A stretch of DNA of 64,000 bases from Haloferax sp. Q22. GTDB lineage: Archaea > Halobacteriota > Halobacteria > Halobacteriales > Haloferacaceae. Every line of letters starts with the position of its first letter. The stretch's first letter is position 1. The notes under the pieces are model-generated. The model did not search any database and was not told the origin of the DNA. It saw only the letters and a program-made list of their open reading frames with translations. Made by a program: the position numbers and the translations under genes. Below are positions 1-64,000 of this stretch, one piece after another. The stretch spans positions 224,141 to 288,140 of the forward strand of contig NZ_LOEP01000032.1 in NCBI RefSeq assembly GCF_001482285.1. Direction: 5' to 3'.

Positions 1-1
1 C

Positions 2-445
2 CTCTCCGACCGGGAGATGACGGTCCACAGAAAGCGCTTTATCGGCTTCATCTTCCAGAGTTTCCACCTGATTCCGACGCTGTCGGCGCTGGAAAACGTG
101 GAGATGCCGACGCTGTTCGGCGACGACCCGACCGCCCGCGACCGGGCGACGCACCTGCTCGAACGCGTCGGCCTCGGCGAGCGACTCGACCACCGTCCCG
201 ACCAGCTCTCGGGCGGGCAGAAACAGCGCGTCGCCATCGCGCGGGCGCTCATCAACGAGCCGCGCATCCTCCTCGCCGACGAGCCGACGGGGAACCTCGA
301 CCGGAAGACCGGCCGGAGCGTCCTCGACCTGTTCGACGAGATTCGCCGCGAGGACGACGTGGCGGTCATCGCCGTCACTCACGACCCCCAACTCGGCGAC
401 TACGCGGACCGAACGGTCGAACTCATCGACGGGAGGATACAGTGA
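2..445 (+). CDS. ABC transporter ATP-binding protein (MacB/LolD type), 5' truncated
   Basis: This is the nucleotide-binding subunit of a lipoprotein/peptide-type ABC exporter, read in frame from the window edge; the true start and the Walker A loop lie upstream of the window. Seen in the sequence: a Q-loop ([10 protein letters not shown]), the ABC signature [15 protein letters not shown], Walker B with catalytic Glu in [11 protein letters not shown], and a switch His in AVTHD. The FQSFHL and [10 protein letters not shown] wording is typical of the MacB/LolD/FtsE subfamily. The stop codon overlaps the GTG start of the downstream FtsX-type permease by 4 nt, so the two are one operon and one transporter. 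The substrate is unknown. Confidence 0.93.
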
Positions 446-1587
446 GCGTCCTCGACGACCTCTTCCGGCGCGTTCCCGCGCTGTTGATGGCGCGTCGGAA
501 CCTCTCGCGCAACCGCATCCGCTCGGGGCTCGCCGTCCTCGGCATCATCATCGGCGTCCTCGCCATCGCGTCGCTCGGCATGTTCGGCACGACGCTCCGC
601 ACCGGCGCGAGCCAGCAACTCGGCGACATCGGCAACGAGATCAGCGTCTCGCCCAACTTCCAAGAGGGAATCGAGGAACTCACCGAGCGCGACGTCGACG
701 AGATTCGTCGCGCGGTCACCGACGGCGCGGTCGTCCCCGTCCGCTCAGAATCGAGACTCGTCTCGCGGGGTGATCGACAGACCGTCACCACGGTCTACGG
801 CATGGAGAATCCCGGCGCGCTCTACGAGGCCGAACAGGGCCGCATTCCCGACCGACTCAGACAGGGCGCGCTCGTCGGCTCCGGCACCGCCGGCTTGCTC
901 GACGTCGAGCCCGGAAACACCATCTCCGTGGACGGTCGGACCTACCGCGTCGCGGCCGTGCTCGCCGAACAGGGAGGCATCTCGCTCGTCAGCCCGAACA
1001 ACGCCGTCATCGTCCCCGTCGAGGACGTAAACGGCACGGGCTACTCGCAGGTCGTCGTCAGCGCCGACTCCGGACAGGCCGCGAACGAATCCGCGGTCGC
1101 CATCCGCGAGGCCCTCAACGAGCGCGAACAGCGCGTCTCGGTGTTCGAACTCCAGTCCATCACGGCGGGCATCAACGAGTTCTTCGGCATCCTCAACGCC
1201 TTCCTCATCGGCATCGGCTCCATCTCGCTGGTCGTCGCCGGCGTGAGCATCCTGAACGTCATGCTCATGAGCACCATCGAGCGACGCCAGGAAATCGGCG
1301 TCCTCCGCGCCGTCGGCGTCCAGCGCGGCGACGTGATTCGCATGATTCTCGCCGAGGCCGGCCTGCTCGGCGTCGCCGGGGGCGTCATCGGCGCGATACT
1401 CGCGGTCGGCGCGGGCGTCGCGCTCAACGCGTTCGTCCTGAACGACCCGCTTGCGACCTTCCAGGCGGCGAACCTCCTCTACATCGTCCTCGCGGTCGGG
1501 TTCGGCGTCGGTACCAGCGTCCTCTCGGGGCTGTACCCGGCGTGGAAGGCGGCCAACGAGCGACCGGTGGAGGCGCTCAGGAAGTAG
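442..1587 (+). CDS. ABC transporter permease, FtsX/MacB family
   Basis: Membrane subunit partnering the upstream ATPase, 381 aa, GTG start overlapping the previous stop (GTGA). The layout is classical MacB: one N-terminal transmembrane helix (about residues 27-50, after the NLSRNRIRSGLAVLG motif), a periplasm-side soluble domain (about 55-255, MacB_PCD-like), then three C-terminal helices (about 262-380) that contain the FtsX signature (STIERRQEIGVLRAVG, about residue 276). Such exporters move lipoproteins, peptides or antibiotics, or act as mechanotransmission devices. No membrane-fusion partner is visible in this window. No regulatory site is seen between the two genes. Confidence 0.92.
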   Translation: MSVLDDLFRRVPALLMARRNLSRNRIRSGLAVLGIIIGVLAIASLGMFGTTLRTGASQQLGDIGNEISVSPNFQEGIEELTERDVDEIRRAVTDGAVVPVRSESRLVSRGDRQTVTTVYGMENPGALYEAEQGRIPDRLRQGALVGSGTAGLLDVEPGNTISVDGRTYRVAAVLAEQGGISLVSPNNAVIVPVEDVNGTGYSQVVVSADSGQAANESAVAIREALNEREQRVSVFELQSITAGINEFFGILNAFLIGIGSISLVVAGVSILNVMLMSTIERRQEIGVLRAVGVQRGDVIRMILAEAGLLGVAGGVIGAILAVGAGVALNAFVLNDPLATFQAANLLYIVLAVGFGVGTSVLSGLYPAWKAANERPVEALRK

Positions 1588-1675
1588 TTGGGACTCTGGA
1601 AGCGGAGTTTTGATGAAAAATGGGGCGTCGTCGGCCACGCGTTGGCCGGTTACCGCGAAACCTTTTGCAGGGTCG

Positions 1676-2164
1676 TTACGCGTCGGGGCCGGTCCACTTC
1701 TGGAGAGTCGCGGAACTCGAACCTGACTCGTCGGTCCAGACGATGCGGACGGTCTGGTTGTGAAGAACATCTGTTGGCCCGTTGCTCGGCTTAATTGTTA
1801 CTGAGTTCCCGGCAGAGACAGCAGCACCTGTGTCATCTTGGAGTGCGTCCCAAGTGAGGCTCTGTGAAGCTTCAGTACTCGTTACTGTATCCGCTTTGTC
1901 GACAATCTTGACACCAGTAGTCACATTGAGACGTGCTGCGCTGATCTCACCGCCACTTTCGTGCGTGATGGTCAGATTGCCAGCATCGCTTCCATCAAAG
2001 TCGAAACTGAAACTCGCCTGCGGAGCAGTCGCGGTCTGCTCACCCAGTCCGAGGACGAACGTCCCGATAACGGCCGCGAGAATGACTGTAATCGCGACCA
2101 TTAGAATCACACCGATAACCGGTGATACCGCACCATCGTCTGCCAGTAGTTGTCGTAATTTCAT
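1676..2164 (-). CDS. pilA: Type IV pilin, haloarchaeal PilA family
   Basis: Major or minor adhesion pilin, 162 aa. The start was set at the ATG giving [11 protein letters not shown], because class III signal peptides are short; a longer frame back to 2239 would add 25 unlikely residues. The archaeal prepilin peptidase site is [11 protein letters not shown] (cut after residue 11), followed by a hydrophobic helix ([18 protein letters not shown]) of the type shared by the Haloferax PilA pilins. The C-terminal globular region is beta-rich with three N-glycosylation sequons (NLT, NVT, NQT), consistent with N-glycosylated haloarchaeal pilins. It is monocistronic. Its upstream region carries two inverted repeats, listed separately. 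Recognition is strong; the exact paralogue number (perhaps pilA1) rests on recalled synteny. Confidence 0.93.
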
Positions 2165-2185
2165 GAGTTGAACACTCCATACATA

Positions 2186-2200
2186 CGCGGATCGTCCGCG
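2186..2200 (-). repeat. Short hairpin in the pilin upstream region
   Basis: Perfect inverted repeat CGCGGA-TCG-TCCGCG (6-bp arms, 3-nt loop) 22-36 nt before the pilin start codon. If transcription begins upstream of it, it would form a leader hairpin close to the ATG; otherwise it could be a protein-binding site. It is unusual because most genes here appear leaderless. Confidence 0.5.
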
Positions 2201-2221
2201 GAGAACCCACCCGAAGAGCGG

Positions 2222-2240
2222 TATGTACGAATAGTACATA
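2222..2240. promoter_or_regulatory. Candidate operator upstream of the pilin gene
   Basis: Perfect 7-bp inverted repeat TATGTAC-GAATA-GTACATA centred about 67 bp upstream of the pilin start. Its AT-rich symmetric form is typical of sites for dimeric HTH regulators (seen); the role is inferred from position. A TATA-like GATTTATC on the minus strand lies just upstream, near 2250-2257, and would place the repeat between that box and the gene. Confidence 0.45.
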
Positions 2241-2376
2241 GAGGGTAGACAAGATAAATCTAATCAAAGACACGACAACAAAAATCACGTTCTTCCCTAG
2301 CATACTGTCCAGCTGACAACCAGTACGGGCTATCGGAGTCGGAGCGTCGCCGCAAAAATCGGGTCGCCGCGCGCGC

Positions 2377-3531
2377 TTAGATGTAGTCGTGTTCGGCGAG
2401 GCGCTCGACGGCCTCGCGGAGTCGCTCTTCGCTCGCGGCGTAGGAGATACGGGCGTAGCCCGGCGCGTTGAAGGCGCTGCCGGGGACGGTCGCGACCTTC
2501 GCGTCCTGAATCGCACCTTCACACCACGCCTGGTCGTCGTCGTCGACGGGGAGCATCATGTAGAACGCGCCCTTCGGGACGGCCACGTCAACGTCGTGTT
2601 CGGCGAGGAGGTCCACGAGCATGTCGCGGCGCTCCTCGAACGCCTGCCGCATCTCCTCGACGTCGTCGTCGGTGCGCTCCGAGAGCGCCTCGACGCCGGC
2701 GTGCTGGACGAAGTTCACGGCACAGGAGACCGAGTGTGAGTGAAGCTTGCCGGCCTGCGAGATGAGGTCCGACGGGGCGTGGAGGTAGCCGAGCCGCCAG
2801 CCGGTCATCGAGAACGCCTTGGAGAAGCCGTTGATGGTGATGGTTCGGTCTTCCATCCCGTCGAGAGAGCCCAGCGAGGTGTGCTCGAAGCCGTCGTAGA
2901 CGATGCGCTCGTAAATCTCGTCGGAGATGACGGCGAAGTCGTGTTCGACCGCGAGGTCGCGGACGCCTTCGAGCGCCGCGTCGGAGAAGACGCCGCCCGT
3001 CGGGTTCGACGGGGAGTTGACGACGAGGAGTTTCGTCTCGTCGGAGACCGTCTCGGCGAGTTCGTCGAGCGCGGGTTCGAGCCTGAAGTCGTGCTGTGCG
3101 AGGTCGACGCGGCTGAGGGTGCCGCCGGCGAGCTTGACCATCGCCTCGTAGGAGACCCACGCGGGGTCGAGGAGGACGACCTCGTCGCCGTCGTCGACGA
3201 GCGTCTGGAACGTCTCGAAGAGCGCCTGCTTGCCGCCGGGCGTGACGATGACCTCGTCGGCCTCGGCGTCGACGCCGTTCCCGCGGAGCTTCGCCGCGAT
3301 TGCGTCCTTGAGTTCCGGGATTCCGTTCGACGAGGTGTAGCTCGTGTGTCCCGCGTCAAGCGCGTCCTTCGCCGCCTGCGTGATGTTGTCCGGGGTCGGG
3401 AAGTCCGGTGCGCCGACCGAGAGGTCGACCACGTCTTCGCCCTGCGCTTCCAGTTCGCTCGCGAGGTTCGAGATGGCGAGCGTCGCGCTCGGTTCGACGC
3501 GGCCGACTCGGTCGCTGAAATCGAAGTTCAT
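2377..3531 (-). CDS. Class I/II PLP-dependent aminotransferase (aspartate aminotransferase family)
   Basis: Fold-type I aminotransferase of 384 aa that transfers an amino group from aspartate or a similar amino acid to 2-oxoglutarate, in the cytoplasm. Seen: the substrate-binding N-terminus (VDLSVGAPDFPTPDNI), the PLP phosphate loop (PGGKQALFE, about residue 97), the cofactor-contacting N in NSPSNPTGGV (about 172), the D/Y pair in ISDEIYERIVYDG (about 200-210), the Schiff-base lysine in INGFSKAFSMTGWRLGY (Lys about 237) and the C-terminal Arg in GYARISYAASEERL. The length is normal for the AspB/AspC group. Its start overlaps the stop of upstream ribH (ATGA), so they form an operon. The exact amino-acid specificity cannot be read from sequence. 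Confidence 0.92.
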   Translation of the reverse strand: MNFDFSDRVGRVEPSATLAISNLASELEAQGEDVVDLSVGAPDFPTPDNITQAAKDALDAGHTSYTSSNGIPELKDAIAAKLRGNGVDAEADEVIVTPGGKQALFETFQTLVDDGDEVVLLDPAWVSYEAMVKLAGGTLSRVDLAQHDFRLEPALDELAETVSDETKLLVVNSPSNPTGGVFSDAALEGVRDLAVEHDFAVISDEIYERIVYDGFEHTSLGSLDGMEDRTITINGFSKAFSMTGWRLGYLHAPSDLISQAGKLHSHSVSCAVNFVQHAGVEALSERTDDDVEEMRQAFEERRDMLVDLLAEHDVDVAVPKGAFYMMLPVDDDDQAWCEGAIQDAKVATVPGSAFNAPGYARISYAASEERLREAVERLAEHDYI

Positions 3532-3932
3532 GCCAACGCCTCCACCATATCAGTCGCAGCGTAAACCGCTTCCGCACCTTTGCTGACGCGCTCGCGCGCC
3601 TCAGCGCCGCTCATGCCGGGGCCGGAGACGCCGAACGAGACGGGCTTGTCGCGGTCCAACGAGACCTCAGTCAGCGACTTCGCGGTCGCGTCGGCGATGA
3701 CGCGGTCGTGGTCGGTGTCGCCGGTGACGATTGCGCCGATGACCGCGACGGCGTCGATGTCGTCGCGGCGGGCGAGTCGGTCGGCCGCGAGAGGTGAGTC
3801 GTACGCGCCGGGTACCTGAACCGTCTCGACCACCTCTGCGTCGCGCTCGGCGGCCGCGTCGCGGGCCGCCTCCTCCATCTGTTCCGTGACCGACGAGTTG
3901 AATCGGGCCACGACGAGTCCGAGAGAGACCAT
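3528..3932 (-). CDS. ribH: 6,7-dimethyl-8-ribityllumazine synthase
   Basis: Catalyses the penultimate step of riboflavin synthesis, condensing 5-amino-6-ribitylaminouracil with 3,4-dihydroxy-2-butanone 4-phosphate. At 134 aa it matches archaeal RibH. Seen: the N-terminal substrate loop (GLVVARFNSSVTEQM), the VPGAYDSPLAADRL motif (about residues 45-58) and the catalytic region AVIGAIVTGDTDHDRVIADAT, where the family's GxVIxGxTxHxxxI pattern and conserved His are present. The protein forms pentamers or icosahedral 60-mers in other organisms. It is first in a two-gene minus-strand unit with the aminotransferase (4-nt overlap). A TATA-like box 24 bp before the ATG suggests a leaderless mRNA. Confidence 0.95.
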   Translation of the reverse strand: MVSLGLVVARFNSSVTEQMEEAARDAAAERDAEVVETVQVPGAYDSPLAADRLARRDDIDAVAVIGAIVTGDTDHDRVIADATAKSLTEVSLDRDKPVSFGVSGPGMSGAEARERVSKGAEAVYAATDMVEALA

Positions 3933-3951
3933 GGCCGACCCTTCCCGTCTC

Positions 3952-3959
3952 GGATAAAA
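3952..3959 (-). promoter_or_regulatory. TATA box of ribH operon
   Basis: Minus-strand TTTTATCC is centred about 24 bp upstream of the ribH ATG, the spacing expected for a haloarchaeal leaderless transcript. It lies in the 106-bp divergent region shared with the Agl23-like gene. Confidence 0.5.
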
Positions 3960-4010
3960 GAACTACCGACACCGACCGAATTTGGCCCGGCGGCGGACAA
4001 GCACAAAAGT

Positions 4011-4017
4011 TGTATTG
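4011..4017 (+). promoter_or_regulatory. TATA-like box of the Agl23-like gene
   Basis: TGTATTG is centred about 25 bp before the ATG at 4039. This spacing supports choosing that ATG rather than the in-frame codon at 3982. Confidence 0.4.
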
Positions 4018-4038
4018 TCGGCGTCGCGATGGGTGGGC

Positions 4039-5787
4039 ATGAGTACTGACAGTGGGACCGAGACGGTCACTCGGTCCCGTGCCCTCCTGGCGCTTTCGGG
4101 CGCGGTGGTCGTCGCCCTCCTCGTCCGCCTCGTCGACCTCGGCGGCCGCATCTTCCACTGGGACGAAGGCCGCGTCGGCTACTGGATTCTTCGGTATCAC
4201 GAGACCGGCGAGTTCTCCTACCGGCCCATCATCCACGGCCCGTTTCTCCCCGTCGTCAACGACTATCTCTTCGCGGTCCTCCCGGCGACCGACTTCACGG
4301 CTCGACTTCCCGTGGCGCTCGTCGGCGGCCTGCTCCCGCTTTCGGTCTGGCTGTTCCGAGAGCATCTCCGCCGCGACGAGATGGTCGCGCTCGCGCTCTT
4401 CCTCGCGGCGAATCCCATCTTGGTCTACTACTCGCGGTTCATGCGCAACGACGTGCTGGTGGCCGCCTTCTCGTTCGTCGCGCTCGGCTTCGTCGTCCGC
4501 GCGTACGACACCGGCCGCCTCGCCTACCTCATCCCCGCGGGCGTCTCCTTCGCGACCGGCTCGGCAGCCAAGGAGAACTACGTCGTCTACCTCGCGTGTT
4601 TCCTCGGGGCGGCGTTCCTCGTCTTCGACCACCGACTGCTCGCCCGCACCTCGGCCGGCGAGTCCGCCCGCGATGTCCTCTTTTCGGAACTGCCCGCGAG
4701 CATCCGCGACCGACTTCGCGCACGCGGGGCGGGAAGTCTCGGTTACGGCGCGATTCGGTACGCCGCAGGCGTCCTCGGGGGGCTGCTCGCCTTCCTCGCC
4801 GTCTTCGTCTTCTTCTACGCGCCGCGGCCCGACCTCTGGAACGCGCTCGGCGGCTCAACTGCGGTTCTGCCCGTTCTCGAAGCCGGGACCGTCGGCGCGG
4901 TCTCCGAGATGTTCGGCAGTTGGCTCGGCGGAAGCCACCAGTCCCACGAGTATCTCCCGTACTTGAAGGACTTCCTCGAAACGTTCGTCTACGGCGCGCC
5001 GGTGCTCATCGTCTTCGCGCTCGTCGGCATCGTCGTGGACCGGTACGGCGTCGTCGCCGGACGGGTCCGCTGGCTCGTCGCCTTCGCGACCTACTGGGGC
5101 GTCGTGAGCATCTTCGGCTACCCGCTGGCGACCGACATCCAAGCGCCGTGGGTCGTCGTCCACGCGATCGTCCCGCTCGCGGTCCCGGCGGCGGTCGGCG
5201 CGGCGTTCGTCTTCCGCTCCGGCGTGCAGGCGCTCGACGCCAAGGACACGGTCGGCGTCGGCCTCGCGGCGCTCGTGCTCGTCGCCTCAGTCGGCGGCGT
5301 CGCGGCCGCCAACGTCGACTACTGGAACGCCTCGACCGACGAGGACAAGGAGGTGCTCCAGTGGGCCCAACCCGAAAACGACCTCAAGGCCACGCTCGAC
5401 GACGTGGAGCGCGTGTCGGCCGCCAACCCCGGAACCGACGTGCTCCTGTACGGAACCCACCCGCCGGACAGCGACGAGACGCACTTCTACGTCTCCAACG
5501 AGTCGAACCCGCTCGGTGGGCCCTCGTGGCACAGTCGACTCCCGTTCCCGTGGTACTTCGAGGGCTCGGGCGTCGAGCGCACCAGTAGCGCGCCGGACGC
5601 GAACGTCTCCGAGGTGACCGCCGACGCGCCGCCGGTCGTCATCGCCTACGAGTGGGACCGAACCGAACTCGAATCCGAACTCGACGGCTACGTCGTGCGC
5701 CAGCACGCCTTCAAACTCTGGAGCGAGGACGTGGTCGTCTTTATCGACGAGGACGCGCTCGCGACCGCGAACGAGACGCGGGGCTGA
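4039..5787 (+). CDS. Agl23-like polytopic membrane protein (TIGR03663 family, GT39/GT83-type fold)
   Basis: Large integral membrane protein of 582 aa with about 10-12 hydrophobic helices in the N-terminal 420 residues and a soluble extracytoplasmic C-terminus. Seen: an acidic DE motif in the first outside loop (FHWDEGRVGYWILRY, about residue 34), the hallmark of lipid-linked-sugar glycosyltransferases of the PMT/ArnT/GT83 clan, then KENYVVYL and a QAPWVVVHA stretch. Archaeal members are called flippase-activity-associated protein Agl23 (TIGR03663) and are thought to act in protein N-glycosylation. The start ATG at 4039 was chosen for its TATA spacing and because a transmembrane segment follows directly. 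Donor and acceptor are unknown. Its closeness to a sequon-rich pilin is suggestive only. Confidence 0.85.
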   Translation: MSTDSGTETVTRSRALLALSGAVVVALLVRLVDLGGRIFHWDEGRVGYWILRYHETGEFSYRPIIHGPFLPVVNDYLFAVLPATDFTARLPVALVGGLLPLSVWLFREHLRRDEMVALALFLAANPILVYYSRFMRNDVLVAAFSFVALGFVVRAYDTGRLAYLIPAGVSFATGSAAKENYVVYLACFLGAAFLVFDHRLLARTSAGESARDVLFSELPASIRDRLRARGAGSLGYGAIRYAAGVLGGLLAFLAVFVFFYAPRPDLWNALGGSTAVLPVLEAGTVGAVSEMFGSWLGGSHQSHEYLPYLKDFLETFVYGAPVLIVFALVGIVVDRYGVVAGRVRWLVAFATYWGVVSIFGYPLATDIQAPWVVVHAIVPLAVPAAVGAAFVFRSGVQALDAKDTVGVGLAALVLVASVGGVAAANVDYWNASTDEDKEVLQWAQPENDLKATLDDVERVSAANPGTDVLLYGTHPPDSDETHFYVSNESNPLGGPSWHSRLPFPWYFEGSGVERTSSAPDANVSEVTADAPPVVIAYEWDRTELESELDGYVVRQHAFKLWSEDVVVFIDEDALATANETRG

Positions 5788-5815
5788 CGCCGACCTGCGG
5801 CGTTCGACGACCCGA

Positions 5816-5820
5816 TTTTT
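5816..5820 (+). terminator. Possible T-tract terminator after Agl23-like gene
   Basis: A T5 run lies 29 nt after the stop codon in otherwise GC-rich DNA. Haloarchaeal intrinsic termination uses short U tracts, so it is a plausible but weak signal. Confidence 0.3.
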
Positions 5821-5907
5821 CTCGCGTTCGACGCGTTCGAGCGCCCGGCTCGTTCTGCGTCTTCTGCCCCGATTGTATCCACGGACGTGCCTATTTGAAC
5901 ACATAAT

Positions 5908-7095
5908 GTGGCAACGTTTATGCACCGACGTACTGAACCCGCGACTGTGACCGTCACCGTACCCGGACCCACGCTCGGCGTCGTCGGTGGGGGCCAGCTC
6001 GGGCGCATGCTCGGCGAGGCCGCCGCACCGCTCGGCGTCGACATCGTCGTGCTCGACCCGACACCCGACTGCCCGGCATCGGCCGTCGCCGACCAAATCG
6101 TCGGCGACTTCGACGACCCCGAGGCGATGGCGGAACTCGCCGCGCGGGCCGACGCGCTGACGTTCGAAATCGAACTCGCCGACCCGGACCTGCTCGACGA
6201 ACTGGCCGCCGAGGAGGGAATCGATGTCCACCCCTCGCCCGACGCGCTCCGGACCATCGAGGACAAACTGGTCCAGAAGGACACCTTCGGCGAGGCGGGC
6301 ATTCCGATTCCCCCGTTCCACCGCGTCGACGACGCGGCCGACCTCCGCGACGCGCTCGACGAGTTCGGCTCGGTCATGCTGAAAGCCCGAACCGGCGGCT
6401 ACGACGGCCGCGGGAACGTCCCCGTCACCGACCCCGAGGACGCCGAGGCCGCCATCGAGGCGGTCGGCGGCCCGGCGATGGCCGAGGCGTTCGTCGACTT
6501 CGAGCGCGAACTGTCTGTCATCGGTATCCGCGGTGAGGACGAAATTCGGACTTTCCCCGTGGGCGAGAACGTCCACGAGGAGGAGATTCTCCGCGAGACC
6601 GTCGTCCCGGCGCGGACGACCGACGAGGTTCGCGAGGAGGCCGACCGTGTCGCCCGCGAAGTGCTTTCGCACCTGCCCGGCCGCGGCGTCTTCGGCATCG
6701 AACTGTTCGAGACCCCGGCGGGCGACGTGCTCGTCAACGAGGTCGCGCCGCGCCCGCACAACTCCGGCCACTGGACCATCGAGGGCGCGCTCGCCTCGCA
6801 GTTCGAACAGCACGTCCGCGCCGTCCTCGGGTGGCCCCTCGGCGCGACGACCCGCCGGTCGCCCACCGTGATGGCGAACGTCCTCGGCACCGTCGACGAG
6901 AGCCGACCCGCGCGCCTCGGCGGCCTCGACGACGCGCTTGCGGAATCGGGCGTCTCGCTGCACTGGTACGGCAAAGACGAGGTGCGCCCGCTCCGCAAGA
7001 TGGGCCACCTCACCGCCGTCGGCGACGGCGATGTCGACCTCGAAGCGCTTCTCGCACGCACGCGTGACCTCCGGGACGGACTACACTTCGACTGA
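5908..7095 (+). CDS. purK: 5-(carboxyamino)imidazole ribonucleotide synthase
   Basis: ATP-grasp enzyme of purine synthesis that carboxylates AIR to N5-CAIR with bicarbonate and ATP. Seen: the N-terminal Rossmann-like motif LGVVGGGQLGRMLGEAA, the PurK-type ATP-grasp segments (KARTGGYDGRGN, VDFERELSVIGIRG) and the C-terminal signature NEVAPRPHNSGHWTIEGALASQFEQH. The start is uncertain: the longest frame begins GTG at 5908, ATG 5920 is internal, and GTG 5947 lies about 28 bp after a TATA-like TTTATG (5917-5922), which fits a leaderless start better and still precedes the fold. purE follows after 6 nt, and the pair passes N5-CAIR from one enzyme to the next. Confidence 0.93.
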   Translation: MATFMHRRTEPATVTVTVPGPTLGVVGGGQLGRMLGEAAAPLGVDIVVLDPTPDCPASAVADQIVGDFDDPEAMAELAARADALTFEIELADPDLLDELAAEEGIDVHPSPDALRTIEDKLVQKDTFGEAGIPIPPFHRVDDAADLRDALDEFGSVMLKARTGGYDGRGNVPVTDPEDAEAAIEAVGGPAMAEAFVDFERELSVIGIRGEDEIRTFPVGENVHEEEILRETVVPARTTDEVREEADRVAREVLSHLPGRGVFGIELFETPAGDVLVNEVAPRPHNSGHWTIEGALASQFEQHVRAVLGWPLGATTRRSPTVMANVLGTVDESRPARLGGLDDALAESGVSLHWYGKDEVRPLRKMGHLTAVGDGDVDLEALLARTRDLRDGLHFD

Positions 7096-7101
7096 TACAC
7101 A

Positions 7102-7713
7102 ATGACGACAGAACGGGATCTCATCGACGAACTGCACGCACAGGCCGACGCCGACCGCGACCCCGAGACGACGCCCGACGTGGGAATCATCATGGGGTCG
7201 GACTCCGACCTCGACGTGATGTCCGGCGCGCACGAGGCGCTGGACACGCTCGGGTTCGGCGAACAGACGGACTTCGACGCGCCGCCCGAGGAGCGATTCA
7301 CCTACGAGACGTACGTCGTCTCAGCACACCGGACGCCGGACTTGATGTACGCCTACGGCGACACCGCGCGCGACCGCGGCGTCGAGGTCATCATCGCCGG
7401 CGCGGGCGGCAAGTCCGCGGACCTGCCGAACATGACCGCCTCAATCGCGTACCCGCTTCCGGTCGTCGGCGTCCCCGTTCAGGAGAAGTCGGTGGACTCG
7501 GTCATCGGGATGCCGACGGGCGCGCCCATCGTCGCGGTCGACGCCGGCAAGTCGTTCAACGCCGCACTTTCGGCCGTACAGGCGCTTTCTCGGGGGTACC
7601 CCGAACTCGAAGACCGGCTCGTCGAGTACCACGAGGACCTCGTTTCCGACGTGGCCGAGACCTCGGCCGCGCTCCACGACCTCGGGGTCGCGGGCTTCCG
7701 CGACTCGCGGTAG
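7102..7713 (+). CDS. purE: N5-carboxyaminoimidazole ribonucleotide mutase
   Basis: Converts N5-CAIR to CAIR, the step after PurK. At 203 aa it is longer than bacterial class I PurE (about 165 aa) because of an acidic N-terminal extension of about 30 residues. Seen: GIIMGSDSDLDVM (phosphate-binding SxSD motif, about residue 30), YVVSAHRTPDLMYAY (conserved SAHRTP) and AGAGGKSADLPNMTAS (GAGGxAHLPG-like; here Ser-Ala-Asp replaces Ala-His, so the catalytic-loop His of bacterial class I enzymes is not at the usual place). The mutase assignment rests on the purK partner 6 nt upstream. The operon ends before the nuo promoter. Confidence 0.9.
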   Translation: MTTERDLIDELHAQADADRDPETTPDVGIIMGSDSDLDVMSGAHEALDTLGFGEQTDFDAPPEERFTYETYVVSAHRTPDLMYAYGDTARDRGVEVIIAGAGGKSADLPNMTASIAYPLPVVGVPVQEKSVDSVIGMPTGAPIVAVDAGKSFNAALSAVQALSRGYPELEDRLVEYHEDLVSDVAETSAALHDLGVAGFRDSR

Positions 7714-7855
7714 CGAAGCGCCCGTTATCCCCAGTCAGTTTTCCGCAATCGAGAGCCGTTCCCGGCGTCGAAACCCTGCCCGCGCGGGGTTCCGGGCGTC
7801 TCTCGCGTATTTTCCAAATAGAAGCCCTCTCGCGCCCGAAACACACAAATCAATG

Positions 7856-7861
7856 TTTATA
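7856..7861 (+). promoter_or_regulatory. TATA box of the nuo operon
   Basis: TTTATA lies 41-46 bp before the nuoA ATG. This predicts a leader of about 15 nt that contains GGGAGA (about 7890-7895), a possible Shine-Dalgarno sequence. Unlike most promoters in the window, it would give a leadered mRNA. Confidence 0.55.
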
Positions 7862-7901
7862 GGGGAGCGCTTCTAACCGCCGCACGTCAGGGAGACACGG
7901 C

Positions 7902-8318
7902 ATGAGTGATTGGATTGCAATCGGTGCGATGGGTTTGGTCGGTGTCGGCTTACCGCTCGCGATGATGGCGGTGTCGGCGCTGCTTCGCCCAAGCGTACCG
8001 GAACAAGGAAAGAGTGCCACGTACGAGAGTGGTGAGGTGCCGACAGGCACGGCGCGCGTCCAGTTTAACATTCAGTACTACATGGTCGCGCTGCTGTTCC
8101 TCGTGTTCGACATCGAGACCGTCCTGATTTTCCCGTGGACGGTCATTTACCGCTCTGCCCTCGAACAGGGCGCGTCGCTGGCGACGATTCTGACGCCGAT
8201 GCTCGTTTTCATCGGTGTCCTCGTCGTCGGCCTCGTCTGGGCGTGGCGCAACGGCGCAGTCAAGTGGGTCAAAAGCCCGCAGGCAAGTCGTCGTAAGACA
8301 GAGAGACAAGATGCATGA
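7902..8318 (+). CDS. nuoA: NADH-quinone oxidoreductase-like complex, subunit A
   Basis: First gene of the complex I operon, 138 aa with three transmembrane helices (about residues 5-25, 60-82, 95-118). Seen: the NuoA/ND3 core ARVQFNIQYYMVALLFLVFDIETVLIFPW, including the conserved Asp-Glu (FDIE) of the second helix that contributes to the quinone-linked proton channel. The short C-terminus is basic and cytoplasmic. Its stop overlaps the nuoB start (ATGA). Confidence 0.96.
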   Translation: MSDWIAIGAMGLVGVGLPLAMMAVSALLRPSVPEQGKSATYESGEVPTGTARVQFNIQYYMVALLFLVFDIETVLIFPWTVIYRSALEQGASLATILTPMLVFIGVLVVGLVWAWRNGAVKWVKSPQASRRKTERQDA

Positions 8319-9016
8319 GTAGCGAACAGAAACCATTCGTCACTGACGATACACAGGTACAGACCGAGACTCGCGACGCCCGGATGGCGGGGGCGGACGA
8401 CCGGTTCAACTCGAAGCTTCGGGAGGCGTTCGGCTCGTCACCGTTCATCCTCACGAAGTTCGACAAGTTCATGAACTGGGTCCGCGGGTCCTCGATGTTC
8501 ATGCTGCAGTTCGGTATCGCGTGCTGCAGCATCGAGATGATGCACACCTACGCGATCAAGCACGACCTGGACCGATTCGCGGCGGGTGTGCCGCGTGCGT
8601 CGCCGCGACAGGCCGACGTGATTATCGTGCCGGGGACGATCGTTTCGAAGTTCGCCCCGCGCATGAAGCGCGTCTACGACCAGATGCCCGAGCCGAAGTT
8701 CGTCGTCGGTATGGGGTCGTGTACGATTTCCGGCGGCCCGTTCCAGGAGGGCTACAACGTTATCAAGGGCGCAGAAGAGGTCATCCCGGTGGACATCCAC
8801 ATCCCCGGCTGCCCGCCGCGCCCGGAAGCGCTCATCTACGGTATCGCGAAGCTCCAAGAGCGCATCGCGAACGGCGAGTCCAGTCCGGTGACGGTCAAGC
8901 CGTACGAACTGGAGCAGTTCGGCGACCTCGAGCGCGACGAAATCGTCGACAAACTCGCCGCGCAGATCGACGAGGACGACCTCGTTATGCGGTACAACTG
9001 GGCTGATTCGCCATGA
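8315..9016 (+). CDS. nuoB: Complex I subunit B (cluster N2 protein)
   Basis: Carries iron-sulfur cluster N2, the final electron donor to quinone, at the junction of peripheral and membrane arms. It has 233 aa. Seen: the tandem cysteines in GIACCSIEMMH (about residue 70), VGMGSCTISGGPF (about 136) and HIPGCPPRPEALIYG (about 165), which are the four N2 ligands. An N-terminal acidic tail of about 40 residues is halophile-type. It overlaps nuoA and nuoCD by 4 nt each, so translation is probably coupled. Confidence 0.97.
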   Translation: MSSEQKPFVTDDTQVQTETRDARMAGADDRFNSKLREAFGSSPFILTKFDKFMNWVRGSSMFMLQFGIACCSIEMMHTYAIKHDLDRFAAGVPRASPRQADVIIVPGTIVSKFAPRMKRVYDQMPEPKFVVGMGSCTISGGPFQEGYNVIKGAEEVIPVDIHIPGCPPRPEALIYGIAKLQERIANGESSPVTVKPYELEQFGDLERDEIVDKLAAQIDEDDLVMRYNWADSP

Positions 9017-10686
9017 GTCTCGAAGAGCAACAGTCCGACGAACCCGCGGAACTCGAATCGGGCGTCAGCCGCGGCGACGAACTCGCCGACCTGCTCGGCG
9101 ACCTCGTCGTCGGCCGCGAAGAGCACATGAACGCGCCCGGCCTCGTCATCCGTCCCGACGAGGTCCAAGACGCGCTGTTCAAGCTCCGCGACGAGGCCGG
9201 CTTCGACCACCTCTCGTGTGTGACCGCACAGGAGTACGAGGACCGCTACGAGTCGATCTACCACCTGACGAAGTTCGACGACCGGACCGACGAGGTCTCG
9301 GTCGTCGTGCCTACGTCGAAGGACAACCCGGTCAGTCAGTCCGCCGAACCGGTGTTCCGGACGGCCGACTGGCACGAGCGAGAGGCGTACGACCTCGTCG
9401 GCATCCAGTACGAAGACCACCCGGACCTGCGCCGCATCCTCCTGCCCGAGACGTGGCAGGGCCATCCGCTCGGGCTGGACTACGACCAGGACCGCCCGCA
9501 GATCGCGACGCTCCGCGAGCACGCGAATCCGCTCGAAGAGGACCACCGCGCCGGGGACAGCAACACGATGTACATCAACATCGGACCCCACCACCCGGCG
9601 ACCCACGGCGTGCTGCACGTCGAGACGGTCGTCGACGGCGAACAGGTCGTCGACCTCGAATCCGACATCGGCTACCTCCACCGCTGCGAGGAGCAGATGT
9701 GTCAGCAGGGGACCTACCGGCACCAGATTATGCCGTACCCCGACCGCTGGGACTACATCTCGGCCGGTCTCCTGAACGAGTGGGCCTACGCCCGCACCGC
9801 GGAGGACCTCGCGGATATCGAGGTTCCCGAGTACGCCCAGATCATCCGGACGATGAGCGCGGAACTGTGCCGCATCGCGTCGCACATGATCGCGCTCGGT
9901 ACGTTCGCGCTGGACGTGTACGGCGACTTCACGGCCATCTTCATGTACGCCATGCGGGACCGTGAAATCGTCCAGAACATCCTCGAAGACCTCACCGGTC
10001 AGCGCATGATGTTCAACTACTTCCGGCTCGGCGGGGTCGTCTGGGACCTCCCCGAACCCCGCGAGGAGTTCTTCGAGAAGATTCGTGACTTCCTCGACGG
10101 ACTGCCGCAGGCTCTCGAGGAGTACCACGACATGATTACCTCGAACGAGATTCTGCAGGCCCGTACGGTCGGTACGGGCGTCCTGCCGCCGGAAGTCGCA
10201 AAGAGCTACGGCGCGACCGGACCGGTCGCTCGCGGCTCCGGCATCGACTACGACCTCCGCCGCGACGACTCCTACGGTTACTACGACGAACTCGACTGGG
10301 ACGTCGTCGTCGAGGACGGTTGCGACAACTTCTCGCGCCTGCTCGTGCGTATGCGCGAGGTCGAGGAGTCGGCCAAGATCATCCAGCAGTGTGTCGACCT
10401 GCTCGAAGACTGGCCCGAAGACGAGCGGAACATCCAGGCCAACGTTCCGCGCACCCTCAAGCCCGAAGAGGACACGGAAATCTACCGCGCCGTCGAAGGC
10501 GCGAAGGGCGAACTCGGCATCTACATTCGCGCCGACGGCACCGACAAGCCGGCCCGCTTCAAGATTCGCAGTCCGTGCTTCTCGAACCTGCAGACGCTCC
10601 CCGAGATGTCCGAGGGTGAGTACATCCCCGACATGATTGCCTCGCTCGGCAGTCTCGACATCGTTCTCGGAGAGGTGGACCGGTAA
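9013..10686 (+). CDS. nuoCD: Complex I fused subunits C and D
   Basis: Single 557-aa polypeptide joining NuoC (about residues 20-175; motif WHEREAYDLVGIQYEDHPDLRRILLPETW) to NuoD (about 180-557). Seen in the NuoD part: the quinone-site loop NIGPHHPATHGVLH with its conserved His pair, YLHRCEEQMC, and the C-terminal ASLGSLDIVLGEVDR ending with the usual Asp-Arg. NuoC-NuoD fusions are also known in enterobacteria and some other prokaryotes. It sits in the peripheral arm with NuoB and NuoI. Its stop overlaps the nuoH start by one base (TAATG). Confidence 0.97.
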   Translation: MSLEEQQSDEPAELESGVSRGDELADLLGDLVVGREEHMNAPGLVIRPDEVQDALFKLRDEAGFDHLSCVTAQEYEDRYESIYHLTKFDDRTDEVSVVVPTSKDNPVSQSAEPVFRTADWHEREAYDLVGIQYEDHPDLRRILLPETWQGHPLGLDYDQDRPQIATLREHANPLEEDHRAGDSNTMYINIGPHHPATHGVLHVETVVDGEQVVDLESDIGYLHRCEEQMCQQGTYRHQIMPYPDRWDYISAGLLNEWAYARTAEDLADIEVPEYAQIIRTMSAELCRIASHMIALGTFALDVYGDFTAIFMYAMRDREIVQNILEDLTGQRMMFNYFRLGGVVWDLPEPREEFFEKIRDFLDGLPQALEEYHDMITSNEILQARTVGTGVLPPEVAKSYGATGPVARGSGIDYDLRRDDSYGYYDELDWDVVVEDGCDNFSRLLVRMREVEESAKIIQQCVDLLEDWPEDERNIQANVPRTLKPEEDTEIYRAVEGAKGELGIYIRADGTDKPARFKIRSPCFSNLQTLPEMSEGEYIPDMIASLGSLDIVLGEVDR

Positions 10687-11735
10687 TGAGTCTGCAAGCG
10701 GTCCTTCCGGACACGATCAGCGGCCTCCTCGGCCTCGAAGGCGTCCTCGGGGACGTTGTCGGCGGACTCGTCGGCGCGTTCCTCGTCGCCAACATCATGC
10801 TCATCATGACGGCGTTCGCCGGGCCGTGGGCCAAACGGAAGATTACGGCCGCCTTCGGTGACCGTATCGCGGTCAACCGAATCGGTCCGTTCGGTCTCTT
10901 GACCATCGTCACGGACGCAGTCCGTCTGCTGTCGAAGGAGCTCATCGTTCCCGAGGGCGTCGACCGTCCCGCGTGGGACCTCGCGCCGATAGTCATTCCC
11001 TTCTCTGCGTTGCTCGGATTCGCCGTCATCCCGATGGGTAACGGCATCCAGCTCGCGGACCCCGAAACCGGCCTCGCGTTCGCCTTCGCCGCGGCGTCTA
11101 TCGCCTCGCTTGGCATCGTCATGACCGGCTACGCGTCGAACAACAAGTTCTCGCTCATCGGTGCGCTCCGTGCCGTCGCGGCGAACATCGCCTACGAGAT
11201 TCCGCTCGTCGTCACGGCGGCCTCGGTCGTCATCTTCGCCGGCTCGCTCCGCATGAGCGAAATCGTCGCCGTGCAGGCCGAGCCGCTGCTTTCGGTCGCG
11301 GGCGTGACGATTCCGACGTGGTTCGCGTTCGTGAACCCCTTCGCGTTCGCGCTGTTCATCATCGCGAACCTCGCGGAGGTCGGCCGCAACCCGTTCGACA
11401 TCCCCGAAGCGCCGACCGAGATTGTCGCCGGGTACCAGACCGAGTACTCCTCGGTCTACTTCGTGCTCATCTACCTCGGTGAGTTCATTCACATTTTCCT
11501 CGGCGGCGCTATCGCGGCGACCCTGTTCCTCGGCGGTCCGGCGGGCCCGGTCCTGCCCGGATTCGTCTGGTTCACCATCAAAATCTGGGCGTTCTTCCTG
11601 TTCACCCAGTGGGCGCGCTCCGCGGTTCCGCGCCTTCGCGTCGATCAGTTCCTCGAAATCGGTTGGAAGGGGATGCTCGTGCTCTCCTTCGCCAACCTGG
11701 TTCTCACGGCCATCATCGTGGGGGTGATTGTATGA
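10686..11735 (+). CDS. nuoH: Complex I membrane subunit H
   Basis: Eight-helix membrane subunit of 349 aa that forms most of the quinone-binding chamber. Seen: GPFGLLTIVTDAVRLLSKELIVP (the family's GPxGLLQPxADxxKLxxKE equivalent, about residue 60), VAANIAYEIPLV, the acidic E-channel motif AEVGRNPFDIPEAPTEIVAGYQTEYSS split over residues about 223-250, and the last helices from about 260. The conserved AE-RxPFDxxEaExExVxGy signature is well kept. It overlaps nuoI by ATGA. Confidence 0.96.
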   Translation: MSLQAVLPDTISGLLGLEGVLGDVVGGLVGAFLVANIMLIMTAFAGPWAKRKITAAFGDRIAVNRIGPFGLLTIVTDAVRLLSKELIVPEGVDRPAWDLAPIVIPFSALLGFAVIPMGNGIQLADPETGLAFAFAAASIASLGIVMTGYASNNKFSLIGALRAVAANIAYEIPLVVTAASVVIFAGSLRMSEIVAVQAEPLLSVAGVTIPTWFAFVNPFAFALFIIANLAEVGRNPFDIPEAPTEIVAGYQTEYSSVYFVLIYLGEFIHIFLGGAIAATLFLGGPAGPVLPGFVWFTIKIWAFFLFTQWARSAVPRLRVDQFLEIGWKGMLVLSFANLVLTAIIVGVIV

Positions 11736-12193
11736 TCGGAATCCTCAAAGGCATGGCAGTGACGCTGAAGCACGCGCTCGACGGGCAGACGTTCACGGTC
11801 GAGTACCCCGAGACCGCGCCCGAAGTGAGCCCGCGTTTCCGCGGCGTCCACAAGTTCAGCCAAGAGCGGTGTATCTGGTGCCGTCAGTGTGAGAACGTCT
11901 GTCCGAACGACACGATTCAGATCGTTCAGGACGACCAGCGCAACGGCGAGCAGTACAACCTCCACATCGGCCAGTGTATCTACTGCCGACTCTGCGAGGA
12001 GGTCTGTCCCGTCGACGCCATCCTACTCACGCAGAACTTCGAGTTCACGGCGGACACCAAGAACGACTTCGTCTACAACAAAGAACAGCTCAAGAACGTC
12101 CCGTGGTACAAGGACATCGACCCGCTCAACTCCCGCAACCCCGACCGCAACGCGTGGATCGGCGAGGGCGAAGGAGAGGTCGACTACCAGTAA
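11732..12193 (+). CDS. nuoI: Complex I ferredoxin-type subunit I
   Basis: Peripheral-arm protein with two [4Fe-4S] clusters (N6a, N6b) that passes electrons to NuoB. Starting at the ATG overlapping the nuoH stop gives 153 aa; longer upstream frames run inside nuoH and are rejected. Seen: two CxxCxxCxxxCP motifs, Cys47/50/53/57 and Cys82/85/88/92. The spacing is normal. The C-terminus is acidic. In this organism group the upstream electron donor is not NADH via NuoEFG, since those subunits are absent from the operon. Confidence 0.96.
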   Translation: MIGILKGMAVTLKHALDGQTFTVEYPETAPEVSPRFRGVHKFSQERCIWCRQCENVCPNDTIQIVQDDQRNGEQYNLHIGQCIYCRLCEEVCPVDAILLTQNFEFTADTKNDFVYNKEQLKNVPWYKDIDPLNSRNPDRNAWIGEGEGEVDYQ

Positions 12194-12194
12194 C

Positions 12195-12251
12195 ATGACC
12201 GCGAGTGAATCGTTCGAGTCCCGTCAGCCCGCGTCCGCTACCGGACGCTGA
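12195..12251 (+). CDS. Possible 18-aa micro-ORF between nuoI and nuoJ1
   Basis: ATG two bases after the nuoI stop opens an 18-codon frame (MTASESFESRQPASATGR) that ends in TGA inside the 105-bp nuoI-nuoJ1 gap. Its start could be reached by reinitiation from nuoI. The peptide is polar and Ser-rich with no recognised motif. It may be a remnant, a leader peptide for nuoJ1, or chance. It is listed because the rest of the operon is so tightly packed. Confidence 0.2.
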   Translation: MTASESFESRQPASATGR

Positions 12252-12298
12252 GGACGTTCTCGAAATGTTCAAAGGAATATCTCAAGGAGACATACACA

Positions 12299-12559
12299 AT
12301 GGTTTATGAAACCATCGCGTTCGCGCTGTTCGCCCTCATTACCGTGGGCTGCAGCCTGGGCGTCGTCCTCGTGCGGGACATCTGGCATTCCGCACTCCTG
12401 CTCGGGGGCGCGCTCTTGAGCGTCGCGGTGCATTACGTGATGTTGCAGGCGGAGTTCCTCGCCGCCATGCAAGTCCTCGTCTACGTCGGCGGGGTACTGA
12501 TTCTCATCACGTTCGCCGTGATGCTGACGCGTATCAATCCGGAGGTGAGTAGTACATGA
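12299..12559 (+). CDS. nuoJ1: Complex I subunit J, N-terminal half
   Basis: An 86-aa membrane protein equal to the first three helices of bacterial NuoJ (ND6). Seen: AFALFALITVGCSLGVVLVRDIWHSALLL and the conserved third helix with AEFLAAMQVLVYVGGVLILITFAVML, which holds the family's YxGAixVLxxF-like pi-bulge signature. The protein then stops where bacterial NuoJ continues. An AAGGAGA sequence 9 nt before the ATG is a clear Shine-Dalgarno, as expected for a gene after a 105-bp gap. The stop overlaps nuoJ2 (ATGA). Confidence 0.93.
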   Translation: MVYETIAFALFALITVGCSLGVVLVRDIWHSALLLGGALLSVAVHYVMLQAEFLAAMQVLVYVGGVLILITFAVMLTRINPEVSST

Positions 12560-12927
12560 CAACCAAACCGCAGCTGAAACTCGGTTCGCACCTCGTGCCC
12601 GGACTCGCTGCCGTCGCGCTGTTCGTCGTGATGGCGGTCGTGTTCCTCGGTGCGTCGTTCCCGAACCCACAGGGGTTCGCAGAGGGAGCAAACATCACCG
12701 CGAGCATCGGATATTCGATGTTCAACCTCGACTTCGGGGACGTCACCGGGGAAAGCTTCCTCGTCGCGTTCATCGTCATCGCGGTGACGCTCGACGTCGC
12801 TCTTGACGGTGCCATCCACCTCGCGAGGCGCGAAGAGAGCGGTCAGATGCGGACCATCCTGACCGACGGCGGCCGCGAGCTCAAGCGAACGTTGCTCGAC
12901 AGCGACGATGAGGAGGGAGACCACTGA
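12556..12927 (+). CDS. nuoJ2: Complex I subunit J, C-terminal half
   Basis: Second half of a split NuoJ, 123 aa with two predicted helices (about residues 15-35 and 68-88) and a charged cytoplasmic tail. It overlaps nuoJ1 and nuoK, and its position between J1 and K is the main evidence, since the C-terminal half of NuoJ is weakly conserved in all organisms. GGAGGGAGA near its end probably serves as ribosome binding site for nuoK. Confidence 0.85.
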   Translation: MTTKPQLKLGSHLVPGLAAVALFVVMAVVFLGASFPNPQGFAEGANITASIGYSMFNLDFGDVTGESFLVAFIVIAVTLDVALDGAIHLARREESGQMRTILTDGGRELKRTLLDSDDEEGDH

Positions 12928-13229
12928 TGGTTCCCCCGCAATACTATCTGCTGCTGTCGGCAGCCGTGTTCTGTATCGGCATCTTCGGCCTCTTGACTCG
13001 ACGGAACGCGCTGTTGTTCCTGATGTCGGTCGAACTGATGCTGAACGCCGCGAACATCAACCTCGTCGCGTTCTCCTACTACTGGGGCAACGTGACGGGC
13101 CAGACGTTCACCCTGTTCACGCTGGCGCTCGCCGCCGCCGAGGTGGCGGTCGGTATCGGCATCATCCTCGTACTGTACCGCAACTTCGACGGCGTGGACG
13201 TGACTAACGCGACCACGATGAGGTGGTAA
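12927..13229 (+). CDS. nuoK: Complex I subunit K
   Basis: Three-helix membrane subunit of 100 aa (ND4L/MrpC fold). Seen: LFCIGIFGLLTRRNALLFLMSVELMLNAANINLVAFS with the conserved Glu of helix 2 (SVELMLNA, about residue 36), and the second Glu in ALAAAEVAVGIGIIL (about residue 72). Both glutamates belong to the proton-translocating E-channel. It overlaps nuoJ2 by two bases (TGATG). Confidence 0.96.
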   Translation: MVPPQYYLLLSAAVFCIGIFGLLTRRNALLFLMSVELMLNAANINLVAFSYYWGNVTGQTFTLFTLALAAAEVAVGIGIILVLYRNFDGVDVTNATTMRW

Positions 13230-13232
13230 TCT

Positions 13233-15254
13233 ATGGCAGGTATCTTAGACTTCGCTCCGGCCATCGTCCTCCTCCCGTTCCTCTCGTTCCTGATCGCGCT
13301 CGGGGCGGGACGGTACATGCCGAAGGGAGGGGCGCTGGCGGGTATCGGCGCGACGGCGGGCTCGTTCGTCCTGTCGATCGCGACGTTCTTCGCCGTCAGC
13401 GGCGGACAGACTTACAACCAAACGATTTACACGTGGGCGGAGGGCCTCGACGCCATCAACCTGACGTTCGGTCTACTCATCGACCCGCTTTCGTCGATGA
13501 TGCTCGTCATCGTGACGCTCGTCGCGCTCCTCGTCCACATCTTCAGCCTCGGCTACATGAACGACGAGGGCGAGACTGGTCTCCCGCGCTACTACGCCGG
13601 GCTCGGCCTGTTCACCGCCTCCATGCTCGGGTTCGTCGTCGCCGACAACCTGCTCATGGCGTTCATGTTCTTCGAGCTGGTGGGCCTGTGTTCCTACCTG
13701 CTCATCGGCTTCCACTTCCGGCAGGACGGCCCGCCGAGTGCCGCGAAGAAGGCGTTCCTCGTCACCCGCTTCGGTGACTACTTCTTCCTCATCGGCGTCG
13801 TCGCGGTGTTCGCGACGTTCGGCTCCGCCGCCTTCGCCGGCCCGGACGCCTTCCCGGTTCTCGCCGAGGAAGCGCTCAACGGCGAACACTCGGTCAACAC
13901 GTTCCTCGGTATGGGAGAACAGGCGTGGTTCACCGTCGTCGGCCTCCTCGTTCTCGGGGGCGTCGTCGGGAAGTCCGCACAGTTCCCTCTGCACACGTGG
14001 CTCCCGGACGCGATGGAAGGTCCGACGCCCGTCTCCGCGCTCATCCACGCAGCGACGATGGTCGCGGCCGGTGTCTACCTCGTCGCCCGGATGTACGGGT
14101 TCTACGTGCTGACGCCGACGACGCTCGCCATCATCGCCCTCATCGGGGGCTTCACCGCCCTCTTTGCGGCGACCATGGGCGTCGTCAAGAAAGAAATCAA
14201 GCAGGTGCTCGCGTACTCGACTATCAGCCAGTACGGCTACATGATGCTCGGCCTCGGTGCCGGTGGCTACGTCGCGGCGACGTTCCACCTCATGACGCAC
14301 GCCTTCTTCAAGGCGCTGCTGTTCCTGGGTGCCGGTTCGGTCATCATCGCGATGCACCACAACGAGAACATGTGGGACATGGGCGGTCTGAAAGACAAGA
14401 TGCCCGTGACCTACTACGCGTTCCTCTCCGGGTCGCTCGCCCTCGCGGGCATCGTCCCGTTCGCAGGCTTCTGGTCGAAAGACGAGGTCCTCTACGAGAC
14501 GCTTATTCACGGCCTCGGTGGCAGTCCGATTCTGCTCGCTGCGTACGCGATGGGCCTGCTCGCCGTGTTCTTCACGGGGTTCTACACCTTCCGGATGGTG
14601 TTCCTCACCTTCCACGGCGAGCCACGGTCCGGAACGGCGCGTGACCCCCACGGCGTTCGCTGGAACGTCAAGGGTCCGCTCGCCGTTCTCGGCGTGCTCG
14701 CCGCGACGACCGGGCTCGTCAACATGGTCCCGGTCGAGAAGCTCTTCGGCATCAAGGGAATCGACTTCCTGCACCAGTTCCTCGACGGAAGCTTCAGCTC
14801 GCTGAACGCGCACCACTACGCCGAACTCATCCCGTACAGTTCGGGCTACATCGGCGGCGAGGCCGGAACGGTCGCTATCGGTGCGGCCGTCTCGCTCGGC
14901 TTCGCGCTCGGCGGTGCCGCGCTCGCACACGTGCTGTACAACGTCCCCGAGCCCGTCGAACACACGGACAAGCTCGGGAGCATCAAGACCGTACTGTACA
15001 ACAACTACTACCAGGACGAGTACCAGGTCTGGATCGCGACCGGCGTCGTCCAGCCCATCTCGCGCGTCCTCGATAAGTTCGACCAGGGTATCGTCGACGG
15101 CGTCGTCAACGGTATCTCCAGCGTGAGCCTGTTCGCTGGCGGTCGCGTCAAGCGCATTCAGACCGGTGTGGTGAGCAACTACGTGGCGCTCCTCACGCTC
15201 GGTCTGACCGCGCTGCTTCTCGGTCTCGGCCTGCTCGGAGGTTGGTTCGCATGA
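13233..15254 (+). CDS. nuoL: Complex I antiporter-like subunit L
   Basis: Largest proton-pumping subunit, 673 aa, distal in the membrane arm. Seen: FVVADNLLMAFMFFELVGLCSYLLIGF (conserved Glu of helix 5, about residue 150), the LPDAMEGPTPVSALIHAATMVAAGVYLVARM core (about 255-285), KKEIKQVLAYSTISQYGYMM (channel Lys and His region) and a C-terminal extension (about 480-673) holding the long lateral helix region. The length and motifs are normal for NuoL. Its stop overlaps the nuoM ATG. Confidence 0.97.
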   Translation: MAGILDFAPAIVLLPFLSFLIALGAGRYMPKGGALAGIGATAGSFVLSIATFFAVSGGQTYNQTIYTWAEGLDAINLTFGLLIDPLSSMMLVIVTLVALLVHIFSLGYMNDEGETGLPRYYAGLGLFTASMLGFVVADNLLMAFMFFELVGLCSYLLIGFHFRQDGPPSAAKKAFLVTRFGDYFFLIGVVAVFATFGSAAFAGPDAFPVLAEEALNGEHSVNTFLGMGEQAWFTVVGLLVLGGVVGKSAQFPLHTWLPDAMEGPTPVSALIHAATMVAAGVYLVARMYGFYVLTPTTLAIIALIGGFTALFAATMGVVKKEIKQVLAYSTISQYGYMMLGLGAGGYVAATFHLMTHAFFKALLFLGAGSVIIAMHHNENMWDMGGLKDKMPVTYYAFLSGSLALAGIVPFAGFWSKDEVLYETLIHGLGGSPILLAAYAMGLLAVFFTGFYTFRMVFLTFHGEPRSGTARDPHGVRWNVKGPLAVLGVLAATTGLVNMVPVEKLFGIKGIDFLHQFLDGSFSSLNAHHYAELIPYSSGYIGGEAGTVAIGAAVSLGFALGGAALAHVLYNVPEPVEHTDKLGSIKTVLYNNYYQDEYQVWIATGVVQPISRVLDKFDQGIVDGVVNGISSVSLFAGGRVKRIQTGVVSNYVALLTLGLTALLLGLGLLGGWFA

Positions 15255-16780
15255 TAATCGAAGCGCTCATCGCAGTCACGTTCCTCGCCGCGCTGGTCAC
15301 CTTCGTCCTGCCGGACCGGTACGCCGGCAAGGCGGCCTTCGCGCTGAGTCTGGCTCCCGTCATCGGGAGCCTCTACATGTGGCAACAGTACGACGCGAGC
15401 GGGAACGCCTTACTCGGCGGGAACATCGCGTTCGAGACAGACGTCGTCTGGCTGCAACTCGGCCAGTACGACCTCCACTGGATGGTCGGCGTCGACGGCA
15501 TCAGTATGCCGCTCGTCGTCCTCACGACCATCCTCACCACGCTCGCTATCGTCAGCGCCTGGACGCCGATCGCGGAGCGTCAGTCCCAGTTCTTCGGGCT
15601 GATGCTCCTGATGGAGGCGAACCTGCTCGGCGTCTTCACGGCGCTCGACTTCTTCGTCTGGTTCGTCTTCTGGGAGGCCGTCCTCGTCCCGATGTACTTC
15701 CTCATCGGCGTCTGGGGCGGTCCCCGCCGCAAGTACGCGGCGATTAAGTTCTTCGTCTACACGAACATCGCGTCGCTCGTGATGTTCATCGGGTTCATCT
15801 CGCTGGTGTTCGGCCTCGGCGACTCGATTACGTCGCTGCGGTTGCCCGAGATTGCCCAAGCGTTGCAGGCCGGGCAGCTCGGAAGCTTCGCGGGACTGTC
15901 GGCCGGCGCGCTCGCGTCGGTCGCGTTCATCGCGATGTTCTTCGGGTTCGCGGTCAAGGTCCCGGTCGCCCCGCTTCACACGTGGCTGCCGGACGCACAC
16001 GTTGAGGCCCCCACGCCGGTGTCGGTCATGCTGGCGGGGGTCCTCCTGAAGATGGGTACGTACGCCCTGCTCCGGTTCAACTTCACGATGCTGCCGGAGA
16101 CGGCGCGCGCCTTCGCGCTGCCCATCGCCCTGCTCGCCGTCGCGAGCGTCATCTACGGCGCGCTTCTCGCGCTGGCACAGCAGGACCTCAAGCGTATCGT
16201 CGCGTACTCCTCTGTCTCGTCGATGGGGTACGTCATCCTCGGTCTCATCGCCTACACCACCTACGGCGTCGGCGGTGCGACCTTCCAGATGGTCGCCCAC
16301 GGCCTCATCTCCGGTCTGATGTTCATGGCCGTCGGCGTCATCTACAACACGACCCACACGCGCATGGTGTCAGACATGTCCGGTATCGCCGACCGGATGC
16401 CCGTCACGGCGGGCATCTTCGTCGCCGGTGCGTTCGGCTACATGGGCCTGCCGCTCATGGCCGGCTTCGCCGCGGAGTTCTTCATCTTCAAGGGCGCGTT
16501 CGAGTCCACGGTGATGGAGGCGATGCCGCTGTTTACCGGCGCCGCGATGTTCGGTATCGTCATCGTCGCCGGCTACCTGCTGTTCGCGATGCAGCGGACG
16601 CTGTTCGGACCCTTCCGGTTCGACGGCGACTACGACGTCACGGAGGCGCCGTTCCACGACGTCGCACCCCTCGCGGTGCTGCTGCTTCTCACCATCGTGC
16701 TCGGTGTCTCTCCGGACATCTTCTTCACGATGATTCAGGACGCGGTTAATCCGATTCTCGAACTGGGAGGTGCGTTCTAG
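15251..16780 (+). CDS. nuoM: Complex I antiporter-like subunit M
   Basis: Proton-pumping subunit of 509 aa with 13-14 helices. The ATG at 15251 overlaps the nuoL stop (ATGA) and is preferred to an in-frame TTG 9 nt earlier. Seen: FFVWFVFWEAVLVPMYFLIGVWGG (conserved Glu about residue 140), KVPVAPLHTWLPDAHVEAPTPVSVMLAGVLLKMG and QQDLKRIVAYSSVSSMGYVILG, all classic NuoM signatures including the channel Lys and His residues. nuoN follows directly without a spacer. Confidence 0.97.
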   Translation: MIIEALIAVTFLAALVTFVLPDRYAGKAAFALSLAPVIGSLYMWQQYDASGNALLGGNIAFETDVVWLQLGQYDLHWMVGVDGISMPLVVLTTILTTLAIVSAWTPIAERQSQFFGLMLLMEANLLGVFTALDFFVWFVFWEAVLVPMYFLIGVWGGPRRKYAAIKFFVYTNIASLVMFIGFISLVFGLGDSITSLRLPEIAQALQAGQLGSFAGLSAGALASVAFIAMFFGFAVKVPVAPLHTWLPDAHVEAPTPVSVMLAGVLLKMGTYALLRFNFTMLPETARAFALPIALLAVASVIYGALLALAQQDLKRIVAYSSVSSMGYVILGLIAYTTYGVGGATFQMVAHGLISGLMFMAVGVIYNTTHTRMVSDMSGIADRMPVTAGIFVAGAFGYMGLPLMAGFAAEFFIFKGAFESTVMEAMPLFTGAAMFGIVIVAGYLLFAMQRTLFGPFRFDGDYDVTEAPFHDVAPLAVLLLLTIVLGVSPDIFFTMIQDAVNPILELGGAF

Positions 16781-18301
16781 ATGACGCCCCTCCAGACGCT
16801 CCCCGAGTGGGCGGCGACGGCTCCCGCCATCGTGCTCGCGCTGACGGGACTCGCGCTGCTGCTCATCGACACCATCGACCCGGACTCCACGAACAACGGC
16901 CTGCTGGCCGGCACGGCGACGCTCGGCGCGCTCGCCGCCGGCGGCATCGCCGCCTGGTTCCTCATCGGTGGAACCGGTATGGAGTCTACCGGCGGCGCGA
17001 TTTCGCTGTACGGCGACGCGCTCGTCGTCGACGGGATGAGCCTGTTCTTCACGCTCATCTTCACCAGCGTCACCGCGATGGTGACCGTCGCCTCCTACGA
17101 CTATCTCGCGGACGAGGAGTACCAGGGTGAGTTCTACTCGCTCGTCATATTCGCCGCGACCGGTATGACGCTCATGGGGATGGCGAACTCGCTGGCGACC
17201 GTCTTCGTCAGTCTCGAACTCGCGTCCCTCCCCTCGTACGCGCTCGTCGCGTTCCTCAAGAAGGACCGCGGCAGCATCGAGGCGGGCCTCAAGTACTTCC
17301 TCATCGGCGCGCTGTCGTCGGCGGTGTTCGCGTTCGGTATCAGCCTCGTGTTCGCCGTCACCGGCTCGCTGGTGCTCCCGGAAGTCGCCGCGACGCTTGC
17401 TGAGGGCACCGAACTCGTCGGCGTCCTCGGCCTCGGCGTGCTGATGATCGCCGGCGGCTTCGCGTTCAAGACCGCCTCCGTTCCGTTCCACTTCTGGGCG
17501 CCGGAGGCCTACGAGGGCGCGCCCGCTCCCGTGAGCGCGTTCCTCTCGTCGGCGTCGAAGGCGGCCGGCTTCGCCGTCGCCTTCCGCGTCTTCACCGTCG
17601 CGTTCCCCCTCGAGACCGTCACCGCGGTCGGCGGCGGGAGCGTCGACTGGTCGCTTCTGTTCGCGCTGCTCGCCGTCGTCACGATGACGCTCGGTAACTT
17701 CGCGGCGGCGACCCAAGAGAACGTCAAGCGCATGCTGGCGTACTCCTCTATCGGGCACGCCGGCTACGCGCTCATCGGGCTCGCGGCCATCACCGTCGAC
17801 GGCGGTGCCGCGAACGGTGACGTGCTCGGCGCGAGCATGGCCCACCTGCTCGTCTACGGCTTCATGAACACGGGCGCGTTCCTGTTCATCGCCATGGTCG
17901 AAAAGTGGGGCCTCGGCCGCACGTTCGAGGACTACAACGGCATCGCGTCGAAGGCGCCCATCGCCGCGACGGCGATGACCGTCTTCATGTTCTCGCTCGC
18001 CGGCCTGCCACCGTTCGGCGGCTTCGTCTCGAAGTACGCGCTGTTCTACTCGGCCATCGAGTCCGGCTTCTGGTGGCTCGCCGCCTTCGGTGCGGTCAAC
18101 AGCGCGCTGTCGCTGTTCTACTACAGCCGTGTCGTGAAGGCGATGTGGATCGAGGAGCCGTCGAAGCCCCTCGAAATCGGCAGCCAGCCGGTCGGTCTCT
18201 ACGTGGCGATTATCTTCGCCGCGGTCGGGACGGTCCTGCTCCTGCCCGGCTTCCAGCCCGTCATCGAGACGGCCCAGACCGTCGCCGCGGCGCTCTTCTG
18301 A
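16781..18301 (+). CDS. nuoN: Complex I antiporter-like subunit N
   Basis: Third antiporter-like subunit, 506 aa, next to NuoK/J in the membrane arm. Its ATG abuts the nuoM stop. Seen: SLATVFVSLELASLPSYALVAFLKK (conserved Glu of helix 5, about residue 147), ASVPFHFWAPEAYEGAPAPVSAFLSSASKAAGFA (about 228-262) and QENVKRMLAYSSIGHAGYALIG (channel Lys). It is the last gene of the operon; the next gene is convergent, so no NuoE, F or G lies downstream. Confidence 0.97.
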   Translation: MTPLQTLPEWAATAPAIVLALTGLALLLIDTIDPDSTNNGLLAGTATLGALAAGGIAAWFLIGGTGMESTGGAISLYGDALVVDGMSLFFTLIFTSVTAMVTVASYDYLADEEYQGEFYSLVIFAATGMTLMGMANSLATVFVSLELASLPSYALVAFLKKDRGSIEAGLKYFLIGALSSAVFAFGISLVFAVTGSLVLPEVAATLAEGTELVGVLGLGVLMIAGGFAFKTASVPFHFWAPEAYEGAPAPVSAFLSSASKAAGFAVAFRVFTVAFPLETVTAVGGGSVDWSLLFALLAVVTMTLGNFAAATQENVKRMLAYSSIGHAGYALIGLAAITVDGGAANGDVLGASMAHLLVYGFMNTGAFLFIAMVEKWGLGRTFEDYNGIASKAPIAATAMTVFMFSLAGLPPFGGFVSKYALFYSAIESGFWWLAAFGAVNSALSLFYYSRVVKAMWIEEPSKPLEIGSQPVGLYVAIIFAAVGTVLLLPGFQPVIETAQTVAAALF

Positions 18302-18334
18302 GCGTCTCGGCGATTCGGTTCGATTCGATTCCTT

Positions 18335-18715
18335 TTATTCCCGCAGTAACTCGCCGAGCGCCGACGCCAACTCCTCGGACCGTCTGAGCGTCAGGCCGTC
18401 GGTCGTGACGAACACGCCCTTGTCGTCGTCGGTCACCCGCGTCAGGTAGCCGTGGTCGAACGCGCGGACAGTGTACCGGTAGTTCCCGAGTTCGGAGCCA
18501 CGGTAGGCGGTCCGCGCCTGAAACCCGTCGGTCTCGTGTTCGACGAACCCGGTGAGGTCGGCGTCGGCTTCGAGGTCGCTTCGAAGGTATATCTGGTCGC
18601 ACCGGTCGTGCGTGAAGTACGTCACGCTCCTGAGGTCGTCGCCGACGACGGTTCGACAGGTTCGGACGAACGACTCGGCGCGCGACTCGGGGAGGAGTTG
18701 CGTCTCGAGTTCCAT
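18335..18715 (-). CDS. Conserved haloarchaeal protein of unknown function (DUF7522-like)
   Basis: Soluble 126-aa protein with an alternating alpha/beta look and no known catalytic motif. Seen: TYFTHDRCDQIYLRSDLEADADLTGFVEHE, the RGSELGNYRYTVRAFDHGYLTRVTDDDKGVFVTTDGLTL block and a C-terminal helix (SEELASALGELLRE). I recall similar proteins in many haloarchaea, sometimes beside other regulators. The ATG at 18715 was chosen because a TATA box is about 30 bp before it; an in-frame ATG at 18739 would sit nearly on that box. Function unknown. Confidence 0.75.
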   Translation of the reverse strand: MELETQLLPESRAESFVRTCRTVVGDDLRSVTYFTHDRCDQIYLRSDLEADADLTGFVEHETDGFQARTAYRGSELGNYRYTVRAFDHGYLTRVTDDDKGVFVTTDGLTLRRSEELASALGELLRE

Positions 18716-18742
18716 CGTATATGTGTCATGCGTTGGCATGAC

Positions 18743-18749
18743 ATAATAT
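18743..18749 (-). promoter_or_regulatory. TATA box deciding the start of the 18335-18715 gene
   Basis: The minus-strand ATATTAT element is centred about 31 bp from the ATG at 18715 and only about 7 bp from the upstream in-frame ATG at 18739. This favours the shorter, leaderless protein. Confidence 0.45.
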
Positions 18750-18804
18750 CATCGCCGGATGGGAGGACGGTAGGGTTTTGCGGCCGGAGTCCGACCCTCC
18801 GTGT

Positions 18805-20262
18805 ATGGTACGTCGCCTGGTTCTCGGCTGCGGGTCGCTCGGCGGGAACCTCGTCGAGCAACTCGCCGACCGCGGGGGGACGGTAACGGTCGTCACGGAC
18901 CGGAAAGGCCACGCCGATGACCTCCGTTCGGACGGCATCGCCGCGAGGGAGGGCGACCCCGCCGACCCGTCGAACTACCCCGACGCGGCCGACCTCATCG
19001 TCGTCGGGGGGCAGTCCTCGGCGTCGAATCTCGACGCGGCGCGCGCGGCCCGCGACCGATTCCCCGACGCACCGCTCGTCGTCTACCTCGGCGACGACGC
19101 CGACCCGTCGGTCCGCGCCGACATCGACGCACTGGCCGACGAGGTCATCGATCCGCGTCGAATCGTCTCCGGGCGAATCCTCGACGCCGTCGGCACGTCG
19201 CACACGGAGCGGTTGAACCGCCTGATGCGCGTCCTCCGAAACCTCGACGGTAGGCTCGCGGTCGTGATGCACGACAACCCGGACCCCGACGCCATCGCCG
19301 CGGCGCTGGCGCTGCAAGCCATCGCCGAGCGGGCGAGCGTCGACGCAGACGTGTGTTACTTCGGCGACATCTCTCATCAGGAGAACCGCGCGCTCGTGAA
19401 CCTCCTCGATTTGGACCTTCGGGTTCTCGACGAGGTTCCGGCGGACGACGAGTACGCCGGCTTCGCGCTCGTCGACCACTCCCGACCGGGCGTCAACGAC
19501 CGCCTGCCACCGGAGACGACCATCGACATCGTCATCGACCACCACCCGCCGCGCGCGCCGGTCGAAGCGGCGTACGTTGACCTCAGACGCGGCGTCGGCG
19601 CGACGAGCACACTGCTCGCGGAGTACCTCGAACGGCTCGGCATCGTCCCCAACACGACGGTGGCGACGGCCCTCCTGTTCGGGATTCAGGTCGACACTAA
19701 CGACTTCACGCGGGAGGTCTCGACCGCCGACTTCGAGGCCGCCGCCTTCCTCATCCCCCACGTCGACATGGACCTGCTCGAACGGGTCGAGACACCGAGT
19801 CTGACCTCCGAGACGATGGAGACGCTCGCCCGCGCCATCTCGAACCGCGACGTTCGGGGGAACGTCCTCACGACGAACGTCGGCGATATCCGCGAGCGGG
19901 ACGCGCTCGCGCAGGCCGCCGACCACCTCCTCGGGATGGAGGGCGTCGAGGTGACGGTCGTCTACGGACTGATGGACGGCACCGTCTACGTCTCCGGTCG
20001 CGCCCGCGGGGCGAAAGTCGACCTCGGAGAGACGTTCCGCGACGCCCTCGGCTCTATCGGGAGCGCCGGCGGCCACGCGGACATGGCGGGCGCACAGATT
20101 CCACTGGGCATCCTCGACGACGTGGGCGACGACTCCCGGGAGTCGCTCGCGACCATCGTCACGGACATCGTCGCCGGGCGGATGTTCGAGACGCTGGAGC
20201 ACGCGACGCCGACGCCGAGTCTGGACACCGATGTGGCCTTCGAGTACCCGCTCGATGAGTGA
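18805..20262 (+). CDS. TrkA-N / DHH-DHHA1 family phosphoesterase
   Basis: Two-part cytoplasmic protein of 485 aa. Residues about 3-120 form a Rossmann nucleotide-binding (TrkA-N/RCK-like) domain starting LVLGCGSLGGNLVEQLADRG. Residues about 150-300 are a DHH phosphoesterase core: MHDNPDPDAIAAALALQAIA (DNxDxD metal motif), YFGDISH, ALVDHSRPG and DIVIDHHPP (DHH box). Residues about 400-485 are a DHHA1 domain with GSIGSAGGHADMAGAQIP, the usual GGGH-like substrate loop. Bacterial DHH-DHHA1 enzymes with regulatory domains (GdpP) hydrolyse cyclic di-AMP, so a c-di-AMP or pApA phosphodiesterase is a reasonable guess; nanoRNase is the alternative. The ATG at 18805 fits the start of the Rossmann strand. 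Confidence 0.88.
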   Translation: MVRRLVLGCGSLGGNLVEQLADRGGTVTVVTDRKGHADDLRSDGIAAREGDPADPSNYPDAADLIVVGGQSSASNLDAARAARDRFPDAPLVVYLGDDADPSVRADIDALADEVIDPRRIVSGRILDAVGTSHTERLNRLMRVLRNLDGRLAVVMHDNPDPDAIAAALALQAIAERASVDADVCYFGDISHQENRALVNLLDLDLRVLDEVPADDEYAGFALVDHSRPGVNDRLPPETTIDIVIDHHPPRAPVEAAYVDLRRGVGATSTLLAEYLERLGIVPNTTVATALLFGIQVDTNDFTREVSTADFEAAAFLIPHVDMDLLERVETPSLTSETMETLARAISNRDVRGNVLTTNVGDIRERDALAQAADHLLGMEGVEVTVVYGLMDGTVYVSGRARGAKVDLGETFRDALGSIGSAGGHADMAGAQIPLGILDDVGDDSRESLATIVTDIVAGRMFETLEHATPTPSLDTDVAFEYPLDE

Positions 20263-20305
20263 ACGCCCACACGTTTTTGCCGACGGTGGCCCTATGGGGT
20301 GGGAG

Positions 20306-21088
20306 ATGAGTACCAAAGCGACCGTCAAGGAGTACATGACGCGCGAGGTCCAGACCGTCTCTCCGACCGACACGGTCGCGGACGTCGCCCAACGCATCGC
20401 GGAGAGCGACGGGCACAACGGGTTTCCCGTCTGTGACGGTCGCAAGGCCGAGGGATTCGTCACGGCGCGGGATATCCTCCTCGCCGACGACGAGGCCCCC
20501 ATCGAGACGGTGATGGCGACGGACCTCGTCGTCGCTCACCCCGAGATGGACGTGAACGACGCCGCCCGCGTCATCCTCCGGTCGGGTATCCAGAAGCTCC
20601 CGGTCGTCGACGACGCGGGCAACCTCGTCGGCATCATCTCGAACACCGACGTCATCCGGAGCCAAATCGAGCGCGCGACGCCGGAGAAAGTGGGCAAACT
20701 CATGCGGACACTCGAGCAGATTCACGGCATCACGGTCCACCAGGAGCGCCGCACGGTCTCGCTTTCGAACCTCATTCCCACGCAGGCCCGCGTCTACGCC
20801 GACGAACTCGACGGTCGCCGCTACGAACTCGAACGCGGCCTCGCGGAGCCGCTCGTCGTCATCGACAACAACGGGACGCTGCTCCTCGCCGACGGCCACC
20901 ACCGCGTCCTCGCGGCCGACCGAATCGGCATCGAGGAGATGGACGCCTACATCATCGTCATCGACGACCCCGTCGAACTCGGAATGCAGCGGACCGCCGA
21001 AAAAGAGGGCCTCAAATCTATCTCGGACATCGACATCGTCGACTACGCGCGACACCCGCTGGTCGAGACGACGCGCCGACTCCAGTAG
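20306..21088 (+). CDS. CBS-pair and ParB/Srx-like domain protein
   Basis: A 260-aa cytoplasmic protein. Residues about 5-125 are two CBS motifs (VKEYMTREVQTVSPTDTVADVAQRI; DLVVAHPEMDVNDAARVILRSGIQKLPVVDD) that in other proteins bind adenine nucleotides such as AMP, ATP or c-di-AMP. Residues about 145-245 resemble a ParB/sulfiredoxin-type nucleotide-hydrolysing domain, with LIPTQARVYADEL and LLLADGHHRVLAADRIG, the GxHRxxA box of that clan. The ATG at 20306 was chosen because CBS1 begins right after it; upstream in-frame ATGs add an unconserved tail. It lies 43 nt after the DHH gene on the same strand and may share its transcript. Function unknown. Confidence 0.82.
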   Translation: MSTKATVKEYMTREVQTVSPTDTVADVAQRIAESDGHNGFPVCDGRKAEGFVTARDILLADDEAPIETVMATDLVVAHPEMDVNDAARVILRSGIQKLPVVDDAGNLVGIISNTDVIRSQIERATPEKVGKLMRTLEQIHGITVHQERRTVSLSNLIPTQARVYADELDGRRYELERGLAEPLVVIDNNGTLLLADGHHRVLAADRIGIEEMDAYIIVIDDPVELGMQRTAEKEGLKSISDIDIVDYARHPLVETTRRLQ

Positions 21089-21089
21089 C

Positions 21090-21317
21090 TCAGCTCTCCA
21101 CGTCGTACTCGTCTTTCCACGCCTCGACGGTCTCGCGGGCCTCGGATTCCGACTCGAACCGCTCGCCCTCGTAGCCGCGCCCCTCGGCGGACTGATAGAG
21201 TCGGTCCACCCTGACGTGCCACGCGTTCGGCCCGTGACGGAGCCGAATGGTCGCGTGGCCGTCGCTTCGCTCCCACTCTACGATACGGTCGTCTCGGCGG
21301 ACCTCCGTCCAGCTCAT
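21090..21317 (-). CDS. Small conserved haloarchaeal protein (DUF7543-like)
   Basis: A 75-aa acidic protein with a predicted beta-rich N-terminus (DGHATIRLRHGPNAWHVRVDRLYQSAEGRGYEGERF) and a C-terminal helix (SESEARETVEAWKDEYDVES). The pattern of arginine-rich strands ended by a helix recalls small regulatory or double-psi-like domains, but I see no assignable function. It is convergent with the CBS-ParB gene; the stops are 1 bp apart. Confidence 0.65.
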   Translation of the reverse strand: MSWTEVRRDDRIVEWERSDGHATIRLRHGPNAWHVRVDRLYQSAEGRGYEGERFESESEARETVEAWKDEYDVES

Positions 21318-21347
21318 ACCCGGAGGTGACCGTCAAGCCCGAAGTGT

Positions 21348-21518
21348 CTACCCATCCGCCAGCGTCGAGGCGTCTGCCGTCGCCGAGACGGCCGGGCGCG
21401 TCTCAGCGCCGCAACTCGGACAGACGGCGTACCCGAGGCGGTCGTAGGGAACCTCCGGGGATGGGCGTTCCAACCCACACTCCTCGCACGTGAAGTACGA
21501 GACCCATTCGAAGGACAT
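21348..21518 (-). CDS. Small zinc-ribbon protein
   Basis: A 56-aa protein holding one zinc ribbon, CxxC (FTCEECG, about residue 10) and CxxC (AVCPSCGAE, about residue 32), with a disordered C-terminal tail. Haloarchaea encode many such one-domain zinc-finger microproteins, some shown in Haloferax to affect biofilm and swarming (general knowledge). The start at 21518 is 28 bp downstream of a strong TATA box (ATTAATTAAT). Its specific role is unknown. Confidence 0.7.
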   Translation of the reverse strand: MSFEWVSYFTCEECGLERPSPEVPYDRLGYAVCPSCGAETRPAVSATADASTLADG

Positions 21519-21542
21519 ACTGACACTCAGGATTGTCAACGT

Positions 21543-21552
21543 ATTAATTAAT
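21543..21552 (-). promoter_or_regulatory. TATA box of the zinc-ribbon gene
   Basis: Palindromic ATTAATTAAT centred about 28 bp before the ATG at 21518. It is the most AT-rich element in the divergent region with the MFS gene and supports a leaderless start. Confidence 0.55.
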
Positions 21553-21618
21553 CACCGCTTACCCCCCGAGGCGGAGGGTATCGGTGCGGTTATTCGACTC
21601 CCCGCCAACGGGGAGACG

Positions 21619-22926
21619 ATGACAGTCGAGAACCCGCGTCGGGCGCTCGGGGTGGTCTTTTTCATCGTCTTCGTCGACCTCCTCGGCTTCGGTATCCTCA
21701 TCCCGGTGATTCCCCTGTACGCGCTCTCGTTCGGTGCGACGGAGTTCGTCGGGAGCCTCCTCATCGCCTCCTACTCTGCGATGCAGTTCCTCGCCGCACC
21801 GTTTTTAGGCCGCCTGTCGGACTCCCGCGGTCGGCGACCCGTGCTTCTCCTGTCGCTCACGGGGAGCGTCATCGCGTGGCTCCTGTTCGGCGTCGCGGGG
21901 TCGCTTGCGGTGTTGTTCGCCGCGCGGATGCTCGCGGGCGCGATGGGCGGCAACATCGCCACCGCACAGGCGTACATCGCCGACATCACCGCGGCGGACG
22001 ACCGGGCGAAGGGGCTCGGTCTCCTCGGGGCCGCGTTCGGCCTCGGCTTCGTGTTCGGCCCGGCGCTCGGTGGCTTCTTCGCCAGCGAACCGGTCGTCGC
22101 GGCCGCCCGGGACCTCCTGCCCGCGGTCGTCCCCGTCTCCGAGTTCTCGCTTCCGAGCTTCGCCGCCGCGGCCATCACCGGGACGAACCTCGTCGTCGCG
22201 TTCTTCGTCCTGCCCGAGTCGCGGCCGCCCGAAGCGCGTGGGGCGCCAGCCGAGGACCGCGAGTCCCGCGTCCAACAGCTCCTTTCGGCACTCCGGTCGC
22301 CCGGGCTGGGCACGCTCGTCGCCTCCTTTTTCCTCGTCTCCTTCGCCTTCTCGGCGCTCGAAAGCCAGTTCATCTTCCTCACCAACGACCAGTACGGCTA
22401 CGGCGCGACCGAGAACGCGATCATCCTCACCTACGTCGGCGTCGTCCTCGCGGTCGTGCAGGGCGGCCTCGTCGGCCCGCTCACCGACCGCTTCGGCGAG
22501 TACCGACTCGCGGTGGGGGGCGCGGCGATTCAGGTGCTCACGCTCGCGGCAGTCCCCTTCTCCCCCCAACTGGGCGCGTTCGTCCCCGACCTCGGAGCGG
22601 TCCTCCCGTTCGGTCCCGTCCTCCCGGCGGGCGTGCTCGCGCTCCTCGCCGTGATGACACCGCTGTCGTTCGGCAACGCTCTCACGAACGTCTCCTTGAA
22701 CACGCTCGTCTCTCGCTCGGCAACGGACGACGAGCAGGGCGGCGCGTTCGGCCTCACTCAGAGCGCCGGGAGCCTCGCCCGGACGTTCGGACCGGCGCTG
22801 GCCGGTGGGCTCTACACCGGCATCGCGTTCTGGGCCCCTTTCGTCGTCGGCGGCGTACTGATGATTCCGATTCTCGTGCTCCTCGGGCGACTGGACCGCG
22901 AGGCGGTTACGTCGGCGACGGCGTGA
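21619..22926 (+). CDS. MFS drug-exporter-like transporter (DHA1/TetA type)
   Basis: Twelve-helix major facilitator of 435 aa, probably a proton-coupled exporter. Seen: the helix 1 start VVFFIVFVDLLGFGILIPVIPLYA with the family Asp, motif A between helices 2 and 3 (FLGRLSDSRGRRPVLLLSL), motif C-like GAAFGLGFVFGPALGGF in helix 5, and a second motif-A-like VGPLTDRFGEYRLAV. This layout matches the tetracycline/multidrug DHA1 group. The ATG at 21619 has a TATA-like GTTATT about 28 bp upstream. The substrate cannot be inferred. Confidence 0.9.
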   Translation: MTVENPRRALGVVFFIVFVDLLGFGILIPVIPLYALSFGATEFVGSLLIASYSAMQFLAAPFLGRLSDSRGRRPVLLLSLTGSVIAWLLFGVAGSLAVLFAARMLAGAMGGNIATAQAYIADITAADDRAKGLGLLGAAFGLGFVFGPALGGFFASEPVVAAARDLLPAVVPVSEFSLPSFAAAAITGTNLVVAFFVLPESRPPEARGAPAEDRESRVQQLLSALRSPGLGTLVASFFLVSFAFSALESQFIFLTNDQYGYGATENAIILTYVGVVLAVVQGGLVGPLTDRFGEYRLAVGGAAIQVLTLAAVPFSPQLGAFVPDLGAVLPFGPVLPAGVLALLAVMTPLSFGNALTNVSLNTLVSRSATDDEQGGAFGLTQSAGSLARTFGPALAGGLYTGIAFWAPFVVGGVLMIPILVLLGRLDREAVTSATA

Positions 22927-22931
22927 AAAAA
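22926..22931 (-). terminator. T6 tract ending the minus-strand membrane protein transcript
   Basis: Read on the minus strand this is TTTTTT, 34 nt after the stop codon of the gene at 22965-23990. It overlaps the MFS stop codon, so it can serve only the leftward transcript. Confidence 0.4.
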
Positions 22932-22964
22932 GGACGCAGGGCGGCGAAAACGAGTCGGTGAACC

Positions 22965-23990
22965 TTACGCGGGGGTCGGGCCTTCCGGGGCCGACGAGTC
23001 GTCGTCGGACCGGAACTGCGAGACGAGATCGAGCGAGTCGTCGGTGCTTCCGAGTAAGAACAGCGAGTAGTACCGGAAGTACGTCACGACGGGCATCTGG
23101 ACGACCGCGCCGACCGCGATGGCCGCGAGGACGAACAGGAGTCCGAGCGCGCCGAAGACGACCAGCCCGACCGTCGAGGTTAACGCGATGTTGGCGGCGT
23201 TGAGCGCGAGGAACGCCGCGCCGCCGACGATGGCGAAGGGGATGGCGACGACGAGCAGGGCGAGCAGGGCCGCGATACCGATACCGATGCTCGCGAGGAT
23301 ACCGAGGATGAACCGGACGATGACGTACAGCCCGAACTCGGAGAATTCGGCGCGGAACACCGGCACGACCCGGCCCCACGACGAGAGGAGGGCGCGGTCT
23401 TCGGCTATCATCGTCGGGACGACGAAGTCGGTCGTCAACTGCATGACGACCGCGACCACGAACACCAACAGGAGCCCGAGCAGGACGAGCGGGATAATCG
23501 CGGGCGTGACCGCGACGGAACCGAAGTATACGGCCGCGACCGGGAGTCCGATGACCGTGATGATGGCGATGAGCAGGCCAATTTGGAACGCGAACAATCT
23601 GACGCCGAGCCAGAAGCGCTCGCGGAACGGTTTGTGGATGCGAACGTCTTTCGTGACGACGGCGTCAACGAGGACGAACTGCATCACGGAGCCGACGAAC
23701 GACCAGAGAATCCAGAGGACGATTCCGACCGCTAAGAGCGCGATGACCGCGGCGATGACGTTTTCGGGCGTCACGAAGCCGGGCAGCGAGTCGATTGGGA
23801 TGTCGGTCGACCCGCCTCCGGTGGAAGTGGTCGTTCCGGTGTTGCTTCCGGCACCGCCGCTCCCGCCGAGGCCGCCGACGAAGAGGGCGATGAGTGCGAG
23901 GCGCGCCCATCGACCCGCATCGAACGGGAGGAGGAGCGACGCCGTGGCGTCACGGGCGTCGTCGAGGGCGTCGATTGCTTTCCAACTCAT
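22965..23990 (-). CDS. Polytopic membrane protein (DUF7544-like)
   Basis: A 341-aa integral membrane protein with about six helices and a short acidic, Pro-rich C-tail. Seen: an amphipathic start MSWKAIDALDDARDATASLLLPFDAGRWARLALIALFVGGLGGSGG, a Ser/Thr/Gly-rich outside loop with GTTTSTGGGSTD, and repeated VAIPFAIVGGAAFLALNA-type helices. It recalls glycerophosphoryl-diester-phosphodiesterase membrane-domain or DUF4013-like permease proteins. The ATG at 23990 is preferred to the in-frame TTG 9 nt upstream. Function unknown. Confidence 0.75.
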   Translation of the reverse strand: MSWKAIDALDDARDATASLLLPFDAGRWARLALIALFVGGLGGSGGAGSNTGTTTSTGGGSTDIPIDSLPGFVTPENVIAAVIALLAVGIVLWILWSFVGSVMQFVLVDAVVTKDVRIHKPFRERFWLGVRLFAFQIGLLIAIITVIGLPVAAVYFGSVAVTPAIIPLVLLGLLLVFVVAVVMQLTTDFVVPTMIAEDRALLSSWGRVVPVFRAEFSEFGLYVIVRFILGILASIGIGIAALLALLVVAIPFAIVGGAAFLALNAANIALTSTVGLVVFGALGLLFVLAAIAVGAVVQMPVVTYFRYYSLFLLGSTDDSLDLVSQFRSDDDSSAPEGPTPA

Positions 23991-24093
23991 GAGTGACAAT
24001 GCGACGCCTCGCGAGATAAAGGTGTTCGAGAGCTAAGGTATCACGTCGCTCGGTGACTCTCTCGGGGGCCTGAGAGGTGTCTCGATGGGGTCG

Positions 24094-25425
24094 TTACTCG
24101 GTGACGGCGGCCAGCGGGTCGAGGTAGCCGGCTCCGTAGTACTCCTTGTCGGACCCCTCGGGGACGGTCGCGGTTCGGCCGAGTTTCGACGCGACCTGAT
24201 TCGCGTTCAGGCCCGGATCGACCGATCGGACGAGCGCGACGGCGGCGGCGACCTGCGGCGCGGCCATCGAGGTGCCGGCCTTCCAGCCGTAGCCGTTCGC
24301 CGAGCCGACGTAGTTCCCGTCGTCGTCGTACGAGGGCGTCGACACCGTGTTGTAGACGAGGTCGTAGAACCACGCGTCGGGATGCGTCTCCTGTGCGGAC
24401 AGGAGGGCGTCGCCGCCCGGTGCGGCCACGCCGACTGCGTTGGTCCCGTAGTTCGTGTAGAACGCCGGTGTCTCCGGTCCCTCTTCCTCGTTGCCCGCGT
24501 CGAAGGCGGTGCCTTTCGGCCCGGTCGCGCTGACGCTGAGCGCCTGTGCCCCCTCGTTGGGGAGGCTGATGAGGCCGCCGTCGTGCTGGAGGTCCGCGCT
24601 GTCGTTGCCGGCGGCGATAGCGAGGACGGTCCCCGAGCGGTTGGCGTAGGTCATCGTCTTGTTCAACACCTTGCCGTAGAACTTCCCTTCGCCCTGTCGC
24701 GGGACCGGGTAGGCACCGAGGCTGAGGTTCGCGGCGTCGCAGCCGATTTCGGCGCTGTAGACGACGGCCGCGAGGATGTCGGCGAACGAGGCGAGCGAGT
24801 TCGGCGAGAACACGCGGCAGTCCACGATTTCGGCCCCCGGCGCGGAGCCGACGACGCCCGTCTCGTTTTCGTCGTTCGCGGCGACGATGCCCGCGACGTG
24901 GGTGCCGTGGTCGCCGCCCGCGGGGACGCCCGCTCCGAACTCGTCGCCGGTGAAGTTCCGCGACAGCGACGTGTTGACCGCGTGTTCGAGGTCCGGGTGG
25001 TCGGCGGCGACGCCGGTGTCGATGACGGCGACGCGCGCGCCCTCGCCCCGGGTCACGTCGTGGACCGCGGGAATCCGCTGGCTCTGTTTGTCCCACTGCG
25101 CGTCGTAGCCGGGTTCGTCGACCGCGTCCGCCGGGGCCACGTCGCCGACCGCCGGCGCGTCGAGTGCGATCTCCACGTCGGGCGCGTAGGCCGCGTTCAG
25201 TGCGGAGACGGCTGACTCGCTTCCCTCGACGACCACCACGCCGGCCGGCGAGAGGTCGTAGACGACCTCTAGGTCGGCGCTCGTCGCCGCCGACACGTTG
25301 CCGCTCCCGAGGTCGACGATGAACCGGTCGGTCCGCTCGGCCGCGACGACGGTCGACCCGGCGGCGACCCCACCGAGGAGGGAACCACTTAGCTTCAGGA
25401 ACGTTCGCCTGTGTTGCTGACGCAT
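24094..25425 (-). CDS. Tat-exported S8 family serine protease (subtilase, halolysin-like)
   Basis: Secreted protease of 443 aa. The N-terminus QHRRTFLKLSGSLLGGVAAGSTVVAAE is a twin-arginine signal with cleavage near residue 29. Residues about 33-95 look like an inhibitor I9-type propeptide. The catalytic domain has Asp136 (VAVIDTGV), His173 (GDHGTHVAGI), oxyanion Asn274 (AIAAGNDS) and Ser386 (AGTSMAAPQ), so it looks active. There is no C-terminal extension of the kind found in halolysin R4. The ATG at 25425 places the RR pair at residues 6-7; an in-frame ATG 27 nt upstream is less fitting. It depends on the Tat system, of which tatA is also in this window. Confidence 0.93.
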   Translation of the reverse strand: MRQQHRRTFLKLSGSLLGGVAAGSTVVAAERTDRFIVDLGSGNVSAATSADLEVVYDLSPAGVVVVEGSESAVSALNAAYAPDVEIALDAPAVGDVAPADAVDEPGYDAQWDKQSQRIPAVHDVTRGEGARVAVIDTGVAADHPDLEHAVNTSLSRNFTGDEFGAGVPAGGDHGTHVAGIVAANDENETGVVGSAPGAEIVDCRVFSPNSLASFADILAAVVYSAEIGCDAANLSLGAYPVPRQGEGKFYGKVLNKTMTYANRSGTVLAIAAGNDSADLQHDGGLISLPNEGAQALSVSATGPKGTAFDAGNEEEGPETPAFYTNYGTNAVGVAAPGGDALLSAQETHPDAWFYDLVYNTVSTPSYDDDGNYVGSANGYGWKAGTSMAAPQVAAAVALVRSVDPGLNANQVASKLGRTATVPEGSDKEYYGAGYLDPLAAVTE

Positions 25426-25557
25426 ACCAGACACCGCGGCCGTCAAAAACATAGTTGTTACGGCACATTTTTGAGTTTAAAATAATTCCTCGAAAAACCA
25501 CAACGTCGTACTGGAGCCGACACGCTCAGGGGAGTCGGGTTCGAACGCTCGGCTCAC

Positions 25558-26664
25558 ATGGTAGGTGTCGAAACCGCGCTTCGGCTCGGCGGTGGCCTCG
25601 TGTTGTTGCTCGCGAACGCTTTCTTCGTCGTCTCGGAGTTCGCGATGACGCGCGTCCCGCAGTTCGACGAGTCCGCCTTCGAGGGCTCTCGCGGTCTCGA
25701 ACTGGCGTGGGAGATGACGGAGCGGCTGGAGGTGTACCTCTCGGGCTGTCAGGTTGGGATTACCATCGCCAGCGTCGGCCTCGGCGTCGTCGCCGAACCG
25801 GCCGTCGCGGCCACCTTCAACGCGGTCCTCGGCGGTGGCGGGGCGGCGGGTTCCCACACGTCGCTATCGGTGGGTCTGGCGCTCGTCGTCATCAACCTCT
25901 CGCACGTCGTCCTCGGCGAGCAGGTGCCGACGTACCTCGGCGTCGAGCGCTCTCGCACGGTGGCGAAGTACACCGCGCCCGTGCTGTACGGCTGGACGAA
26001 GCTGATGTACCCGGTCATCGTCGTCGCCGACTGGCTGGCAAAGCGCCTGCTGTCGCTCGTCGGCGTCGAGATAACCCGGTCGTGGCAGGAAGCCGAAATC
26101 GACGAGGAGGAGGGTGGCGACGGCTCCACGGGCGAAGGCGCTCGGCTCACCCGGGGGGAGGTTCGTAGCCAGATGGGCGACATCCTCGCGCAGGGTTCGC
26201 TTCCCGAGGACCGCCGCGAGGAGGTCCTGAACGCGCTTCGAATCGGCGAGTTACCCGTCCGCGACGTGATGGTCCCCGCGGACCGCGTCGTCGCGCTCTC
26301 GGTCGACGCGAGCACCGACGAGAGCCTCGAACGAATCCGGGCGAACCCCCAGCACTCGCGGTTCCCGCTCGTCAGCGACTCGCTGGACGACGTTCGGGGC
26401 GTCGTCTACGCGCCGACGGTCCTCTCGAACATCGACCGCCTCCAGTCGGGCGACCGCCGGCTCGAAGATATCGCCGCGCCCCCGCTTTCGGTCCCCTCGG
26501 ACCTCTCGGTCAGCGACCTCATCGACCGCTTCCAGGCGGAGAATCAGGAACTCGCCATGGTCCGCGACCCCGAAGGCGGCTCCGTAGTCGGTCTCGTGAC
26601 CGCCTCCGACGCCTTCGAGTCCATCACCGGCCAGCTTTACGACCCGCTCGACCTCGGGGCGTAG
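25558..26664 (+). CDS. DUF21/CBS membrane protein (CNNM/CorC family)
   Basis: Membrane protein of 368 aa related to bacterial CorB/YfjD and eukaryotic CNNM magnesium transporters. Seen: a DUF21 domain with about four helices (residues 5-165) holding FFVVSEFAMTRVPQF, SGCQVGITIASVGLGVVAEPA and NLSHVVLGEQVPTYLGVERS (family G-E-xxP-K-like turn), then a CBS pair (about 232-360: LPVRDVMVPADRVVALSVDASTDESLERIRANPQHSRFPLV; LVTASDAFESITG). It lacks the C-terminal CorC_HlyC domain of longer members. Mg2+ export or sensing is the family role; here it is inferred. It stands alone and is followed by a short gap to the peptidase gene. Confidence 0.88.
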   Translation: MVGVETALRLGGGLVLLLANAFFVVSEFAMTRVPQFDESAFEGSRGLELAWEMTERLEVYLSGCQVGITIASVGLGVVAEPAVAATFNAVLGGGGAAGSHTSLSVGLALVVINLSHVVLGEQVPTYLGVERSRTVAKYTAPVLYGWTKLMYPVIVVADWLAKRLLSLVGVEITRSWQEAEIDEEEGGDGSTGEGARLTRGEVRSQMGDILAQGSLPEDRREEVLNALRIGELPVRDVMVPADRVVALSVDASTDESLERIRANPQHSRFPLVSDSLDDVRGVVYAPTVLSNIDRLQSGDRRLEDIAAPPLSVPSDLSVSDLIDRFQAENQELAMVRDPEGGSVVGLVTASDAFESITGQLYDPLDLGA

Positions 26665-26704
26665 GACCGCCCACGCTTTTCATCCGCCGCCCGTACCCAC
26701 TCGC

Positions 26705-27811
26705 ATGACGCCCTTCGAACGACGGACCCGCGCCTGTCAGGAGCGACTGGCCGACGCGGACGCCGACGCCGCTGTACTGTTCCCCAGCCGAAACCTGCTG
26801 TACCTCTCGGGCTTCGACGAGGAACCCGCGGAGCGCCACCTACTGCTTTTCGTCTCCCGCGAGGGCGAACCGGTGTTTCTCGTCCCCGACCTCTACGAGA
26901 CGCAGGTCCGCGCCGAGTCGTGGGTCGCGGACGTGCGCACGTGGAGCGACGACGACGACCCGCGTGACGCCCTCGCCGACGTGGTCTCGGACCTCGGCCT
27001 CGCCGGCGGGCGCGTCCTCGTCGACGACACGATGTGGGCCCGTTTCTCGCAGGACCTCCGGGTGACGCTCCCCGACGCCGACTTCGGTCTCGCGAGCGAG
27101 GTCGTCGCTCCGCTCCGCGCGCGGAAGGACGACGCCGAACTCGACGCGCTCCGCCGCGCTGGTGCGGCCGTCGACCGCGCGGTCGAGCGCGTCCGCGACA
27201 TGGGAGAGGACGCTGTCGGCATGACCGAGAACGAACTCGCCGCGGAAATCGAGCGACTCCTCTCTGACGAGGGTGGCGAGGGGATTCCCTTCGGGCCGCT
27301 CGTCGGCTCCGGCCCGAACGGGGCGATGCCACACCACAGCCACGGCGACCGCGTCATCGAGTCGGGCGACCCGGTCGTCCTCGACTTCGGCACCGTCGTC
27401 GACCACTACCCGAGCGACCAGACGCGGACCGTCGTCTTCGCCGGCGAGCCGCCCGCGGCGTTCGCCGAGGTCCACGGCGTCGTGCAGGCCGCCCGGACCG
27501 CCGCCGTCGAGACCGTCGAACCGGGCGTCACTGCCGGCGACGTCGACCGCGCGGCCCGCGAGGTCATCGAGGAGGCGGGCTACGGCGACCGCTTCATCCA
27601 TCGGACCGGCCACGGCGTCGGCCTCGACGTGCACGAGGAACCCTACATCGTCGCCGGGAGCGACCGCGAACTCGAGGTCGGGAACGTCTTCAGCGTCGAG
27701 CCGGGAATCTACCTCCCCGACGAGTTCGGCGTCCGAATCGAGGACCTCGTCGTCGTCACCGATGACGGCGCGGAACTCCTGAACGACACCGACCGCGGCT
27801 GGCGCTGTTAG
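26705..27811 (+). CDS. M24 family Xaa-Pro aminopeptidase/dipeptidase
   Basis: Cytoplasmic metallopeptidase of 368 aa removing residues next to proline. Residues about 5-125 are the creatinase/prolidase N-domain; residues about 135-360 are the pita-bread catalytic domain. Seen metal ligands: Asp in VVLDFGTVV and Asp in YPSDQTRTVVF, His in HRTGHGVGLDVHE, Glu in FSVEPGIYLP and Glu in GVRIEDLVVV, plus the catalytic His in GAMPHHSHGDR. All five ligands are present, so the enzyme should bind two divalent metals. Prolidase versus aminopeptidase P cannot be told from sequence. Confidence 0.92.
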   Translation: MTPFERRTRACQERLADADADAAVLFPSRNLLYLSGFDEEPAERHLLLFVSREGEPVFLVPDLYETQVRAESWVADVRTWSDDDDPRDALADVVSDLGLAGGRVLVDDTMWARFSQDLRVTLPDADFGLASEVVAPLRARKDDAELDALRRAGAAVDRAVERVRDMGEDAVGMTENELAAEIERLLSDEGGEGIPFGPLVGSGPNGAMPHHSHGDRVIESGDPVVLDFGTVVDHYPSDQTRTVVFAGEPPAAFAEVHGVVQAARTAAVETVEPGVTAGDVDRAAREVIEEAGYGDRFIHRTGHGVGLDVHEEPYIVAGSDRELEVGNVFSVEPGIYLPDEFGVRIEDLVVVTDDGAELLNDTDRGWRC

Positions 27812-27850
27812 GCGCAAAGCTGTTAACTCGCTGACTACCGTAGCGGGCGT

Positions 27851-28039
27851 ATGGTCTCCCGACAGACGCTCGTTGTCACCGTGTTCGTTCTCGCCGCCCT
27901 CCCCGTCGCGTATCTCGTGGAATCGGCCACCGACCAGTTCGCCCTCTCGTTTCTCGCGCTGCTCGCCGTCGGCGTCGTCGCGCCGTCGCTCGTCAACGAC
28001 TACCTCGACGGGGTCGAAGGCGGCGAGAGCGGGGTCTGA
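27851..28039 (+). CDS. Small two-helix membrane protein
   Basis: A 62-aa protein with helices at about residues 5-24 and 31-50 and a short acidic tail. It lies 39 nt after the M24 peptidase in the same direction. No motif is recognised and the function is unknown; its conservation cannot be tested here, but the hydrophobic pattern and the acidic tail look like a real gene. Confidence 0.6.
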   Translation: MVSRQTLVVTVFVLAALPVAYLVESATDQFALSFLALLAVGVVAPSLVNDYLDGVEGGESGV

Positions 28040-28051
28040 GTCAGAAGTCTG

Positions 28052-28057
28052 AAAAAA
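28052..28057 (-). terminator. T6 tract after the P-loop/DRTGG gene
   Basis: The minus strand reads TTTTTT 34 nt past the stop of the 28091-29203 gene. A small inverted repeat, TCAGA-AG-TCTGA, lies directly beside it (28041-28052). The tract is suited to ending the leftward acd-DRTGG transcript. Confidence 0.4.
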
Positions 28058-28090
28058 GCAACGCAGTCGGTGGTGCCGTCGCGTCGGTCG

Positions 28091-29203
28091 TTACTCGTCG
28101 TCGTCGTCGTCGCCGTCGGCCGCGCCGTCACCGGAGGGTTCGATGTTTCCGATGATGGCGTCGATGTCGGCGTGTTCGTACAGTAGGTCGCGCATCCGGT
28201 TGACCGTGCGCTCGTCGCGGGTGCGGCCCGTGCTGACGATGTCCTCGGCGCGGTCGGTCACAGAGAGGGTGTCGCCGTTGACGAGGAGCACCGGGACGCC
28301 CTTCTCTTCGGCCTTGCCGATGACGGCCCCGACGGGTCGGTGGCCGCCGGTGAGGATGATACATTTGACGCCGGGGGCTTCGAGCGCGGCGCGCTGGATG
28401 TTCGCGCGGTCGCCGCCGGTAATGACTGCGGCGTTCTTCGTGCGGCGGAAGTAGCGGAGCGCCGCGTCGCCGCCCATCGCGCCGACGAGGAAGCGCTCGA
28501 CGAAGGCGTCGGTCGGCGCGTCGGTGGCGAAGTCGGCGCCGAGTTCGTTCGCGAGTTCCTCGACGGTGACGCCCGCGAGGTCCTTTTCGGTCGGGACGAC
28601 GCCGAGGACGGGGACGCCGCGGGCTTCGAGGAACGGCGCGACCTCGGTTTCGAGTTCGTCGTAGGAGGCGTCGCTCACGCGGTTGAACACGACGCCCGCG
28701 AGGCGGTCGGGGCCGATGTCTTCGACCGCCGCGACCACGTCGTCGAGGTCGCTCGGGTGCTGGTAGTCGGCGACGAGGATGACCTCGGCGTCGAGGAGGT
28801 TCGCCACGTCGCCGTCGGTGAGGTCCACGATGCCGCCGGTGCGGTAGGAGCCGCCGCCCTCGATGAGCATCAGGTCCTTGCCGGCCGAGATGTCCTCGAA
28901 GTGGTGGGAGATGACCTCCGAAAGCTCCTCGGCGTTCTCCTTGCCGCGGACCGCGCCCTGGATGAACGTCGGGGAGTAGACGACGGGTTCGAGCTGGTGC
29001 ATCTCGGCGTCGATGTCGAGCAGTTCGCGGGCGAGCATCGGGTCCTCGTCGAGGGTCTTGCCGGTGCTGGACTGCAGGCGGGTGCCCTTGGGCTTCATGT
29101 AGCCCACGTCCAGTCCGCGCTCCTTGGCGAGGACGCCGAGTGCGAGCGTGATTGCGGTCTTCCCGGTGCTTTCTCCGGTCGAGGTGACGAGTACCGTGTT
29201 CAT
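28091..29203 (-). CDS. P-loop (BioD-like) / DRTGG domain protein, Pta N-terminal homologue
   Basis: A 370-aa cytoplasmic protein. Residues about 1-200 form a dethiobiotin-synthetase-like P-loop NTPase (VTSTGESTGKTAITLALG, Walker A; MLIEGGGSYRTGG). Residues about 215-330 are a DRTGG domain (AAVITGGDRANIQRAALE, IILTGGHRPVGAVIGKAEEKGVPVLL). The same two modules form the N-terminal regulatory half of long bacterial phosphotransacetylases, but the catalytic PTA_PTB domain is missing, so it should not make acetyl phosphate. It lies 26 nt downstream of the ADP-forming acetyl-CoA synthetase, in the same transcript, and may regulate it. The Asp/Glu-only tail is halophile-typical. Confidence 0.85.
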   Translation of the reverse strand: MNTVLVTSTGESTGKTAITLALGVLAKERGLDVGYMKPKGTRLQSSTGKTLDEDPMLARELLDIDAEMHQLEPVVYSPTFIQGAVRGKENAEELSEVISHHFEDISAGKDLMLIEGGGSYRTGGIVDLTDGDVANLLDAEVILVADYQHPSDLDDVVAAVEDIGPDRLAGVVFNRVSDASYDELETEVAPFLEARGVPVLGVVPTEKDLAGVTVEELANELGADFATDAPTDAFVERFLVGAMGGDAALRYFRRTKNAAVITGGDRANIQRAALEAPGVKCIILTGGHRPVGAVIGKAEEKGVPVLLVNGDTLSVTDRAEDIVSTGRTRDERTVNRMRDLLYEHADIDAIIGNIEPSGDGAADGDDDDDE

Positions 29204-29229
29204 TGTTGAATGGTAGGGTGGTGAAGTGT

Positions 29230-31323
29230 TTAAAGTTCGTCCGGGTCGACGGTGAGTCGAACGTCGACGGCCTTCACGCCGTCGGGCAGCGCGACGAGCG
29301 GGTTGATGTCGAGTTCGAGGATTGCGGGGAAGTCAGTGACCAGTTGGGAGAGCCGCTGGATGGTCTCCGTGATGCCGCCGATGTCCACCGGGTCGTTACC
29401 GCGGGCACCGCGGAGCATCGGCGCGGCGTCGATTTCCTTCGTCATGTCTTCGGCTTCTACCTCGGAGACGGGCGCGACGCGGAACGTCGTGTCCTCGAGG
29501 ATTTCCACGAAGATGCCGCCGAGACCGAACATCATGAGCGGGCCGAACTGCGGGTCACGGTTCATGCCGACGATGGTCTCGACGCCGTCGTCGAGGTTCA
29601 CCATCTCTTGGACCTGCACGCCGAGGATGTTGGCGTCGGGCTGGTAGTTCTTCGCGCGGGTGATGAGGTCCTCGTAGGCGTCGTAGACGTCCTCGTTTTC
29701 GACGCCGACCTTGACGCCGCCGATGTCGGACTTGTGGAGGATGTCCGGGCTGACGATTTTCATCACGACGTCGCCGTCGATGCGCTCCGCGACTTCGAGG
29801 GCGTCCGCGGGGTCGTCGACGATGTCGCCGGTCGGCGTCTCGATGCCGTAGGCGTCGAGCAGTTCCATCGCCTCGACGCCGAGGCGGGTCTCGTCGCGCT
29901 CCTTGACGGTTTCGAGGATTTCGCGGGCGCGCTCGCGGTCCACGTCGAACTCGGTGGGCGCGTCGTACTCGCGCTGGCGGATGTCGGCGTACTTCGAGAG
30001 GGCTTCGAGGCCGTCGACGGCGCGCGAGGGGTCGAAGTAATTCGGGATGCCGGCGTCCTTCATCACGTCGGAGGCGGCGTCAACGCGCTCGCCGCCCATG
30101 AAACAGGCGGCGACGGGCTTGTCGTACTTCTGTTGGAGTTCGACGGTGTCGGCGGCGAGTTGGTTGTAGTCGAGGACGGCCGTCGGGCAGGTCAGGACGA
30201 GCGCCATGCCGACGTTGTCGTCGGCGAGCGCCACGTCGAGGGCCTCCTTGAACCGGTCGTTGTCGGCGTCGCCGACGATGTCGACCGGGTTGTAGATGTT
30301 CCCCTCGGCGGGGAGCGACTCGGAGAAGGCTTCGAGCGTCTCGTCGGTGAAGTCGGCCATCTGCAGTTCCGACTCGCCGATGGCGTCGGTCGTCATGACG
30401 CCGGGGCCGCCGGCGTTCGTGATGACGGCCACGTCCTTGTTCTCGGGGAGCGGCTGGTCGCCCAGCACGCGGGCGGTGTCGAACAGGTGCTGGACGGAGT
30501 CCGCGCGGATGACGCCCGCCTGTTCGAGGCCGGCCTCGTAGGCGGCGTCGGAGCCGGCGATGGTGCCGGTGTGCGAGGAGGCGGCCTGCGCGCCGGCGTC
30601 GGTCTTGCCCGACTTGACGAGGACGATGGGCGTGTCCTTCGTCACGTCGCGGGCGGAGTCGATGAACTCGCGGCCCGCCGAGATGCCTTCGAGGTAGCCG
30701 ATGATGACCTCGGTGTCGGGGTCGTCGTTCCACGCCTCGATGAAGTCGGCCTCGTCGAGGACGGCCTTGTTACCCAAAGAGACGATGTCCTTGAAGCCGA
30801 TGTCCTCGTCGTTTGCCCAGTCGATGACGGCCGTGATGAACGCGCCCGACTGGCTCATGAAGGACATGTTGCCGTCGAGGGCCATGTCGGGGCCGAACGT
30901 CGCGTTCATGCCGACGTCCGTGTTCATGATGCCCAGACTGTTCGGGCCGACGACGTTGAGGTCGTACTCCTCGGCGATGTCGCGGAGTTCCTGCTCGCGG
31001 GCGGCACCTTCGCTGCCCGTCTCGCCGAAGCCGGCGGTGATGACGACCACGTTCTGGATACCCGCTTCCCCGGCGGATTTCATGGCCGGCAGGACGACCT
31101 TCGGAGGAACGACGATGACCGCGAGGTCGGCGTCCGTCTCGCCGACATCACCGTAGCACTGCAGGCCGAACAGTTCGTCGTACTTGGGGTTGACCGGAAC
31201 GACCTCACCGTCGAACTCGTCGATGAGGTTGTCCATGATTGCCCGCCCGATTGCTCCTTCGCGCTCGGTCGCACCGACCACCGCGATTCGGTTCGGCGCG
31301 AACAATTCGGATAGCTCTCCCAT
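29230..31323 (-). CDS. acd: ADP-forming acetyl/acyl-CoA synthetase, fused alpha-beta
   Basis: Converts acyl-CoA, ADP and Pi to acid, CoA and ATP by substrate-level phosphorylation, the archaeal route to acetate. It has 697 aa with both subunits fused. Seen: CoA-binding domain (residues 1-130, NRIAVVGATEREGAIGRAI), succinyl-CoA-ligase-like domains with the phosphorylated His in AASSHTGTIAGSD (about residue 255), and a C-terminal ATP-grasp beta part (about 470-697, KIVSPDILHKSDIGGVKVGV and ILELDINPLVALPDGVKAVDVRL). The ATG at 31323 is set by a TATA box 29 bp upstream and by the conserved start of the CoA-binding fold. The next gene carries a P-loop/DRTGG partner. Confidence 0.94.
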   Translation of the reverse strand: MGELSELFAPNRIAVVGATEREGAIGRAIMDNLIDEFDGEVVPVNPKYDELFGLQCYGDVGETDADLAVIVVPPKVVLPAMKSAGEAGIQNVVVITAGFGETGSEGAAREQELRDIAEEYDLNVVGPNSLGIMNTDVGMNATFGPDMALDGNMSFMSQSGAFITAVIDWANDEDIGFKDIVSLGNKAVLDEADFIEAWNDDPDTEVIIGYLEGISAGREFIDSARDVTKDTPIVLVKSGKTDAGAQAASSHTGTIAGSDAAYEAGLEQAGVIRADSVQHLFDTARVLGDQPLPENKDVAVITNAGGPGVMTTDAIGESELQMADFTDETLEAFSESLPAEGNIYNPVDIVGDADNDRFKEALDVALADDNVGMALVLTCPTAVLDYNQLAADTVELQQKYDKPVAACFMGGERVDAASDVMKDAGIPNYFDPSRAVDGLEALSKYADIRQREYDAPTEFDVDRERAREILETVKERDETRLGVEAMELLDAYGIETPTGDIVDDPADALEVAERIDGDVVMKIVSPDILHKSDIGGVKVGVENEDVYDAYEDLITRAKNYQPDANILGVQVQEMVNLDDGVETIVGMNRDPQFGPLMMFGLGGIFVEILEDTTFRVAPVSEVEAEDMTKEIDAAPMLRGARGNDPVDIGGITETIQRLSQLVTDFPAILELDINPLVALPDGVKAVDVRLTVDPDEL

Positions 31324-31348
31324 TACCTGTTTCTTCCCGTCATTGACT

Positions 31349-31355
31349 GATAAAC
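31349..31355 (-). promoter_or_regulatory. TATA box of acd
   Basis: Minus-strand GTTTATC centred about 29 bp before the acd ATG, giving a leaderless mRNA. It confirms the 31323 start over the longer upstream frame. Confidence 0.5.
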
Positions 31356-31405
31356 TCGGTGGTGTGGGCGCTCTCACGGCCTTTGGTGGCACGATACAGT
31401 AGCGC

Positions 31406-31422
31406 AATTAATCGGGATAATT
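31406..31422. promoter_or_regulatory. Inverted repeat in the acd upstream region
   Basis: AATTA-ATCGGGA-TAATT, a 5-bp perfect inverted repeat (6 of 7 pairs if the spacer is shortened to 3), about 90 bp upstream of acd in the 207-bp divergent region. It is a candidate regulator site; no known consensus is claimed. Confidence 0.3.
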
Positions 31423-31500
31423 CGTGATTTATACCACAGAATTGGGCCGGTTACGCTCGTCAAGTGGGGGTAGTCACCGCCGGCCTGTGGCGGCCAAACA

Positions 31501-31507
31501 CATAATG
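31501..31507 (+). promoter_or_regulatory. TATA box of the 31531 gene
   Basis: CATAATG centred about 27 bp before the ATG at 31531, consistent with a leaderless start. Confidence 0.45.
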
Positions 31508-31530
31508 TCATCCCCCGAAAACGACGGGTT

Positions 31531-31797
31531 ATGTCGACACCCACCGACGACACGCCGCTCCACCGGACCACCGGCGCGAAAGTCGCCGTCGTGGTCTTCC
31601 TCGTGGTGACGCTCGCCTACGCGCTCCTCATCGCCCAGCAGATTCTCGCGTGGGTGTTCCTCCTCGTCACCATTGTCGTCCTCTGGTACGCCGCCCGACT
31701 CGTCGTCGCCATGGAGGAAATCGCGACACAGCTCGGTCGCCTCGCCGACGAGCGCGCCGGTTCCACCGACCGCGGCGACGAATCAAGCTGGGATTAA
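31531..31797 (+). CDS. Small membrane protein with two adjacent helices
   Basis: An 88-aa protein: a short polar N-terminus, two hydrophobic segments (about residues 17-36 and 38-58) and a charged, possibly coiled C-tail (MEEIATQLGRLADERAG). Proteins of this shape are common in haloarchaea, but I cannot assign a function. A TATA box at the right spacing supports expression. It is divergent from acd. Confidence 0.65.
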   Translation: MSTPTDDTPLHRTTGAKVAVVVFLVVTLAYALLIAQQILAWVFLLVTIVVLWYAARLVVAMEEIATQLGRLADERAGSTDRGDESSWD

Positions 31798-31985
31798 ACC
31801 GCGGCCGACGCGACCGAACCCAAGACCGTCTCACCGGCGAGCGGGTCAACCAAGTGACGGGCGCTTCGGCCCGAAACCCTCCACATCGTCCGTTTCCACC
31901 GAATATCGATGAATCCGGAGGGTACCGATTACGAGATAATTTTATTCATGGTTCTACTATTCTTAACTAACCTCTGAGCGCGCGA

Positions 31986-32001
31986 TGTTCCACCCGGAAC
32001 A
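31986..32001. promoter_or_regulatory. Inverted repeat abutting the MscS-like start codon
   Basis: TGTTCC-ACCC-GGAACA, a perfect 6-bp inverted repeat with a 4-nt loop, ends exactly one base before the ATG at 32002. It could be an mRNA hairpin masking the initiation site or an operator. Confidence 0.4.
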
Positions 32002-32754
32002 ATGTACCCGTTACAAGTCACGTTGACCGAGTCCATCGCAGAGTTGACCAACGCCGTGCTCGCGTTCGTCCCGCGGCTCGTGGGCGCGCTCTTAATCCTC
32101 ATCGTCGGCTGGTTCATCGGCAGCATCGCGGCCCGACTCATCACGCGAATCGCCGACCGCGTCGAGGTGGATAAGGCCGTGTTGGCGACGCCCGTCGGGA
32201 AGATTCTCGGCGGAACAGAAAAGGCGGTATCGAGCGCGTTCGGGACGCTCGGTAAGTGGTTCGTCTACGCCATCGCGGTCCTCGCGGCCGCCGACGTGCT
32301 CGCGGTCGACCTGTTCTCCGAATGGGTCTCGACCGCGGCGTCGTACGCGCCGTCGTTCGTGGCCGGCCTGCTCGTCATCGTCCTCGGGTTCGTCGTCGCC
32401 GACTTCATCGGTGACGCCATCACGCGAACCCGCGCGGCGACCGAGACGCCGTACACGAGCGTCTTCGCGGTCGGCACCCGGATGTTCCTCTACTTCACCG
32501 CCGTCGTCATCGGCCTGAGCACGATGGGCATCGACGTGGCCATCCTGTTCACCATCGCGCAGGCGTTCGCGTGGGGCATCGCCGCGGCCCTCGCCATCGG
32601 CGTCGGCGGCGCGGTCGCCTTCGGCGCGCGCGACTACGTCTCGGCCAACGTCGAGCGCTGGATGGGGTCGGCCCGCTCCGTCGCGGCCACCCCCGTCTCC
32701 CCGATGGGCGGCGACAGCGACTCGCCCGAGGGCGCGTCGCCGGCAGACGACTGA
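32002..32754 (+). CDS. MscS-related membrane protein (conserved TM-helix family)
   Basis: A 250-aa membrane protein with about five helices. Seen: an N-terminal amphipathic/TM unit, VPRLVGALLILIVGWFIGSIAARLITRIADRV (about residues 23-55), repeated later as SYAPSFVAGLLVIVLGFVVADFIGDAITR; this is the short conserved TM helix (PF05552 type) found in MscS-like proteins. The final helix, FAWGIAAALAIGVGGAVAFGARDYV, resembles the pore-lining TM3 of MscS, but the beta vestibule is absent. Small-molecule or osmotic leak is a guess. The C-tail is disordered and acidic. An inverted repeat lies just before the ATG. Confidence 0.8.
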   Translation: MYPLQVTLTESIAELTNAVLAFVPRLVGALLILIVGWFIGSIAARLITRIADRVEVDKAVLATPVGKILGGTEKAVSSAFGTLGKWFVYAIAVLAAADVLAVDLFSEWVSTAASYAPSFVAGLLVIVLGFVVADFIGDAITRTRAATETPYTSVFAVGTRMFLYFTAVVIGLSTMGIDVAILFTIAQAFAWGIAAALAIGVGGAVAFGARDYVSANVERWMGSARSVAATPVSPMGGDSDSPEGASPADD

Positions 32755-32860
32755 ACACGCTCCGCCCGGTGCGCCCGGTACGAGCGCACCGCGGAACCGA
32801 CACCTTTCTTCGCTGACTACTGCCCTCGAACCGACGCTCGCACAGATGTATCAGAATATC

Positions 32861-32891
32861 TATTTTAACGCTGCCCGGGCTTTTTGGCCCG
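32861..32891. other. TATA-like box plus hairpin in the 240-bp MscS-ZIP gap
   Basis: TATTTTAAC (32861-32869) is followed by CGGGC-TTTTTG-GCCCG (32876-32891), a perfect 5-bp stem with a T-rich loop. The pair could be a transcription terminator for the MscS-like gene or part of a small RNA; no ORF covers it. Confidence 0.25.
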
Positions 32892-32929
32892 TCTAAACCA
32901 TATGGGGCCTTCTACGGGACATTCAATTG

Positions 32930-32946
32930 TTTAGGTAAGCCAAAAA
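32930..32946. promoter_or_regulatory. Candidate metalloregulator (DtxR/SirR-like) operator before ZIP gene
   Basis: TTTAGGTAAGCCAAAAA is an imperfect palindrome (TTTAGG/CCAAAA, 5 of 6 pairs) that resembles the TTAGG-N-CCTAA boxes used by DtxR/MntR/Idr-type Fe/Mn repressors. It lies 20 bp upstream of the TATA-like box of the metal transporter gene. The role is inferred from similarity plus context. Confidence 0.5.
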
Positions 32947-32961
32947 TATCTGTGATATGAT

Positions 32962-32970
32962 AATACTTAT
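32962..32970 (+). promoter_or_regulatory. TATA-like box of the ZIP transporter gene
   Basis: AATACTTAT centred about 29 bp before the ATG at 32995; this supports that start over the in-frame codon at 32980. Confidence 0.45.
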
Positions 32971-32994
32971 CGGCACCGAGTGGCTACGTTCGGT

Positions 32995-33792
32995 ATGGAC
33001 CAGTTTGCCGCTCTCGCGTTCGTCTTTCTCGCCGGGCTCGTCACGGCCATCGCCACCGGTCTCGGCGCGATTCCGTTCTTCTTCGTCTCGGACGTGAGCG
33101 ACCGCTGGAACGTGGCGCTGTGGGGCATCGCCTCGGGCATCATGGTGTCGGCGTCGCTGTTCGGGCTCGTCTTCGAGGGGCTCGCTAACGGGACGCCGCT
33201 CCAACTCGGTATCGGGATGCTCGCGGGCGTCGCGCTCGTCCTCGTCGCCCACCACGTCATCGAGGGTGCGGAGGTCAACCCGAAGCAGTACGAGGAGGCC
33301 GACTTCCGTAAACTGCTGTTGATTCTCGGCATCCTCACCGTCCACAGTTTCCCCGAGGGCGTCGCCGTCGGCGTCTCCTTCGCCGACCTCGGCCTCGACG
33401 GCGGTTTCCAGCTGTTCGGCTTCGTCGTCCCGCTGCTCGCGGTGTTCATGACTATCGCCATCTCGATTCACAACGTCCCCGAGGGGCTCGCCATCTCCAT
33501 CCCGCTGCGATCGATGAACGTCTCGAACTGGAAGCTCGTCTGGTGGGCTATCTTCTCCAGTCTGCCTCAGCCCATCGGCGCGGTCATCGCCTTCTACTTC
33601 GTCCGCATCGCCCGGGAGTTCCTCCCGTTCGGCTTCGGCTTCGCCGCGGGCGCGATGGTCTTTCTCGTCCTCACGGAGTTCATCCCCGAGGCGCTCGAAC
33701 TCGGCGAGCGCCTCCCGCGCGGCGGTCGGGCCGAACTGCTCGCGGGGCTCGTCGCCGGCTTCGTCATCATGGTCCCGCTGGCGTTCATCTGA
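32995..33792 (+). CDS. ZIP family divalent metal transporter
   Basis: Eight-helix membrane transporter of 265 aa importing Zn2+, Fe2+, Mn2+ or similar. Seen: the helix IV metal motif HSFPEGVAVGVSF (about residue 118), the helix V motif ISIHNVPEGLAISIPL (about 160) and MVFLVLTEFIPEALE (about 222), which carry the conserved His/Glu ligands of the ZupT/GufA-like group. The His-rich cytoplasmic loop between helices III and IV is replaced by an acidic segment. A metalloregulator-like palindrome and a TATA box precede it, suggesting repression when the metal is abundant. Confidence 0.92.
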   Translation: MDQFAALAFVFLAGLVTAIATGLGAIPFFFVSDVSDRWNVALWGIASGIMVSASLFGLVFEGLANGTPLQLGIGMLAGVALVLVAHHVIEGAEVNPKQYEEADFRKLLLILGILTVHSFPEGVAVGVSFADLGLDGGFQLFGFVVPLLAVFMTIAISIHNVPEGLAISIPLRSMNVSNWKLVWWAIFSSLPQPIGAVIAFYFVRIAREFLPFGFGFAAGAMVFLVLTEFIPEALELGERLPRGGRAELLAGLVAGFVIMVPLAFI

Positions 33793-33887
33793 GCGTGGCG
33801 GACCCGTCACGACGGCTCAGACGCCCGGCTCTCGCCTTCGACTCGGAACGGCAGAGAAAACAGCGAACTGCGAGCCGCGAATGCGGC

Positions 33888-34172
33888 TTAGTGCGAGTGG
33901 CCGAGCGCGTCCGAGAGCGGGACGCCGAAGCGGTCCTCGAACAGCTCTTCCATCTTCTCGTTGATTTCGGCGATGTCGGCCGGCGCGCCGCCTTCGCTGT
34001 GGTGAGCGACGACGTGTGCCTGCTGTGCGAACGCCTGCACGACGACGTCGGCGACGACGTCGGTCGGGTCTTCGCCCTGCTCCGAGAAGATGTCGACGAG
34101 GCCCGCGGGGAGTTCCAGCGCTTCGGTGTCTCCGTCCGGTCCCTCGATGGTGTACGTCTCAGTTTCGACCAT
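33888..34172 (-). CDS. Small conserved haloarchaeal protein (DUF7545-like)
   Basis: A 94-aa acidic soluble protein with a beta-strand start (VETETYTIEGPDGDTEALELPAGLVDIFSEQGE) and two helices ending in GVPLSDALGHSH. It has several histidines (HVVAHHSEGG, GHSH) that could bind metal, and it lies next to, and convergent with, the ZIP transporter gene. No known catalytic motif. The ATG at 34172 is chosen; 32 more upstream codons look non-coding. Confidence 0.7.
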   Translation of the reverse strand: MVETETYTIEGPDGDTEALELPAGLVDIFSEQGEDPTDVVADVVVQAFAQQAHVVAHHSEGGAPADIAEINEKMEELFEDRFGVPLSDALGHSH

Positions 34173-34298
34173 GCCACCACGTGGGGTCGGCCGCGGGTTA
34201 AGGCTTGAGTTTGCGGGCGCGTCGGGTCCCGCGCGAGCGACCCGGACGCCCCGAGTGCGCCGACTCACGAGTGGCGGCCGAGCGGCGTCCGCGTCCCC

Positions 34299-35054
34299 TC
34301 AGTCGGTCCGCGGAATCGCCACCGTTCCCGCCGCGAAAAAGGCGACTGCGAGCGCCGCGAGCACCGCGAGGTTCGTGAGCCAGTCGCCGCCGCCGTAGGT
34401 GAGCGCCCGGACGCCGCGGGCGAAGTACGTGAGCGGCGAGAGGTTCAGCGCCGGGACGAACCACGCCGGCAGCAGGTCGGGCGTCACGAACGTCTCCGAG
34501 AGGAACAACAGGGGAAGCGCGATGGCGTTGCTCGCGGCGATGACGCCGTCTTGCGAGTCGGCGACGCTCCCGATGACGGCCCCGAGGCCGCAAAAGAGCG
34601 TCACGCCGAGCGCGACGAAGGGGACGATGGCGAGCGTCGCGGGCCGCAGCGGAATCGACGCCCCAGTCACGAGCGCCGACAGCGCGAGGAGCAACAGCGC
34701 CGCGAGACCGATGACGACGACGTTGACGAGCGAGTGCGCGAGAAGCCACTCGGCGCGGGACAGCGGCGTCGTCGCCAGCTTCTCGAAGCGACTTCCCTCG
34801 CGGTGGCGGGCGATGGTGCTGCCGACCCGCGACAGCGGGGTGAACAGCACGACGACCGCGAGGTAGCCGGCGATGTAGTACTCCTTCGGCTCGGCGAACA
34901 GGCCGCCGCCGGTCGGCTGGGTCTGCACGAGCGCCCCGAAGATAACGACGATGATGGCGGGGAAGAAGAACGTGAAGAAGACCGCCGTCCGCCGCCGGAG
35001 GAACGCGTGCCACGAGGCGACGAACTCCGAGCGGACGCGGGCGGCGAGGCTCAT
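34299..35054 (-). CDS. ABC-2 type transporter permease
   Basis: Six-helix membrane subunit of 251 aa. Seen: a cytoplasmic start VRSEFVASWHAFLRRRTAVFFTFFFPAIIVVIFGALVQ, the loop IARHREGSRFEKLATTPLSRAEWLLAHSL typical of ABC-2/DrrB exporters, and a re-entrant LFLSETFVTPDLLPAWFVPALNLSPLTYF segment. The start overlaps the stop of the upstream ATPase gene by 4 nt. Such pairs export drugs, lipids or polysaccharides; the substrate is unknown. Confidence 0.9.
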   Translation of the reverse strand: MSLAARVRSEFVASWHAFLRRRTAVFFTFFFPAIIVVIFGALVQTQPTGGGLFAEPKEYYIAGYLAVVVLFTPLSRVGSTIARHREGSRFEKLATTPLSRAEWLLAHSLVNVVVIGLAALLLLALSALVTGASIPLRPATLAIVPFVALGVTLFCGLGAVIGSVADSQDGVIAASNAIALPLLFLSETFVTPDLLPAWFVPALNLSPLTYFARGVRALTYGGGDWLTNLAVLAALAVAFFAAGTVAIPRTD

Positions 35055-35998
35055 CTGTCACCTCCGACCGCGGCGGCCGCGGCTGGCCGGGCCGCCTCGA
35101 ACTGCTCACCGGTCAGAGAGAGGTAGACCTCTTCGAGACCGGGCTGCTTCCAGACGAGTGACTCGTAGACGACGCCCGCGTCGTCGAAGGCGGCGACCAC
35201 GTCGCCGATGTCGCGCGGGCCGACGCCGTGGACGGTGATGCCGTCTCCCGACACCGTCGCGTCGAGCGCGGCCGGGAGCGACACCGATTCGAGGGCCGCG
35301 TCGGCGTCATCGTCGGTTCGGACGACGAGTCGGCTCTCGCCGCCGTACTCGGCGACGAGGTCGTCCGGCCGGCCGACCGTGACGAGTTCGCCCGCGTTGA
35401 GCAGGCCCACGCGGTCGGCGAGGCGCTCTATCTCCTCCATCGAGTGGCTGGTGAGAAACACCGTCGTCCCACCGGCGGCGAGGTCTTCGACGAGTCCCCA
35501 CAGCGACCGGCGGCCCGCCGGGTCGATGCCGGTGGTTGGTTCGTCCAAGAACAGCACGTCGGGGTCGTTGACGAGCGTCAGCGCGATGCAGGTGCGGCGC
35601 TGTTGGCCGCCCGAGAGGTTCTCGTACCACGTGTCGGCGGCGTCGGCGAGGCCGACCTCGTCGAGCACCGCGTCGGGGTTGCGGGCGTCGTCGTAGAGCC
35701 CCGCGTAGTAGGCCACGAGTTCGCGGGCGGAGAGCCGACCCGCGGGCCGGAACTCCTGCGGGAGGACGCCGAGACGCTGGCGGTCCACCTCGGTCGGGTC
35801 GCGCCCGAGGATGGCCGCCGACCCCGAGTCCACTGCGGTCGTGCCCGTGAGGGCGCGAACCAGCGTCGTCTTCCCCGCGCCGTTCGGACCGATGAGGCCG
35901 AAGACCTCCCCCTCGGCGACCGACAGGGAGACGCCCGAAAGCGCCTCCACGTCGCCGTAGGACTTCCTGAGGCCGTCGGCGGCGAGTACCTCGTCCAT
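35051..35998 (-). CDS. ABC transporter ATP-binding protein (DrrA/CcmA type)
   Basis: ATPase of 315 aa that drives the ABC-2 permease. Seen: Walker A GLIGPNGAGKTTLVRAL (about residue 35), signature NLSGGQQRRTCIALTL (about 133), Walker B DVLFLDEPTTGIDPAGRRSLW and switch His in LTSHSMEEIERLADR. A C-terminal regulatory extension (about 225-310) with two ACT-like halves, as in DrrA, includes GDGITVHGVGPRDIGDVV. The ATG at 35998 was chosen because the ABC fold begins there; the frame to 36157 is non-coding leader. It is divergent from the sugar dehydrogenase gene. Confidence 0.93.
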   Translation of the reverse strand: MDEVLAADGLRKSYGDVEALSGVSLSVAEGEVFGLIGPNGAGKTTLVRALTGTTAVDSGSAAILGRDPTEVDRQRLGVLPQEFRPAGRLSARELVAYYAGLYDDARNPDAVLDEVGLADAADTWYENLSGGQQRRTCIALTLVNDPDVLFLDEPTTGIDPAGRRSLWGLVEDLAAGGTTVFLTSHSMEEIERLADRVGLLNAGELVTVGRPDDLVAEYGGESRLVVRTDDDADAALESVSLPAALDATVSGDGITVHGVGPRDIGDVVAAFDDAGVVYESLVWKQPGLEEVYLSLTGEQFEAARPAAAAAVGGDR

Positions 35999-36136
35999 GT
36001 CGTATCCGTCGTCACTATCGGGTGGTAAGGGATTCGGAATCGCCGCTCGATTCGAGTCGCGGGGCGGGGCGAACGAGGAGTCCTCTCCGGCCCGACCGTA
36101 GCAAGCCTTACTCCGGTCGCGCCGTTCTACGTTGAC

Positions 36137-37531
36137 ATGAACGGTTCCCGACGCCACTTCCTCGCCGCGACCGGCGCGACCCTCCTCGGCGGTCTCGCGG
36201 GCTGTGCGAGCGCGCCGACCGACGACGGCGCTGGCGGAACGACTGACAGCGACGCGACATCCGACGACACCGATAGCTCGACCGCGACCACGGATGCCGG
36301 GGGTGGCGGCTCCCTCTCGGGCCTCGAAGTCGCCTACGAGACGCTAGCGACCGGGTTTGCCTCGCCGGTCGACGTGGCCATTCCCGAGGCGTTCGGCGGG
36401 AGCCGACGGTTCGTCGTGGACCAGCCCGGTCGAATCTGGCTCCACGACGACTCGGGACTACAGAGCGAGCCCTATCTCGACATCACCGACCGCGTCGTCG
36501 ACCTCAGCGGCTACGACGAACGCGGCTTCCTCGGCGTCGCCTTCCACCCCGAGTTCGCCGACGACGGGCGGCTCTACCTCCGGTACAGCGCCCCGCGACG
36601 CTCCGGGACTCCCTCCAACTACAGCCACACGTTCGTCCTGAGTGAACTGACGGTCGACCCCGAGGCGACGACCGTCTCGGCCGACTCCGAGCGGACGCTG
36701 CTCGAACTCCCCGAACCCCAGTCGAACCACAACGCCGGAGCCGTCGCGTTCGGCCCGGACGGCTACCTCTACGTCGCCACGGGCGACGGCGGCGGCGCGA
36801 ACGACGAGGGTCGCGGCCACGTCGACGACTGGTACGACGCGGTCCCGGGCGGCAACGGGCAGGACGTGACCGAGAACCTCCTCGGGAGCGTCCTCCGCAT
36901 CGACGTGGACTCGACCGGCGGCGTCTCCGGCGACGACGACCGACCTTACGGGGTTCCCGAGGACAACCCGCTCGTCGGCTCCGACGGCCGCGACGAGCAG
37001 TACGCGTGGGGGCTCAGAAACCCGTGGCGGCTCTCGTTCGACGGCGAAGACTGCTACGTCGCCGACGTGGGACAGGGAGCGTGGGAGGAGGTGAATCTCT
37101 TGGAGCGCGGCGGCAACTACGGCTGGAACGTCCGCGAGGGCGCACACTGCTTCCGCGCCGACGACTGCCCGACCGAGACGCCCGACGGCGCGCCGCTCAT
37201 CGACCCGGTACTGGAGTACCCCCACAGCGGGGACGGTCCGTCTGGCGTGGCCGTCATCGGCGGGCACGTCTACCGCGGCGAGTCGATTCCGGCGCTCTCG
37301 GGCGCGTACGTCTTCGCCGACTGGCAGTCCGAGGGGAGACTGTTCGCCGCCCGCCCGAGCGAGTCGCGCCCGTGGGACATCGCTGAGATTCCCGTGGCGG
37401 ACCGCGACGACGGCGGGGCGAACGTCCTCGCGTTCGGCCGCGCCCCCGACGGCGAACTCTACGTCTGTACGAGCGGCCGACAGCTCGTGACCGGGTCGTC
37501 GGGCGCGCTGAACCGGCTGACCGGCGTTTGA
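36137..37531 (+). CDS. PQQ-dependent sugar dehydrogenase-like lipoprotein
   Basis: Exported six-bladed beta-propeller protein of 464 aa. The N-terminus NGSRRHFLAATGATLLGGLAGCASAP combines a twin-arginine motif (SRRHFL) with a lipobox (LAGC, Cys24), so it is a Tat-exported lipoprotein, with a Ser/Thr/Asp linker to about residue 60. Seen: GSRRFVVDQPGRIWL, RGFLGVAFHPEFADDGRLYLRYS, SNHNAGAVAFGPDGYLYVATGDGG, ENLLGSVLRID and YAWGLRNPWRLSFD, the GdhB/Asd motifs that surround the cofactor and catalytic His (in the SNHNAG segment). The substrate is probably an aldose sugar, but whether PQQ is made by this organism is unknown. Confidence 0.88.
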   Translation: MNGSRRHFLAATGATLLGGLAGCASAPTDDGAGGTTDSDATSDDTDSSTATTDAGGGGSLSGLEVAYETLATGFASPVDVAIPEAFGGSRRFVVDQPGRIWLHDDSGLQSEPYLDITDRVVDLSGYDERGFLGVAFHPEFADDGRLYLRYSAPRRSGTPSNYSHTFVLSELTVDPEATTVSADSERTLLELPEPQSNHNAGAVAFGPDGYLYVATGDGGGANDEGRGHVDDWYDAVPGGNGQDVTENLLGSVLRIDVDSTGGVSGDDDRPYGVPEDNPLVGSDGRDEQYAWGLRNPWRLSFDGEDCYVADVGQGAWEEVNLLERGGNYGWNVREGAHCFRADDCPTETPDGAPLIDPVLEYPHSGDGPSGVAVIGGHVYRGESIPALSGAYVFADWQSEGRLFAARPSESRPWDIAEIPVADRDDGGANVLAFGRAPDGELYVCTSGRQLVTGSSGALNRLTGV

Positions 37532-37570
37532 GGGTCGCCCCGGGCCACACTCGAAGCCGGAGCGGGGGCG

Positions 37571-38569
37571 TCAGGCGTCGCCGTCGACGTTGACCCGTCT
37601 GCCCGTCGTCGACGACTCGTAGGCCGCCTCGGTCAGGGCGGTTACGTGGAGGGCGTCCTCGGCCGGAATGGCGAGGTCGGCCTCGTCGCGCGCGGCGTCC
37701 ACGAAGTTCCGGAGCTTCTTCCGGGTCAACTCCTCGAAGTCGGGCGTCGGCGGCGTGGCGGTGTAGGTCGTTCCGCCCTCCGTCACCTCGATGGTCTCGC
37801 CGTCGAAGGCGACCATGCCCTCGGTGCCGATGACGCGGAGCGACTCGCCGGGTTCCGGGACGCTCTGTCCGTCGCCGGAGACGCCGACGCTCGCGGTGAG
37901 GTGGTCGCCGTCGCGGTCGAGGACGACCGCGAGCGCCGAGTTCACGTCCACGTCGTGGCCGCGGTGGTCGACTGCCGCGGCGACGGTCACCGGCGTCGAG
38001 CGCGTCACCCAGAGCATCGCGTCGAGGAGGTGCGACCCCGAGTCGTACAGTTGGCCGCCGCCCGAAAGCGACGGGTCGCCGCGCCACTCGTCTTTCGTCC
38101 AGCGAATCCACTCCTGTTCGAGGTGGCAGACCACCATGTGCGGGTCGCCGATGCGACCGCTGTCGATGACGCGCCGTAGTTCGTGGAACCGGGGGTCGAA
38201 GTGGCGCTGGTAGCCGACCGCGAGGGTGAGGCCGCGCTCCTCGGCGCGGTCGATGAGCGCCCGCGCGCCGCCGAGGTCGGTCACCATCGGCTTTTCGAGG
38301 TGGACGTGGAGGTCGGCATCGAGCGCCGCGAGCGCCTGGTCGAAGTGCTTCGTGTGCGGCGAGGCGATGGTCACCGCGTCGAGGAACTCGGCGTCCAGCA
38401 GTTCCTCGGTCGTCTCGTAGGTCGGCACGTCGAACTCGTCGCCGAACTTCTCGCGAACCTCGTCTGCGGGGTCGACGCCGGCGACGACGCGCACGCCCTC
38501 CAGTTCGTTGAGGAGGCGGCACTCCAGCACGCCGAGGCTTCCGAGTCCGATACCTGCGACTCTGAACAT
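37571..38569 (-). CDS. Gfo/Idh/MocA family NAD(P)-dependent oxidoreductase
   Basis: Cytoplasmic sugar or inositol dehydrogenase-like enzyme of 332 aa. Seen: Rossmann start RVAGIGLGSLGVLECRLLNEL, then VTIASPHTKHFDQALAALDADLHVHLEKPMVTD (the EKP motif, catalytic Lys about residue 95) and the HxxD-like region SGGGQLYDSGSHLLDAMLWV (about 178, conserved Asp and His). The ATG at 38569 starts exactly at the Rossmann strand; the longer upstream frame is Arg/Pro-rich non-coding. Substrate unknown. It may work with the adjacent sugar dehydrogenase lipoprotein and aldo/keto reductase in sugar oxidation. Confidence 0.9.
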   Translation of the reverse strand: MFRVAGIGLGSLGVLECRLLNELEGVRVVAGVDPADEVREKFGDEFDVPTYETTEELLDAEFLDAVTIASPHTKHFDQALAALDADLHVHLEKPMVTDLGGARALIDRAEERGLTLAVGYQRHFDPRFHELRRVIDSGRIGDPHMVVCHLEQEWIRWTKDEWRGDPSLSGGGQLYDSGSHLLDAMLWVTRSTPVTVAAAVDHRGHDVDVNSALAVVLDRDGDHLTASVGVSGDGQSVPEPGESLRVIGTEGMVAFDGETIEVTEGGTTYTATPPTPDFEELTRKKLRNFVDAARDEADLAIPAEDALHVTALTEAAYESSTTGRRVNVDGDA

Positions 38570-38648
38570 GCCGTACCAGTCGCGCGGAAGCCGCAAAAGC
38601 GTGCGGGCGAGTCGCAAGGGATTCCCGGGTGGCTCGTGTGTGTCGGGC

Positions 38649-38897
38649 ATGGACGACGCAGTCCTCCAGCGGTTCGCCGTCGTGCTCGCGTTGGTCGGTG
38701 TGGCCCTTCACCTCGCGGCCCTCGCCGAGAACCCGTCGCAGGGGTTCCTCACCATCGGGTTCGGGGTTCTCCTCCTCGCGCTCGCGCTCGGCGGCGCGCC
38801 GGTCACGCGCGAACTGTTCGAGGCAGACGCGAACCGTGCCGAAGCCGAGCAGGATACGACCCGCGCCGAATCGCCCGACGCCGACGGACAAAGCTGA
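38649..38897 (+). CDS. Small membrane protein of unknown function
   Basis: An 82-aa protein with two helices (about residues 8-26 and 33-50) and an acidic, Ala-rich disordered tail. It is divergent from the Gfo/Idh/MocA gene and 52 nt upstream of the aldo/keto reductase start. No family recognised. Confidence 0.6.
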   Translation: MDDAVLQRFAVVLALVGVALHLAALAENPSQGFLTIGFGVLLLALALGGAPVTRELFEADANRAEAEQDTTRAESPDADGQS

Positions 38898-38949
38898 ACC
38901 TCTCGCCGCTACTCGCACCCTTTAGTCGCCGGCCGTCGTGACATCGACC

Positions 38950-39972
38950 ATGAGCCTCGACTATCGACGACTCGGGTCGACCGGCACCCGCGTCTCGGAA
39001 CTGTGCTTCGGCACGTGGCGATTCGGTCGAAAGAGCAGCGGCGTCCTGGAGACCGACGAGGAGGAGGCCCACGAACTCCTCGACGCGTTCGAGGAGCGCG
39101 GTGGGAACTTCATCGACACCGCCAACGTCTACGGCAACCCGAACGGCACGTCCGAGGAGTACATCGGTAACTGGCTGGCCGAGCGCGACCGCGAGGACTA
39201 CGTGCTCGCCTCGAAGGTGTACTTCCCGTTCGACGAGGACAACCCTAACGGGCGCGGCCTCTCGCGGACGCACATCCGCAACCAAATCGAGGGGACGCTC
39301 GACCGCCTCGACACCGACTACCTCGACCTCTACTACATCCACCGCTGGGACGAGGAGACGCCCATCGAGGAGACGCTCCGGGCGCTCAACGGCCTCGTCG
39401 AGGAGGGGAAAGTCAACTACCTCGGCGCGTCCACGATGGCCTCCTGGCAGCTCACGAAGGCGCTGTGGAAGTCCGACGTCAACGACTACGCCCGATTCGA
39501 CGTGACTCAGCCGCTGTTCCACGCCGGCTACTACGAGGACGTGAAAGACTACCTCGACGTGTGCGGCGACCAGGACATCGCGGTCTGTCCGTACTCGCCG
39601 CTCGCGGGCGGCTTCCTCACGGGCAAGTACGAGCGCGCCGACTCCGACGACCCGACTGAGTACGTCGCGCCCGACGGCGCGCGCGGGTCGTTCGACGAGC
39701 GGTTCGACCGGTTCTACGTCTCCGAGCGCGGCTGGAAGGTGCTCGACGAGATTCGCGCCGTCGCCGACGAGGTCGACGCCAGCCCCGCGCAGGTCGCGCT
39801 CCGCTGGCTGATGGACTACCCCGAGGCGACCGTCGTTCCCATCGTCGGCGCGCGGACGACCGAGCAACTCGACGAGAACGTCGGCGCGGCCGACGTGGAC
39901 ATCTCGTCCGACCAGTGGGAGCGCATCATGAACGCCCGCTACGACGAAGACGGTCGGCGCTGGGGCCACTAA
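38950..39972 (+). CDS. Aldo/keto reductase
   Basis: NAD(P)H-dependent reductase of 340 aa with a TIM-barrel fold. Seen catalytic tetrad: Asp and Tyr in NFIDTANVYGNPNGTSEEYIG (D about 48, Y about 53), Lys in YVLASKVYFP (about 82) and His in YYIHRWDEETP (about 125). The C-terminal cofactor region has SPAQVALRWLMDYPEATVVPIVGARTTEQL. It belongs to the AKR11/YajO-Tas-like group. A CTTTAG TATA-like element lies 27 bp before the ATG. Substrate unknown. Confidence 0.92.
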   Translation: MSLDYRRLGSTGTRVSELCFGTWRFGRKSSGVLETDEEEAHELLDAFEERGGNFIDTANVYGNPNGTSEEYIGNWLAERDREDYVLASKVYFPFDEDNPNGRGLSRTHIRNQIEGTLDRLDTDYLDLYYIHRWDEETPIEETLRALNGLVEEGKVNYLGASTMASWQLTKALWKSDVNDYARFDVTQPLFHAGYYEDVKDYLDVCGDQDIAVCPYSPLAGGFLTGKYERADSDDPTEYVAPDGARGSFDERFDRFYVSERGWKVLDEIRAVADEVDASPAQVALRWLMDYPEATVVPIVGARTTEQLDENVGAADVDISSDQWERIMNARYDEDGRRWGH

Positions 39973-40032
39973 GCGACCGCGGGCGACCGGCGACCGGACA
40001 CCGACCGCGGCTTCCGTGGCTTTCGACTCTTT

Positions 40033-40437
40033 TCACGCGATGCCGAGGTCCCGCAGGAAGTCGCAGACGACGTGGACGTAGAGCACGACCGCGAGGAACG
40101 CCGCGAGCGACCCGACTCCCGAGAGCGCGAGCGCGCCGACCGCGACGCCGCCGACGAGGTGGTGGCTCAGGAGGCGCTTCCGGTCGAACTCGGTGTCGAA
40201 CTCCTCGAACACTTGCTCTTGGTCGAGCAGGCCGACCCGCGGATTCGTCACCGCGAGCCGCAGGTTCGCCCAGTCACCGCGCTGGACGCGGGCGATGACG
40301 AAGTGGTCGAGGTCGATGAAGACGCTCACGAGGACCGCGCCAGCGACGAGAAGCGGCAGGCTCCCCGGCGGGTCCACGGCGAGCGCGGCGGCCGTGCCGG
40401 CAACCGCGCCGACGACGGCGTGTTCGAGTGATTTCAC
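40033..40437 (-). CDS. Membrane protein related to DUF457-type metal-dependent hydrolases
   Basis: A 134-aa integral membrane protein. Seen: HAVVGAVAGTAAALAV at the N-terminus, LVSVFIDLDHFVIARVQRGD (an Asp-Leu-Asp-His motif, about residue 44), RLLSHHLVGGVAVGALAL with paired His, and VVLYVHVVCDFLRD at the end. The set of H/D residues at membrane ends is like YdjM/DUF457 membrane hydrolases, but shorter than their usual 170+ aa. Substrate unknown. Confidence 0.7.
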   Translation of the reverse strand: MKSLEHAVVGAVAGTAAALAVDPPGSLPLLVAGAVLVSVFIDLDHFVIARVQRGDWANLRLAVTNPRVGLLDQEQVFEEFDTEFDRKRLLSHHLVGGVAVGALALSGVGSLAAFLAVVLYVHVVCDFLRDLGIA

Positions 40438-40448
40438 GGGTCTCCCGA

Positions 40449-40682
40449 TCAGCCGACGTGCGGGCGGACCCGCCGGAGCACGAGGTCCGGGTCGAACGCG
40501 TCTTCCGACTTGTCCCAGACGCGCTCGCCGTCGACGGTGACGGTGAGGACGCCGTGGTCGCCCGTGACGAGCGCCACGCGGTCGAGGCGGTCGCCGAACT
40601 GTTCGAGCAGCGCGTGCTGTAGCTCCTCGGCGCGGTCGAGGAACCCACAGGGGACGCAGTATTCGATTTCGACCTCGGTCAT
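40449..40682 (-). CDS. Rdx/SelW-like thioredoxin-fold protein
   Basis: A 77-aa protein of the SelT/SelW/SelH (Rdx) family. Seen: the redox motif CVPC at Cys9-Cys12 right after the first strand (VEIEYCVPCGFLDRAEEL), then GDHGVLTVTVDGERVWDKSEDAFDPDLVLRRVRPHVG, the conserved C-terminal part that includes a W-x-K motif. In animals the second Cys is selenocysteine; here both are Cys. It probably mediates thiol-disulfide exchange. It precedes the membrane-protein gene by 11 nt on the minus strand and may share its mRNA. Confidence 0.85.
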   Translation of the reverse strand: MTEVEIEYCVPCGFLDRAEELQHALLEQFGDRLDRVALVTGDHGVLTVTVDGERVWDKSEDAFDPDLVLRRVRPHVG

Positions 40683-40749
40683 GTCCGGACGTTCACGGCG
40701 CGCGGGTAAAAGCGAGGGGGCGGACCGCGAGCGTGCCGAGGCGACGCGA

Positions 40750-41406
40750 CTACTTCCCGAAGCCGGGCCGCCACCGGAGCAGGACCACGGTGACGAGGAA
40801 GACCAGCGTCGAGAGGTCGTACGAGAGCGTCGTCACGGTCGCCGCGATGGCCGTCCCGCCGCCGAAGACGCTCGTGGCGACCGACGCGAGGATGGGCCAC
40901 GAACACGAGACACAAGAGAACAGACCGACGACGCCGGAGACGGCCGCGCCCGCCGCCTCGACGACCGTGTCGTAGACGAGGAACGCGAGCGCCGCGTAGC
41001 CGACCACGCGCGCCGGCATGAGGATGAGATTGAACAGGTCGCCGCCGTAGATGAGCGCCGGTCCCCACCCCGGCGGGAGGAAGGCGACGCGGACGCCGCT
41101 CGCGCCGCCGGGCACGGGCGTGGTGACGAGGCCCCCGGCGACCGCTAAGAGCGCGAAGTAGCCGACCGCGACGGCGGCCGCCTTGCGCTTCGTCGCGGGC
41201 GAGGCGGCCGCAACGTCAGTGTCGAACATGACCCAGAGGCCGACGATGACCCACGCGACGCCGTACAGCGCGTAGCGCGGCGCACCGACGCTCGCCTCGG
41301 TGAAAAGCAGGTAGACGAACGCCAGAATCAGCGTCGTGTTCACGGCGAAGGCGGCGCGGAGCAGACTGGCCCGCGAGGGGCGAGGGAGTTCGGATGCGGT
41401 TGCCAT
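40750..41406 (-). CDS. Polytopic membrane protein with CxxC motif, beside heme A synthesis gene (DUF7546-like)
   Basis: A 218-aa membrane protein with about six helices. The long upstream frame to 42246 runs antiparallel or shifted inside ctaAB and is rejected; the ATG at 41406 starts MATASELPRPSRAS. A cysteine pair lies in a helix near the C-terminus (GLFSCVSCSWPILASVA, about residue 165), and an outside loop has PPGWGPALIYGGDLFNLI. The gene lies 23 nt downstream of the fused ctaA-ctaB gene on the same strand, which suggests a role in cytochrome oxidase assembly, perhaps copper or heme handling. No family function is known to me. Confidence 0.75.
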   Translation of the reverse strand: MATASELPRPSRASLLRAAFAVNTTLILAFVYLLFTEASVGAPRYALYGVAWVIVGLWVMFDTDVAAASPATKRKAAAVAVGYFALLAVAGGLVTTPVPGGASGVRVAFLPPGWGPALIYGGDLFNLILMPARVVGYAALAFLVYDTVVEAAGAAVSGVVGLFSCVSCSWPILASVATSVFGGGTAIAATVTTLSYDLSTLVFLVTVVLLRWRPGFGK

Positions 41407-41429
41407 GTGTGGGGAGTAGCGGTCGGGGC

Positions 41430-42845
41430 TCAGAGCGCGAGGGTGTCGACGACGATGGCGAGGAGCAACATCCCGAGGTAGGCGTTCGAGGCGTGGAACG
41501 CCCGGAAGGCGGCGGTGTCGTCGCGCTCGTAGTGCAGGCGCACGACGAAGTAGAGGAACGCACCGCCGAAGAGGATGCTCGTTACGAGGTAGACAACACC
41601 GAGCGCGTCCATGACCGCGAGGCCGGCCGCGGCGACGAGCGTCGCGCCGAGCCACCAGAGGATATGCTTTCGAGTCTCGGTCTCGCCGCGGACGACAGGC
41701 ATCATTGGGAAGCCGCCGCGGGCGTAGTCGTCCTTGTAGGCCAACGCGAGGTTGTAGAAGTGCGCGGGCGTCCACATGAAGATGACCACGGCGAGGACGA
41801 TACCGCCGAGGCCGACGTCGCCGGTGACGGCGACCCAGCCGATGAGCGCCGGGAGCGCGCCGGCCGCGCCGCCGATGACGGTGTTCTGGACCGTGTTGGG
41901 CTTCAGGATGAGCGTGTAGACGACGCTGTAGAAGGCGATGGCGACGAGGCCGAGGACGGCCGCGAGCCAGTTGACGGACGCGAACAGCGCAACCGACGCG
42001 ACCGTCAGGAGCAGGCCGAACGCGACGGCGTTGCGGACGGGGACGAGGTCGACCGCGAGCGGTCGGTCGCTGGTCCGCTGCATCCGGCGGTCCACGTCGC
42101 GTTCGAGGACGTGGTTGAACGTGCCGGACGCGCCGATAGAGAGGACGCCGCCGCCGAGAGTCGCCGCGATGACCTCGGGCGTGAGGCCGGGCGAGACGGT
42201 GCCGGCGAGCGCCATCGCCGCCGACGCGACGAGACAGAGGAGCCACATCAGCCGCGGCTTCATCAGCCGGAAGTACGCGTTGACCGTCGCCTTCGCGCGG
42301 GCGACAGGCTCGGTCGGGACGGGCGGTCGCTCGCCGTTGTCAGTCGGGGGACTCATCGACGGCGTTCCGACCGGCGCGTCGTCGGGGTCGCCGGTGTCCG
42401 CTTCGAGGGTCCACGCGAGCGCGGCGACGAGACCGCCGAAGATGACCATCCCGAGGACCAAGTGGAGCGTCGAGAATGCGGGGCCGACGCCGACGGTGGC
42501 GACGACCGCGCCGAGTCCGGCCTGTGCGGGGTAGAGCACCGCCGACGCGGTGACGGTCGCTCTCACGCGGCGGGACGTGTCGGTTCGCCACGCCGAGACG
42601 AGCGTGGCGAGCGTGAGGAGGCCGACGATGACGGCCGCGACGCGGTGGCCGAGAGCGACCCAGCCGTCGAGCGTCGCGGGGAGCGAAAAGCCGTCTCCGC
42701 ACGCGGGCCAGGCGCTACACGCGGCAGTCGCGTCCGTGAGCGCGGTCGTCGCGCCGACGACGAGCAGGAGATAGACGCCCATCGCGGTCGCGGCGAGCAG
42801 GCCGTGGAACGTGTTCGAATCGCGATTCGTGGCCACGAAATTCAC
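41430..42845 (-). CDS. ctaB: Fused half-size heme A synthase (CtaA) and heme O synthase (CtaB)
   Basis: A 471-aa polytopic protein. Residues about 15-150 are a four-helix CtaA-like domain with the cysteine pair in AACSAWPACGDGFSLP and heme-ligand His residues in LGHRVAAVIVGLL and STLHLVLGMVIF. A Pro/Asp-rich linker (about 150-180) leads to a CtaB/UbiA prenyltransferase (about 185-471) with FNHVLERDVDRRMQRTSDRPLA (the NxxxDxxxDxxM-like prenyl-PP site) and NLALAYKDDYARGGFPMMPVV (YKxDYxxGGxPM). CtaB farnesylates heme b to heme O; CtaA oxidises heme O to heme A. Half-size four-helix CtaA is known in Aeropyrum. It is divergent from coxB. Confidence 0.9.
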   Translation of the reverse strand: MNFVATNRDSNTFHGLLAATAMGVYLLLVVGATTALTDATAACSAWPACGDGFSLPATLDGWVALGHRVAAVIVGLLTLATLVSAWRTDTSRRVRATVTASAVLYPAQAGLGAVVATVGVGPAFSTLHLVLGMVIFGGLVAALAWTLEADTGDPDDAPVGTPSMSPPTDNGERPPVPTEPVARAKATVNAYFRLMKPRLMWLLCLVASAAMALAGTVSPGLTPEVIAATLGGGVLSIGASGTFNHVLERDVDRRMQRTSDRPLAVDLVPVRNAVAFGLLLTVASVALFASVNWLAAVLGLVAIAFYSVVYTLILKPNTVQNTVIGGAAGALPALIGWVAVTGDVGLGGIVLAVVIFMWTPAHFYNLALAYKDDYARGGFPMMPVVRGETETRKHILWWLGATLVAAAGLAVMDALGVVYLVTSILFGGAFLYFVVRLHYERDDTAAFRAFHASNAYLGMLLLAIVVDTLAL

Positions 42846-42965
42846 CTATGGACCTGTTGGGTCGTCCCGTATTTAGGACCCGCGCTTTTCCGCCTCGCGT
42901 TCGGGTGCCGCTCCCCGCGATATGGCGGGGGCGGGTTCATAAACGGCGGGCCGAGAGTCGGTACG

Positions 42966-42973
42966 CATTTATG
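42966..42973 (+). promoter_or_regulatory. TATA box of coxB
   Basis: CATTTATG centred about 29 bp before the coxB ATG, within the 153-bp divergent region shared with the ctaA-ctaB gene. Confidence 0.5.
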
Positions 42974-42998
42974 CGGTTGTTCCTAAGTCTCGCTCAGC

Positions 42999-43760
42999 AT
43001 GAGAAAGACGCGTTTCGCGCTCGCGTCCCTGCTCGCGACGGTCGTGATGGCGCTCGTTGCCACCCCCGCCGCCGCGCAGGCGTCCGCCACGTCGGAACTT
43101 ATCAATCAGCTCAACGGGAAGCTGCTGTACGTCGCTATCCCGATTACCGTGCTGGTGGAGGTCATCCTCCTCTATACGGTCATCAAGTTCCGCAACAGCG
43201 AGCGCGCACTGCCGACCAAGGAGAACCGCCGGCTCGAAATCACGTGGACCATCGCGACAGCGATTATCCTGCTTTTCGTCGGCGTCGCCTCCTACGGCGT
43301 GCTGGCCAACGAGAACGTCACGCACCAGGGCAACGACATCGCCATGGACGACGACCCGGTCGTCGTCACGGCCGAGGCCTACCAGTGGGGCTGGAACATG
43401 TACTACCCGGAAGAGGGCAACTTCTCGTCGGGTAACGAGATCGTCATCCCCGCCGACCGCCCCGTCTACTTCCAGGTCACCGCAACGGACGTGATACATG
43501 GATTCCACGTCCCCGAACTCGGCCTCAAGCAGGACGCGATGCCGGGTTCGACGAACACCATCAAGACCGTCGCCTACGAGGAAGGCACCTACCAGGGCTA
43601 CTGTACTGAGTACTGCGGCGTCGCCCACTCTCAGATGTACTTCACCGTCGAAGTCGTCTCGCAGGAAGAGTACCAGAACTGGCTCGACGAGCAGCAGTCG
43701 GCAAACAGCGAGTCGTCGTCTTCGTCCTCGAACGCCACCGCGACGAACTCCACGCAGTAA
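42999..43760 (+). CDS. coxB: Cytochrome c oxidase-type terminal oxidase subunit II
   Basis: A 253-aa membrane-anchored subunit that accepts electrons at a dinuclear CuA centre. Residues 1-27 are a signal sequence (ending TPAAAQA), helices span about 41-63 and 80-102, and a cupredoxin domain follows. All CuA ligands are present: His167 (DVIHGFH), Cys202, Glu204, Cys206 (YCTEYCG), His210 and Met213 (VAHSQM). AYQWGWNMYYPE is the conserved aromatic patch for donor docking; the donor in haloarchaea is probably halocyanin. The C-tail is Ser/Asn-rich. Subunit I is not in this window, so the gene stands apart from coxA here. Confidence 0.95.
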   Translation: MRKTRFALASLLATVVMALVATPAAAQASATSELINQLNGKLLYVAIPITVLVEVILLYTVIKFRNSERALPTKENRRLEITWTIATAIILLFVGVASYGVLANENVTHQGNDIAMDDDPVVVTAEAYQWGWNMYYPEEGNFSSGNEIVIPADRPVYFQVTATDVIHGFHVPELGLKQDAMPGSTNTIKTVAYEEGTYQGYCTEYCGVAHSQMYFTVEVVSQEEYQNWLDEQQSANSESSSSSSNATATNSTQ

Positions 43761-43880
43761 CGCATCCTCCCTTCTCTTTCGACGCTCCCCGCCGAGTGAC
43801 GACGCTCGCGCTCGTCGCGGTCGGTCGGCGGAAAAGTCGTCGCGGTCGCAGTCAGTTGTTCTCCGGACGCGGGCAGAACC

Positions 43881-44309
43881 TCAACAGCGCCGCTCGACGA
43901 TGCGGTCGATGATGCGACCCGTCGAGAGCAGTTCGTCGTCGTGGCGGAGTTCGCGCGGCGTCGCGCGCGTGACCTCGCAGTCGATGCCGCGGGCGTCGAG
44001 GGCGGCTTTGATTCCGTCCTCGTCGTGGTGCTGGTCGTAGCCGAGGACGATGACGTCGGGGTCGATTTTCTCGATAGGGACGAAGATGTCCTCGGCGTGG
44101 CCGAGGTGCGCCTCGTCGACCACGTCGAGCGCGGCGACCATGTCGCGGCGCTGTCGGTCGTCGAGTATCGGCTTCGGCTTGTGCGTCACGTTCTCGCCGC
44201 GAGCGATGATGACGTGGAGTTCGTCGCCGAGCGACGCGGCGTCCGAGAGGTAGTGGACGTGGCCGGGGTGGAGGATGTCGAAAGTGCCCTGCGCGATGAC
44301 CCGTCTCAT
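43881..44309 (-). CDS. ribL: Archaeal FAD synthase
   Basis: Cytidylyltransferase-fold enzyme of 142 aa that adenylates FMN to FAD using ATP or CTP. Seen: the nucleotidyl-transfer motif [35 protein letters not shown] (HxGH-type HPGH, about residue 16), [37 protein letters not shown] and STGRIIDRI (the ISSTxI-like loop). Archaeal RibL proteins have this size, unlike bifunctional bacterial RibF. The ATG at 44309 overlaps the stop of the upstream JAMM gene by 4 nt; a longer upstream frame runs inside that gene and is rejected. Confidence 0.93.
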
Positions 44310-44788
44310 CGGTCCAACTCCGCGTCGATGTCGTCCTGCGTGAAGTCGAAGAACGATTCGGGGTCGGGGAGGTCGACGTCGAGCACGTCGAGGTCGCGGA
44401 CCTCGCCGGACTGGTCGAACGCCTCCCAGTCGTCGGGGCCGTAGGGCGAGCCGATGATGATGTGGACCCGGCCGCTCCCGAACGTGTCGAGGTCGGCGTC
44501 GCTCGGGCGGAGGACGCCGTTCGGGTGGGAGTGAATCGACCCGACGGCGCGGAAGTCGTTCGGGACGAGGTCGTTTCTGACGGTCGCGCTGTAAGGGTCC
44601 GAGACGGTCCCCGGGATGATGAGCACGTCCGTCACGACGTAGCCGTCGCGGTCGACGCCGACCCGGCGGGCCTCCTCGCCGCGGAGGAGTCCCATGTACT
44701 CGTTCGGATGCGTCTCCGCAGAGGCTTCGAGCGCGAAGTCGAGGGCGTCGGCGGCGATGCCGACGACCTCCCGCGACCGGAAGAGTCG
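44306..44788 (-). CDS. JAMM/MPN+ metalloprotease (HvJAMM2-like desampylase family)
   Basis: A 160-aa zinc isopeptidase-like protein. The complete JAMM motif is visible: Glu31 (HPNEYMG) and H87-S-H89-x7-S97-x2-D100 in [17 protein letters not shown]. Archaeal JAMM proteins such as HvJAMM1 cleave ubiquitin-like SAMP modifiers from target proteins; this gene corresponds to the second Haloferax paralogue as I recall its position. The ATG at 44788 gives a normal-length MPN domain. It overlaps ribL by 4 nt, so the protease is co-translated with FAD synthase. Its substrate is not certain. Confidence 0.9.
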
Positions 44789-44893
44789 CATACCGAACCG
44801 TCCGCGGGCGCTCCATCTAAGGGTTCCGGAACGCCGAGTTGGTCGCCGGAACGGAACCGCCATACTGAGGTCGGCGCTCGTCCGAACACGGGT

Positions 44894-45748
44894 GTGACGC
44901 TCGATTCCGAACTCGTCGCCCGCGCGACGAACGCGCTCTCCGCGGACGCGCCGCCGACCGCGACGACCGAACTCGACGGCGGACACGTCGGGCGCGTCTA
45001 CCGTCTCGACTTCGACGGGCGCGACCCGGTCGTCGCCAAGGTGGGTGACACGCCGCTCGACGTGGAGGCCGCGATGCTCGACTCGCTCGGCGCGGCCGGG
45101 CTTCCGGTTCCCGCGGTCCACCACGCCGACGCCGACCTACTCGTCCTCGACTACGTCGAGGGCACGTCTGAGTTGACCCCCGACGCCGAGCGCGACCTCG
45201 CCGCCCACCTCGCCGCGCTCCACGAGACGACCGCGCCGGCGTTCGGCTTCCCCTACGACACCCTCTCCGGGCCGTACCGACAGCCGAACCCGTGGACCGA
45301 CTCGTGGGTCGAGTTCTTCCGCGACCAGCGCCTCCTGCCGTGGACCGAGGCGGCGCTCGGTTCGGGACTCCCGGACGCGACCGCCGAGCGAATCAAGTCG
45401 GTCGCGGCCGACCTCGACGCCCTCCTCGTCGAACCCGCGGCCCCGCGGCTCGTCCACGGCGACGTGTGGGGTGCGAACCTTCGCGTCCGCGACGACCGCG
45501 TGGTCGCCTTCCTCGACCCGGCGTGTTACTACGGCCATCCCGAGGTCGAACTCGCCTACATCGACTGGTTCGACGCCGCGGGCGACGATTTCTTCGACGC
45601 CTACGACGAGCGCCGACCGATTGCCGACGGCTTCTTCGAGGCGCGGTCGCCCGTCTACGCGCTGTTTCCGCTCCTCGAACACGTCCGCGTCTTCGGGGGC
45701 AACTACGTCCCGTCGGTCGAAGACGCGCTGGACGAACTCGGCTACTGA
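44894..45748 (+). CDS. Fructosamine/ketosamine kinase family protein
   Basis: Protein-kinase-fold small-molecule kinase of 284 aa. Seen: LDGGHVGRVYRLDFDGRDPVVAKVGDTP (strand-loop plus ATP Lys about residue 52), LLVLDYVEG (hinge), LAALHETTAPAFGFPYDTLSGPYRQPNPWTDSWVEFFRDQRL, the catalytic loop LVHGDVWGANLRVRDDRVVAFLDPACYYGHPEVELAYIDWF with HGDxWxxN and the metal-binding Asp. The YxGxxExxLA ending is the fructosamine-3-kinase hallmark. It may phosphorylate glycated proteins or ribulosamines for deglycation. The GTG start at 44894 lies 106 nt from the divergent JAMM gene start. Confidence 0.9.
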   Translation: MTLDSELVARATNALSADAPPTATTELDGGHVGRVYRLDFDGRDPVVAKVGDTPLDVEAAMLDSLGAAGLPVPAVHHADADLLVLDYVEGTSELTPDAERDLAAHLAALHETTAPAFGFPYDTLSGPYRQPNPWTDSWVEFFRDQRLLPWTEAALGSGLPDATAERIKSVAADLDALLVEPAAPRLVHGDVWGANLRVRDDRVVAFLDPACYYGHPEVELAYIDWFDAAGDDFFDAYDERRPIADGFFEARSPVYALFPLLEHVRVFGGNYVPSVEDALDELGY

Positions 45749-45852
45749 CGCCCCGAAAACGCGAATTGCGGGCCGAATCGAGTCGTGAGAACCGGTCGCG
45801 CACGCGAGATGCTTTTGTAAAGCTTAACACTACCCCCTGACCTAGCGGGACT

Positions 45853-47754
45853 ATGAGCGACGAGCACGCCGGGGATTCCGGCGACGACTCGGGTCCGAAT
45901 TCGGACGCACGACCTATCGTCTACGATCTCGCACCGAACTGTACCGCCGACGACGTGGAGACCGGCGCGTACTACCACGCCGTCGTCAACGGCGTCGTGG
46001 AGTACGGCATCTTCGTCGACGTCTCCGACTCCGTCTCCGGCCTCATCCACGAGTCCAATCTCTCGGCCGACTACGAGGTCGGCGACCGACTGGTCGTCCG
46101 TCTCGAATCCGTCCGAGAGAACGGCGACATCGCGTTCGCCGAGGACACGCCCGACGACTACCGCACCCTGACCGTCGACCACGAGCCGACCATCACGCCT
46201 ATCTCCAGTCTCTCGGTCGGTGAGTCGGTCACGGTCGAGGGCGTCGTCACGCAGATTAAGCAGACCGGCGGCCCGACCGTCTTCCGCATCGCCGACGACT
46301 CCGGCATCGTCGCCGCCGCCGCCTTCGAAGAGGCCGGCGTCCGCGCGTTCCCCGAAGTCGACCTCGACGACGTGGTCCGCATGGCCGGCACCGTCGAAGA
46401 CCACGAGGGGACCCGTCAGCTCGAAGTCGACGGCCTCACCGTCCTCGACGACGAGACCGCGGCCGACGCCCGCCAGCGCATCGACGCCGCGCTCGACGAG
46501 CGCGCCGAGCCCGAACCGGTCGAACCGCTCGTGGAGTGGGCGGCGTTCGAGAAGCTCCGCGGCGACCTCGAAGACGTGGCGCGCCTGCTCCGCCGGACGG
46601 TCCTCGAAGGCCGCCCGATTCGCGTCCGCCACCACGCCGACGGCGACGGCATGTGCGCGTCCGTTCCGGTCCAGCTGGCCCTCGAACGGCTCATCACGGA
46701 GGTCCACGACGACCCCGACGCGCCGCGACACCTGTTCAAGCGCCTGCCGAGCAAGGCCCCGTTCTACGAGATGGAAGACGTGACCCGCGACCTGAATTTC
46801 GCGCTCGAAGGTCGCGCCCGCCACGGCCAGCGGCTCCCCTTCCTGCTCATGCTCGACAACGGGTCGACCGAGGAGGACGTGCCCGCCTACGAGAACCTCG
46901 CGCACTACGACGTGCCCATTGCGGTCGTCGACCACCACCACCCCGACCCCGAGGCGGTTAACCACCTCCTCGACGCGCACGTCAACCCGTACCTCCACGA
47001 CGAGGACTACCGCATCACGACCGGCATGATGTGCGTCGAACTCGCGCGGATGATTCACCCCGACGTGACCGACGAACTCCGTCACGTCCCCGCCGTCGCC
47101 GGGCTGTCGGACCGCTCGAAGGCGGAGGTCATGGACAACTACATCGCGCTCGCCGAGGACGAGGGCTACGACCGCGAACAGCTCCTCGACGTGGGCGAGG
47201 CGCTCGACTACGCCGCCCACTGGCTGCGCTACAACGACGGCGCGTCCATCGTCAACGACGTGCTCAACGTGGGCTGTGACGACGAGACGCGACACCGCGA
47301 ACTGGTCGAGTTCCTCTCGACGCGCGCCGAGCGCGACGTGGACCGCCAGCTCGAAGCGGCCGAGCCGCACCTCGAACACGAGCGCCTCGACAGCGGGGCC
47401 AACCTCTACCGCATCGACCTCGACAAGTGGGCCCACCGCTTTACCTACCCCGCGCCGGGCAAGACCACGGGCAAGCTCCACGACCGTAAGGTCCAGGAGA
47501 CGGGCGAGCCGGTCATCACCATCGGCTACGGTCCCGACTTCGCCGTCCTCCGATCCGACGGCGTCCGCCTCGACATCCCGCGGATGGTCGCCGAACTGAA
47601 CGAGGAAGTCGTCGGCGGCGGCGTCTCCGGTGGCGGCCACCTCGTCGTCGGCTCCATCAAGTTCGTCAGCGGCATGCGCGCGGAGGTCATCGACAGCCTC
47701 GTCGAGAAGATGGCCGAAGCCGACATCGACGAAGAGCTGTCGACGACGGCGTAA
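45853..47754 (+). CDS. RecJ-like DHH phosphoesterase with S1 and OB domains
   Basis: A 633-aa nucleic-acid enzyme. Domain order: S1-like RNA-binding fold (about residues 33-95, YYHAVVNGVVEYGIFVDVSDSVSGLIHESNL), OB-fold (about 115-200, VTVEGVVTQIKQTGGPTVFRIADDSGIVAAAAF), DHH core (about 250-430, RVRHHADGDGMCASVP, FLLMLDNGSTEED, AVVDHHHPDPEAV) and DHHA1 (about 540-633, VGGGVSGGGHLVVGSIKF). This is the archaeal RecJ-like family, whose members are 5'-3' exonucleases or GINS partners; Haloferax has four, and by domain order and position this one is RecJ3-like. GGGVSGGGH is intact, so catalysis is expected. TATA-like GTAAAGC lies about 33 bp upstream. Confidence 0.92.
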   Translation: MSDEHAGDSGDDSGPNSDARPIVYDLAPNCTADDVETGAYYHAVVNGVVEYGIFVDVSDSVSGLIHESNLSADYEVGDRLVVRLESVRENGDIAFAEDTPDDYRTLTVDHEPTITPISSLSVGESVTVEGVVTQIKQTGGPTVFRIADDSGIVAAAAFEEAGVRAFPEVDLDDVVRMAGTVEDHEGTRQLEVDGLTVLDDETAADARQRIDAALDERAEPEPVEPLVEWAAFEKLRGDLEDVARLLRRTVLEGRPIRVRHHADGDGMCASVPVQLALERLITEVHDDPDAPRHLFKRLPSKAPFYEMEDVTRDLNFALEGRARHGQRLPFLLMLDNGSTEEDVPAYENLAHYDVPIAVVDHHHPDPEAVNHLLDAHVNPYLHDEDYRITTGMMCVELARMIHPDVTDELRHVPAVAGLSDRSKAEVMDNYIALAEDEGYDREQLLDVGEALDYAAHWLRYNDGASIVNDVLNVGCDDETRHRELVEFLSTRAERDVDRQLEAAEPHLEHERLDSGANLYRIDLDKWAHRFTYPAPGKTTGKLHDRKVQETGEPVITIGYGPDFAVLRSDGVRLDIPRMVAELNEEVVGGGVSGGGHLVVGSIKFVSGMRAEVIDSLVEKMAEADIDEELSTTA

Positions 47755-47781
47755 GGTCGCAGTCGCGGCTTCCACTGAACT

Positions 47782-49530
47782 TCATTCTTCGAACTCCAGT
47801 CGCCTGAGCGCCGCGACTCCGACGACGACCGCGAGAGCGGCCGCGGCGACGAGTCCCGGCTTCGACTCCGCCCCGCGCCCGCTCGCCCGCCAGTCCGCCG
47901 CGAACGCCTCACGGAAGTACGCCGCGGCGGCCGGGTCCGACAGCGCGAGGACGACTTCGCGGTTCTCGCGGGCCGAGTGCTGGTTCCAGTTGAGACTGCC
48001 GACGAGCGCGGTGTCGTCGGCGACGACGCCCTTCGCGTGAATCGCGCCGTACCGGCCGCCGGGGCGCGCGAGGCGGACCGAAAGCGGCCGCCCGGTTCTG
48101 TCGGCCCACTCGTTCAACCGCTCTGCGAGCGCGCGGTTTTCCTCTTCGACGTACCACGCGCTCCCGAGGAGGAGCCGAACGCGGACGCCGCGGCCGGCGG
48201 CGCGCTTGAGCGCGCGGACGAACGGGCCGTCGGCCTCCACGGTCGGCTGTAACACGTCGATTCGGCTGTCGGCGGCGTCGAGTCGGGAGACGACCGCCGA
48301 CTCGGCGTTGTCGGGCGCGCGGATGACGGCGATGCGGTCGACACGAACCGACTCGGGGGCGATGCGCGGGGGAAACGAACCGTTCGCCGACTCGGTGCGG
48401 ACGAACGACCGGCCGACTCGGTACGTCTCCCACGGGGCGGCCTCCGGGAGCGTCGCGTCGGCTTCGAACGTGGCCGCGAGGTCGGCCGCGACGCTCGGTG
48501 AGCGCGCGACGACGCCCCAGCCGCGGCTCTTTCGCCCGCCGGTCCCGGCCGGCTTCCAGTTTTCCGTCATCACGAGCGCGCTGTCGTCGACGACGGCGTA
48601 CTTCGGGTGGTGAAACGAGTGCGGGTCGCCGACGACGCGGACCGAGACGCCGGCGGCGACGAGGCGGTCGAGGACCCGCGCCGACCGCCGCGGGAAGCCG
48701 CCGACTGGGCTGTCTTCGACCAGCACGGACACGGCGACGCCTCGCTCGCGGGCGGCGACGAGTTCGTCGGCGACGCGCGCGGAGGAGACGACATAGCCGG
48801 CAAGCAGAATTCGCTCGTCAGCCGACCGGAGCGTCGAAATCGGGCGGCCCGGCGAGTCGGGGAGGACGAACAGTGTCGCGTTCGCGGGGCCGTGGGTCGT
48901 GACGTTCCGTCGAGGAAGCGCCCGCGGCCACCACGACCACACGCCGTCTCGCCGTTCGAAGAGCGCGTCCTCGCGGCTCCGGTCGTAGCTGAGCCGGTCC
49001 GCGACGGCGTCGTTTCCGGCCGCGTGGCCGTCATCACCGACGACGTGGAGCGTGACCGTCTCGCCGCCGTTCGCGAGGTCGAGGCCGGACCCGACGACTG
49101 GGTGGTCGGTCAGGTTCGCCGCCGCGTCCGGGTCGGCGGCGACGGCGACCGTCCCGCCGGGTGCAGCGAACGAGACGATGTCTTCGCCGTCGGACAGCGA
49201 GAGTTCGGTTCCCGCGGGCGCGGCGACGGCGACGAACTCGCCGCGGTCGTCGGGCGTCGCCGGGTCGGGCAGCGCAGAGACGATGCGAGGGGCGCCCGAT
49301 TCCGGCGGACCAGCGGTGGCGGCGGTGGTGGTGGCTGATTCGGTTTTGTTCGTCGCATTCGTCGCGTTCGCCGCGTGCTCCGACCCCGGCACGGCCGCTA
49401 TCGGCGCGGGAACGACGGCCGCGGCCGCGATGAGGACCACGAGCGAAGCGGTGAGTGCGGCGACGAGGGCGCGACGGGACACACCCCGCGGTGGTCGCGT
49501 TTCCCTACAAAAACGTTCGCGACCGGTCAC
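47782..49530 (-). CDS. Phospholipase D-like nuclease-family protein, exported and membrane-anchored
   Basis: A 582-aa protein with an N-terminal signal/anchor (RRALVAALTASLVVLIAAAAVVPAPIAAV, about residues 19-48), an Asn/Thr-rich linker, a lamin-tail-like beta domain (about 75-170), two PLD repeats and a C-terminal anchor helix (AALAVVVGVAALRRLEFEE). HKD motif 1 is HHPKYAVVDDSALVMTENW (about residue 303); motif 2 is IHAKGVVADDTALVGSLNWN (about 500). Both have HxKx4D, so the enzyme should form an intact phosphodiesterase site outside the cell. Extracellular DNA or lipid is a plausible substrate. Confidence 0.88.
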   Translation of the reverse strand: MTGRERFCRETRPPRGVSRRALVAALTASLVVLIAAAAVVPAPIAAVPGSEHAANATNATNKTESATTTAATAGPPESGAPRIVSALPDPATPDDRGEFVAVAAPAGTELSLSDGEDIVSFAAPGGTVAVAADPDAAANLTDHPVVGSGLDLANGGETVTLHVVGDDGHAAGNDAVADRLSYDRSREDALFERRDGVWSWWPRALPRRNVTTHGPANATLFVLPDSPGRPISTLRSADERILLAGYVVSSARVADELVAARERGVAVSVLVEDSPVGGFPRRSARVLDRLVAAGVSVRVVGDPHSFHHPKYAVVDDSALVMTENWKPAGTGGRKSRGWGVVARSPSVAADLAATFEADATLPEAAPWETYRVGRSFVRTESANGSFPPRIAPESVRVDRIAVIRAPDNAESAVVSRLDAADSRIDVLQPTVEADGPFVRALKRAAGRGVRVRLLLGSAWYVEEENRALAERLNEWADRTGRPLSVRLARPGGRYGAIHAKGVVADDTALVGSLNWNQHSARENREVVLALSDPAAAAYFREAFAADWRASGRGAESKPGLVAAAALAVVVGVAALRRLEFEE

Positions 49531-49608
49531 TCAGCGCGAGCGGTTGCGAGAGAAAGAAAACGAGGGGAGAACCGCGGAACTGCGAGGGTGTCGCGTCGTC
49601 GTGCTGTC

Positions 49609-50868
49609 TCAGACAGTCGCTTCGGCTTCGACGTCGTCGCCGAGGAACTCGGCGGCGAGTTCGGCCTCGCGCTGGACGAGGAACGAGCGGTCGTCGACGT
49701 AGCCGGCGGCCGCTTCGAGCGCGTCCTCCGTGCCGATCTGTCGGAGCGCCCACGCGGCGCTGGCGCGGACGGAGTTCACGTCGTCGTCGGCGACGGCGTC
49801 CGAGAGCGGATCGACGGCGCGGGTGTCGCCAATGAGGCCGAGCGCGCGCGCGGCGGCCGAACGGACGTTGTCGTTCTCGGTGACGAGTTTGTTCGCGATG
49901 GGCTGGGTCGCCTCCTCGGAGCCGATTTCGCCGAGCGCCTTGAACACGACCTTCTGGAGCGCGGGGTCGCTGTCGGTGTCGACGTAGTCGACGAGCATCT
50001 CGACGCCCTCCTCGGCGGCCATCTTGCCGATGGCCTTGATGACGCCCTTGTCGCGGCGCTTGGCCTGCCCCTCGATGGTCTCGTAGGCGCTGTCGTCGTT
50101 CATCCGCGTGAACGCCTCGATGCAGTACTCCTGCATGAAGTCGGACTGGAAGCTCTCGAACGCGAGCGCGATCATCTCGACGTTGCCGCGCTTCTCGTGT
50201 TCCTTCAGCGCCGACAGCTCCGGCGGGTAGTCCTTGTAGTGGCCGAGCACGTCGTAGAAGCCCTGCACTTGGAGCTTTTCGCGGGTTTCGAGGTCGTCCC
50301 ACTCCTGGGCGTCGTCGAGGCCGTTCGCGAGGCCGTCGGCGACCTCGATGAGGTCTGCGATGGTTTCCGCGTCCTCGTCGGCGTCGAGGTCAGCCGCTTC
50401 GACGGCCGCGATGGCGTCGTCGACGGCGGCGGTGAGCGCGTCTTCGTCGTCGCCATCGACCGAGACGCTCGCGTCGAGCACGCCGTTGAACTCGTCGGCG
50501 AACGTCTCGACCGCGGCGACGATTTCGCCTTCGCCCTGCTCGGTCCACCGGGTGTCCGTAATCGTGGATTTGGCTTCTTCGAGCGTCTCGACGGCGTCTT
50601 CGGCGTAGGGACCGCGCTGGGATTCGAGGTCGTCGCGCAGGTCGGACAGGCGCGATTCGAGCTCCTCGGCGGGGTCCTCTTCGTCTTCGTCGTCCGGTTC
50701 GGGCAGGTCCGCGGCCTCCACGTCGGCCTCGATGTCGTCGAGCGTGGCCTCGACCTCGTCGAGGTCGGCTTCGGTCTCGGCCGCCTCGAGAGCCTCCTCG
50801 GCCTCGGTCAGGCGCTCGTCGAAGCTCTCGGGCGAGAGTTCTGTCGTATCGTCGTCCCCGTCACTCAT
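49609..50868 (-). CDS. HEAT-repeat protein with acidic coiled-coil N-terminus
   Basis: A 419-aa cytoplasmic protein. Residues 1-75 are extremely acidic and predicted coiled coil (ESFDERLTEAEEALEAAETEADLDEVEATLDDIEADVEAADL), about 80-210 more helical segments, and about 225-419 six or so HEAT/PBS-type repeats (DPALQKVVFKALGEIGSEEATQPIANKL, VRSAAARALGLIGDTRAVDPLSDAV, VRASAAWALRQIGTEDALEAAAGYV). Such proteins act as scaffolds or phycobilisome-lyase-like binders. The ATG at 50868 is chosen; a frame extending to 52965 upstream is antisense to other genes. It follows the PLD-like gene in the same direction with a 78-nt gap. Function unknown. Confidence 0.85.
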   Translation of the reverse strand: MSDGDDDTTELSPESFDERLTEAEEALEAAETEADLDEVEATLDDIEADVEAADLPEPDDEDEEDPAEELESRLSDLRDDLESQRGPYAEDAVETLEEAKSTITDTRWTEQGEGEIVAAVETFADEFNGVLDASVSVDGDDEDALTAAVDDAIAAVEAADLDADEDAETIADLIEVADGLANGLDDAQEWDDLETREKLQVQGFYDVLGHYKDYPPELSALKEHEKRGNVEMIALAFESFQSDFMQEYCIEAFTRMNDDSAYETIEGQAKRRDKGVIKAIGKMAAEEGVEMLVDYVDTDSDPALQKVVFKALGEIGSEEATQPIANKLVTENDNVRSAAARALGLIGDTRAVDPLSDAVADDDVNSVRASAAWALRQIGTEDALEAAAGYVDDRSFLVQREAELAAEFLGDDVEAEATV

Positions 50869-50982
50869 ATGCCGGAAGTCCGTTCGACTGTAAAAAGAGC
50901 GTTTCCCTTCGCTTCGCGTCTCCGGGGACCGACCGCCGATTCCATCGGGCCACTTTTTCCCGGCCCATCCGTTCCTCCGAGC

Positions 50983-51747
50983 GTGACCGGTCCAACCATC
51001 GCCGTGCCACAGCGTGCGGCGTTCGACCTCGACCCGGCGCGAAACGAGGACGACGTGCGCGCCCGCGCCGCCGACCTCCCCGAGTCGGTCGATATCGCGC
51101 TGTTCTCCGAGTACGCGCTCACGGGCTTCGTCGCCGACAACCGCGCCTTCAGCGGTGCAATCTCGCGGGAACGCGCGACCGACTTCCTCGCCTCGGTCGC
51201 CGCGGAAAACGAACTCGACGTGCTCGCGGGCTACCTCGAACGCGACGGCGAGACGCTCTACAACGCGGCCGCCTACGTCCGACCCGACGGTTCGGCGACC
51301 GTCTACCGCAAGCGACACCTCTGGGGCGGCGAGTCCGAGGTCGTCACGCCGGGCGACGAACTCGTCGTCGCGGACACGCCAGCCGGACGGACGGGCCTTC
51401 TCACCTGCTACGACCTGAACTTCGTCGGCGACAGCGCCGCGCTGACCGACGAGCGAATCGACGCCCTGTTCGTCGTCGGCGCGTGGCCCGCCGCCCACTC
51501 GACGAACTGGCGACTGCTCTGTCGCGCCCGCGCCCTCGACGGGGTTCGGTGGCTCGTCGGCGCGAATCGGACGGGAAGCGGAACGGTCTCCGGTTCCGCG
51601 GGCTCGGAGTACGCGGGTCGCTCGCTCGTCGTCAGGCCCGATGGCGTCGTCGCGGCGGCGCTGAACCGCGGCGACCGCGACCTCGTCTGGACGCTCGACC
51701 GCGACCTGCTCGCCGAACAGCGCGCGTTCGTCGGCTCGGTCGAGTAG
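50983..51747 (+). CDS. Carbon-nitrogen hydrolase (nitrilase superfamily)
   Basis: Amidase of 254 aa with the Glu-Lys-Cys triad visible: Glu43 (LFSEYALTGF), Lys110 (VYRKRHLWGGESE, with the second Glu about 116) and Cys142 (LLTCYDLNF). The length is normal for branch-type omega-amidase/Nit proteins. The start is GTG at 50983, where the beta-strand GPTIAVPQRAAFDLD begins; the upstream frame from 49375 is antisense to the HEAT gene. The substrate may be a deaminated glutamine derivative or another amide; not resolvable here. Confidence 0.88.
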   Translation: MTGPTIAVPQRAAFDLDPARNEDDVRARAADLPESVDIALFSEYALTGFVADNRAFSGAISRERATDFLASVAAENELDVLAGYLERDGETLYNAAAYVRPDGSATVYRKRHLWGGESEVVTPGDELVVADTPAGRTGLLTCYDLNFVGDSAALTDERIDALFVVGAWPAAHSTNWRLLCRARALDGVRWLVGANRTGSGTVSGSAGSEYAGRSLVVRPDGVVAAALNRGDRDLVWTLDRDLLAEQRAFVGSVE

Positions 51748-51782
51748 CCGAAACCGGACTGCATCACCGGAACCGAGGGGGG

Positions 51783-51787
51783 TTTTT
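51783..51787 (+). terminator. T5 terminator-like tract after the amidohydrolase gene
   Basis: A run of five T follows a G-rich stretch (GAGGGGGG) 36 nt after the stop codon and lies 24 nt before the next start. Confidence 0.3.
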
Positions 51788-51810
51788 CCGACCCCGCCCA
51801 ATCGAGGCCG

Positions 51811-52899
51811 ATGACGGACTCGCTCTTTACGCCGCTCTCGCTCCGCGACACCGAGGTTCGGAACCGAATCATGGTCTCGCCGATGTGCCAGTACTCCTCG
51901 ACCGACGGGTTCGCCGAGGACTGGCATCTCGTCCACCTCGGGAGCCGCGCCGTCGGCGGCGCGGGCATCGTGATGTCCGAGGCAACGGCCGTCTCCCCCG
52001 AGGGACGCATCTCGCCGAACGACCTCGGCATCTGGTCGGACGACCACGTCGAGAAGCTCCGACAGATTACCTCGTTCGTCTCGTCGATGGGGAGCGTACC
52101 GGCAATCCAACTCGCTCACGCGGGTCGGAAGGCAAGCAAGTCCCGGCCGTGGGAGGGGAGCGAGCCGGTCGCGCCCGAAGACGGCGGGTGGACCACCGTC
52201 GCCCCGAGCGACGTGCCGTGGCCCTACGAGGGCGAGGCCCCGCCGCTCCGGAAGCTCTCGGCCGACGGAATCGAAGGCGTCGTTGACGACTTCCGCGCGG
52301 CGGCCGAGCGCGCCCTCGACGCCGGCTTCGAAATCGCCGAGGTCCACGCGGCCCACGGCTACCTCCTCCACGAGTTCCTCTCGCCGGTCACGAACCACCG
52401 CGACGACGAGTACGGTGGCTCCTTCGAGAACCGGACGCGGCTCCTCCGCGAGGTCACGGAAGTGGTCCGCGAGGTCTGGCCCGACGACAAGCCCGTCTTC
52501 GTCCGCATCTCGGCGACCGACTGGCTGAACGACCGCGAGTCGTGGGACATCGAGCAGTCGGTCCGCCTCGCGGCCGACCTCGACGACCTCGGCGTCGACC
52601 TCATCGACGTGAGCGCCGGCGGCATCCACCCCGACCAGCGGATTCCGAACACCGGCCCCGGCTATCAGGTCCCCTTCGCGGAAGTCATCCGCGAGGAGAC
52701 CGACGCGATGGTCGGCGCGGTCGGCGGTATCCGAACCGCGCGCCACGCCGACGAGGTCGTCAGCAACGGCCGGGCCGACCTCGCCATCGTCGGACGCGAG
52801 CACCTCCGCGACCCGTACTTCGCGCTCCACGCCGCCGAGGAACTCGACGCCGACGCGACGTGGCCGCCACAGTACCAGCGCGCCGTCCCGCGCCGGTAG
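51811..52899 (+). CDS. NADH:flavin oxidoreductase, old yellow enzyme (YqjM type)
   Basis: FMN enzyme of 362 aa that reduces activated C=C bonds. Seen: SPMCQYSSTDGFAEDWHLVHLGSRAVGGAGIVMSEATAV with Cys26 at the YqjM position that tunes FMN, the active-site pair in VHAAHGYLLHEFLSPVTNHRDDEYGGSFENRTRLL (His-x-x-His, about residue 180), and the phosphate site MVGAVGGIRTARHADEVV plus VGREHLRDPYFALHAAEELD. The thermophilic-like OYE subgroup has this Cys. The physiological substrate is unknown; quinone or enoate detoxification is typical. Confidence 0.92.
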   Translation: MTDSLFTPLSLRDTEVRNRIMVSPMCQYSSTDGFAEDWHLVHLGSRAVGGAGIVMSEATAVSPEGRISPNDLGIWSDDHVEKLRQITSFVSSMGSVPAIQLAHAGRKASKSRPWEGSEPVAPEDGGWTTVAPSDVPWPYEGEAPPLRKLSADGIEGVVDDFRAAAERALDAGFEIAEVHAAHGYLLHEFLSPVTNHRDDEYGGSFENRTRLLREVTEVVREVWPDDKPVFVRISATDWLNDRESWDIEQSVRLAADLDDLGVDLIDVSAGGIHPDQRIPNTGPGYQVPFAEVIREETDAMVGAVGGIRTARHADEVVSNGRADLAIVGREHLRDPYFALHAAEELDADATWPPQYQRAVPRR

Positions 52900-52974
52900 G
52901 GGCCGACCTACCTCGACCCGCGCGGGTTCGCCACCCCTCGAACGCTTATCCCCGCGGCGGTCCAACCGTGGGCC

Positions 52975-53784
52975 ATGAGCGACCGACGACGCGACGACGA
53001 CATCCTCGATCTACTCGACGAACTCGGGGACACGCTCGACGAACTCGGCGCAGAACTCCGCGAGGAGCGCGACCGCGGTCGCGGCCGCGACCGACGCGTC
53101 TCCGGCGACGACCGCTTTCGCCCCCCGCGTCCGCCGACGTTCGGCGAGGTACTCCGGTTCACCGAATCGTACACCATCCCGACGGTCATCGCCGTCCTCG
53201 AAGCGACCATCGCCTCCCTCGAACTCCTCCGCCGTCTCATGCGGCTGTCCGACCCCGGCCGCGCGATGGAAGACGCCAGAAGCGAGACGGAGTCACGGAT
53301 GCGGAACGTCCCGAAGAGCGCCGTCTCCGGCGTCGACCGCGCCCTCGACGAACTGCGAAACGCGCTGTCGGAGGCCGACCTGCCGACGAACCCCGAGGCG
53401 CGCGACGTGATGGACCGCGCCCGCTCACTCGCCGACGAACTCGACGAGCGAATCACCGAGGCCGAGCGCGAGCGAACGACCCGAGAGCGTCGCTGGCGCG
53501 AGGACGAGCGCACGTTCGAATCCGAGTGGCAACGGCGCGACGAGAGCCGGCGCTCCCGCGGCGAGAACCGGGGTTCCAGCGACGCCGAGCCGGTCGGCAC
53601 GGGACCGGTTCGAATCGACGTAACTGAGGAGGCTGACCCGGACGGCGGGGACGACGAGCGCGACGGACCGAAGGTCGACGTCGACGCCGAACTGGAGTCG
53701 ATTAAGCGCGAAGTGAAAGGCGGCGACGACGGCGACGACCCCGGCGATGACGCCGACGCGGGCGACGAACCGAGCGACCGCTGA
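52975..53784 (+). CDS. Conserved haloarchaeal protein, coiled-coil and disordered (DUF7547-like)
   Basis: A 269-aa charged protein. It opens with a helical heptad region (DDILDLLDELGDTLDELGAELREERDRGRGRDRR), has a hydrophobic amphipathic segment (FTESYTIPTVIAVLEATIASLELLRRLMRLSD, about residues 62-95) that could touch the membrane, another long helix region to about 165, and a very acidic, Gly/Asp-rich disordered C-tail (about 210-269). No enzyme motif is visible. The shape suggests a membrane-associated scaffold. Function unknown. Confidence 0.72.
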   Translation: MSDRRRDDDILDLLDELGDTLDELGAELREERDRGRGRDRRVSGDDRFRPPRPPTFGEVLRFTESYTIPTVIAVLEATIASLELLRRLMRLSDPGRAMEDARSETESRMRNVPKSAVSGVDRALDELRNALSEADLPTNPEARDVMDRARSLADELDERITEAERERTTRERRWREDERTFESEWQRRDESRRSRGENRGSSDAEPVGTGPVRIDVTEEADPDGGDDERDGPKVDVDAELESIKREVKGGDDGDDPGDDADAGDEPSDR

Positions 53785-53823
53785 GCGGCGGTCGGTGCGC
53801 CCCCCGAGCCGACTGATTCTGCG

Positions 53824-54291
53824 TTAGCGCGTCGATCGAACGTCCACGCGGACCACGTCGCCGACCCACGCCGAAAGCGCGAGGAGCGCGACCCCCGCGC
53901 CGCCGGCCACGAGGACGGGCGTGAACTGCACGCCGGTGGCGAGGACCAACAGCGCGAACAGTAGCGATATAACGCCCACGAGCGCCAGCGCCGACGCCGC
54001 GCCGACGCGCCACCACGCGAGCCCGTCCGTCTTCGACTTCCCGCGGACGACTCGGGCCACGCCCGCGGCGACGACGCCGAGACCGACGAGATAGGCGGCG
54101 AAAAGCAGGTCGTACCACGCGCCCGCGGAGCCGACTGCGGCTTCGATGGCGTCGAAACCGACGATAAGCAGGTACGTCGGTAGTTGGAACGGTTGGAACT
54201 GGACGCCGGAGCCGAGACCGTACAGCCCGGCCAGTACCGCCGTGGCGACCGCCACGTCGCGTGCGACGGAGACGCCGCTGGTGCGGTTCAT
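53824..54291 (-). CDS. Four-helix membrane protein
   Basis: A 155-aa protein with four predicted helices (about residues 10-28, 55-78, 88-112 and 118-145) separated by short basic and polar loops. SKTDGLAWWRVGAASALALVGVISLLF shows the positive-inside pattern. No family recognised. It lies 32 nt before the stop of the DUF35/OB gene on the same strand and may be the last gene of the thiolase transcript. Confidence 0.65.
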   Translation of the reverse strand: MNRTSGVSVARDVAVATAVLAGLYGLGSGVQFQPFQLPTYLLIVGFDAIEAAVGSAGAWYDLLFAAYLVGLGVVAAGVARVVRGKSKTDGLAWWRVGAASALALVGVISLLFALLVLATGVQFTPVLVAGGAGVALLALSAWVGDVVRVDVRSTR

Positions 54292-54331
54292 ACGCGAGAT
54301 AGAAGGTGTAGTTATATCAACACTCGCCCGC

Positions 54332-54706
54332 TCAGAGCGGTTCGAAGCGGTAGCCGTCCCACTCCTGACTCGCGGGTTCGCGGATGCCTGCGCCGGGTTC
54401 CCGAAGCTCCTCGCAGTAGACCGGTTCGACTTCGTCGCCGATGTCGACCTCGTCCTCGCCGGTGACCTGTCCGATGGCGCGGACGGGCTCGCCGTCCACG
54501 TCGAACTCGACGATAGCGAGCGTGTTGGGCTGGCGGACGCCCGGCGGCGTCGCCGTGGAGGTGGTCCACGTCAGCACCGTCGCCGTGTAGTCGCTCAGGT
54601 CGACCGTGCCGACCGGTTCCTCGCCACCGGGGCCGACCGGGTGGCCGGGGTAGGTGATGCTCCCGTCGGGGTAGCGGTACGCCTCCATTGGGGGATTGTC
54701 GGACAT
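54332..54706 (-). CDS. DUF35-type OB-fold acyl-CoA-associated protein
   Basis: A 124-aa protein that in archaea forms channelling complexes with thiolases or HMG-CoA synthase. Seen: the OB-fold core VDLSDYTATVLTWTTSTATPPGVRQPNTLAIVEFDVDG and GQVTGEDEVDIGDEVEPVYCEEL. The usual N-terminal zinc ribbon of DUF35 (CxxC...CxxC) is absent; only an RYPDGSITYPGHPVGPGGEEPVG segment remains, so zinc binding is not expected. The ATG overlaps the thiolase stop by one base (TAATG), fixing the partner. Confidence 0.85.
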   Translation of the reverse strand: MSDNPPMEAYRYPDGSITYPGHPVGPGGEEPVGTVDLSDYTATVLTWTTSTATPPGVRQPNTLAIVEFDVDGEPVRAIGQVTGEDEVDIGDEVEPVYCEELREPGAGIREPASQEWDGYRFEPL

Positions 54707-55857
54707 TATCGGGACTCCATGATGGTCGTGGTCACGCAGTTGCCGAAGCCGCCGACGTTGCACGCGAGGCCCACGTCGGCGTCGACCTGCCGCTTGCCTG
54801 CGTCACCGATGAGCTGTTTGTAAATCTCGTACACCTGCGCGACGCCCGAGGCCCCGAGGGGGTGGCCCTTCGACTTCAGGCCGCCGGACGTGTTGATGGG
54901 GAGGTCGCCGTCGCGGTCGGTGACGCCCTCGTCGACCGCCTTCCAGCCCTCGCCCTTCTCGAAGAAGCCGAGGTCCTCCGACTGGAGGAACTCGAGGATG
55001 GTGAACATGTCGTGGAGCTCGGCCACCTCGATGTCGTCGGGTTCGAGGTCGGCCATCTCGTAGGCGATTTCGGAGGAGTTGACGACGCCGCCCATCGTGG
55101 TCGGGTCGGCGCGCTCGTGGACGACGTGGGTGTCGGTCGCGCCGCCGATGCCGGAGATGACGGCGTAGTCGTCGGTGTACTCGCGGGCGACCGACTCGGG
55201 GCAGAAGACGAGCGCCGCCGAGCCGTCGGTGATGGGACAGAAGTCGTAGAGGCGAAGCGGGTCGGCGACGACCGGCGAGTCGAGAACGGTGTCGAGGTCC
55301 ACTTCCTTCCGGAACTGGGCGTGGGGGTTGTCGACGCCGTTTTTGTGGTTCTTGACGGCGACCTTTCCGAGAGACTCCCGCGGGGCGTCGTAGGTGTCGA
55401 GGTAGAGCCGTGCGGTCAGCCCCGCGAAGGAGGGGAGCGTCACGCCGTGTTTGTACTCCACCGGGTGCGTTAGCGAGGCGATGACGTCCGTCGACTCGGC
55501 GGTCGAGCGGTGGGTCATCTTCTCGCCGCCGACGAGCATCGTCATGTCGGACGCGCCGGAGGCGACCGACTGCCACGCGGCGTAGACGCCAGCGCCGCCG
55601 GATGAGGAGGTCTGGTCGATTCGGGCGGTGTAGGCGGGCATCGCCGCGAGGTCGTGGGCGAGGGCGTTCGGCACGCCCGTCTGGCCCTCGAACTCGCCGC
55701 TCGCCATGTTCGAGACGTAGAGGTGCTCGATTTCGTCGGGCGAGACGTCGGCGTCCGCGAGCGCGGCCTGCCCCGCCTCCGCGAGCAGTTCGCGAATCCA
55801 CGCGTCTCGCTGCCCGAACTGGGTCATCGATGCACCGATAATCGCTACGCGGTCCAT
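54706..55857 (-). CDS. Thiolase-family protein (SCP2-type) lacking the usual nucleophilic Cys
   Basis: A 383-aa thiolase-fold protein. Seen: N-terminal MDRVAIIGASMTQFG, the catalytic-loop region PAYTARIDQTSSSGGAGVYAAW in which the expected CASGG/CSSGG Cys is replaced by Ser84, the His in AELHDMFTILEF (about 284) and the C-terminal NTSGGLKSKGHPLGASG (about 318, conserved GHPxGAxG). SCP2-like archaeal thiolases pair with DUF35 as seen here. The enzyme might be an acyltransferase with altered chemistry, a structural partner or a CoA-ester hydrolase. Assignment to thiolase superfamily is strong; acetyl-CoA acetyltransferase activity is doubtful. Confidence 0.9.
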   Translation of the reverse strand: MDRVAIIGASMTQFGQRDAWIRELLAEAGQAALADADVSPDEIEHLYVSNMASGEFEGQTGVPNALAHDLAAMPAYTARIDQTSSSGGAGVYAAWQSVASGASDMTMLVGGEKMTHRSTAESTDVIASLTHPVEYKHGVTLPSFAGLTARLYLDTYDAPRESLGKVAVKNHKNGVDNPHAQFRKEVDLDTVLDSPVVADPLRLYDFCPITDGSAALVFCPESVAREYTDDYAVISGIGGATDTHVVHERADPTTMGGVVNSSEIAYEMADLEPDDIEVAELHDMFTILEFLQSEDLGFFEKGEGWKAVDEGVTDRDGDLPINTSGGLKSKGHPLGASGVAQVYEIYKQLIGDAGKRQVDADVGLACNVGGFGNCVTTTIMESR

Positions 55858-55880
55858 ACGCGCACGTCGTCGCAGCGCGA

Positions 55881-55887
55881 TTTAAAA
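55881..55887 (-). promoter_or_regulatory. TATA box of the thiolase operon
   Basis: The minus-strand TTTTAAA element is centred about 27 bp before the thiolase ATG. It is half of a divergent promoter pair. Confidence 0.5.
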
Positions 55888-55920
55888 CCGGGCAATCCCT
55901 CGCCGGCACGTCTCAAACCG

Positions 55921-55947
55921 TTTATCAGTCGGTCGCCCGAACGACCG
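55921..55947 (+). promoter_or_regulatory. TATA box plus inverted repeat before the 55951 gene
   Basis: TTTATC (55921-55926) is about 28 bp before the ATG. Between it and the ATG is CGGTCG-CCCGAA-CGACCG (55930-55947), a perfect 6-bp inverted repeat in the classic repressor position. Confidence 0.45.
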
Positions 55948-55950
55948 GCC

Positions 55951-56364
55951 ATGGACGCCGAACGCCTCGCGCCGACCGTCGGAATCGTCGGCGCGCTGCT
56001 CCTCGCAATCGCCGTCGCGATCCCCGCCGTCGCCATCGAGGGTGGGGACGGACAGGTGGCCGCCTACTACGCCGCGGGTCCGGTCGGCATCTCCTTTGTC
56101 GGGATGCTCGCGCTCCTCGAAACGGTCGTCTTCCTCTCCGGCAGACAGGAGCGGACCGACCCGGCGACGGCCGCCGGGCTCGCCTTCGTCCTCTCGCTTT
56201 CGATGCTCGGCATCGCCGCGCTGTGGTCGTTCTCCATCGACCCGACGCTCCTGTTCAGCTTCGACCAGCAGTACTCGTGGCTCACGTACCACCGCTGGTC
56301 GGTCGTGGCCGCCGCGTTCGTCACCTTCGTCGGCGGCGCGTGGTACGCCCGCGGCGTGTTGTAA
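55951..56364 (+). CDS. Four-helix membrane protein of unknown function (DUF7548-like)
   Basis: A 137-aa integral membrane protein with helices at about residues 8-29, 38-59, 74-97 and 112-135. Seen: APTVGIVGALLLAIAVAIPAVAIEGGDGQVAAYYAAGPVGISFVG and a polar RQERTDPATAAG inner loop. It ends RGVL near the membrane surface. No function known. The start is fixed by the TATA spacing and follows a possible operator. Confidence 0.7.
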   Translation: MDAERLAPTVGIVGALLLAIAVAIPAVAIEGGDGQVAAYYAAGPVGISFVGMLALLETVVFLSGRQERTDPATAAGLAFVLSLSMLGIAALWSFSIDPTLLFSFDQQYSWLTYHRWSVVAAAFVTFVGGAWYARGVL

Positions 56365-56464
56365 GCCGGCGTCGGCGGTGCCGGTATCGATGCCCGTGCT
56401 GACTCGTTTTCTCGCGCTCCGCTCTCGGCGCGCCACGCCGAACCACCCCGACGGTGTCCCCCGA

Positions 56465-56469
56465 TTTTT
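56465..56469 (+). terminator. T5 tract upstream of SRP RNA
   Basis: A T5 run about 100 nt after the 55951 gene, just before the SRP promoter; it could keep the two transcripts apart. Confidence 0.25.
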
Positions 56470-56489
56470 CCGCATCCGAGTCGAAAGGC

Positions 56490-56496
56490 CCTTAAC
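56490..56496 (+). promoter_or_regulatory. Promoter element of SRP RNA
   Basis: CCTTAAC lies about 24 bp before the inferred 5' end of the SRP RNA, at the position of an archaeal TATA box. Confidence 0.4.
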
Positions 56497-56516
56497 AGTC
56501 GGTGGACAATGAGGGA

Positions 56517-56826
56517 GTGGACTAGGTCGGGCAGTTAGGCCCTGCTCTCTACCCGCGAAATAGGTCTTCAGCGGGGACCGAACACGGGCGCGTCCGGTCA
56601 GACCGGCGCGGGCCCCGGAAGCCAACGTAGAAACCTCGTCCTTCGGGGACAGCGGCTCCGCGTACCCCTTCCGCAGGGAAGGGTTCGCGCGGTTCATCGG
56701 TGGTACCCCGCCAGGCGCGGAAGCGAGCAGCGGACCATCGGACGTGCGTCGCTCGAGGGATCGCGGGGTGGAGGAGGCAACCGGGATTCCCCACGTCGGA
56801 ACGCCGGGCAACCTCGCTGTCCACCC
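56517..56826 (+). ncRNA. ffs: Signal recognition particle (7S) RNA
   Basis: RNA scaffold of the particle that targets nascent membrane and Sec-exported proteins with SRP54 and SRP19. It is about 310 nt, near the 304 nt I recall for haloarchaeal 7S RNA. Seen: terminal helix pairing GTGGAC (56517-56522) with GTCCAC (56819-56824); a 5'-domain GGTCGGGCAGTTAGGCCC; and the S-domain helix-8 core CCAGG-CGC-GGAAG-CG-AGCAGC at about 56709-56732, the GGAA tetraloop plus AGCAGC asymmetric loop that binds SRP54. No ORF with good codon use crosses it. Exact ends are estimated to within about 15 nt. Confidence 0.9.
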
Positions 56827-56936
56827 ATTCATACCTCATCGAAGTTACTCCCCGACCGACCGGTCTCTCGGTCGCGGACTCGACGCTCCGAGCCACCGAG
56901 GTCGTGTTCTCGTCGTCATCCGCCGTGCAAGCGCCT

Positions 56937-56982
56937 GCCGACTGTCGGCACTCACCGAAGGTGAAATACCGCACAAGGGGTC
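56937..56982 (-). terminator. Hairpins in the SRP RNA - tatA gap
   Basis: TGCCGA-CTG-TCGGCA (56937-56951) is a perfect 6-bp stem, and GGGG-TCTGTTT-CCCC follows towards tatA (about 56972-56986). Either could end the SRP RNA or the leftward tatA transcript. No gene is seen in 56827-57001. Confidence 0.3.
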
Positions 56983-57001
56983 TGTTTCCCCGGAGAGGCG
57001 C

Positions 57002-57274
57002 TTACTGCTTGTTCTCGGCTTCCGTCTCGGTCGCTTCAGCCTCAGCCTCGGCCTCGTCTTCTTCCTCGTCGTCGCCCTCGCCCTCTTCTGCGCCCTTCTT
57101 CAGTTCGTCTTCGATTTCCTCGCGGCCGCGGCGGAACTCACCCATGGCCTGGCCCGACGACCGGGCCAGTTGGGGGAGTTTGTTCGCGCCGAACAGGAGG
57201 ACGATGATGAGCAGGACGATGAGCAGTTCTGGGCCGCCCGGGAGTCCGGGGAACAGCGGAATGGAATCCAGCAT
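57002..57274 (-). CDS. tatA: Twin-arginine translocase subunit TatA
   Basis: A 90-aa pore-forming subunit of the Tat system, which exports folded proteins and is heavily used in haloarchaea. Seen: an N-terminal outside segment (LDSIPLFPGLPGGPELL), one transmembrane helix (LIVLLIIVLLFGANKLPQLARSSGQAMGEFRRG, about residues 17-40) with the FG hinge of the family, an amphipathic helix and a long acidic, Glu/Ala-rich tail. It stands alone, without tatC, so it may be the single-gene TatA of Haloferax. Two 10-bp tandem repeats abut its start codon, and TATA-like CTTATC lies about 28 bp upstream. Confidence 0.93.
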   Translation of the reverse strand: MLDSIPLFPGLPGGPELLIVLLIIVLLFGANKLPQLARSSGQAMGEFRRGREEIEDELKKGAEEGEGDDEEEDEAEAEAEATETEAENKQ

Positions 57275-57293
57275 TACGTTCGGTTACGTTCGG
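57274..57293. repeat. Tandem 10-bp repeat at the tatA start
   Basis: TTACGTTCGG occurs twice head to tail (57274-57283 and 57284-57293), touching the last base of the tatA start codon. On the tatA strand it reads CCGAACGTAA twice. It would be in the short leader or the initial transcribed region. Confidence 0.45.
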
Positions 57294-57462
57294 GGGGAAG
57301 ATAAGAGAGACGGTCCGGGATTGCGACCCGAAGTCGCCGCAGTCCGTGTGTTTCGGGACTCGTGGCCGTTCACCCGACACAACGCGGGCCGGCGTGGGAA
57401 CCGACCCGTCCTCCCGAAGCAGGCCGACATCAGTTCCACGCCAGTCTCGCGTCAGCCCCGGG

Positions 57463-58221
57463 TCACCGCCAACTGGTCCAGCCGCCGTCGACGACGATGG
57501 ATTCACCGGTGACGTACTTCGAGAGGTCGCTGGCGAGGAAGACCGCCACGCCGGCCACGTCGTCCGGTTCGCCCTGTCGCCCGAGCGGAATCATCGCGTT
57601 CAACTGCGCCATCTGTTCCTCGCTCGTCTCCTCAGCCCCTTCCGGGCCGATTTCCGTCTTGATAGCGCCGGGGTGAATCGCGTTCACCCGGACGTTGTCT
57701 CCGCCGAGCCCGTGGGCGAGCGAGTACGAGAGCGTCCGGACGGCCCCCTTCGACGCGCTGTACGACGGGTAGTTGCCGTTGCCGAAGATGCCGTTGACGC
57801 TGGAGACGTTGATGATGCTCCCGCCGCCGGATTCGACCATCCGCGCTGCGGCCGCCTGCGCCCCGAAGTACACGCCCTTCAGGTTGATGTCCATCATCTG
57901 TTGGAACTCGTCTTCCGTGACTTCGAGGAAGTCCTCGGGCCGCCAGATGCCGGCGTTGTTCACCATCACGTCCACGCCGCCGAACGCCTCAGCGGCGTCC
58001 ATCGCCGCCTCGAACGCGGCCGGGTCGGTCACGTCGAGTTCGACGTACGTCGCCGACGAGCCCGCGTCGGACTCGATTTTCTCGTGGGTGGGCGCGCCGC
58101 CCTCCTTCGGCTCTTCGCGGATGTCGCAGACCACCACGTCAGCGCCCGCCTCGGCGTAGGCCAGCGCGATTCCCGAGCTACCGCCGGTAACGACCGCGAC
58201 GCGGCCGTCGAGTAGACTCAT
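57463..58221 (-). CDS. Short-chain dehydrogenase/reductase with a shortened cofactor loop
   Basis: Rossmann-fold oxidoreductase of 252 aa. Seen: VAVVTGGSSGIALAYAEAGADVVVCD at the N-terminus, NNAG (VDVMVNNAGIWRPEDF), catalytic Ser (IINVSSVNG), Tyr-x3-Lys (YPSYSASKGAVRT) and the C-terminal SKYVTGESIVVDGGWTSWR, typical of glucose/3-oxoacyl reductases. The canonical TGxxxGxG loop is TGGSSGI followed directly by ALAYAE, four residues short of the usual TGGSSGIGRAIALAYAE, so the third Gly is lost. Cofactor binding may be impaired, or the sequence may contain a 12-nt deletion. The ATG at 58221 starts the domain. Confidence 0.88.
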   Translation of the reverse strand: MSLLDGRVAVVTGGSSGIALAYAEAGADVVVCDIREEPKEGGAPTHEKIESDAGSSATYVELDVTDPAAFEAAMDAAEAFGGVDVMVNNAGIWRPEDFLEVTEDEFQQMMDINLKGVYFGAQAAAARMVESGGGSIINVSSVNGIFGNGNYPSYSASKGAVRTLSYSLAHGLGGDNVRVNAIHPGAIKTEIGPEGAEETSEEQMAQLNAMIPLGRQGEPDDVAGVAVFLASDLSKYVTGESIVVDGGWTSWR

Positions 58222-58334
58222 GTGTAAAACACCACACACGAATATGGGTGGAACGATAGTTAAGGATAGCCGCCGATTCCGACGGGGTGAGAGCTACCGG
58301 AGCCGAGGCTCGACGGGCGGCGATTCGGAGAAGA

Positions 58335-58405
58335 TGCACCGGCTGGGAATCGAACCCAGATAATTGGCTTGGAAGGCCAATGTCTTACCATTAGACCACC
58401 GGTGC
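58335..58405 (-). tRNA. trnG: tRNA-Gly (anticodon TCC)
   Basis: Read on the minus strand the 71-nt gene folds as a standard cloverleaf: acceptor stem GCACCGG/CCGGTGC with discriminator A, D-arm (TGGTCTAATGGTAAGAC), anticodon stem TTGGC/GCCAA with loop CTTCCAA (anticodon UCC, reads GGA/GGG), and T-arm CTGGG-TTCGATT-CCCAG. CCA is not encoded, and no intron is seen. It lies alone between the SDR and the DUF4382 gene. Confidence 0.96.
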
Positions 58406-58452
58406 TCATTTCATTCGCACCGTGCATCGACGGACCCCGTCCGTCTCAACAC

Positions 58453-58511
58453 CAGTGCTCGCTCGCTTCACTCGCTCGCATCGAGCCTCGGCCTCGCTTC
58501 GCTCGGCCGAG
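58453..58511. repeat. GC-rich direct and inverted repeats upstream of tRNA-Gly
   Basis: Direct repeat CTCGCTCGC-TTCA-CTCGCTCGC (about 58459-58479) is followed by inverted repeat CTCGGCC-TCGCTTCGCTC-GGCCGAG (58487-58511). Such TCGCTTCGCTCG-type sequence is common in haloarchaeal intergenic DNA; no gene is seen in 58406-58582. Confidence 0.5.
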
Positions 58512-58582
58512 ACACCGATGCGCGCGAACGTCGCGTCTATCCCTTCATTCTCGACGCCCCAATAAGGATGTTACCTTTTCGG

Positions 58583-59818
58583 TCAGGCGACGAGGGAGGT
58601 CGATTCGCCGCCCTCGGCGGGGTTGTCGGGGGCGCTCCCGAGGAACTCGAACTCGAACTCCGTCTCGGACTCGGTCTCTCCGTCGACGACGACCACCGTC
58701 ACGTCCCGCTCGTCGGGGATGGCGACGCCTAACTCGCCGTCAGCGTCGGTCGTACCGGCGGTCTCGCCGTTTATCGTCACCGTCGCGTTCTCCACGGGCG
58801 TCCCGTTCCGCGTGACGACGACCGTCACGTTCTCGCCGGCGGAGACGTTCCCGTCGAAGCTCACGGTGAGGTCGCTCTCGGCGTCGGTTTCGGCGCGCTC
58901 GCCGTCGTCGGTCTCGTTTTCGCCCGCTTCGACCTCGGCTTCCGTCTCAGCCTCGGCCTCTGCTTCGGCCTTCTTCTCCGCGCCGACCTTCGTAATCGGC
59001 ACGTCCGTTCCCGACTCGCTCACGACGGGTTTGAGGATGTACTTCCCGCTGTTGCCCGCCTCGAACGCCGTGATGTCGAAGACGAAGTCCACGGACTCGC
59101 CGTTGCCGACTTCGAAGTCCGTGTTGAGCTGGAGCTTGTTGCTCGGGAGCTTCATGTTGACCTGTTCGCCGGTCTTCAGCGTCCCGTTCACGTCGCTCAC
59201 GTGCACGAAGACCTTCGTGTAGTTGCCCTCCGGCACGTCGTACTCGCCGACGAGGCTCGCGTTTTCGCCCTGCAGTTCGGTCAGGTCGACGGTCACGTTC
59301 TCGACCTCGTAGGTGACGCTCGACTCGCCTTCGGCCTCGACGGTGTCGTTTGTGTCGGCCGATTCTTCGATGTCCGCGTCGGCATCGGCGTCGGCGTCAG
59401 CGTCGACCGACCCGTTGGTCGACACGGACGTGTTCGTCGCGTTCGCCGTCGCGTTGGCTTCGAGTTCGACCTCGACGCTCGCGTTCGCCTCCGCGTCGGC
59501 GTCGGTCTCGGACTCGTTTTCCACGTCCTCGGCTTCAGCTTCGACCTCGGTCTCCGTGTCGCCGTCCGCGCGGACGAGCGTCACGCGCTCGATGGTGACG
59601 TTGAGGTGTTCGAAGTCCGCGATGGCGTTCTGCTCGTCGCTCACGTAGAAGTTCACGGTGCCCGTCCGGGCCGCGTCGTCGCCGCCGGACGACGCGGTCG
59701 TCGTCGCGTCGGCGGACCCGTCGGTCTGGGAATCGGTCAGCGTGCCGGCCCCACCCGCACACCCGGCCAGTACGACCATGAGTGCAAGCAGGACAGTCGC
59801 AAGTCCAGTACGTTTCAT
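58583..59818 (-). CDS. DUF4382-type lipoprotein
   Basis: Exported lipoprotein of 411 aa. The N-terminus KRTGLATVLLALMVVLAGCAGG is a Sec signal with lipobox LAGC (Cys20). Residues about 50-260 match the DUF4382 beta fold (TGTVNFYVSDEQNAIADFEHLNVTIERVTLVRADG, EGNYTKVFVHVSDVNGTLKTGEQVNMKLPSNKLQLN), interrupted by a repetitive Asp/Glu/Ala/Asn-rich insertion (about 80-155). Residues about 315-395 look like an Ig-like carboxypeptidase-regulatory domain (ENVTVVVTRNGTPVENATVTINGETAGTTDADGELGVAIP). A surface metal- or ligand-binding role is possible. A TATA-like CTTTAGA is 31 bp upstream. Confidence 0.85.
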   Translation of the reverse strand: MKRTGLATVLLALMVVLAGCAGGAGTLTDSQTDGSADATTTASSGGDDAARTGTVNFYVSDEQNAIADFEHLNVTIERVTLVRADGDTETEVEAEAEDVENESETDADAEANASVEVELEANATANATNTSVSTNGSVDADADADADADIEESADTNDTVEAEGESSVTYEVENVTVDLTELQGENASLVGEYDVPEGNYTKVFVHVSDVNGTLKTGEQVNMKLPSNKLQLNTDFEVGNGESVDFVFDITAFEAGNSGKYILKPVVSESGTDVPITKVGAEKKAEAEAEAETEAEVEAGENETDDGERAETDAESDLTVSFDGNVSAGENVTVVVTRNGTPVENATVTINGETAGTTDADGELGVAIPDERDVTVVVVDGETESETEFEFEFLGSAPDNPAEGGESTSLVA

Positions 59819-59845
59819 CGTGGCAGACCGTACTGGCCGAGAGAA

Positions 59846-59852
59846 CTTTAGA
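59846..59852 (-). promoter_or_regulatory. TATA-like box of the DUF4382 gene
   Basis: Minus-strand TCTAAAG centred about 31 bp before the ATG, giving a leaderless transcript for the lipoprotein. Confidence 0.4.
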
Positions 59853-59901
59853 AGGGTGTTCGTACGCCTCGGTTTTCACCGAATTTCGCCGAATTACGGC
59901 C

Positions 59902-60930
59902 TCAGTCGTCCGCGTGTGACTCGTTAAACTGTTTCGCCTTGTCGAGCAGGCCGGGCGAGATGCCGGGAACGTCGTCGACGCTCACCGCGCCCTCGGCGCG
60001 AATCTCGTCGAGGCTCTTGGGGAACTCGCGGAGTTCCATGTGGATGGCGATGCCGGCCTTCGCGCCCTTGCCCATCGCCACCGGAATCTGGTTGTGACCG
60101 GGGGTGATGTCGCCGACCGCGAACACGCCGTCGACGCTGGTCCGGCCGTGGTCGTCCACCGGAACCGTTCCGTCGTCGTTGAGCTCCACGTCGAGCGCCT
60201 CGAACAGCGTCGTGTTGTAGTTCGAGCCGTACATCGCGAAGCCGCCTTTGTACTCGCGGACGGACCCGTCTTCGAACTCGAAGCTCTCCAGCCAGCCGTC
60301 GTCGCGCTTCGTCATGCCCGAAATCTCCTCCTCGACGATGTCGACGGGATGCGCGCGGACGAGTTCGTCCGTCTCGTCGGACCACGTCGGCTCGTCGCCG
60401 CGGAGCAGCAGATCAACCTCGTCGGTGAAGTTGAGCATGATCATGGCGACGTAGGCGGCCGAGTCGGAGTGGCCCATCACGTACACCGACTCGTCGACGA
60501 ACATGTAGGCGTCGCAGTGCAGGCAGTAGTGCAGGCCCTTCCCGGTGCGGGGAAGCGGCGGGTCGGGGCGCTCGTCGTTGAAGCCGACGCTGAGGACGAC
60601 GCGGTCGGCGACGAACTCGCCCTCGTTGCCGACGAGGCGGAACCGGCCGTCGCCCAACTGCTCTGCGTCGGTCACGAAGTCGCGATGGATGTCGGTCCCG
60701 TAGTCTTCGAGTTGCCCGCGCGCGGTTTCGAGGAACTCGTTGCCGGAGACGTCCTCGGTGACACCGATGACGTTGTGCGTGTCGAGCATCATGGCCGCGC
60801 GGCCGCCGCCGCGGTCCACGAGCGCGGTGTCGTGTCCCAGTCGCGTCGTGTAGAGCGCGGTCTGGAGGCCCGCGGGGCCGCCGCCCACGACGACAACCTC
60901 GTACTCCCGTGGTTCGTCGGGTTCAGTCAT
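59902..60930 (-). CDS. Thioredoxin-reductase-like FAD/NAD(P) oxidoreductase
   Basis: Flavoprotein of 342 aa. Seen: FAD site EVVVVGGGPAGLQTALYTTRLGH (residues 11-33), the redox-active pair Cys136-x-x-Cys139 in GLHYCLHCDAYMF (TrxB-type CxxCD), a second nucleotide site (VYVMGHSDSAAYVAMIMLNFTDEVDLLL; GxSDSA in place of the usual GGGDSA) and the C-terminal FAD motif GVFAVGDITPGHNQIPVAMGKGAKAG. The changed NADPH loop suggests a low-Mr thioredoxin-reductase relative with altered electron donor. The ATG at 60930 is 27 bp from a TATA box. Confidence 0.9.
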   Translation of the reverse strand: MTEPDEPREYEVVVVGGGPAGLQTALYTTRLGHDTALVDRGGGRAAMMLDTHNVIGVTEDVSGNEFLETARGQLEDYGTDIHRDFVTDAEQLGDGRFRLVGNEGEFVADRVVLSVGFNDERPDPPLPRTGKGLHYCLHCDAYMFVDESVYVMGHSDSAAYVAMIMLNFTDEVDLLLRGDEPTWSDETDELVRAHPVDIVEEEISGMTKRDDGWLESFEFEDGSVREYKGGFAMYGSNYNTTLFEALDVELNDDGTVPVDDHGRTSVDGVFAVGDITPGHNQIPVAMGKGAKAGIAIHMELREFPKSLDEIRAEGAVSVDDVPGISPGLLDKAKQFNESHADD

Positions 60931-60953
60931 ACACGGCAATTCGTCGCGGCGCT

Positions 60954-60960
60954 CTTAAGC
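60954..60960 (-). promoter_or_regulatory. TATA box of the thioredoxin-reductase-like gene
   Basis: Minus-strand GCTTAAG centred about 27 bp before the ATG at 60930. Confidence 0.45.
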
Positions 60961-61066
60961 CCACATCACCTGTGCGCGGCCAGCATCCACCCGAAACGAG
61001 TTAGCAAACAACACGATTACTCCCGGCGCCCGAATCCCCCGTGACGCCCGAAACCGTCCGCGACTC

Positions 61067-61720
61067 TCAGCGCCCGGCGACGACGGCGTAGCAGTTCCCG
61101 CTGGACACCGTCGATTCGACGACCGCGAGGTCGCTCGCGTCGAGGTCGGCGTCGAACTCGTCGGGCGCGTAGATGTGGTAAAATCGGGGGACAGTCTCGC
61201 CGCCGGGGAGCGTCCAATCGACCGTCGTGTCGAACCCGTCCTCGCGGTCGAACGTGTCGTGGGCGGTGCTCCACGCGCTGACGACCGCGCGGCCGTCGGC
61301 GTCGAGCACGCGCGCGAGTTCGTTCAGGCTCGCCACGCGGGCCGCACGCGGCGCGAGGTGGTGAATCGTCGCCACGTACACCGCGAGGTCGAAGGCGTCG
61401 TCGACGAAGGGGAGCCGCGAGGCGTCGCCCTGCACGAGTCCGGCGTCGAAGCCGCGTTCCGCCGCCCGCGCGACCGCCTCGTCGAGCAGGCCGCGGCTCA
61501 CGTCGAGACCGACCACCTCGTCGGCGTGCGAGGAGAGGAGTTCCACGTGCCGGCCGTTGCCGCAGCCGAGGTCGAGCGCGCGGGCCGCCGGCCCGGACTC
61601 GGTCGCGTCGGCGACGAACGACTCGACTTCGGGCCACGGGTACTCGCGGGTCGACGCGAAGTGCGACGCGATGCGGTCGTACGTCTCGCGGACCCCGTCT
61701 CGGGGTTCGTCTCCGTCCAT
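61067..61720 (-). CDS. Class I SAM-dependent methyltransferase
   Basis: A 217-aa methyltransferase. Seen: motif I ARALDLGCGNGRHVELLSSHADEVVGLDVSRGLLDEA (about residue 42), motif II/III QGDASRLPFVDDAFDLAVYVATIHHLAPRAARVASLNELARVLDADG and the C-terminal VDWTLPGGETVPRFYHIYAPDEFDADL. The last segment (FYHxYxxxEF) is the pattern of tRNA wobble-uridine (Trm9/ALKBH8-type) methyltransferases, so a tRNA-modification role is possible. Substrate uncertain. Confidence 0.85.
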   Translation of the reverse strand: MDGDEPRDGVRETYDRIASHFASTREYPWPEVESFVADATESGPAARALDLGCGNGRHVELLSSHADEVVGLDVSRGLLDEAVARAAERGFDAGLVQGDASRLPFVDDAFDLAVYVATIHHLAPRAARVASLNELARVLDADGRAVVSAWSTAHDTFDREDGFDTTVDWTLPGGETVPRFYHIYAPDEFDADLDASDLAVVESTVSSGNCYAVVAGR

Positions 61721-61805
61721 GCGGGTCGGTCGAGGCGGTGAGACAAAGACCGCACGGGTCGCGGGCGGCGGTCGGGAGTCACGGGTCGCCGGACGGGCGC
61801 GGCAC

Positions 61806-63932
61806 TCAGATGAACATGAACGTCACGTAGGTGATGACGAGCAGGACGGCGGCGTGTTTGACGCCGTCGGCGACCTGCCCCTCCCCGAGCTGTCCGGCGA
61901 TGAGTCCCGAGCAGAGCCCCTGAATCGCCGTGACGTGGAAGAACAACAGCTTGTAGGAGCCCGTGTCCACGTTGCGCAGGCCGGAGAACGCGCCGGAGGT
62001 GACGCCCGCGACCTCGCCGGAGCCGATGGCACCGGTGCTGGCCTGCTCGACCGCCGGGATGAACGACACCGTCAGCGCGGCGACGATGCCGAGGAAGACG
62101 AGAAACGAGATGTAGATGACGAGGAGGTAGGTGACCATCTCCTGGTTCCGCTCGCGGGCGAGGCGGCGGCTGTCTTGGGCCTCGTTGGCCGCGATGCGGA
62201 GGACGGGCGCGAGGTCGCCGCTCGCGCTCATCGCGTTGGTGATGAGCGTCACCGACCGCGACACCATCGGACTCGTCGTCCGGCGGTCCATCCGCCGGAG
62301 CGCGGTCTGGGCGTCGGCCCCCCAGTCGATGTCGCGGACGGCGCGTTCGACCTCGTCGCCGAGCGGGCCGAGGTCGGACGCCGACACCCGGCGAAGGCTC
62401 TGGACGACCGTCAGTCCGGCCTCGTTGACGCTCGCGAGGCGGTCGAGGAAGTCGGGCATGCTCCGCTCGATGGCACGAATCCGCCGCTTCCGAAGCTCGT
62501 GGAACGCCGAGACGACGACGAGCGCGCCGATCGTGGCCTCTACGACGTGTTGGTCAACCGCGTCGGCGACGCCGAGGAGCGTCGGGTCGGCGGGGAACGT
62601 AGTCCGCAGGGCGACCCAGACGAGCCCCAAGGGGACGGTGAGCGCGAGCGTGGCGAGCGGGTGGCGGCCGAGGGTTTCGAGTGGGCGGTCGAACCAGCCG
62701 CGAATCGCGCGGAATCGGTCGTAGGCGGCGAGTCGCTCTCGGTTCGCGTGCCACGGGTCGCCTCGGGTATCGGTCTCGCCGCCGTCGGTCGCCGGAGCCG
62801 AACCGACGCCGCCGTTCGCGTCGAGGTGTCGGAACGACGCGCCCACGGCCTCCGCGTCGTCGTCGGCGACCGCCGCGCCCCGGAGCGACTCGGTGATGCT
62901 GTCGATGTAGACGACGAAGCCGAAACTCGCCAGCGGGATGCCGACGTAGCCGACGATTCTGATGAGCGTCAGCGTGTCCGCGAGGACGAGGCCGATGACG
63001 ACGAGGACGGTGATGAAAAACAGCGGCCCAGCGACGAGGACGGTGACGTACACCTCGGCGAACGTCGAAAGCAGGTCGAGATACTGTTGTTGTTGGGCCT
63101 CCGCCTCCGCCTGAAACCGCTCGTACTGCTCTTGGAGGAACGACGAGAGGTTGCGGCCGCTCCCGAGGACGCTTGCGAGGTTCTCGGCGAACTCTTCGAG
63201 GCTCGGGCTCGGCGTCCGCGTGGCCATCGTCTGGAGGGCGGAGAGTACGTCGGTGCCGAAGGCGTCCATGTCGCGGACGACGATACTGACCTCGCGCGCC
63301 GCCTCGCCGTAGATGGCCTCGTTTCGGGCCAGCGTCTCCAGCACCTGCGGGAACGGCATCCCCGACCGCGACAGCGCGAAGACGAACGCGACCGTCCGCG
63401 GGAGCGTCGCCTCGATTTCCGACGAGCGGGTGCGGGCGCGCTCGGTGAGGACGTACCACCGACCCCAGTAGACGCCGAGCGCGAGGAGCGCCCCGAGGGT
63501 CGCGCTCGAAAGCAACAGCGCGAGGAACAGGTCGCGGAGCGGGAGCGCCTGAATGCTCGTGAGGCCGCCGAGGAAGCCGAGGGCGGACGGGAGGACCTCC
63601 CGAATCGTCACGGACTGAACGGCGAGCGTTTCGAGCGTCACGGCGGCGAGGTAGACGCCGAAGACGCTCCCCGCGACGCCGAAGACGGACGCCATGAGGA
63701 GCGTCCGCGAGGCGTACACCCGGTGGGTGACGCTCACGTGTGCCGCCCGCAGTTGGTTGCGCTGTTCCCTTCGACGGGGGTTCTCGTTGGCGACGTAGAA
63801 GCCGAAGACGGAGAGCGAGACCCGCGAGACGAGGAGGTCGGCCGCGCGGCTCACTGGCGACAGGACGACGGGGAGGACGAGGAGGACGGCGAGAACGAGG
63901 GGGAGCAGGTACAGGTACTGCGCGGCGGCCAT
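61806..63932 (-). CDS. pilC: Type IV pilus assembly membrane protein, PilC/TadC family (T2SS F)
   Basis: Inner-membrane platform protein of 708 aa for an archaeal type IV pilus or archaellum-like system. It carries two T2SS-F domains, about residues 160-330 (YVLTERARTRSSEIEATLPRTVAFVFALSRSGMPFPQVLETLARN) and 480-640 (RIRAIERSMPDFLDRLASVNEAGLTVVQSLRRV), each followed by a pair of hydrophobic helices, plus N- and C-terminal helices; in total about nine. The long form is typical of archaeal PilC. A pilB ATPase gene would be expected just upstream, beyond the right window edge. A pilin gene lies at the other end of the window. Confidence 0.9.
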   Translation of the reverse strand: MAAAQYLYLLPLVLAVLLVLPVVLSPVSRAADLLVSRVSLSVFGFYVANENPRRREQRNQLRAAHVSVTHRVYASRTLLMASVFGVAGSVFGVYLAAVTLETLAVQSVTIREVLPSALGFLGGLTSIQALPLRDLFLALLLSSATLGALLALGVYWGRWYVLTERARTRSSEIEATLPRTVAFVFALSRSGMPFPQVLETLARNEAIYGEAAREVSIVVRDMDAFGTDVLSALQTMATRTPSPSLEEFAENLASVLGSGRNLSSFLQEQYERFQAEAEAQQQQYLDLLSTFAEVYVTVLVAGPLFFITVLVVIGLVLADTLTLIRIVGYVGIPLASFGFVVYIDSITESLRGAAVADDDAEAVGASFRHLDANGGVGSAPATDGGETDTRGDPWHANRERLAAYDRFRAIRGWFDRPLETLGRHPLATLALTVPLGLVWVALRTTFPADPTLLGVADAVDQHVVEATIGALVVVSAFHELRKRRIRAIERSMPDFLDRLASVNEAGLTVVQSLRRVSASDLGPLGDEVERAVRDIDWGADAQTALRRMDRRTTSPMVSRSVTLITNAMSASGDLAPVLRIAANEAQDSRRLARERNQEMVTYLLVIYISFLVFLGIVAALTVSFIPAVEQASTGAIGSGEVAGVTSGAFSGLRNVDTGSYKLLFFHVTAIQGLCSGLIAGQLGEGQVADGVKHAAVLLVITYVTFMFI

Positions 63933-64000
63933 CCGTCTTTAGCTAAGCGAAGAACCGCATGACTGCGGCGGCTTATCGGTGTTACTTTTCGGAAGGAATG

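Follow-up and report, generated by a model that had tools for sequence, protein, structure and literature searches.

Do a phosphodiesterase-like gene and a CBS-ParB gene that lie side by side in Haloferax sp. Q22 serve one c-di-AMP pathway? In the window, the 64,000-nt stretch of this genome that we analysed, a gene for a protein with TrkA_N, DHH and DHHA1 domains (hereafter the DHH protein) is followed, after a spacer of 43 nt, by a gene for a protein with a CBS pair and a ParB/Srx-like domain (CBS-ParB; Table 1). The first-pass annotation had placed both genes exactly, and Pfam, family profile and structure agree with its domain assignments; it took the two for an undescribed nucleotide-signalling pair that acts on c-di-AMP and controls ion homeostasis. 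In Haloferax, c-di-AMP must be tightly controlled, and the enzyme that degrades it was stated to be unknown in papers of 2021 (PMC6741144, PMC8646023, PMC8305020). With slightly better than even confidence, we favour the reading that the first gene encodes a c-di-AMP hydrolase that balances diadenylate cyclase (DAC) and the second a CBS and ParB-fold reporter of energy state, which also has c-di-AMP-independent work.

Table 1. Features of the locus and of the two paralogues of the DHH protein; plain numbers are window positions, and the paralogues are given by locus (L) or by genome and contig (G:C).
Feature	Position	Strand	Details
Complex I (Nuo) membrane-subunit genes	13233..18301	+	upstream context; subunit names by sequence resemblance
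DUF7522 gene	18335..18739	-	between nuo operon and pair; Pfam PF24366, E 1.7e-54
TATA-like box, DHH gene	18774..18779	+	about 28 nt 5' of ATG
TrkA_N-DHH-DHHA1 protein	18805..20262	+	485 aa; ATG 18805, stop 20262
TrkA_N (RCK_N-like Rossmann) domain	18817..19116	+	residues 5-104; Pfam PF02254, E 1.8e-8
DHH domain	19258..19686	+	residues 152-294; Pfam PF01368, E 2.2e-10
DHHA1 domain	19861..20109	+	residues 353-435; Pfam PF02272, E 3e-12
TATA-like box, CBS-ParB gene	20274..20278	+	within the 43-nt spacer
CBS-CBS-ParB-like protein	20306..21088	+	260 aa; ATG 20306, stop 21088
CBS pair	20324..20665	+	residues ~7-120; Pfam PF00571, two stretches, E 3.9e-27
ParB/Srx-like domain	20753..20959	+	P motif DGHHR, residues 196-200
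par2, TrkA_N-DHH paralogue	L138:14205-15662 (-), G000:C22:50243-51622	-	24 kb from DAC gene; motifs DHF, ET; perfect Rossmann
par3, DHH-DHHA1 paralogue	L139 / L004, G000:C26:3278-4222		hydrophobic N-terminal transmembrane-like segment; catalytic motifs intact

The DHH protein, 98% identical to its counterparts in H. prahovense and H. gibbonsii, carries in our motif table HDNPDPDA, VDHS and VIDHH within the DHH domain, VDT directly beyond it, and SGRARG and AGGH (against the usual GGGH) in DHHA1. By Pfam it has no domain beyond these three, with PAS, degenerate GGDEF and RCK_C/TrkA_C all absent, and it is apparently soluble. The RCK_C domain is the known c-di-AMP site of RCK proteins. All 86 orthologues (72, plus 14 from a diverged genus) keep H156, D160, D162, D224, H225, D245, H246, H247, D297, R399, G422, G423 and H424. 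The Rossmann glycines G10 or G13 are lost in many of them, with GxGxxG intact in 50 of 71 orthologues and in none of the 13 complete ones of one genus, a loss that may be compatible with nucleotide binding. Lacking RCK_C, and with GxGxxG so often broken, the protein does not bear out the RCK nucleotide sensor that had been proposed for it. An apparent loss of the whole TrkA_N domain in one genus, where matches begin at about residue 131 in some genomes, was set aside, as the open reading frames show a diverged domain with G10 replaced by S.

In profile searches, the DHH protein scores best against GdpP (79 bits) and the GdpP catalytic domain 5xsi (72 bits), followed by Mn pyrophosphatases, TmPDE (39 bits) and NrnA/Rv2837c (about 34 bits). 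PDB 3llv, an exopolyphosphatase-related protein, matches its TrkA_N part. Foldseek comparison of its structure model (pLDDT 86.2, pTM 0.55) with the PDB puts NrnA proteins behind the GdpP catalytic domain (E 2e-21), Borrelia DhhP and TmPDE, and this ranking by E-value is suggestive of c-di-AMP as the substrate. The DHH protein is a probable c-di-AMP/pApA phosphodiesterase, with a predicted substrate and cellular role. Substrates of DHH-DHHA1 proteins are hard to predict, as illustrated by a pApase of Pyrococcus yayanosii that rejects c-di-AMP (PMC8268124).

Independent support for a role in c-di-AMP removal, at the level of the TrkA_N-DHH family only, comes from its co-absence with DAC. One set of 197 genomes from the phylum was searched for the family, for DAC and for the C-terminal domain of CBS-ParB; DAC and the family occur together in 171, DAC only in 6, the family only in 6 and neither in 14, the family thus being absent from 14 of the 20 cyclase-free genomes. 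At a completeness of at least 90%, the corresponding numbers are 146, 2, 5 and 12 (Fisher p 9e-13), although such Fisher values overstate the evidence, since the pattern goes back to only about two independent co-absences. In one order, the family is missing from all 33 genomes and DAC from 32; in one genus, five of seven genomes lack both and two have both. A relaxed search of 16 DHH-negative genomes returned weak, partial matches only. DAC occurs without the DHH protein in G136 (97% complete) and G176 (94%), and the reverse is seen in five near-complete genomes. Outside Halobacteria, the single-copy gene falls with the decayed haloarchaeal paralogue and not with the clade of the DHH protein, so that this co-occurrence bears on the DHH protein only via its family.

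In a tree of the DHH-DHHA1 region, well-supported clades correspond to the DHH protein, to par2 (the second TrkA_N paralogue, with which genes from outside Halobacteria group), to par3 (DHH-only, and probably membrane-anchored) and to a patchy fourth set. Most haloarchaeal genomes searched have two intact copies, the DHH protein and par3, and par2 as a third, regular but decayed copy. GxGxxG is present in all 30 par2 sequences, H247 in 4, E in place of D297 in all 30, and A in place of G422 in 23, which argues that the active site of this type (HVO_1690) has decayed and that it is catalytically degenerate. The 24 single-copy homologues from outside Halobacteria, two of which are truncated at the start, keep the Rossmann and catalytic sets; H225 is not conserved there, and since six of them carry E at D297, this exchange alone appears to be tolerated. 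Planctomycete DHH-DHHA1 proteins (L217, L218, L221; HDNPDPDA, ET, CGGH/AGGH) fall on a long branch inside the archaeal family tree, a placement that might reflect an old transfer.

The decay of the two TrkA_N proteins is complementary, the DHH protein keeping catalysis and often losing Rossmann glycines, and par2 the opposite. Because of this, one could conceive that a c-di-AMP hydrolase which sensed NAD(H) was divided between two proteins in haloarchaea, that these reassemble into a redox-gated hydrolase, and that CBS-ParB, next to complex I, contributes information on energy charge; we regard this as a long shot. Three c-di-AMP phosphodiesterases, HVO_0756, HVO_0990 and HVO_1690, have been predicted in Haloferax volcanii (He 2020, as cited in PMC8305020), and we infer from gene spacing that they correspond to par3, the DHH protein and par2, respectively: in G000, the genome that holds the window (at C26:224141-288140), par3 and the DHH gene are 240 kb apart, for a difference of 234 locus numbers, and par2 lies 24 kb from dacZ (HVO_1660; DAC match C22:74516), for a difference of 30. 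Our active-site survey narrows these three published candidates to two. HVO_0990 and HVO_1690 are both upregulated under hypochlorite stress (PMC10294847).

In CBS-ParB, both ribose-phosphate motifs of the CBS pair are present: GFVTARD, retained by 65 of 70 orthologues, and GIISNTD, retained by 68. DGHHR is found in all 70. The ParB-like part is sub-threshold in a single-sequence Pfam search (PF08857, E 0.028), and a single-sequence PDB search with it gave matches below threshold or noise; with a family profile of 25 sequences, the top three PDB matches are all ParB (4umk, E 0.002; 6sdk; 1vz0). In the AlphaFold2 model (pLDDT 85.6, pTM 0.56), the same domain matches mostly viral ParB/sulfiredoxin proteins in BFVD, while a Foldseek search of the PDB with the full model is swamped by CBS matches, such as AcuB. 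The HTH and C-terminal dimerisation domains of ParB are absent by Pfam, and ParA was not recognised among the recurrent neighbours of the pair in 41 loci.

Related genes occur elsewhere. Another CBS-ParB protein (L138:2064-2987 (-), G000:C22:38069-38830), which shares 47% identity with the one described here, is encoded next to genes of lactate-utilisation type, named by sequence resemblance (FAD/FeS oxidase, LctP-like permease, LutB/LutC-like). With a profile of the CBS-ParB C-terminal domain, we found single open reading frames with two copies of the ParB-like domain (G268:C1:4184-5356 and G245:C8:23645-24811), apparently internal duplications. Eight genomes (G131, G140, G149, G153, G158, G172, G178 and G202) have, besides CBS-ParB, an extra ParB-like gene of about 250 aa with a weak match (E 1e-12 to 1e-16).

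The DHH and CBS-ParB genes are both found in all 116 Halobacteria genomes searched. In 88 of these, CBS-ParB lies at most 500 nt downstream of the DHH gene on the same strand, and in 6 more the two are within 6 kb; given these numbers, the linkage is real and not a matter of chance. The 22 genomes without a close pair include 14 from one genus. Directly upstream of the pair stands the complex I operon in 30 of 41 genera and, in about 5 of 41, genes for 2-oxoacid:ferredoxin oxidoreductase (kor) instead, usually with an Lrp-type regulator; as the 41 loci were picked around the DHH gene, pair counts drawn from them are partly selected and these upstream counts are unaffected. One haloarchaeal family (L101, L105, L113, L118, L120, L124) has 2-oxoacid:ferredoxin oxidoreductase subunits upstream, usually with an Lrp-type regulator, in place of complex I. 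The DUF7522 gene between the nuo operon and the pair is found in few other genomes, with a homologue in the same position of L098. Across the 41 loci, conservation of gene order ends directly after CBS-ParB. No K+ transport family was recognised among the recurrent neighbours in these loci, where an ABC-2-type transporter pair appears in 7 of 41; with complex I or 2-oxoacid:ferredoxin oxidoreductase as the main neighbours, the suggested control of ion homeostasis finds no backing here.

Upstream of the DHH gene, the A/T fraction reaches 0.91-0.98 at -29 to -27, against 0.34 further upstream (58 non-redundant orthologues), and a TATA-like box is present in 56 of the 58 regions (2-11 in control windows); its transcript is probably leaderless. 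For CBS-ParB, the fraction is 0.86-0.88 at the same positions, and the box occurs in 48 of the 57 non-redundant regions, against 3-9 in control windows. Since each gene has its own conserved TATA-like box, the two are not simply one transcript.

Other explanations can be offered for each protein and for their association. The DHH protein might be a nanoRNase or pAp phosphatase of the NrnA kind, which would remove short RNAs, pApA or pAp and act on c-di-AMP, if at all, indirectly via pApA. NrnA and Rv2837c do match the fold strongly (E 1e-14 to 1e-16), pAp phosphatases of the DHH type are known from archaea (PMC8268124), and enzymes like NrnA accept a wide range of substrates (PMC12709177); yet NrnA stays below GdpP in both sequence and fold scores, and a housekeeping nanoRNase is not expected to disappear exactly where DAC is missing, so that we consider this identity unlikely. 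It is somewhat less likely still that CBS-ParB is a SerK-like small-molecule kinase under adenine-nucleotide control, unrelated to the DHH enzyme: the 25-sequence profile that finds ParB gives no SerK match among PDB chains, even with E values as high as 10 allowed, and clear SerK homologues occur, according to Makino et al., only in Thermococcales and Desulfurococcales, even though SerK has the same fold (PMC5120207, PMC12704722) and an invariant P motif without a DNA-binding or dimerisation domain would suit such a kinase.

As to the association, both genes may simply be carried in a conserved order downstream of complex I with no functional tie, a possibility that we rate as appreciable but short of even. 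The prevalence of complex I genes upstream speaks for it, as do the separate promoter elements and the retention and loss of CBS-ParB independently of the DHH gene; however, the pair is intact away from complex I, both behind kor and Lrp genes in about five genera and as isolated pairs (L096, L115, L123), and the conserved order stops precisely at its end. Very improbable, in our judgement, is the dedicated two-gene c-di-AMP module of the first-pass annotation, in which CBS-ParB binds c-di-AMP and controls the hydrolase. Adjacency is kept even where nuo is swapped for kor, and CbpB, a bacterial c-di-AMP-binding CBS family, weakly matches the CBS part (E 1.4e-6), but each gene has its own promoter element and the two are adjacent in none of the genomes compared outside Halobacteria. 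The distribution of CBS-ParB counts further against such a module: it is present in four genomes without DAC and DHH (G186, G210, G277, G285; from the same genus as the five double-negatives of seven), occurs in 5 DAC-free genomes in all while 57 DAC-bearing ones lack it, and is absent from the families f17, f20 and f22, in which most genomes encode DAC as well as DHH. Being kept where DAC and DHH are missing and missing from many genomes with both, CBS-ParB is not tied to c-di-AMP. The c-di-AMP link consequently survives for the DHH protein, the fold of which is closest to c-di-AMP hydrolases and the family of which is absent in step with DAC, and fails for its neighbour, which should be placed within c-di-AMP signalling only with caution.

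In the reading that we prefer, of a hydrolase beside an energy-state reporter, the active-site-competent DHH-DHHA1 phosphodiesterase would most likely cleave c-di-AMP to pApA and/or AMP and so balance diadenylate cyclase. The CBS pair of CBS-ParB is predicted to bind AMP, ADP or ATP, and its ParB fold an NTP; the protein would probably report energy state, may modulate the neighbouring DHH enzyme, and would also have to act independently of c-di-AMP. Such regulation is possible, as CBS domains built into DHH pyrophosphatases modulate the enzymes that carry them. The PRK14869 diphosphatases join DHH and CBS parts in one chain, and their models are matched by both of our proteins (a Rosetta stone), by the DHH protein over the DHH part and by CBS-ParB over the CBS part; the two may be in contact.

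Parts of this picture are already in the literature, and the pair can hardly be called undescribed: the enzyme idea was published with the prediction for HVO_0990, the presumed orthologue (PMC8305020), and a paper of 2025 described CBS-ParB fusions from archaea (PMC12704722). We found no earlier description of the conserved linkage of CBS-ParB to a DHH phosphodiesterase, of the independence of CBS-ParB from DAC, of the co-loss of the TrkA_N-DHH family with DAC, or of the complementary decay of two haloarchaeal paralogues.

Compared with known systems, the DHH protein differs from RCK/KtrA-TrkA regulatory subunits, which have RCK_C and work with a K+ channel or transporter: Pfam shows no RCK_C here, and no K+ transport gene was recognised among the recurrent neighbours. 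CBS-ParB shares the N-terminal fold of ParABS ParB and lacks its HTH and C-terminal dimerisation domain, with no parA recognised among the recurrent neighbours; a c-di-AMP receptor of the DarB/CbpB type would be expected only where c-di-AMP is made, with which the distribution of CBS-ParB disagrees. The CBS-containing family II pyrophosphatases (PRK14869) likewise combine DHH catalysis with a CBS pair, but in one polypeptide with DHHA2 instead of two proteins with DHHA1. Closer to CBS-ParB are the CBS-ParB fusions described by Kaljevic 2025 (PMC12704722), where they are the commonest archaeal ParB-fold fusion: these combine CBS domains with the ParB-CTPase fold and its GxxR P motif, also found in our protein, and are, like it, chromosomal and vertically inherited, in haloarchaea and other euryarchaea. 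With GdpP and DhhP (Pde2, CnpB, TmPDE), the DHH protein has in common a DHH-DHHA1 core in which every metal-binding and GGH residue is present; GdpP adds PAS-GGDEF and DhhP no further domain, whereas the DHH protein, as far as sequence and model tell, adds TrkA_N. Its architecture is that of arCOG01566 (Makarova 2012, PMC3307487), a set of DHH-DHHA1 proteins from archaea that in some cases include a Rossmann domain. We assign it to this set by description, and within the set its clade stands out as a haloarchaeal paralogue with the catalytic residues intact and the Rossmann motif partly decayed.
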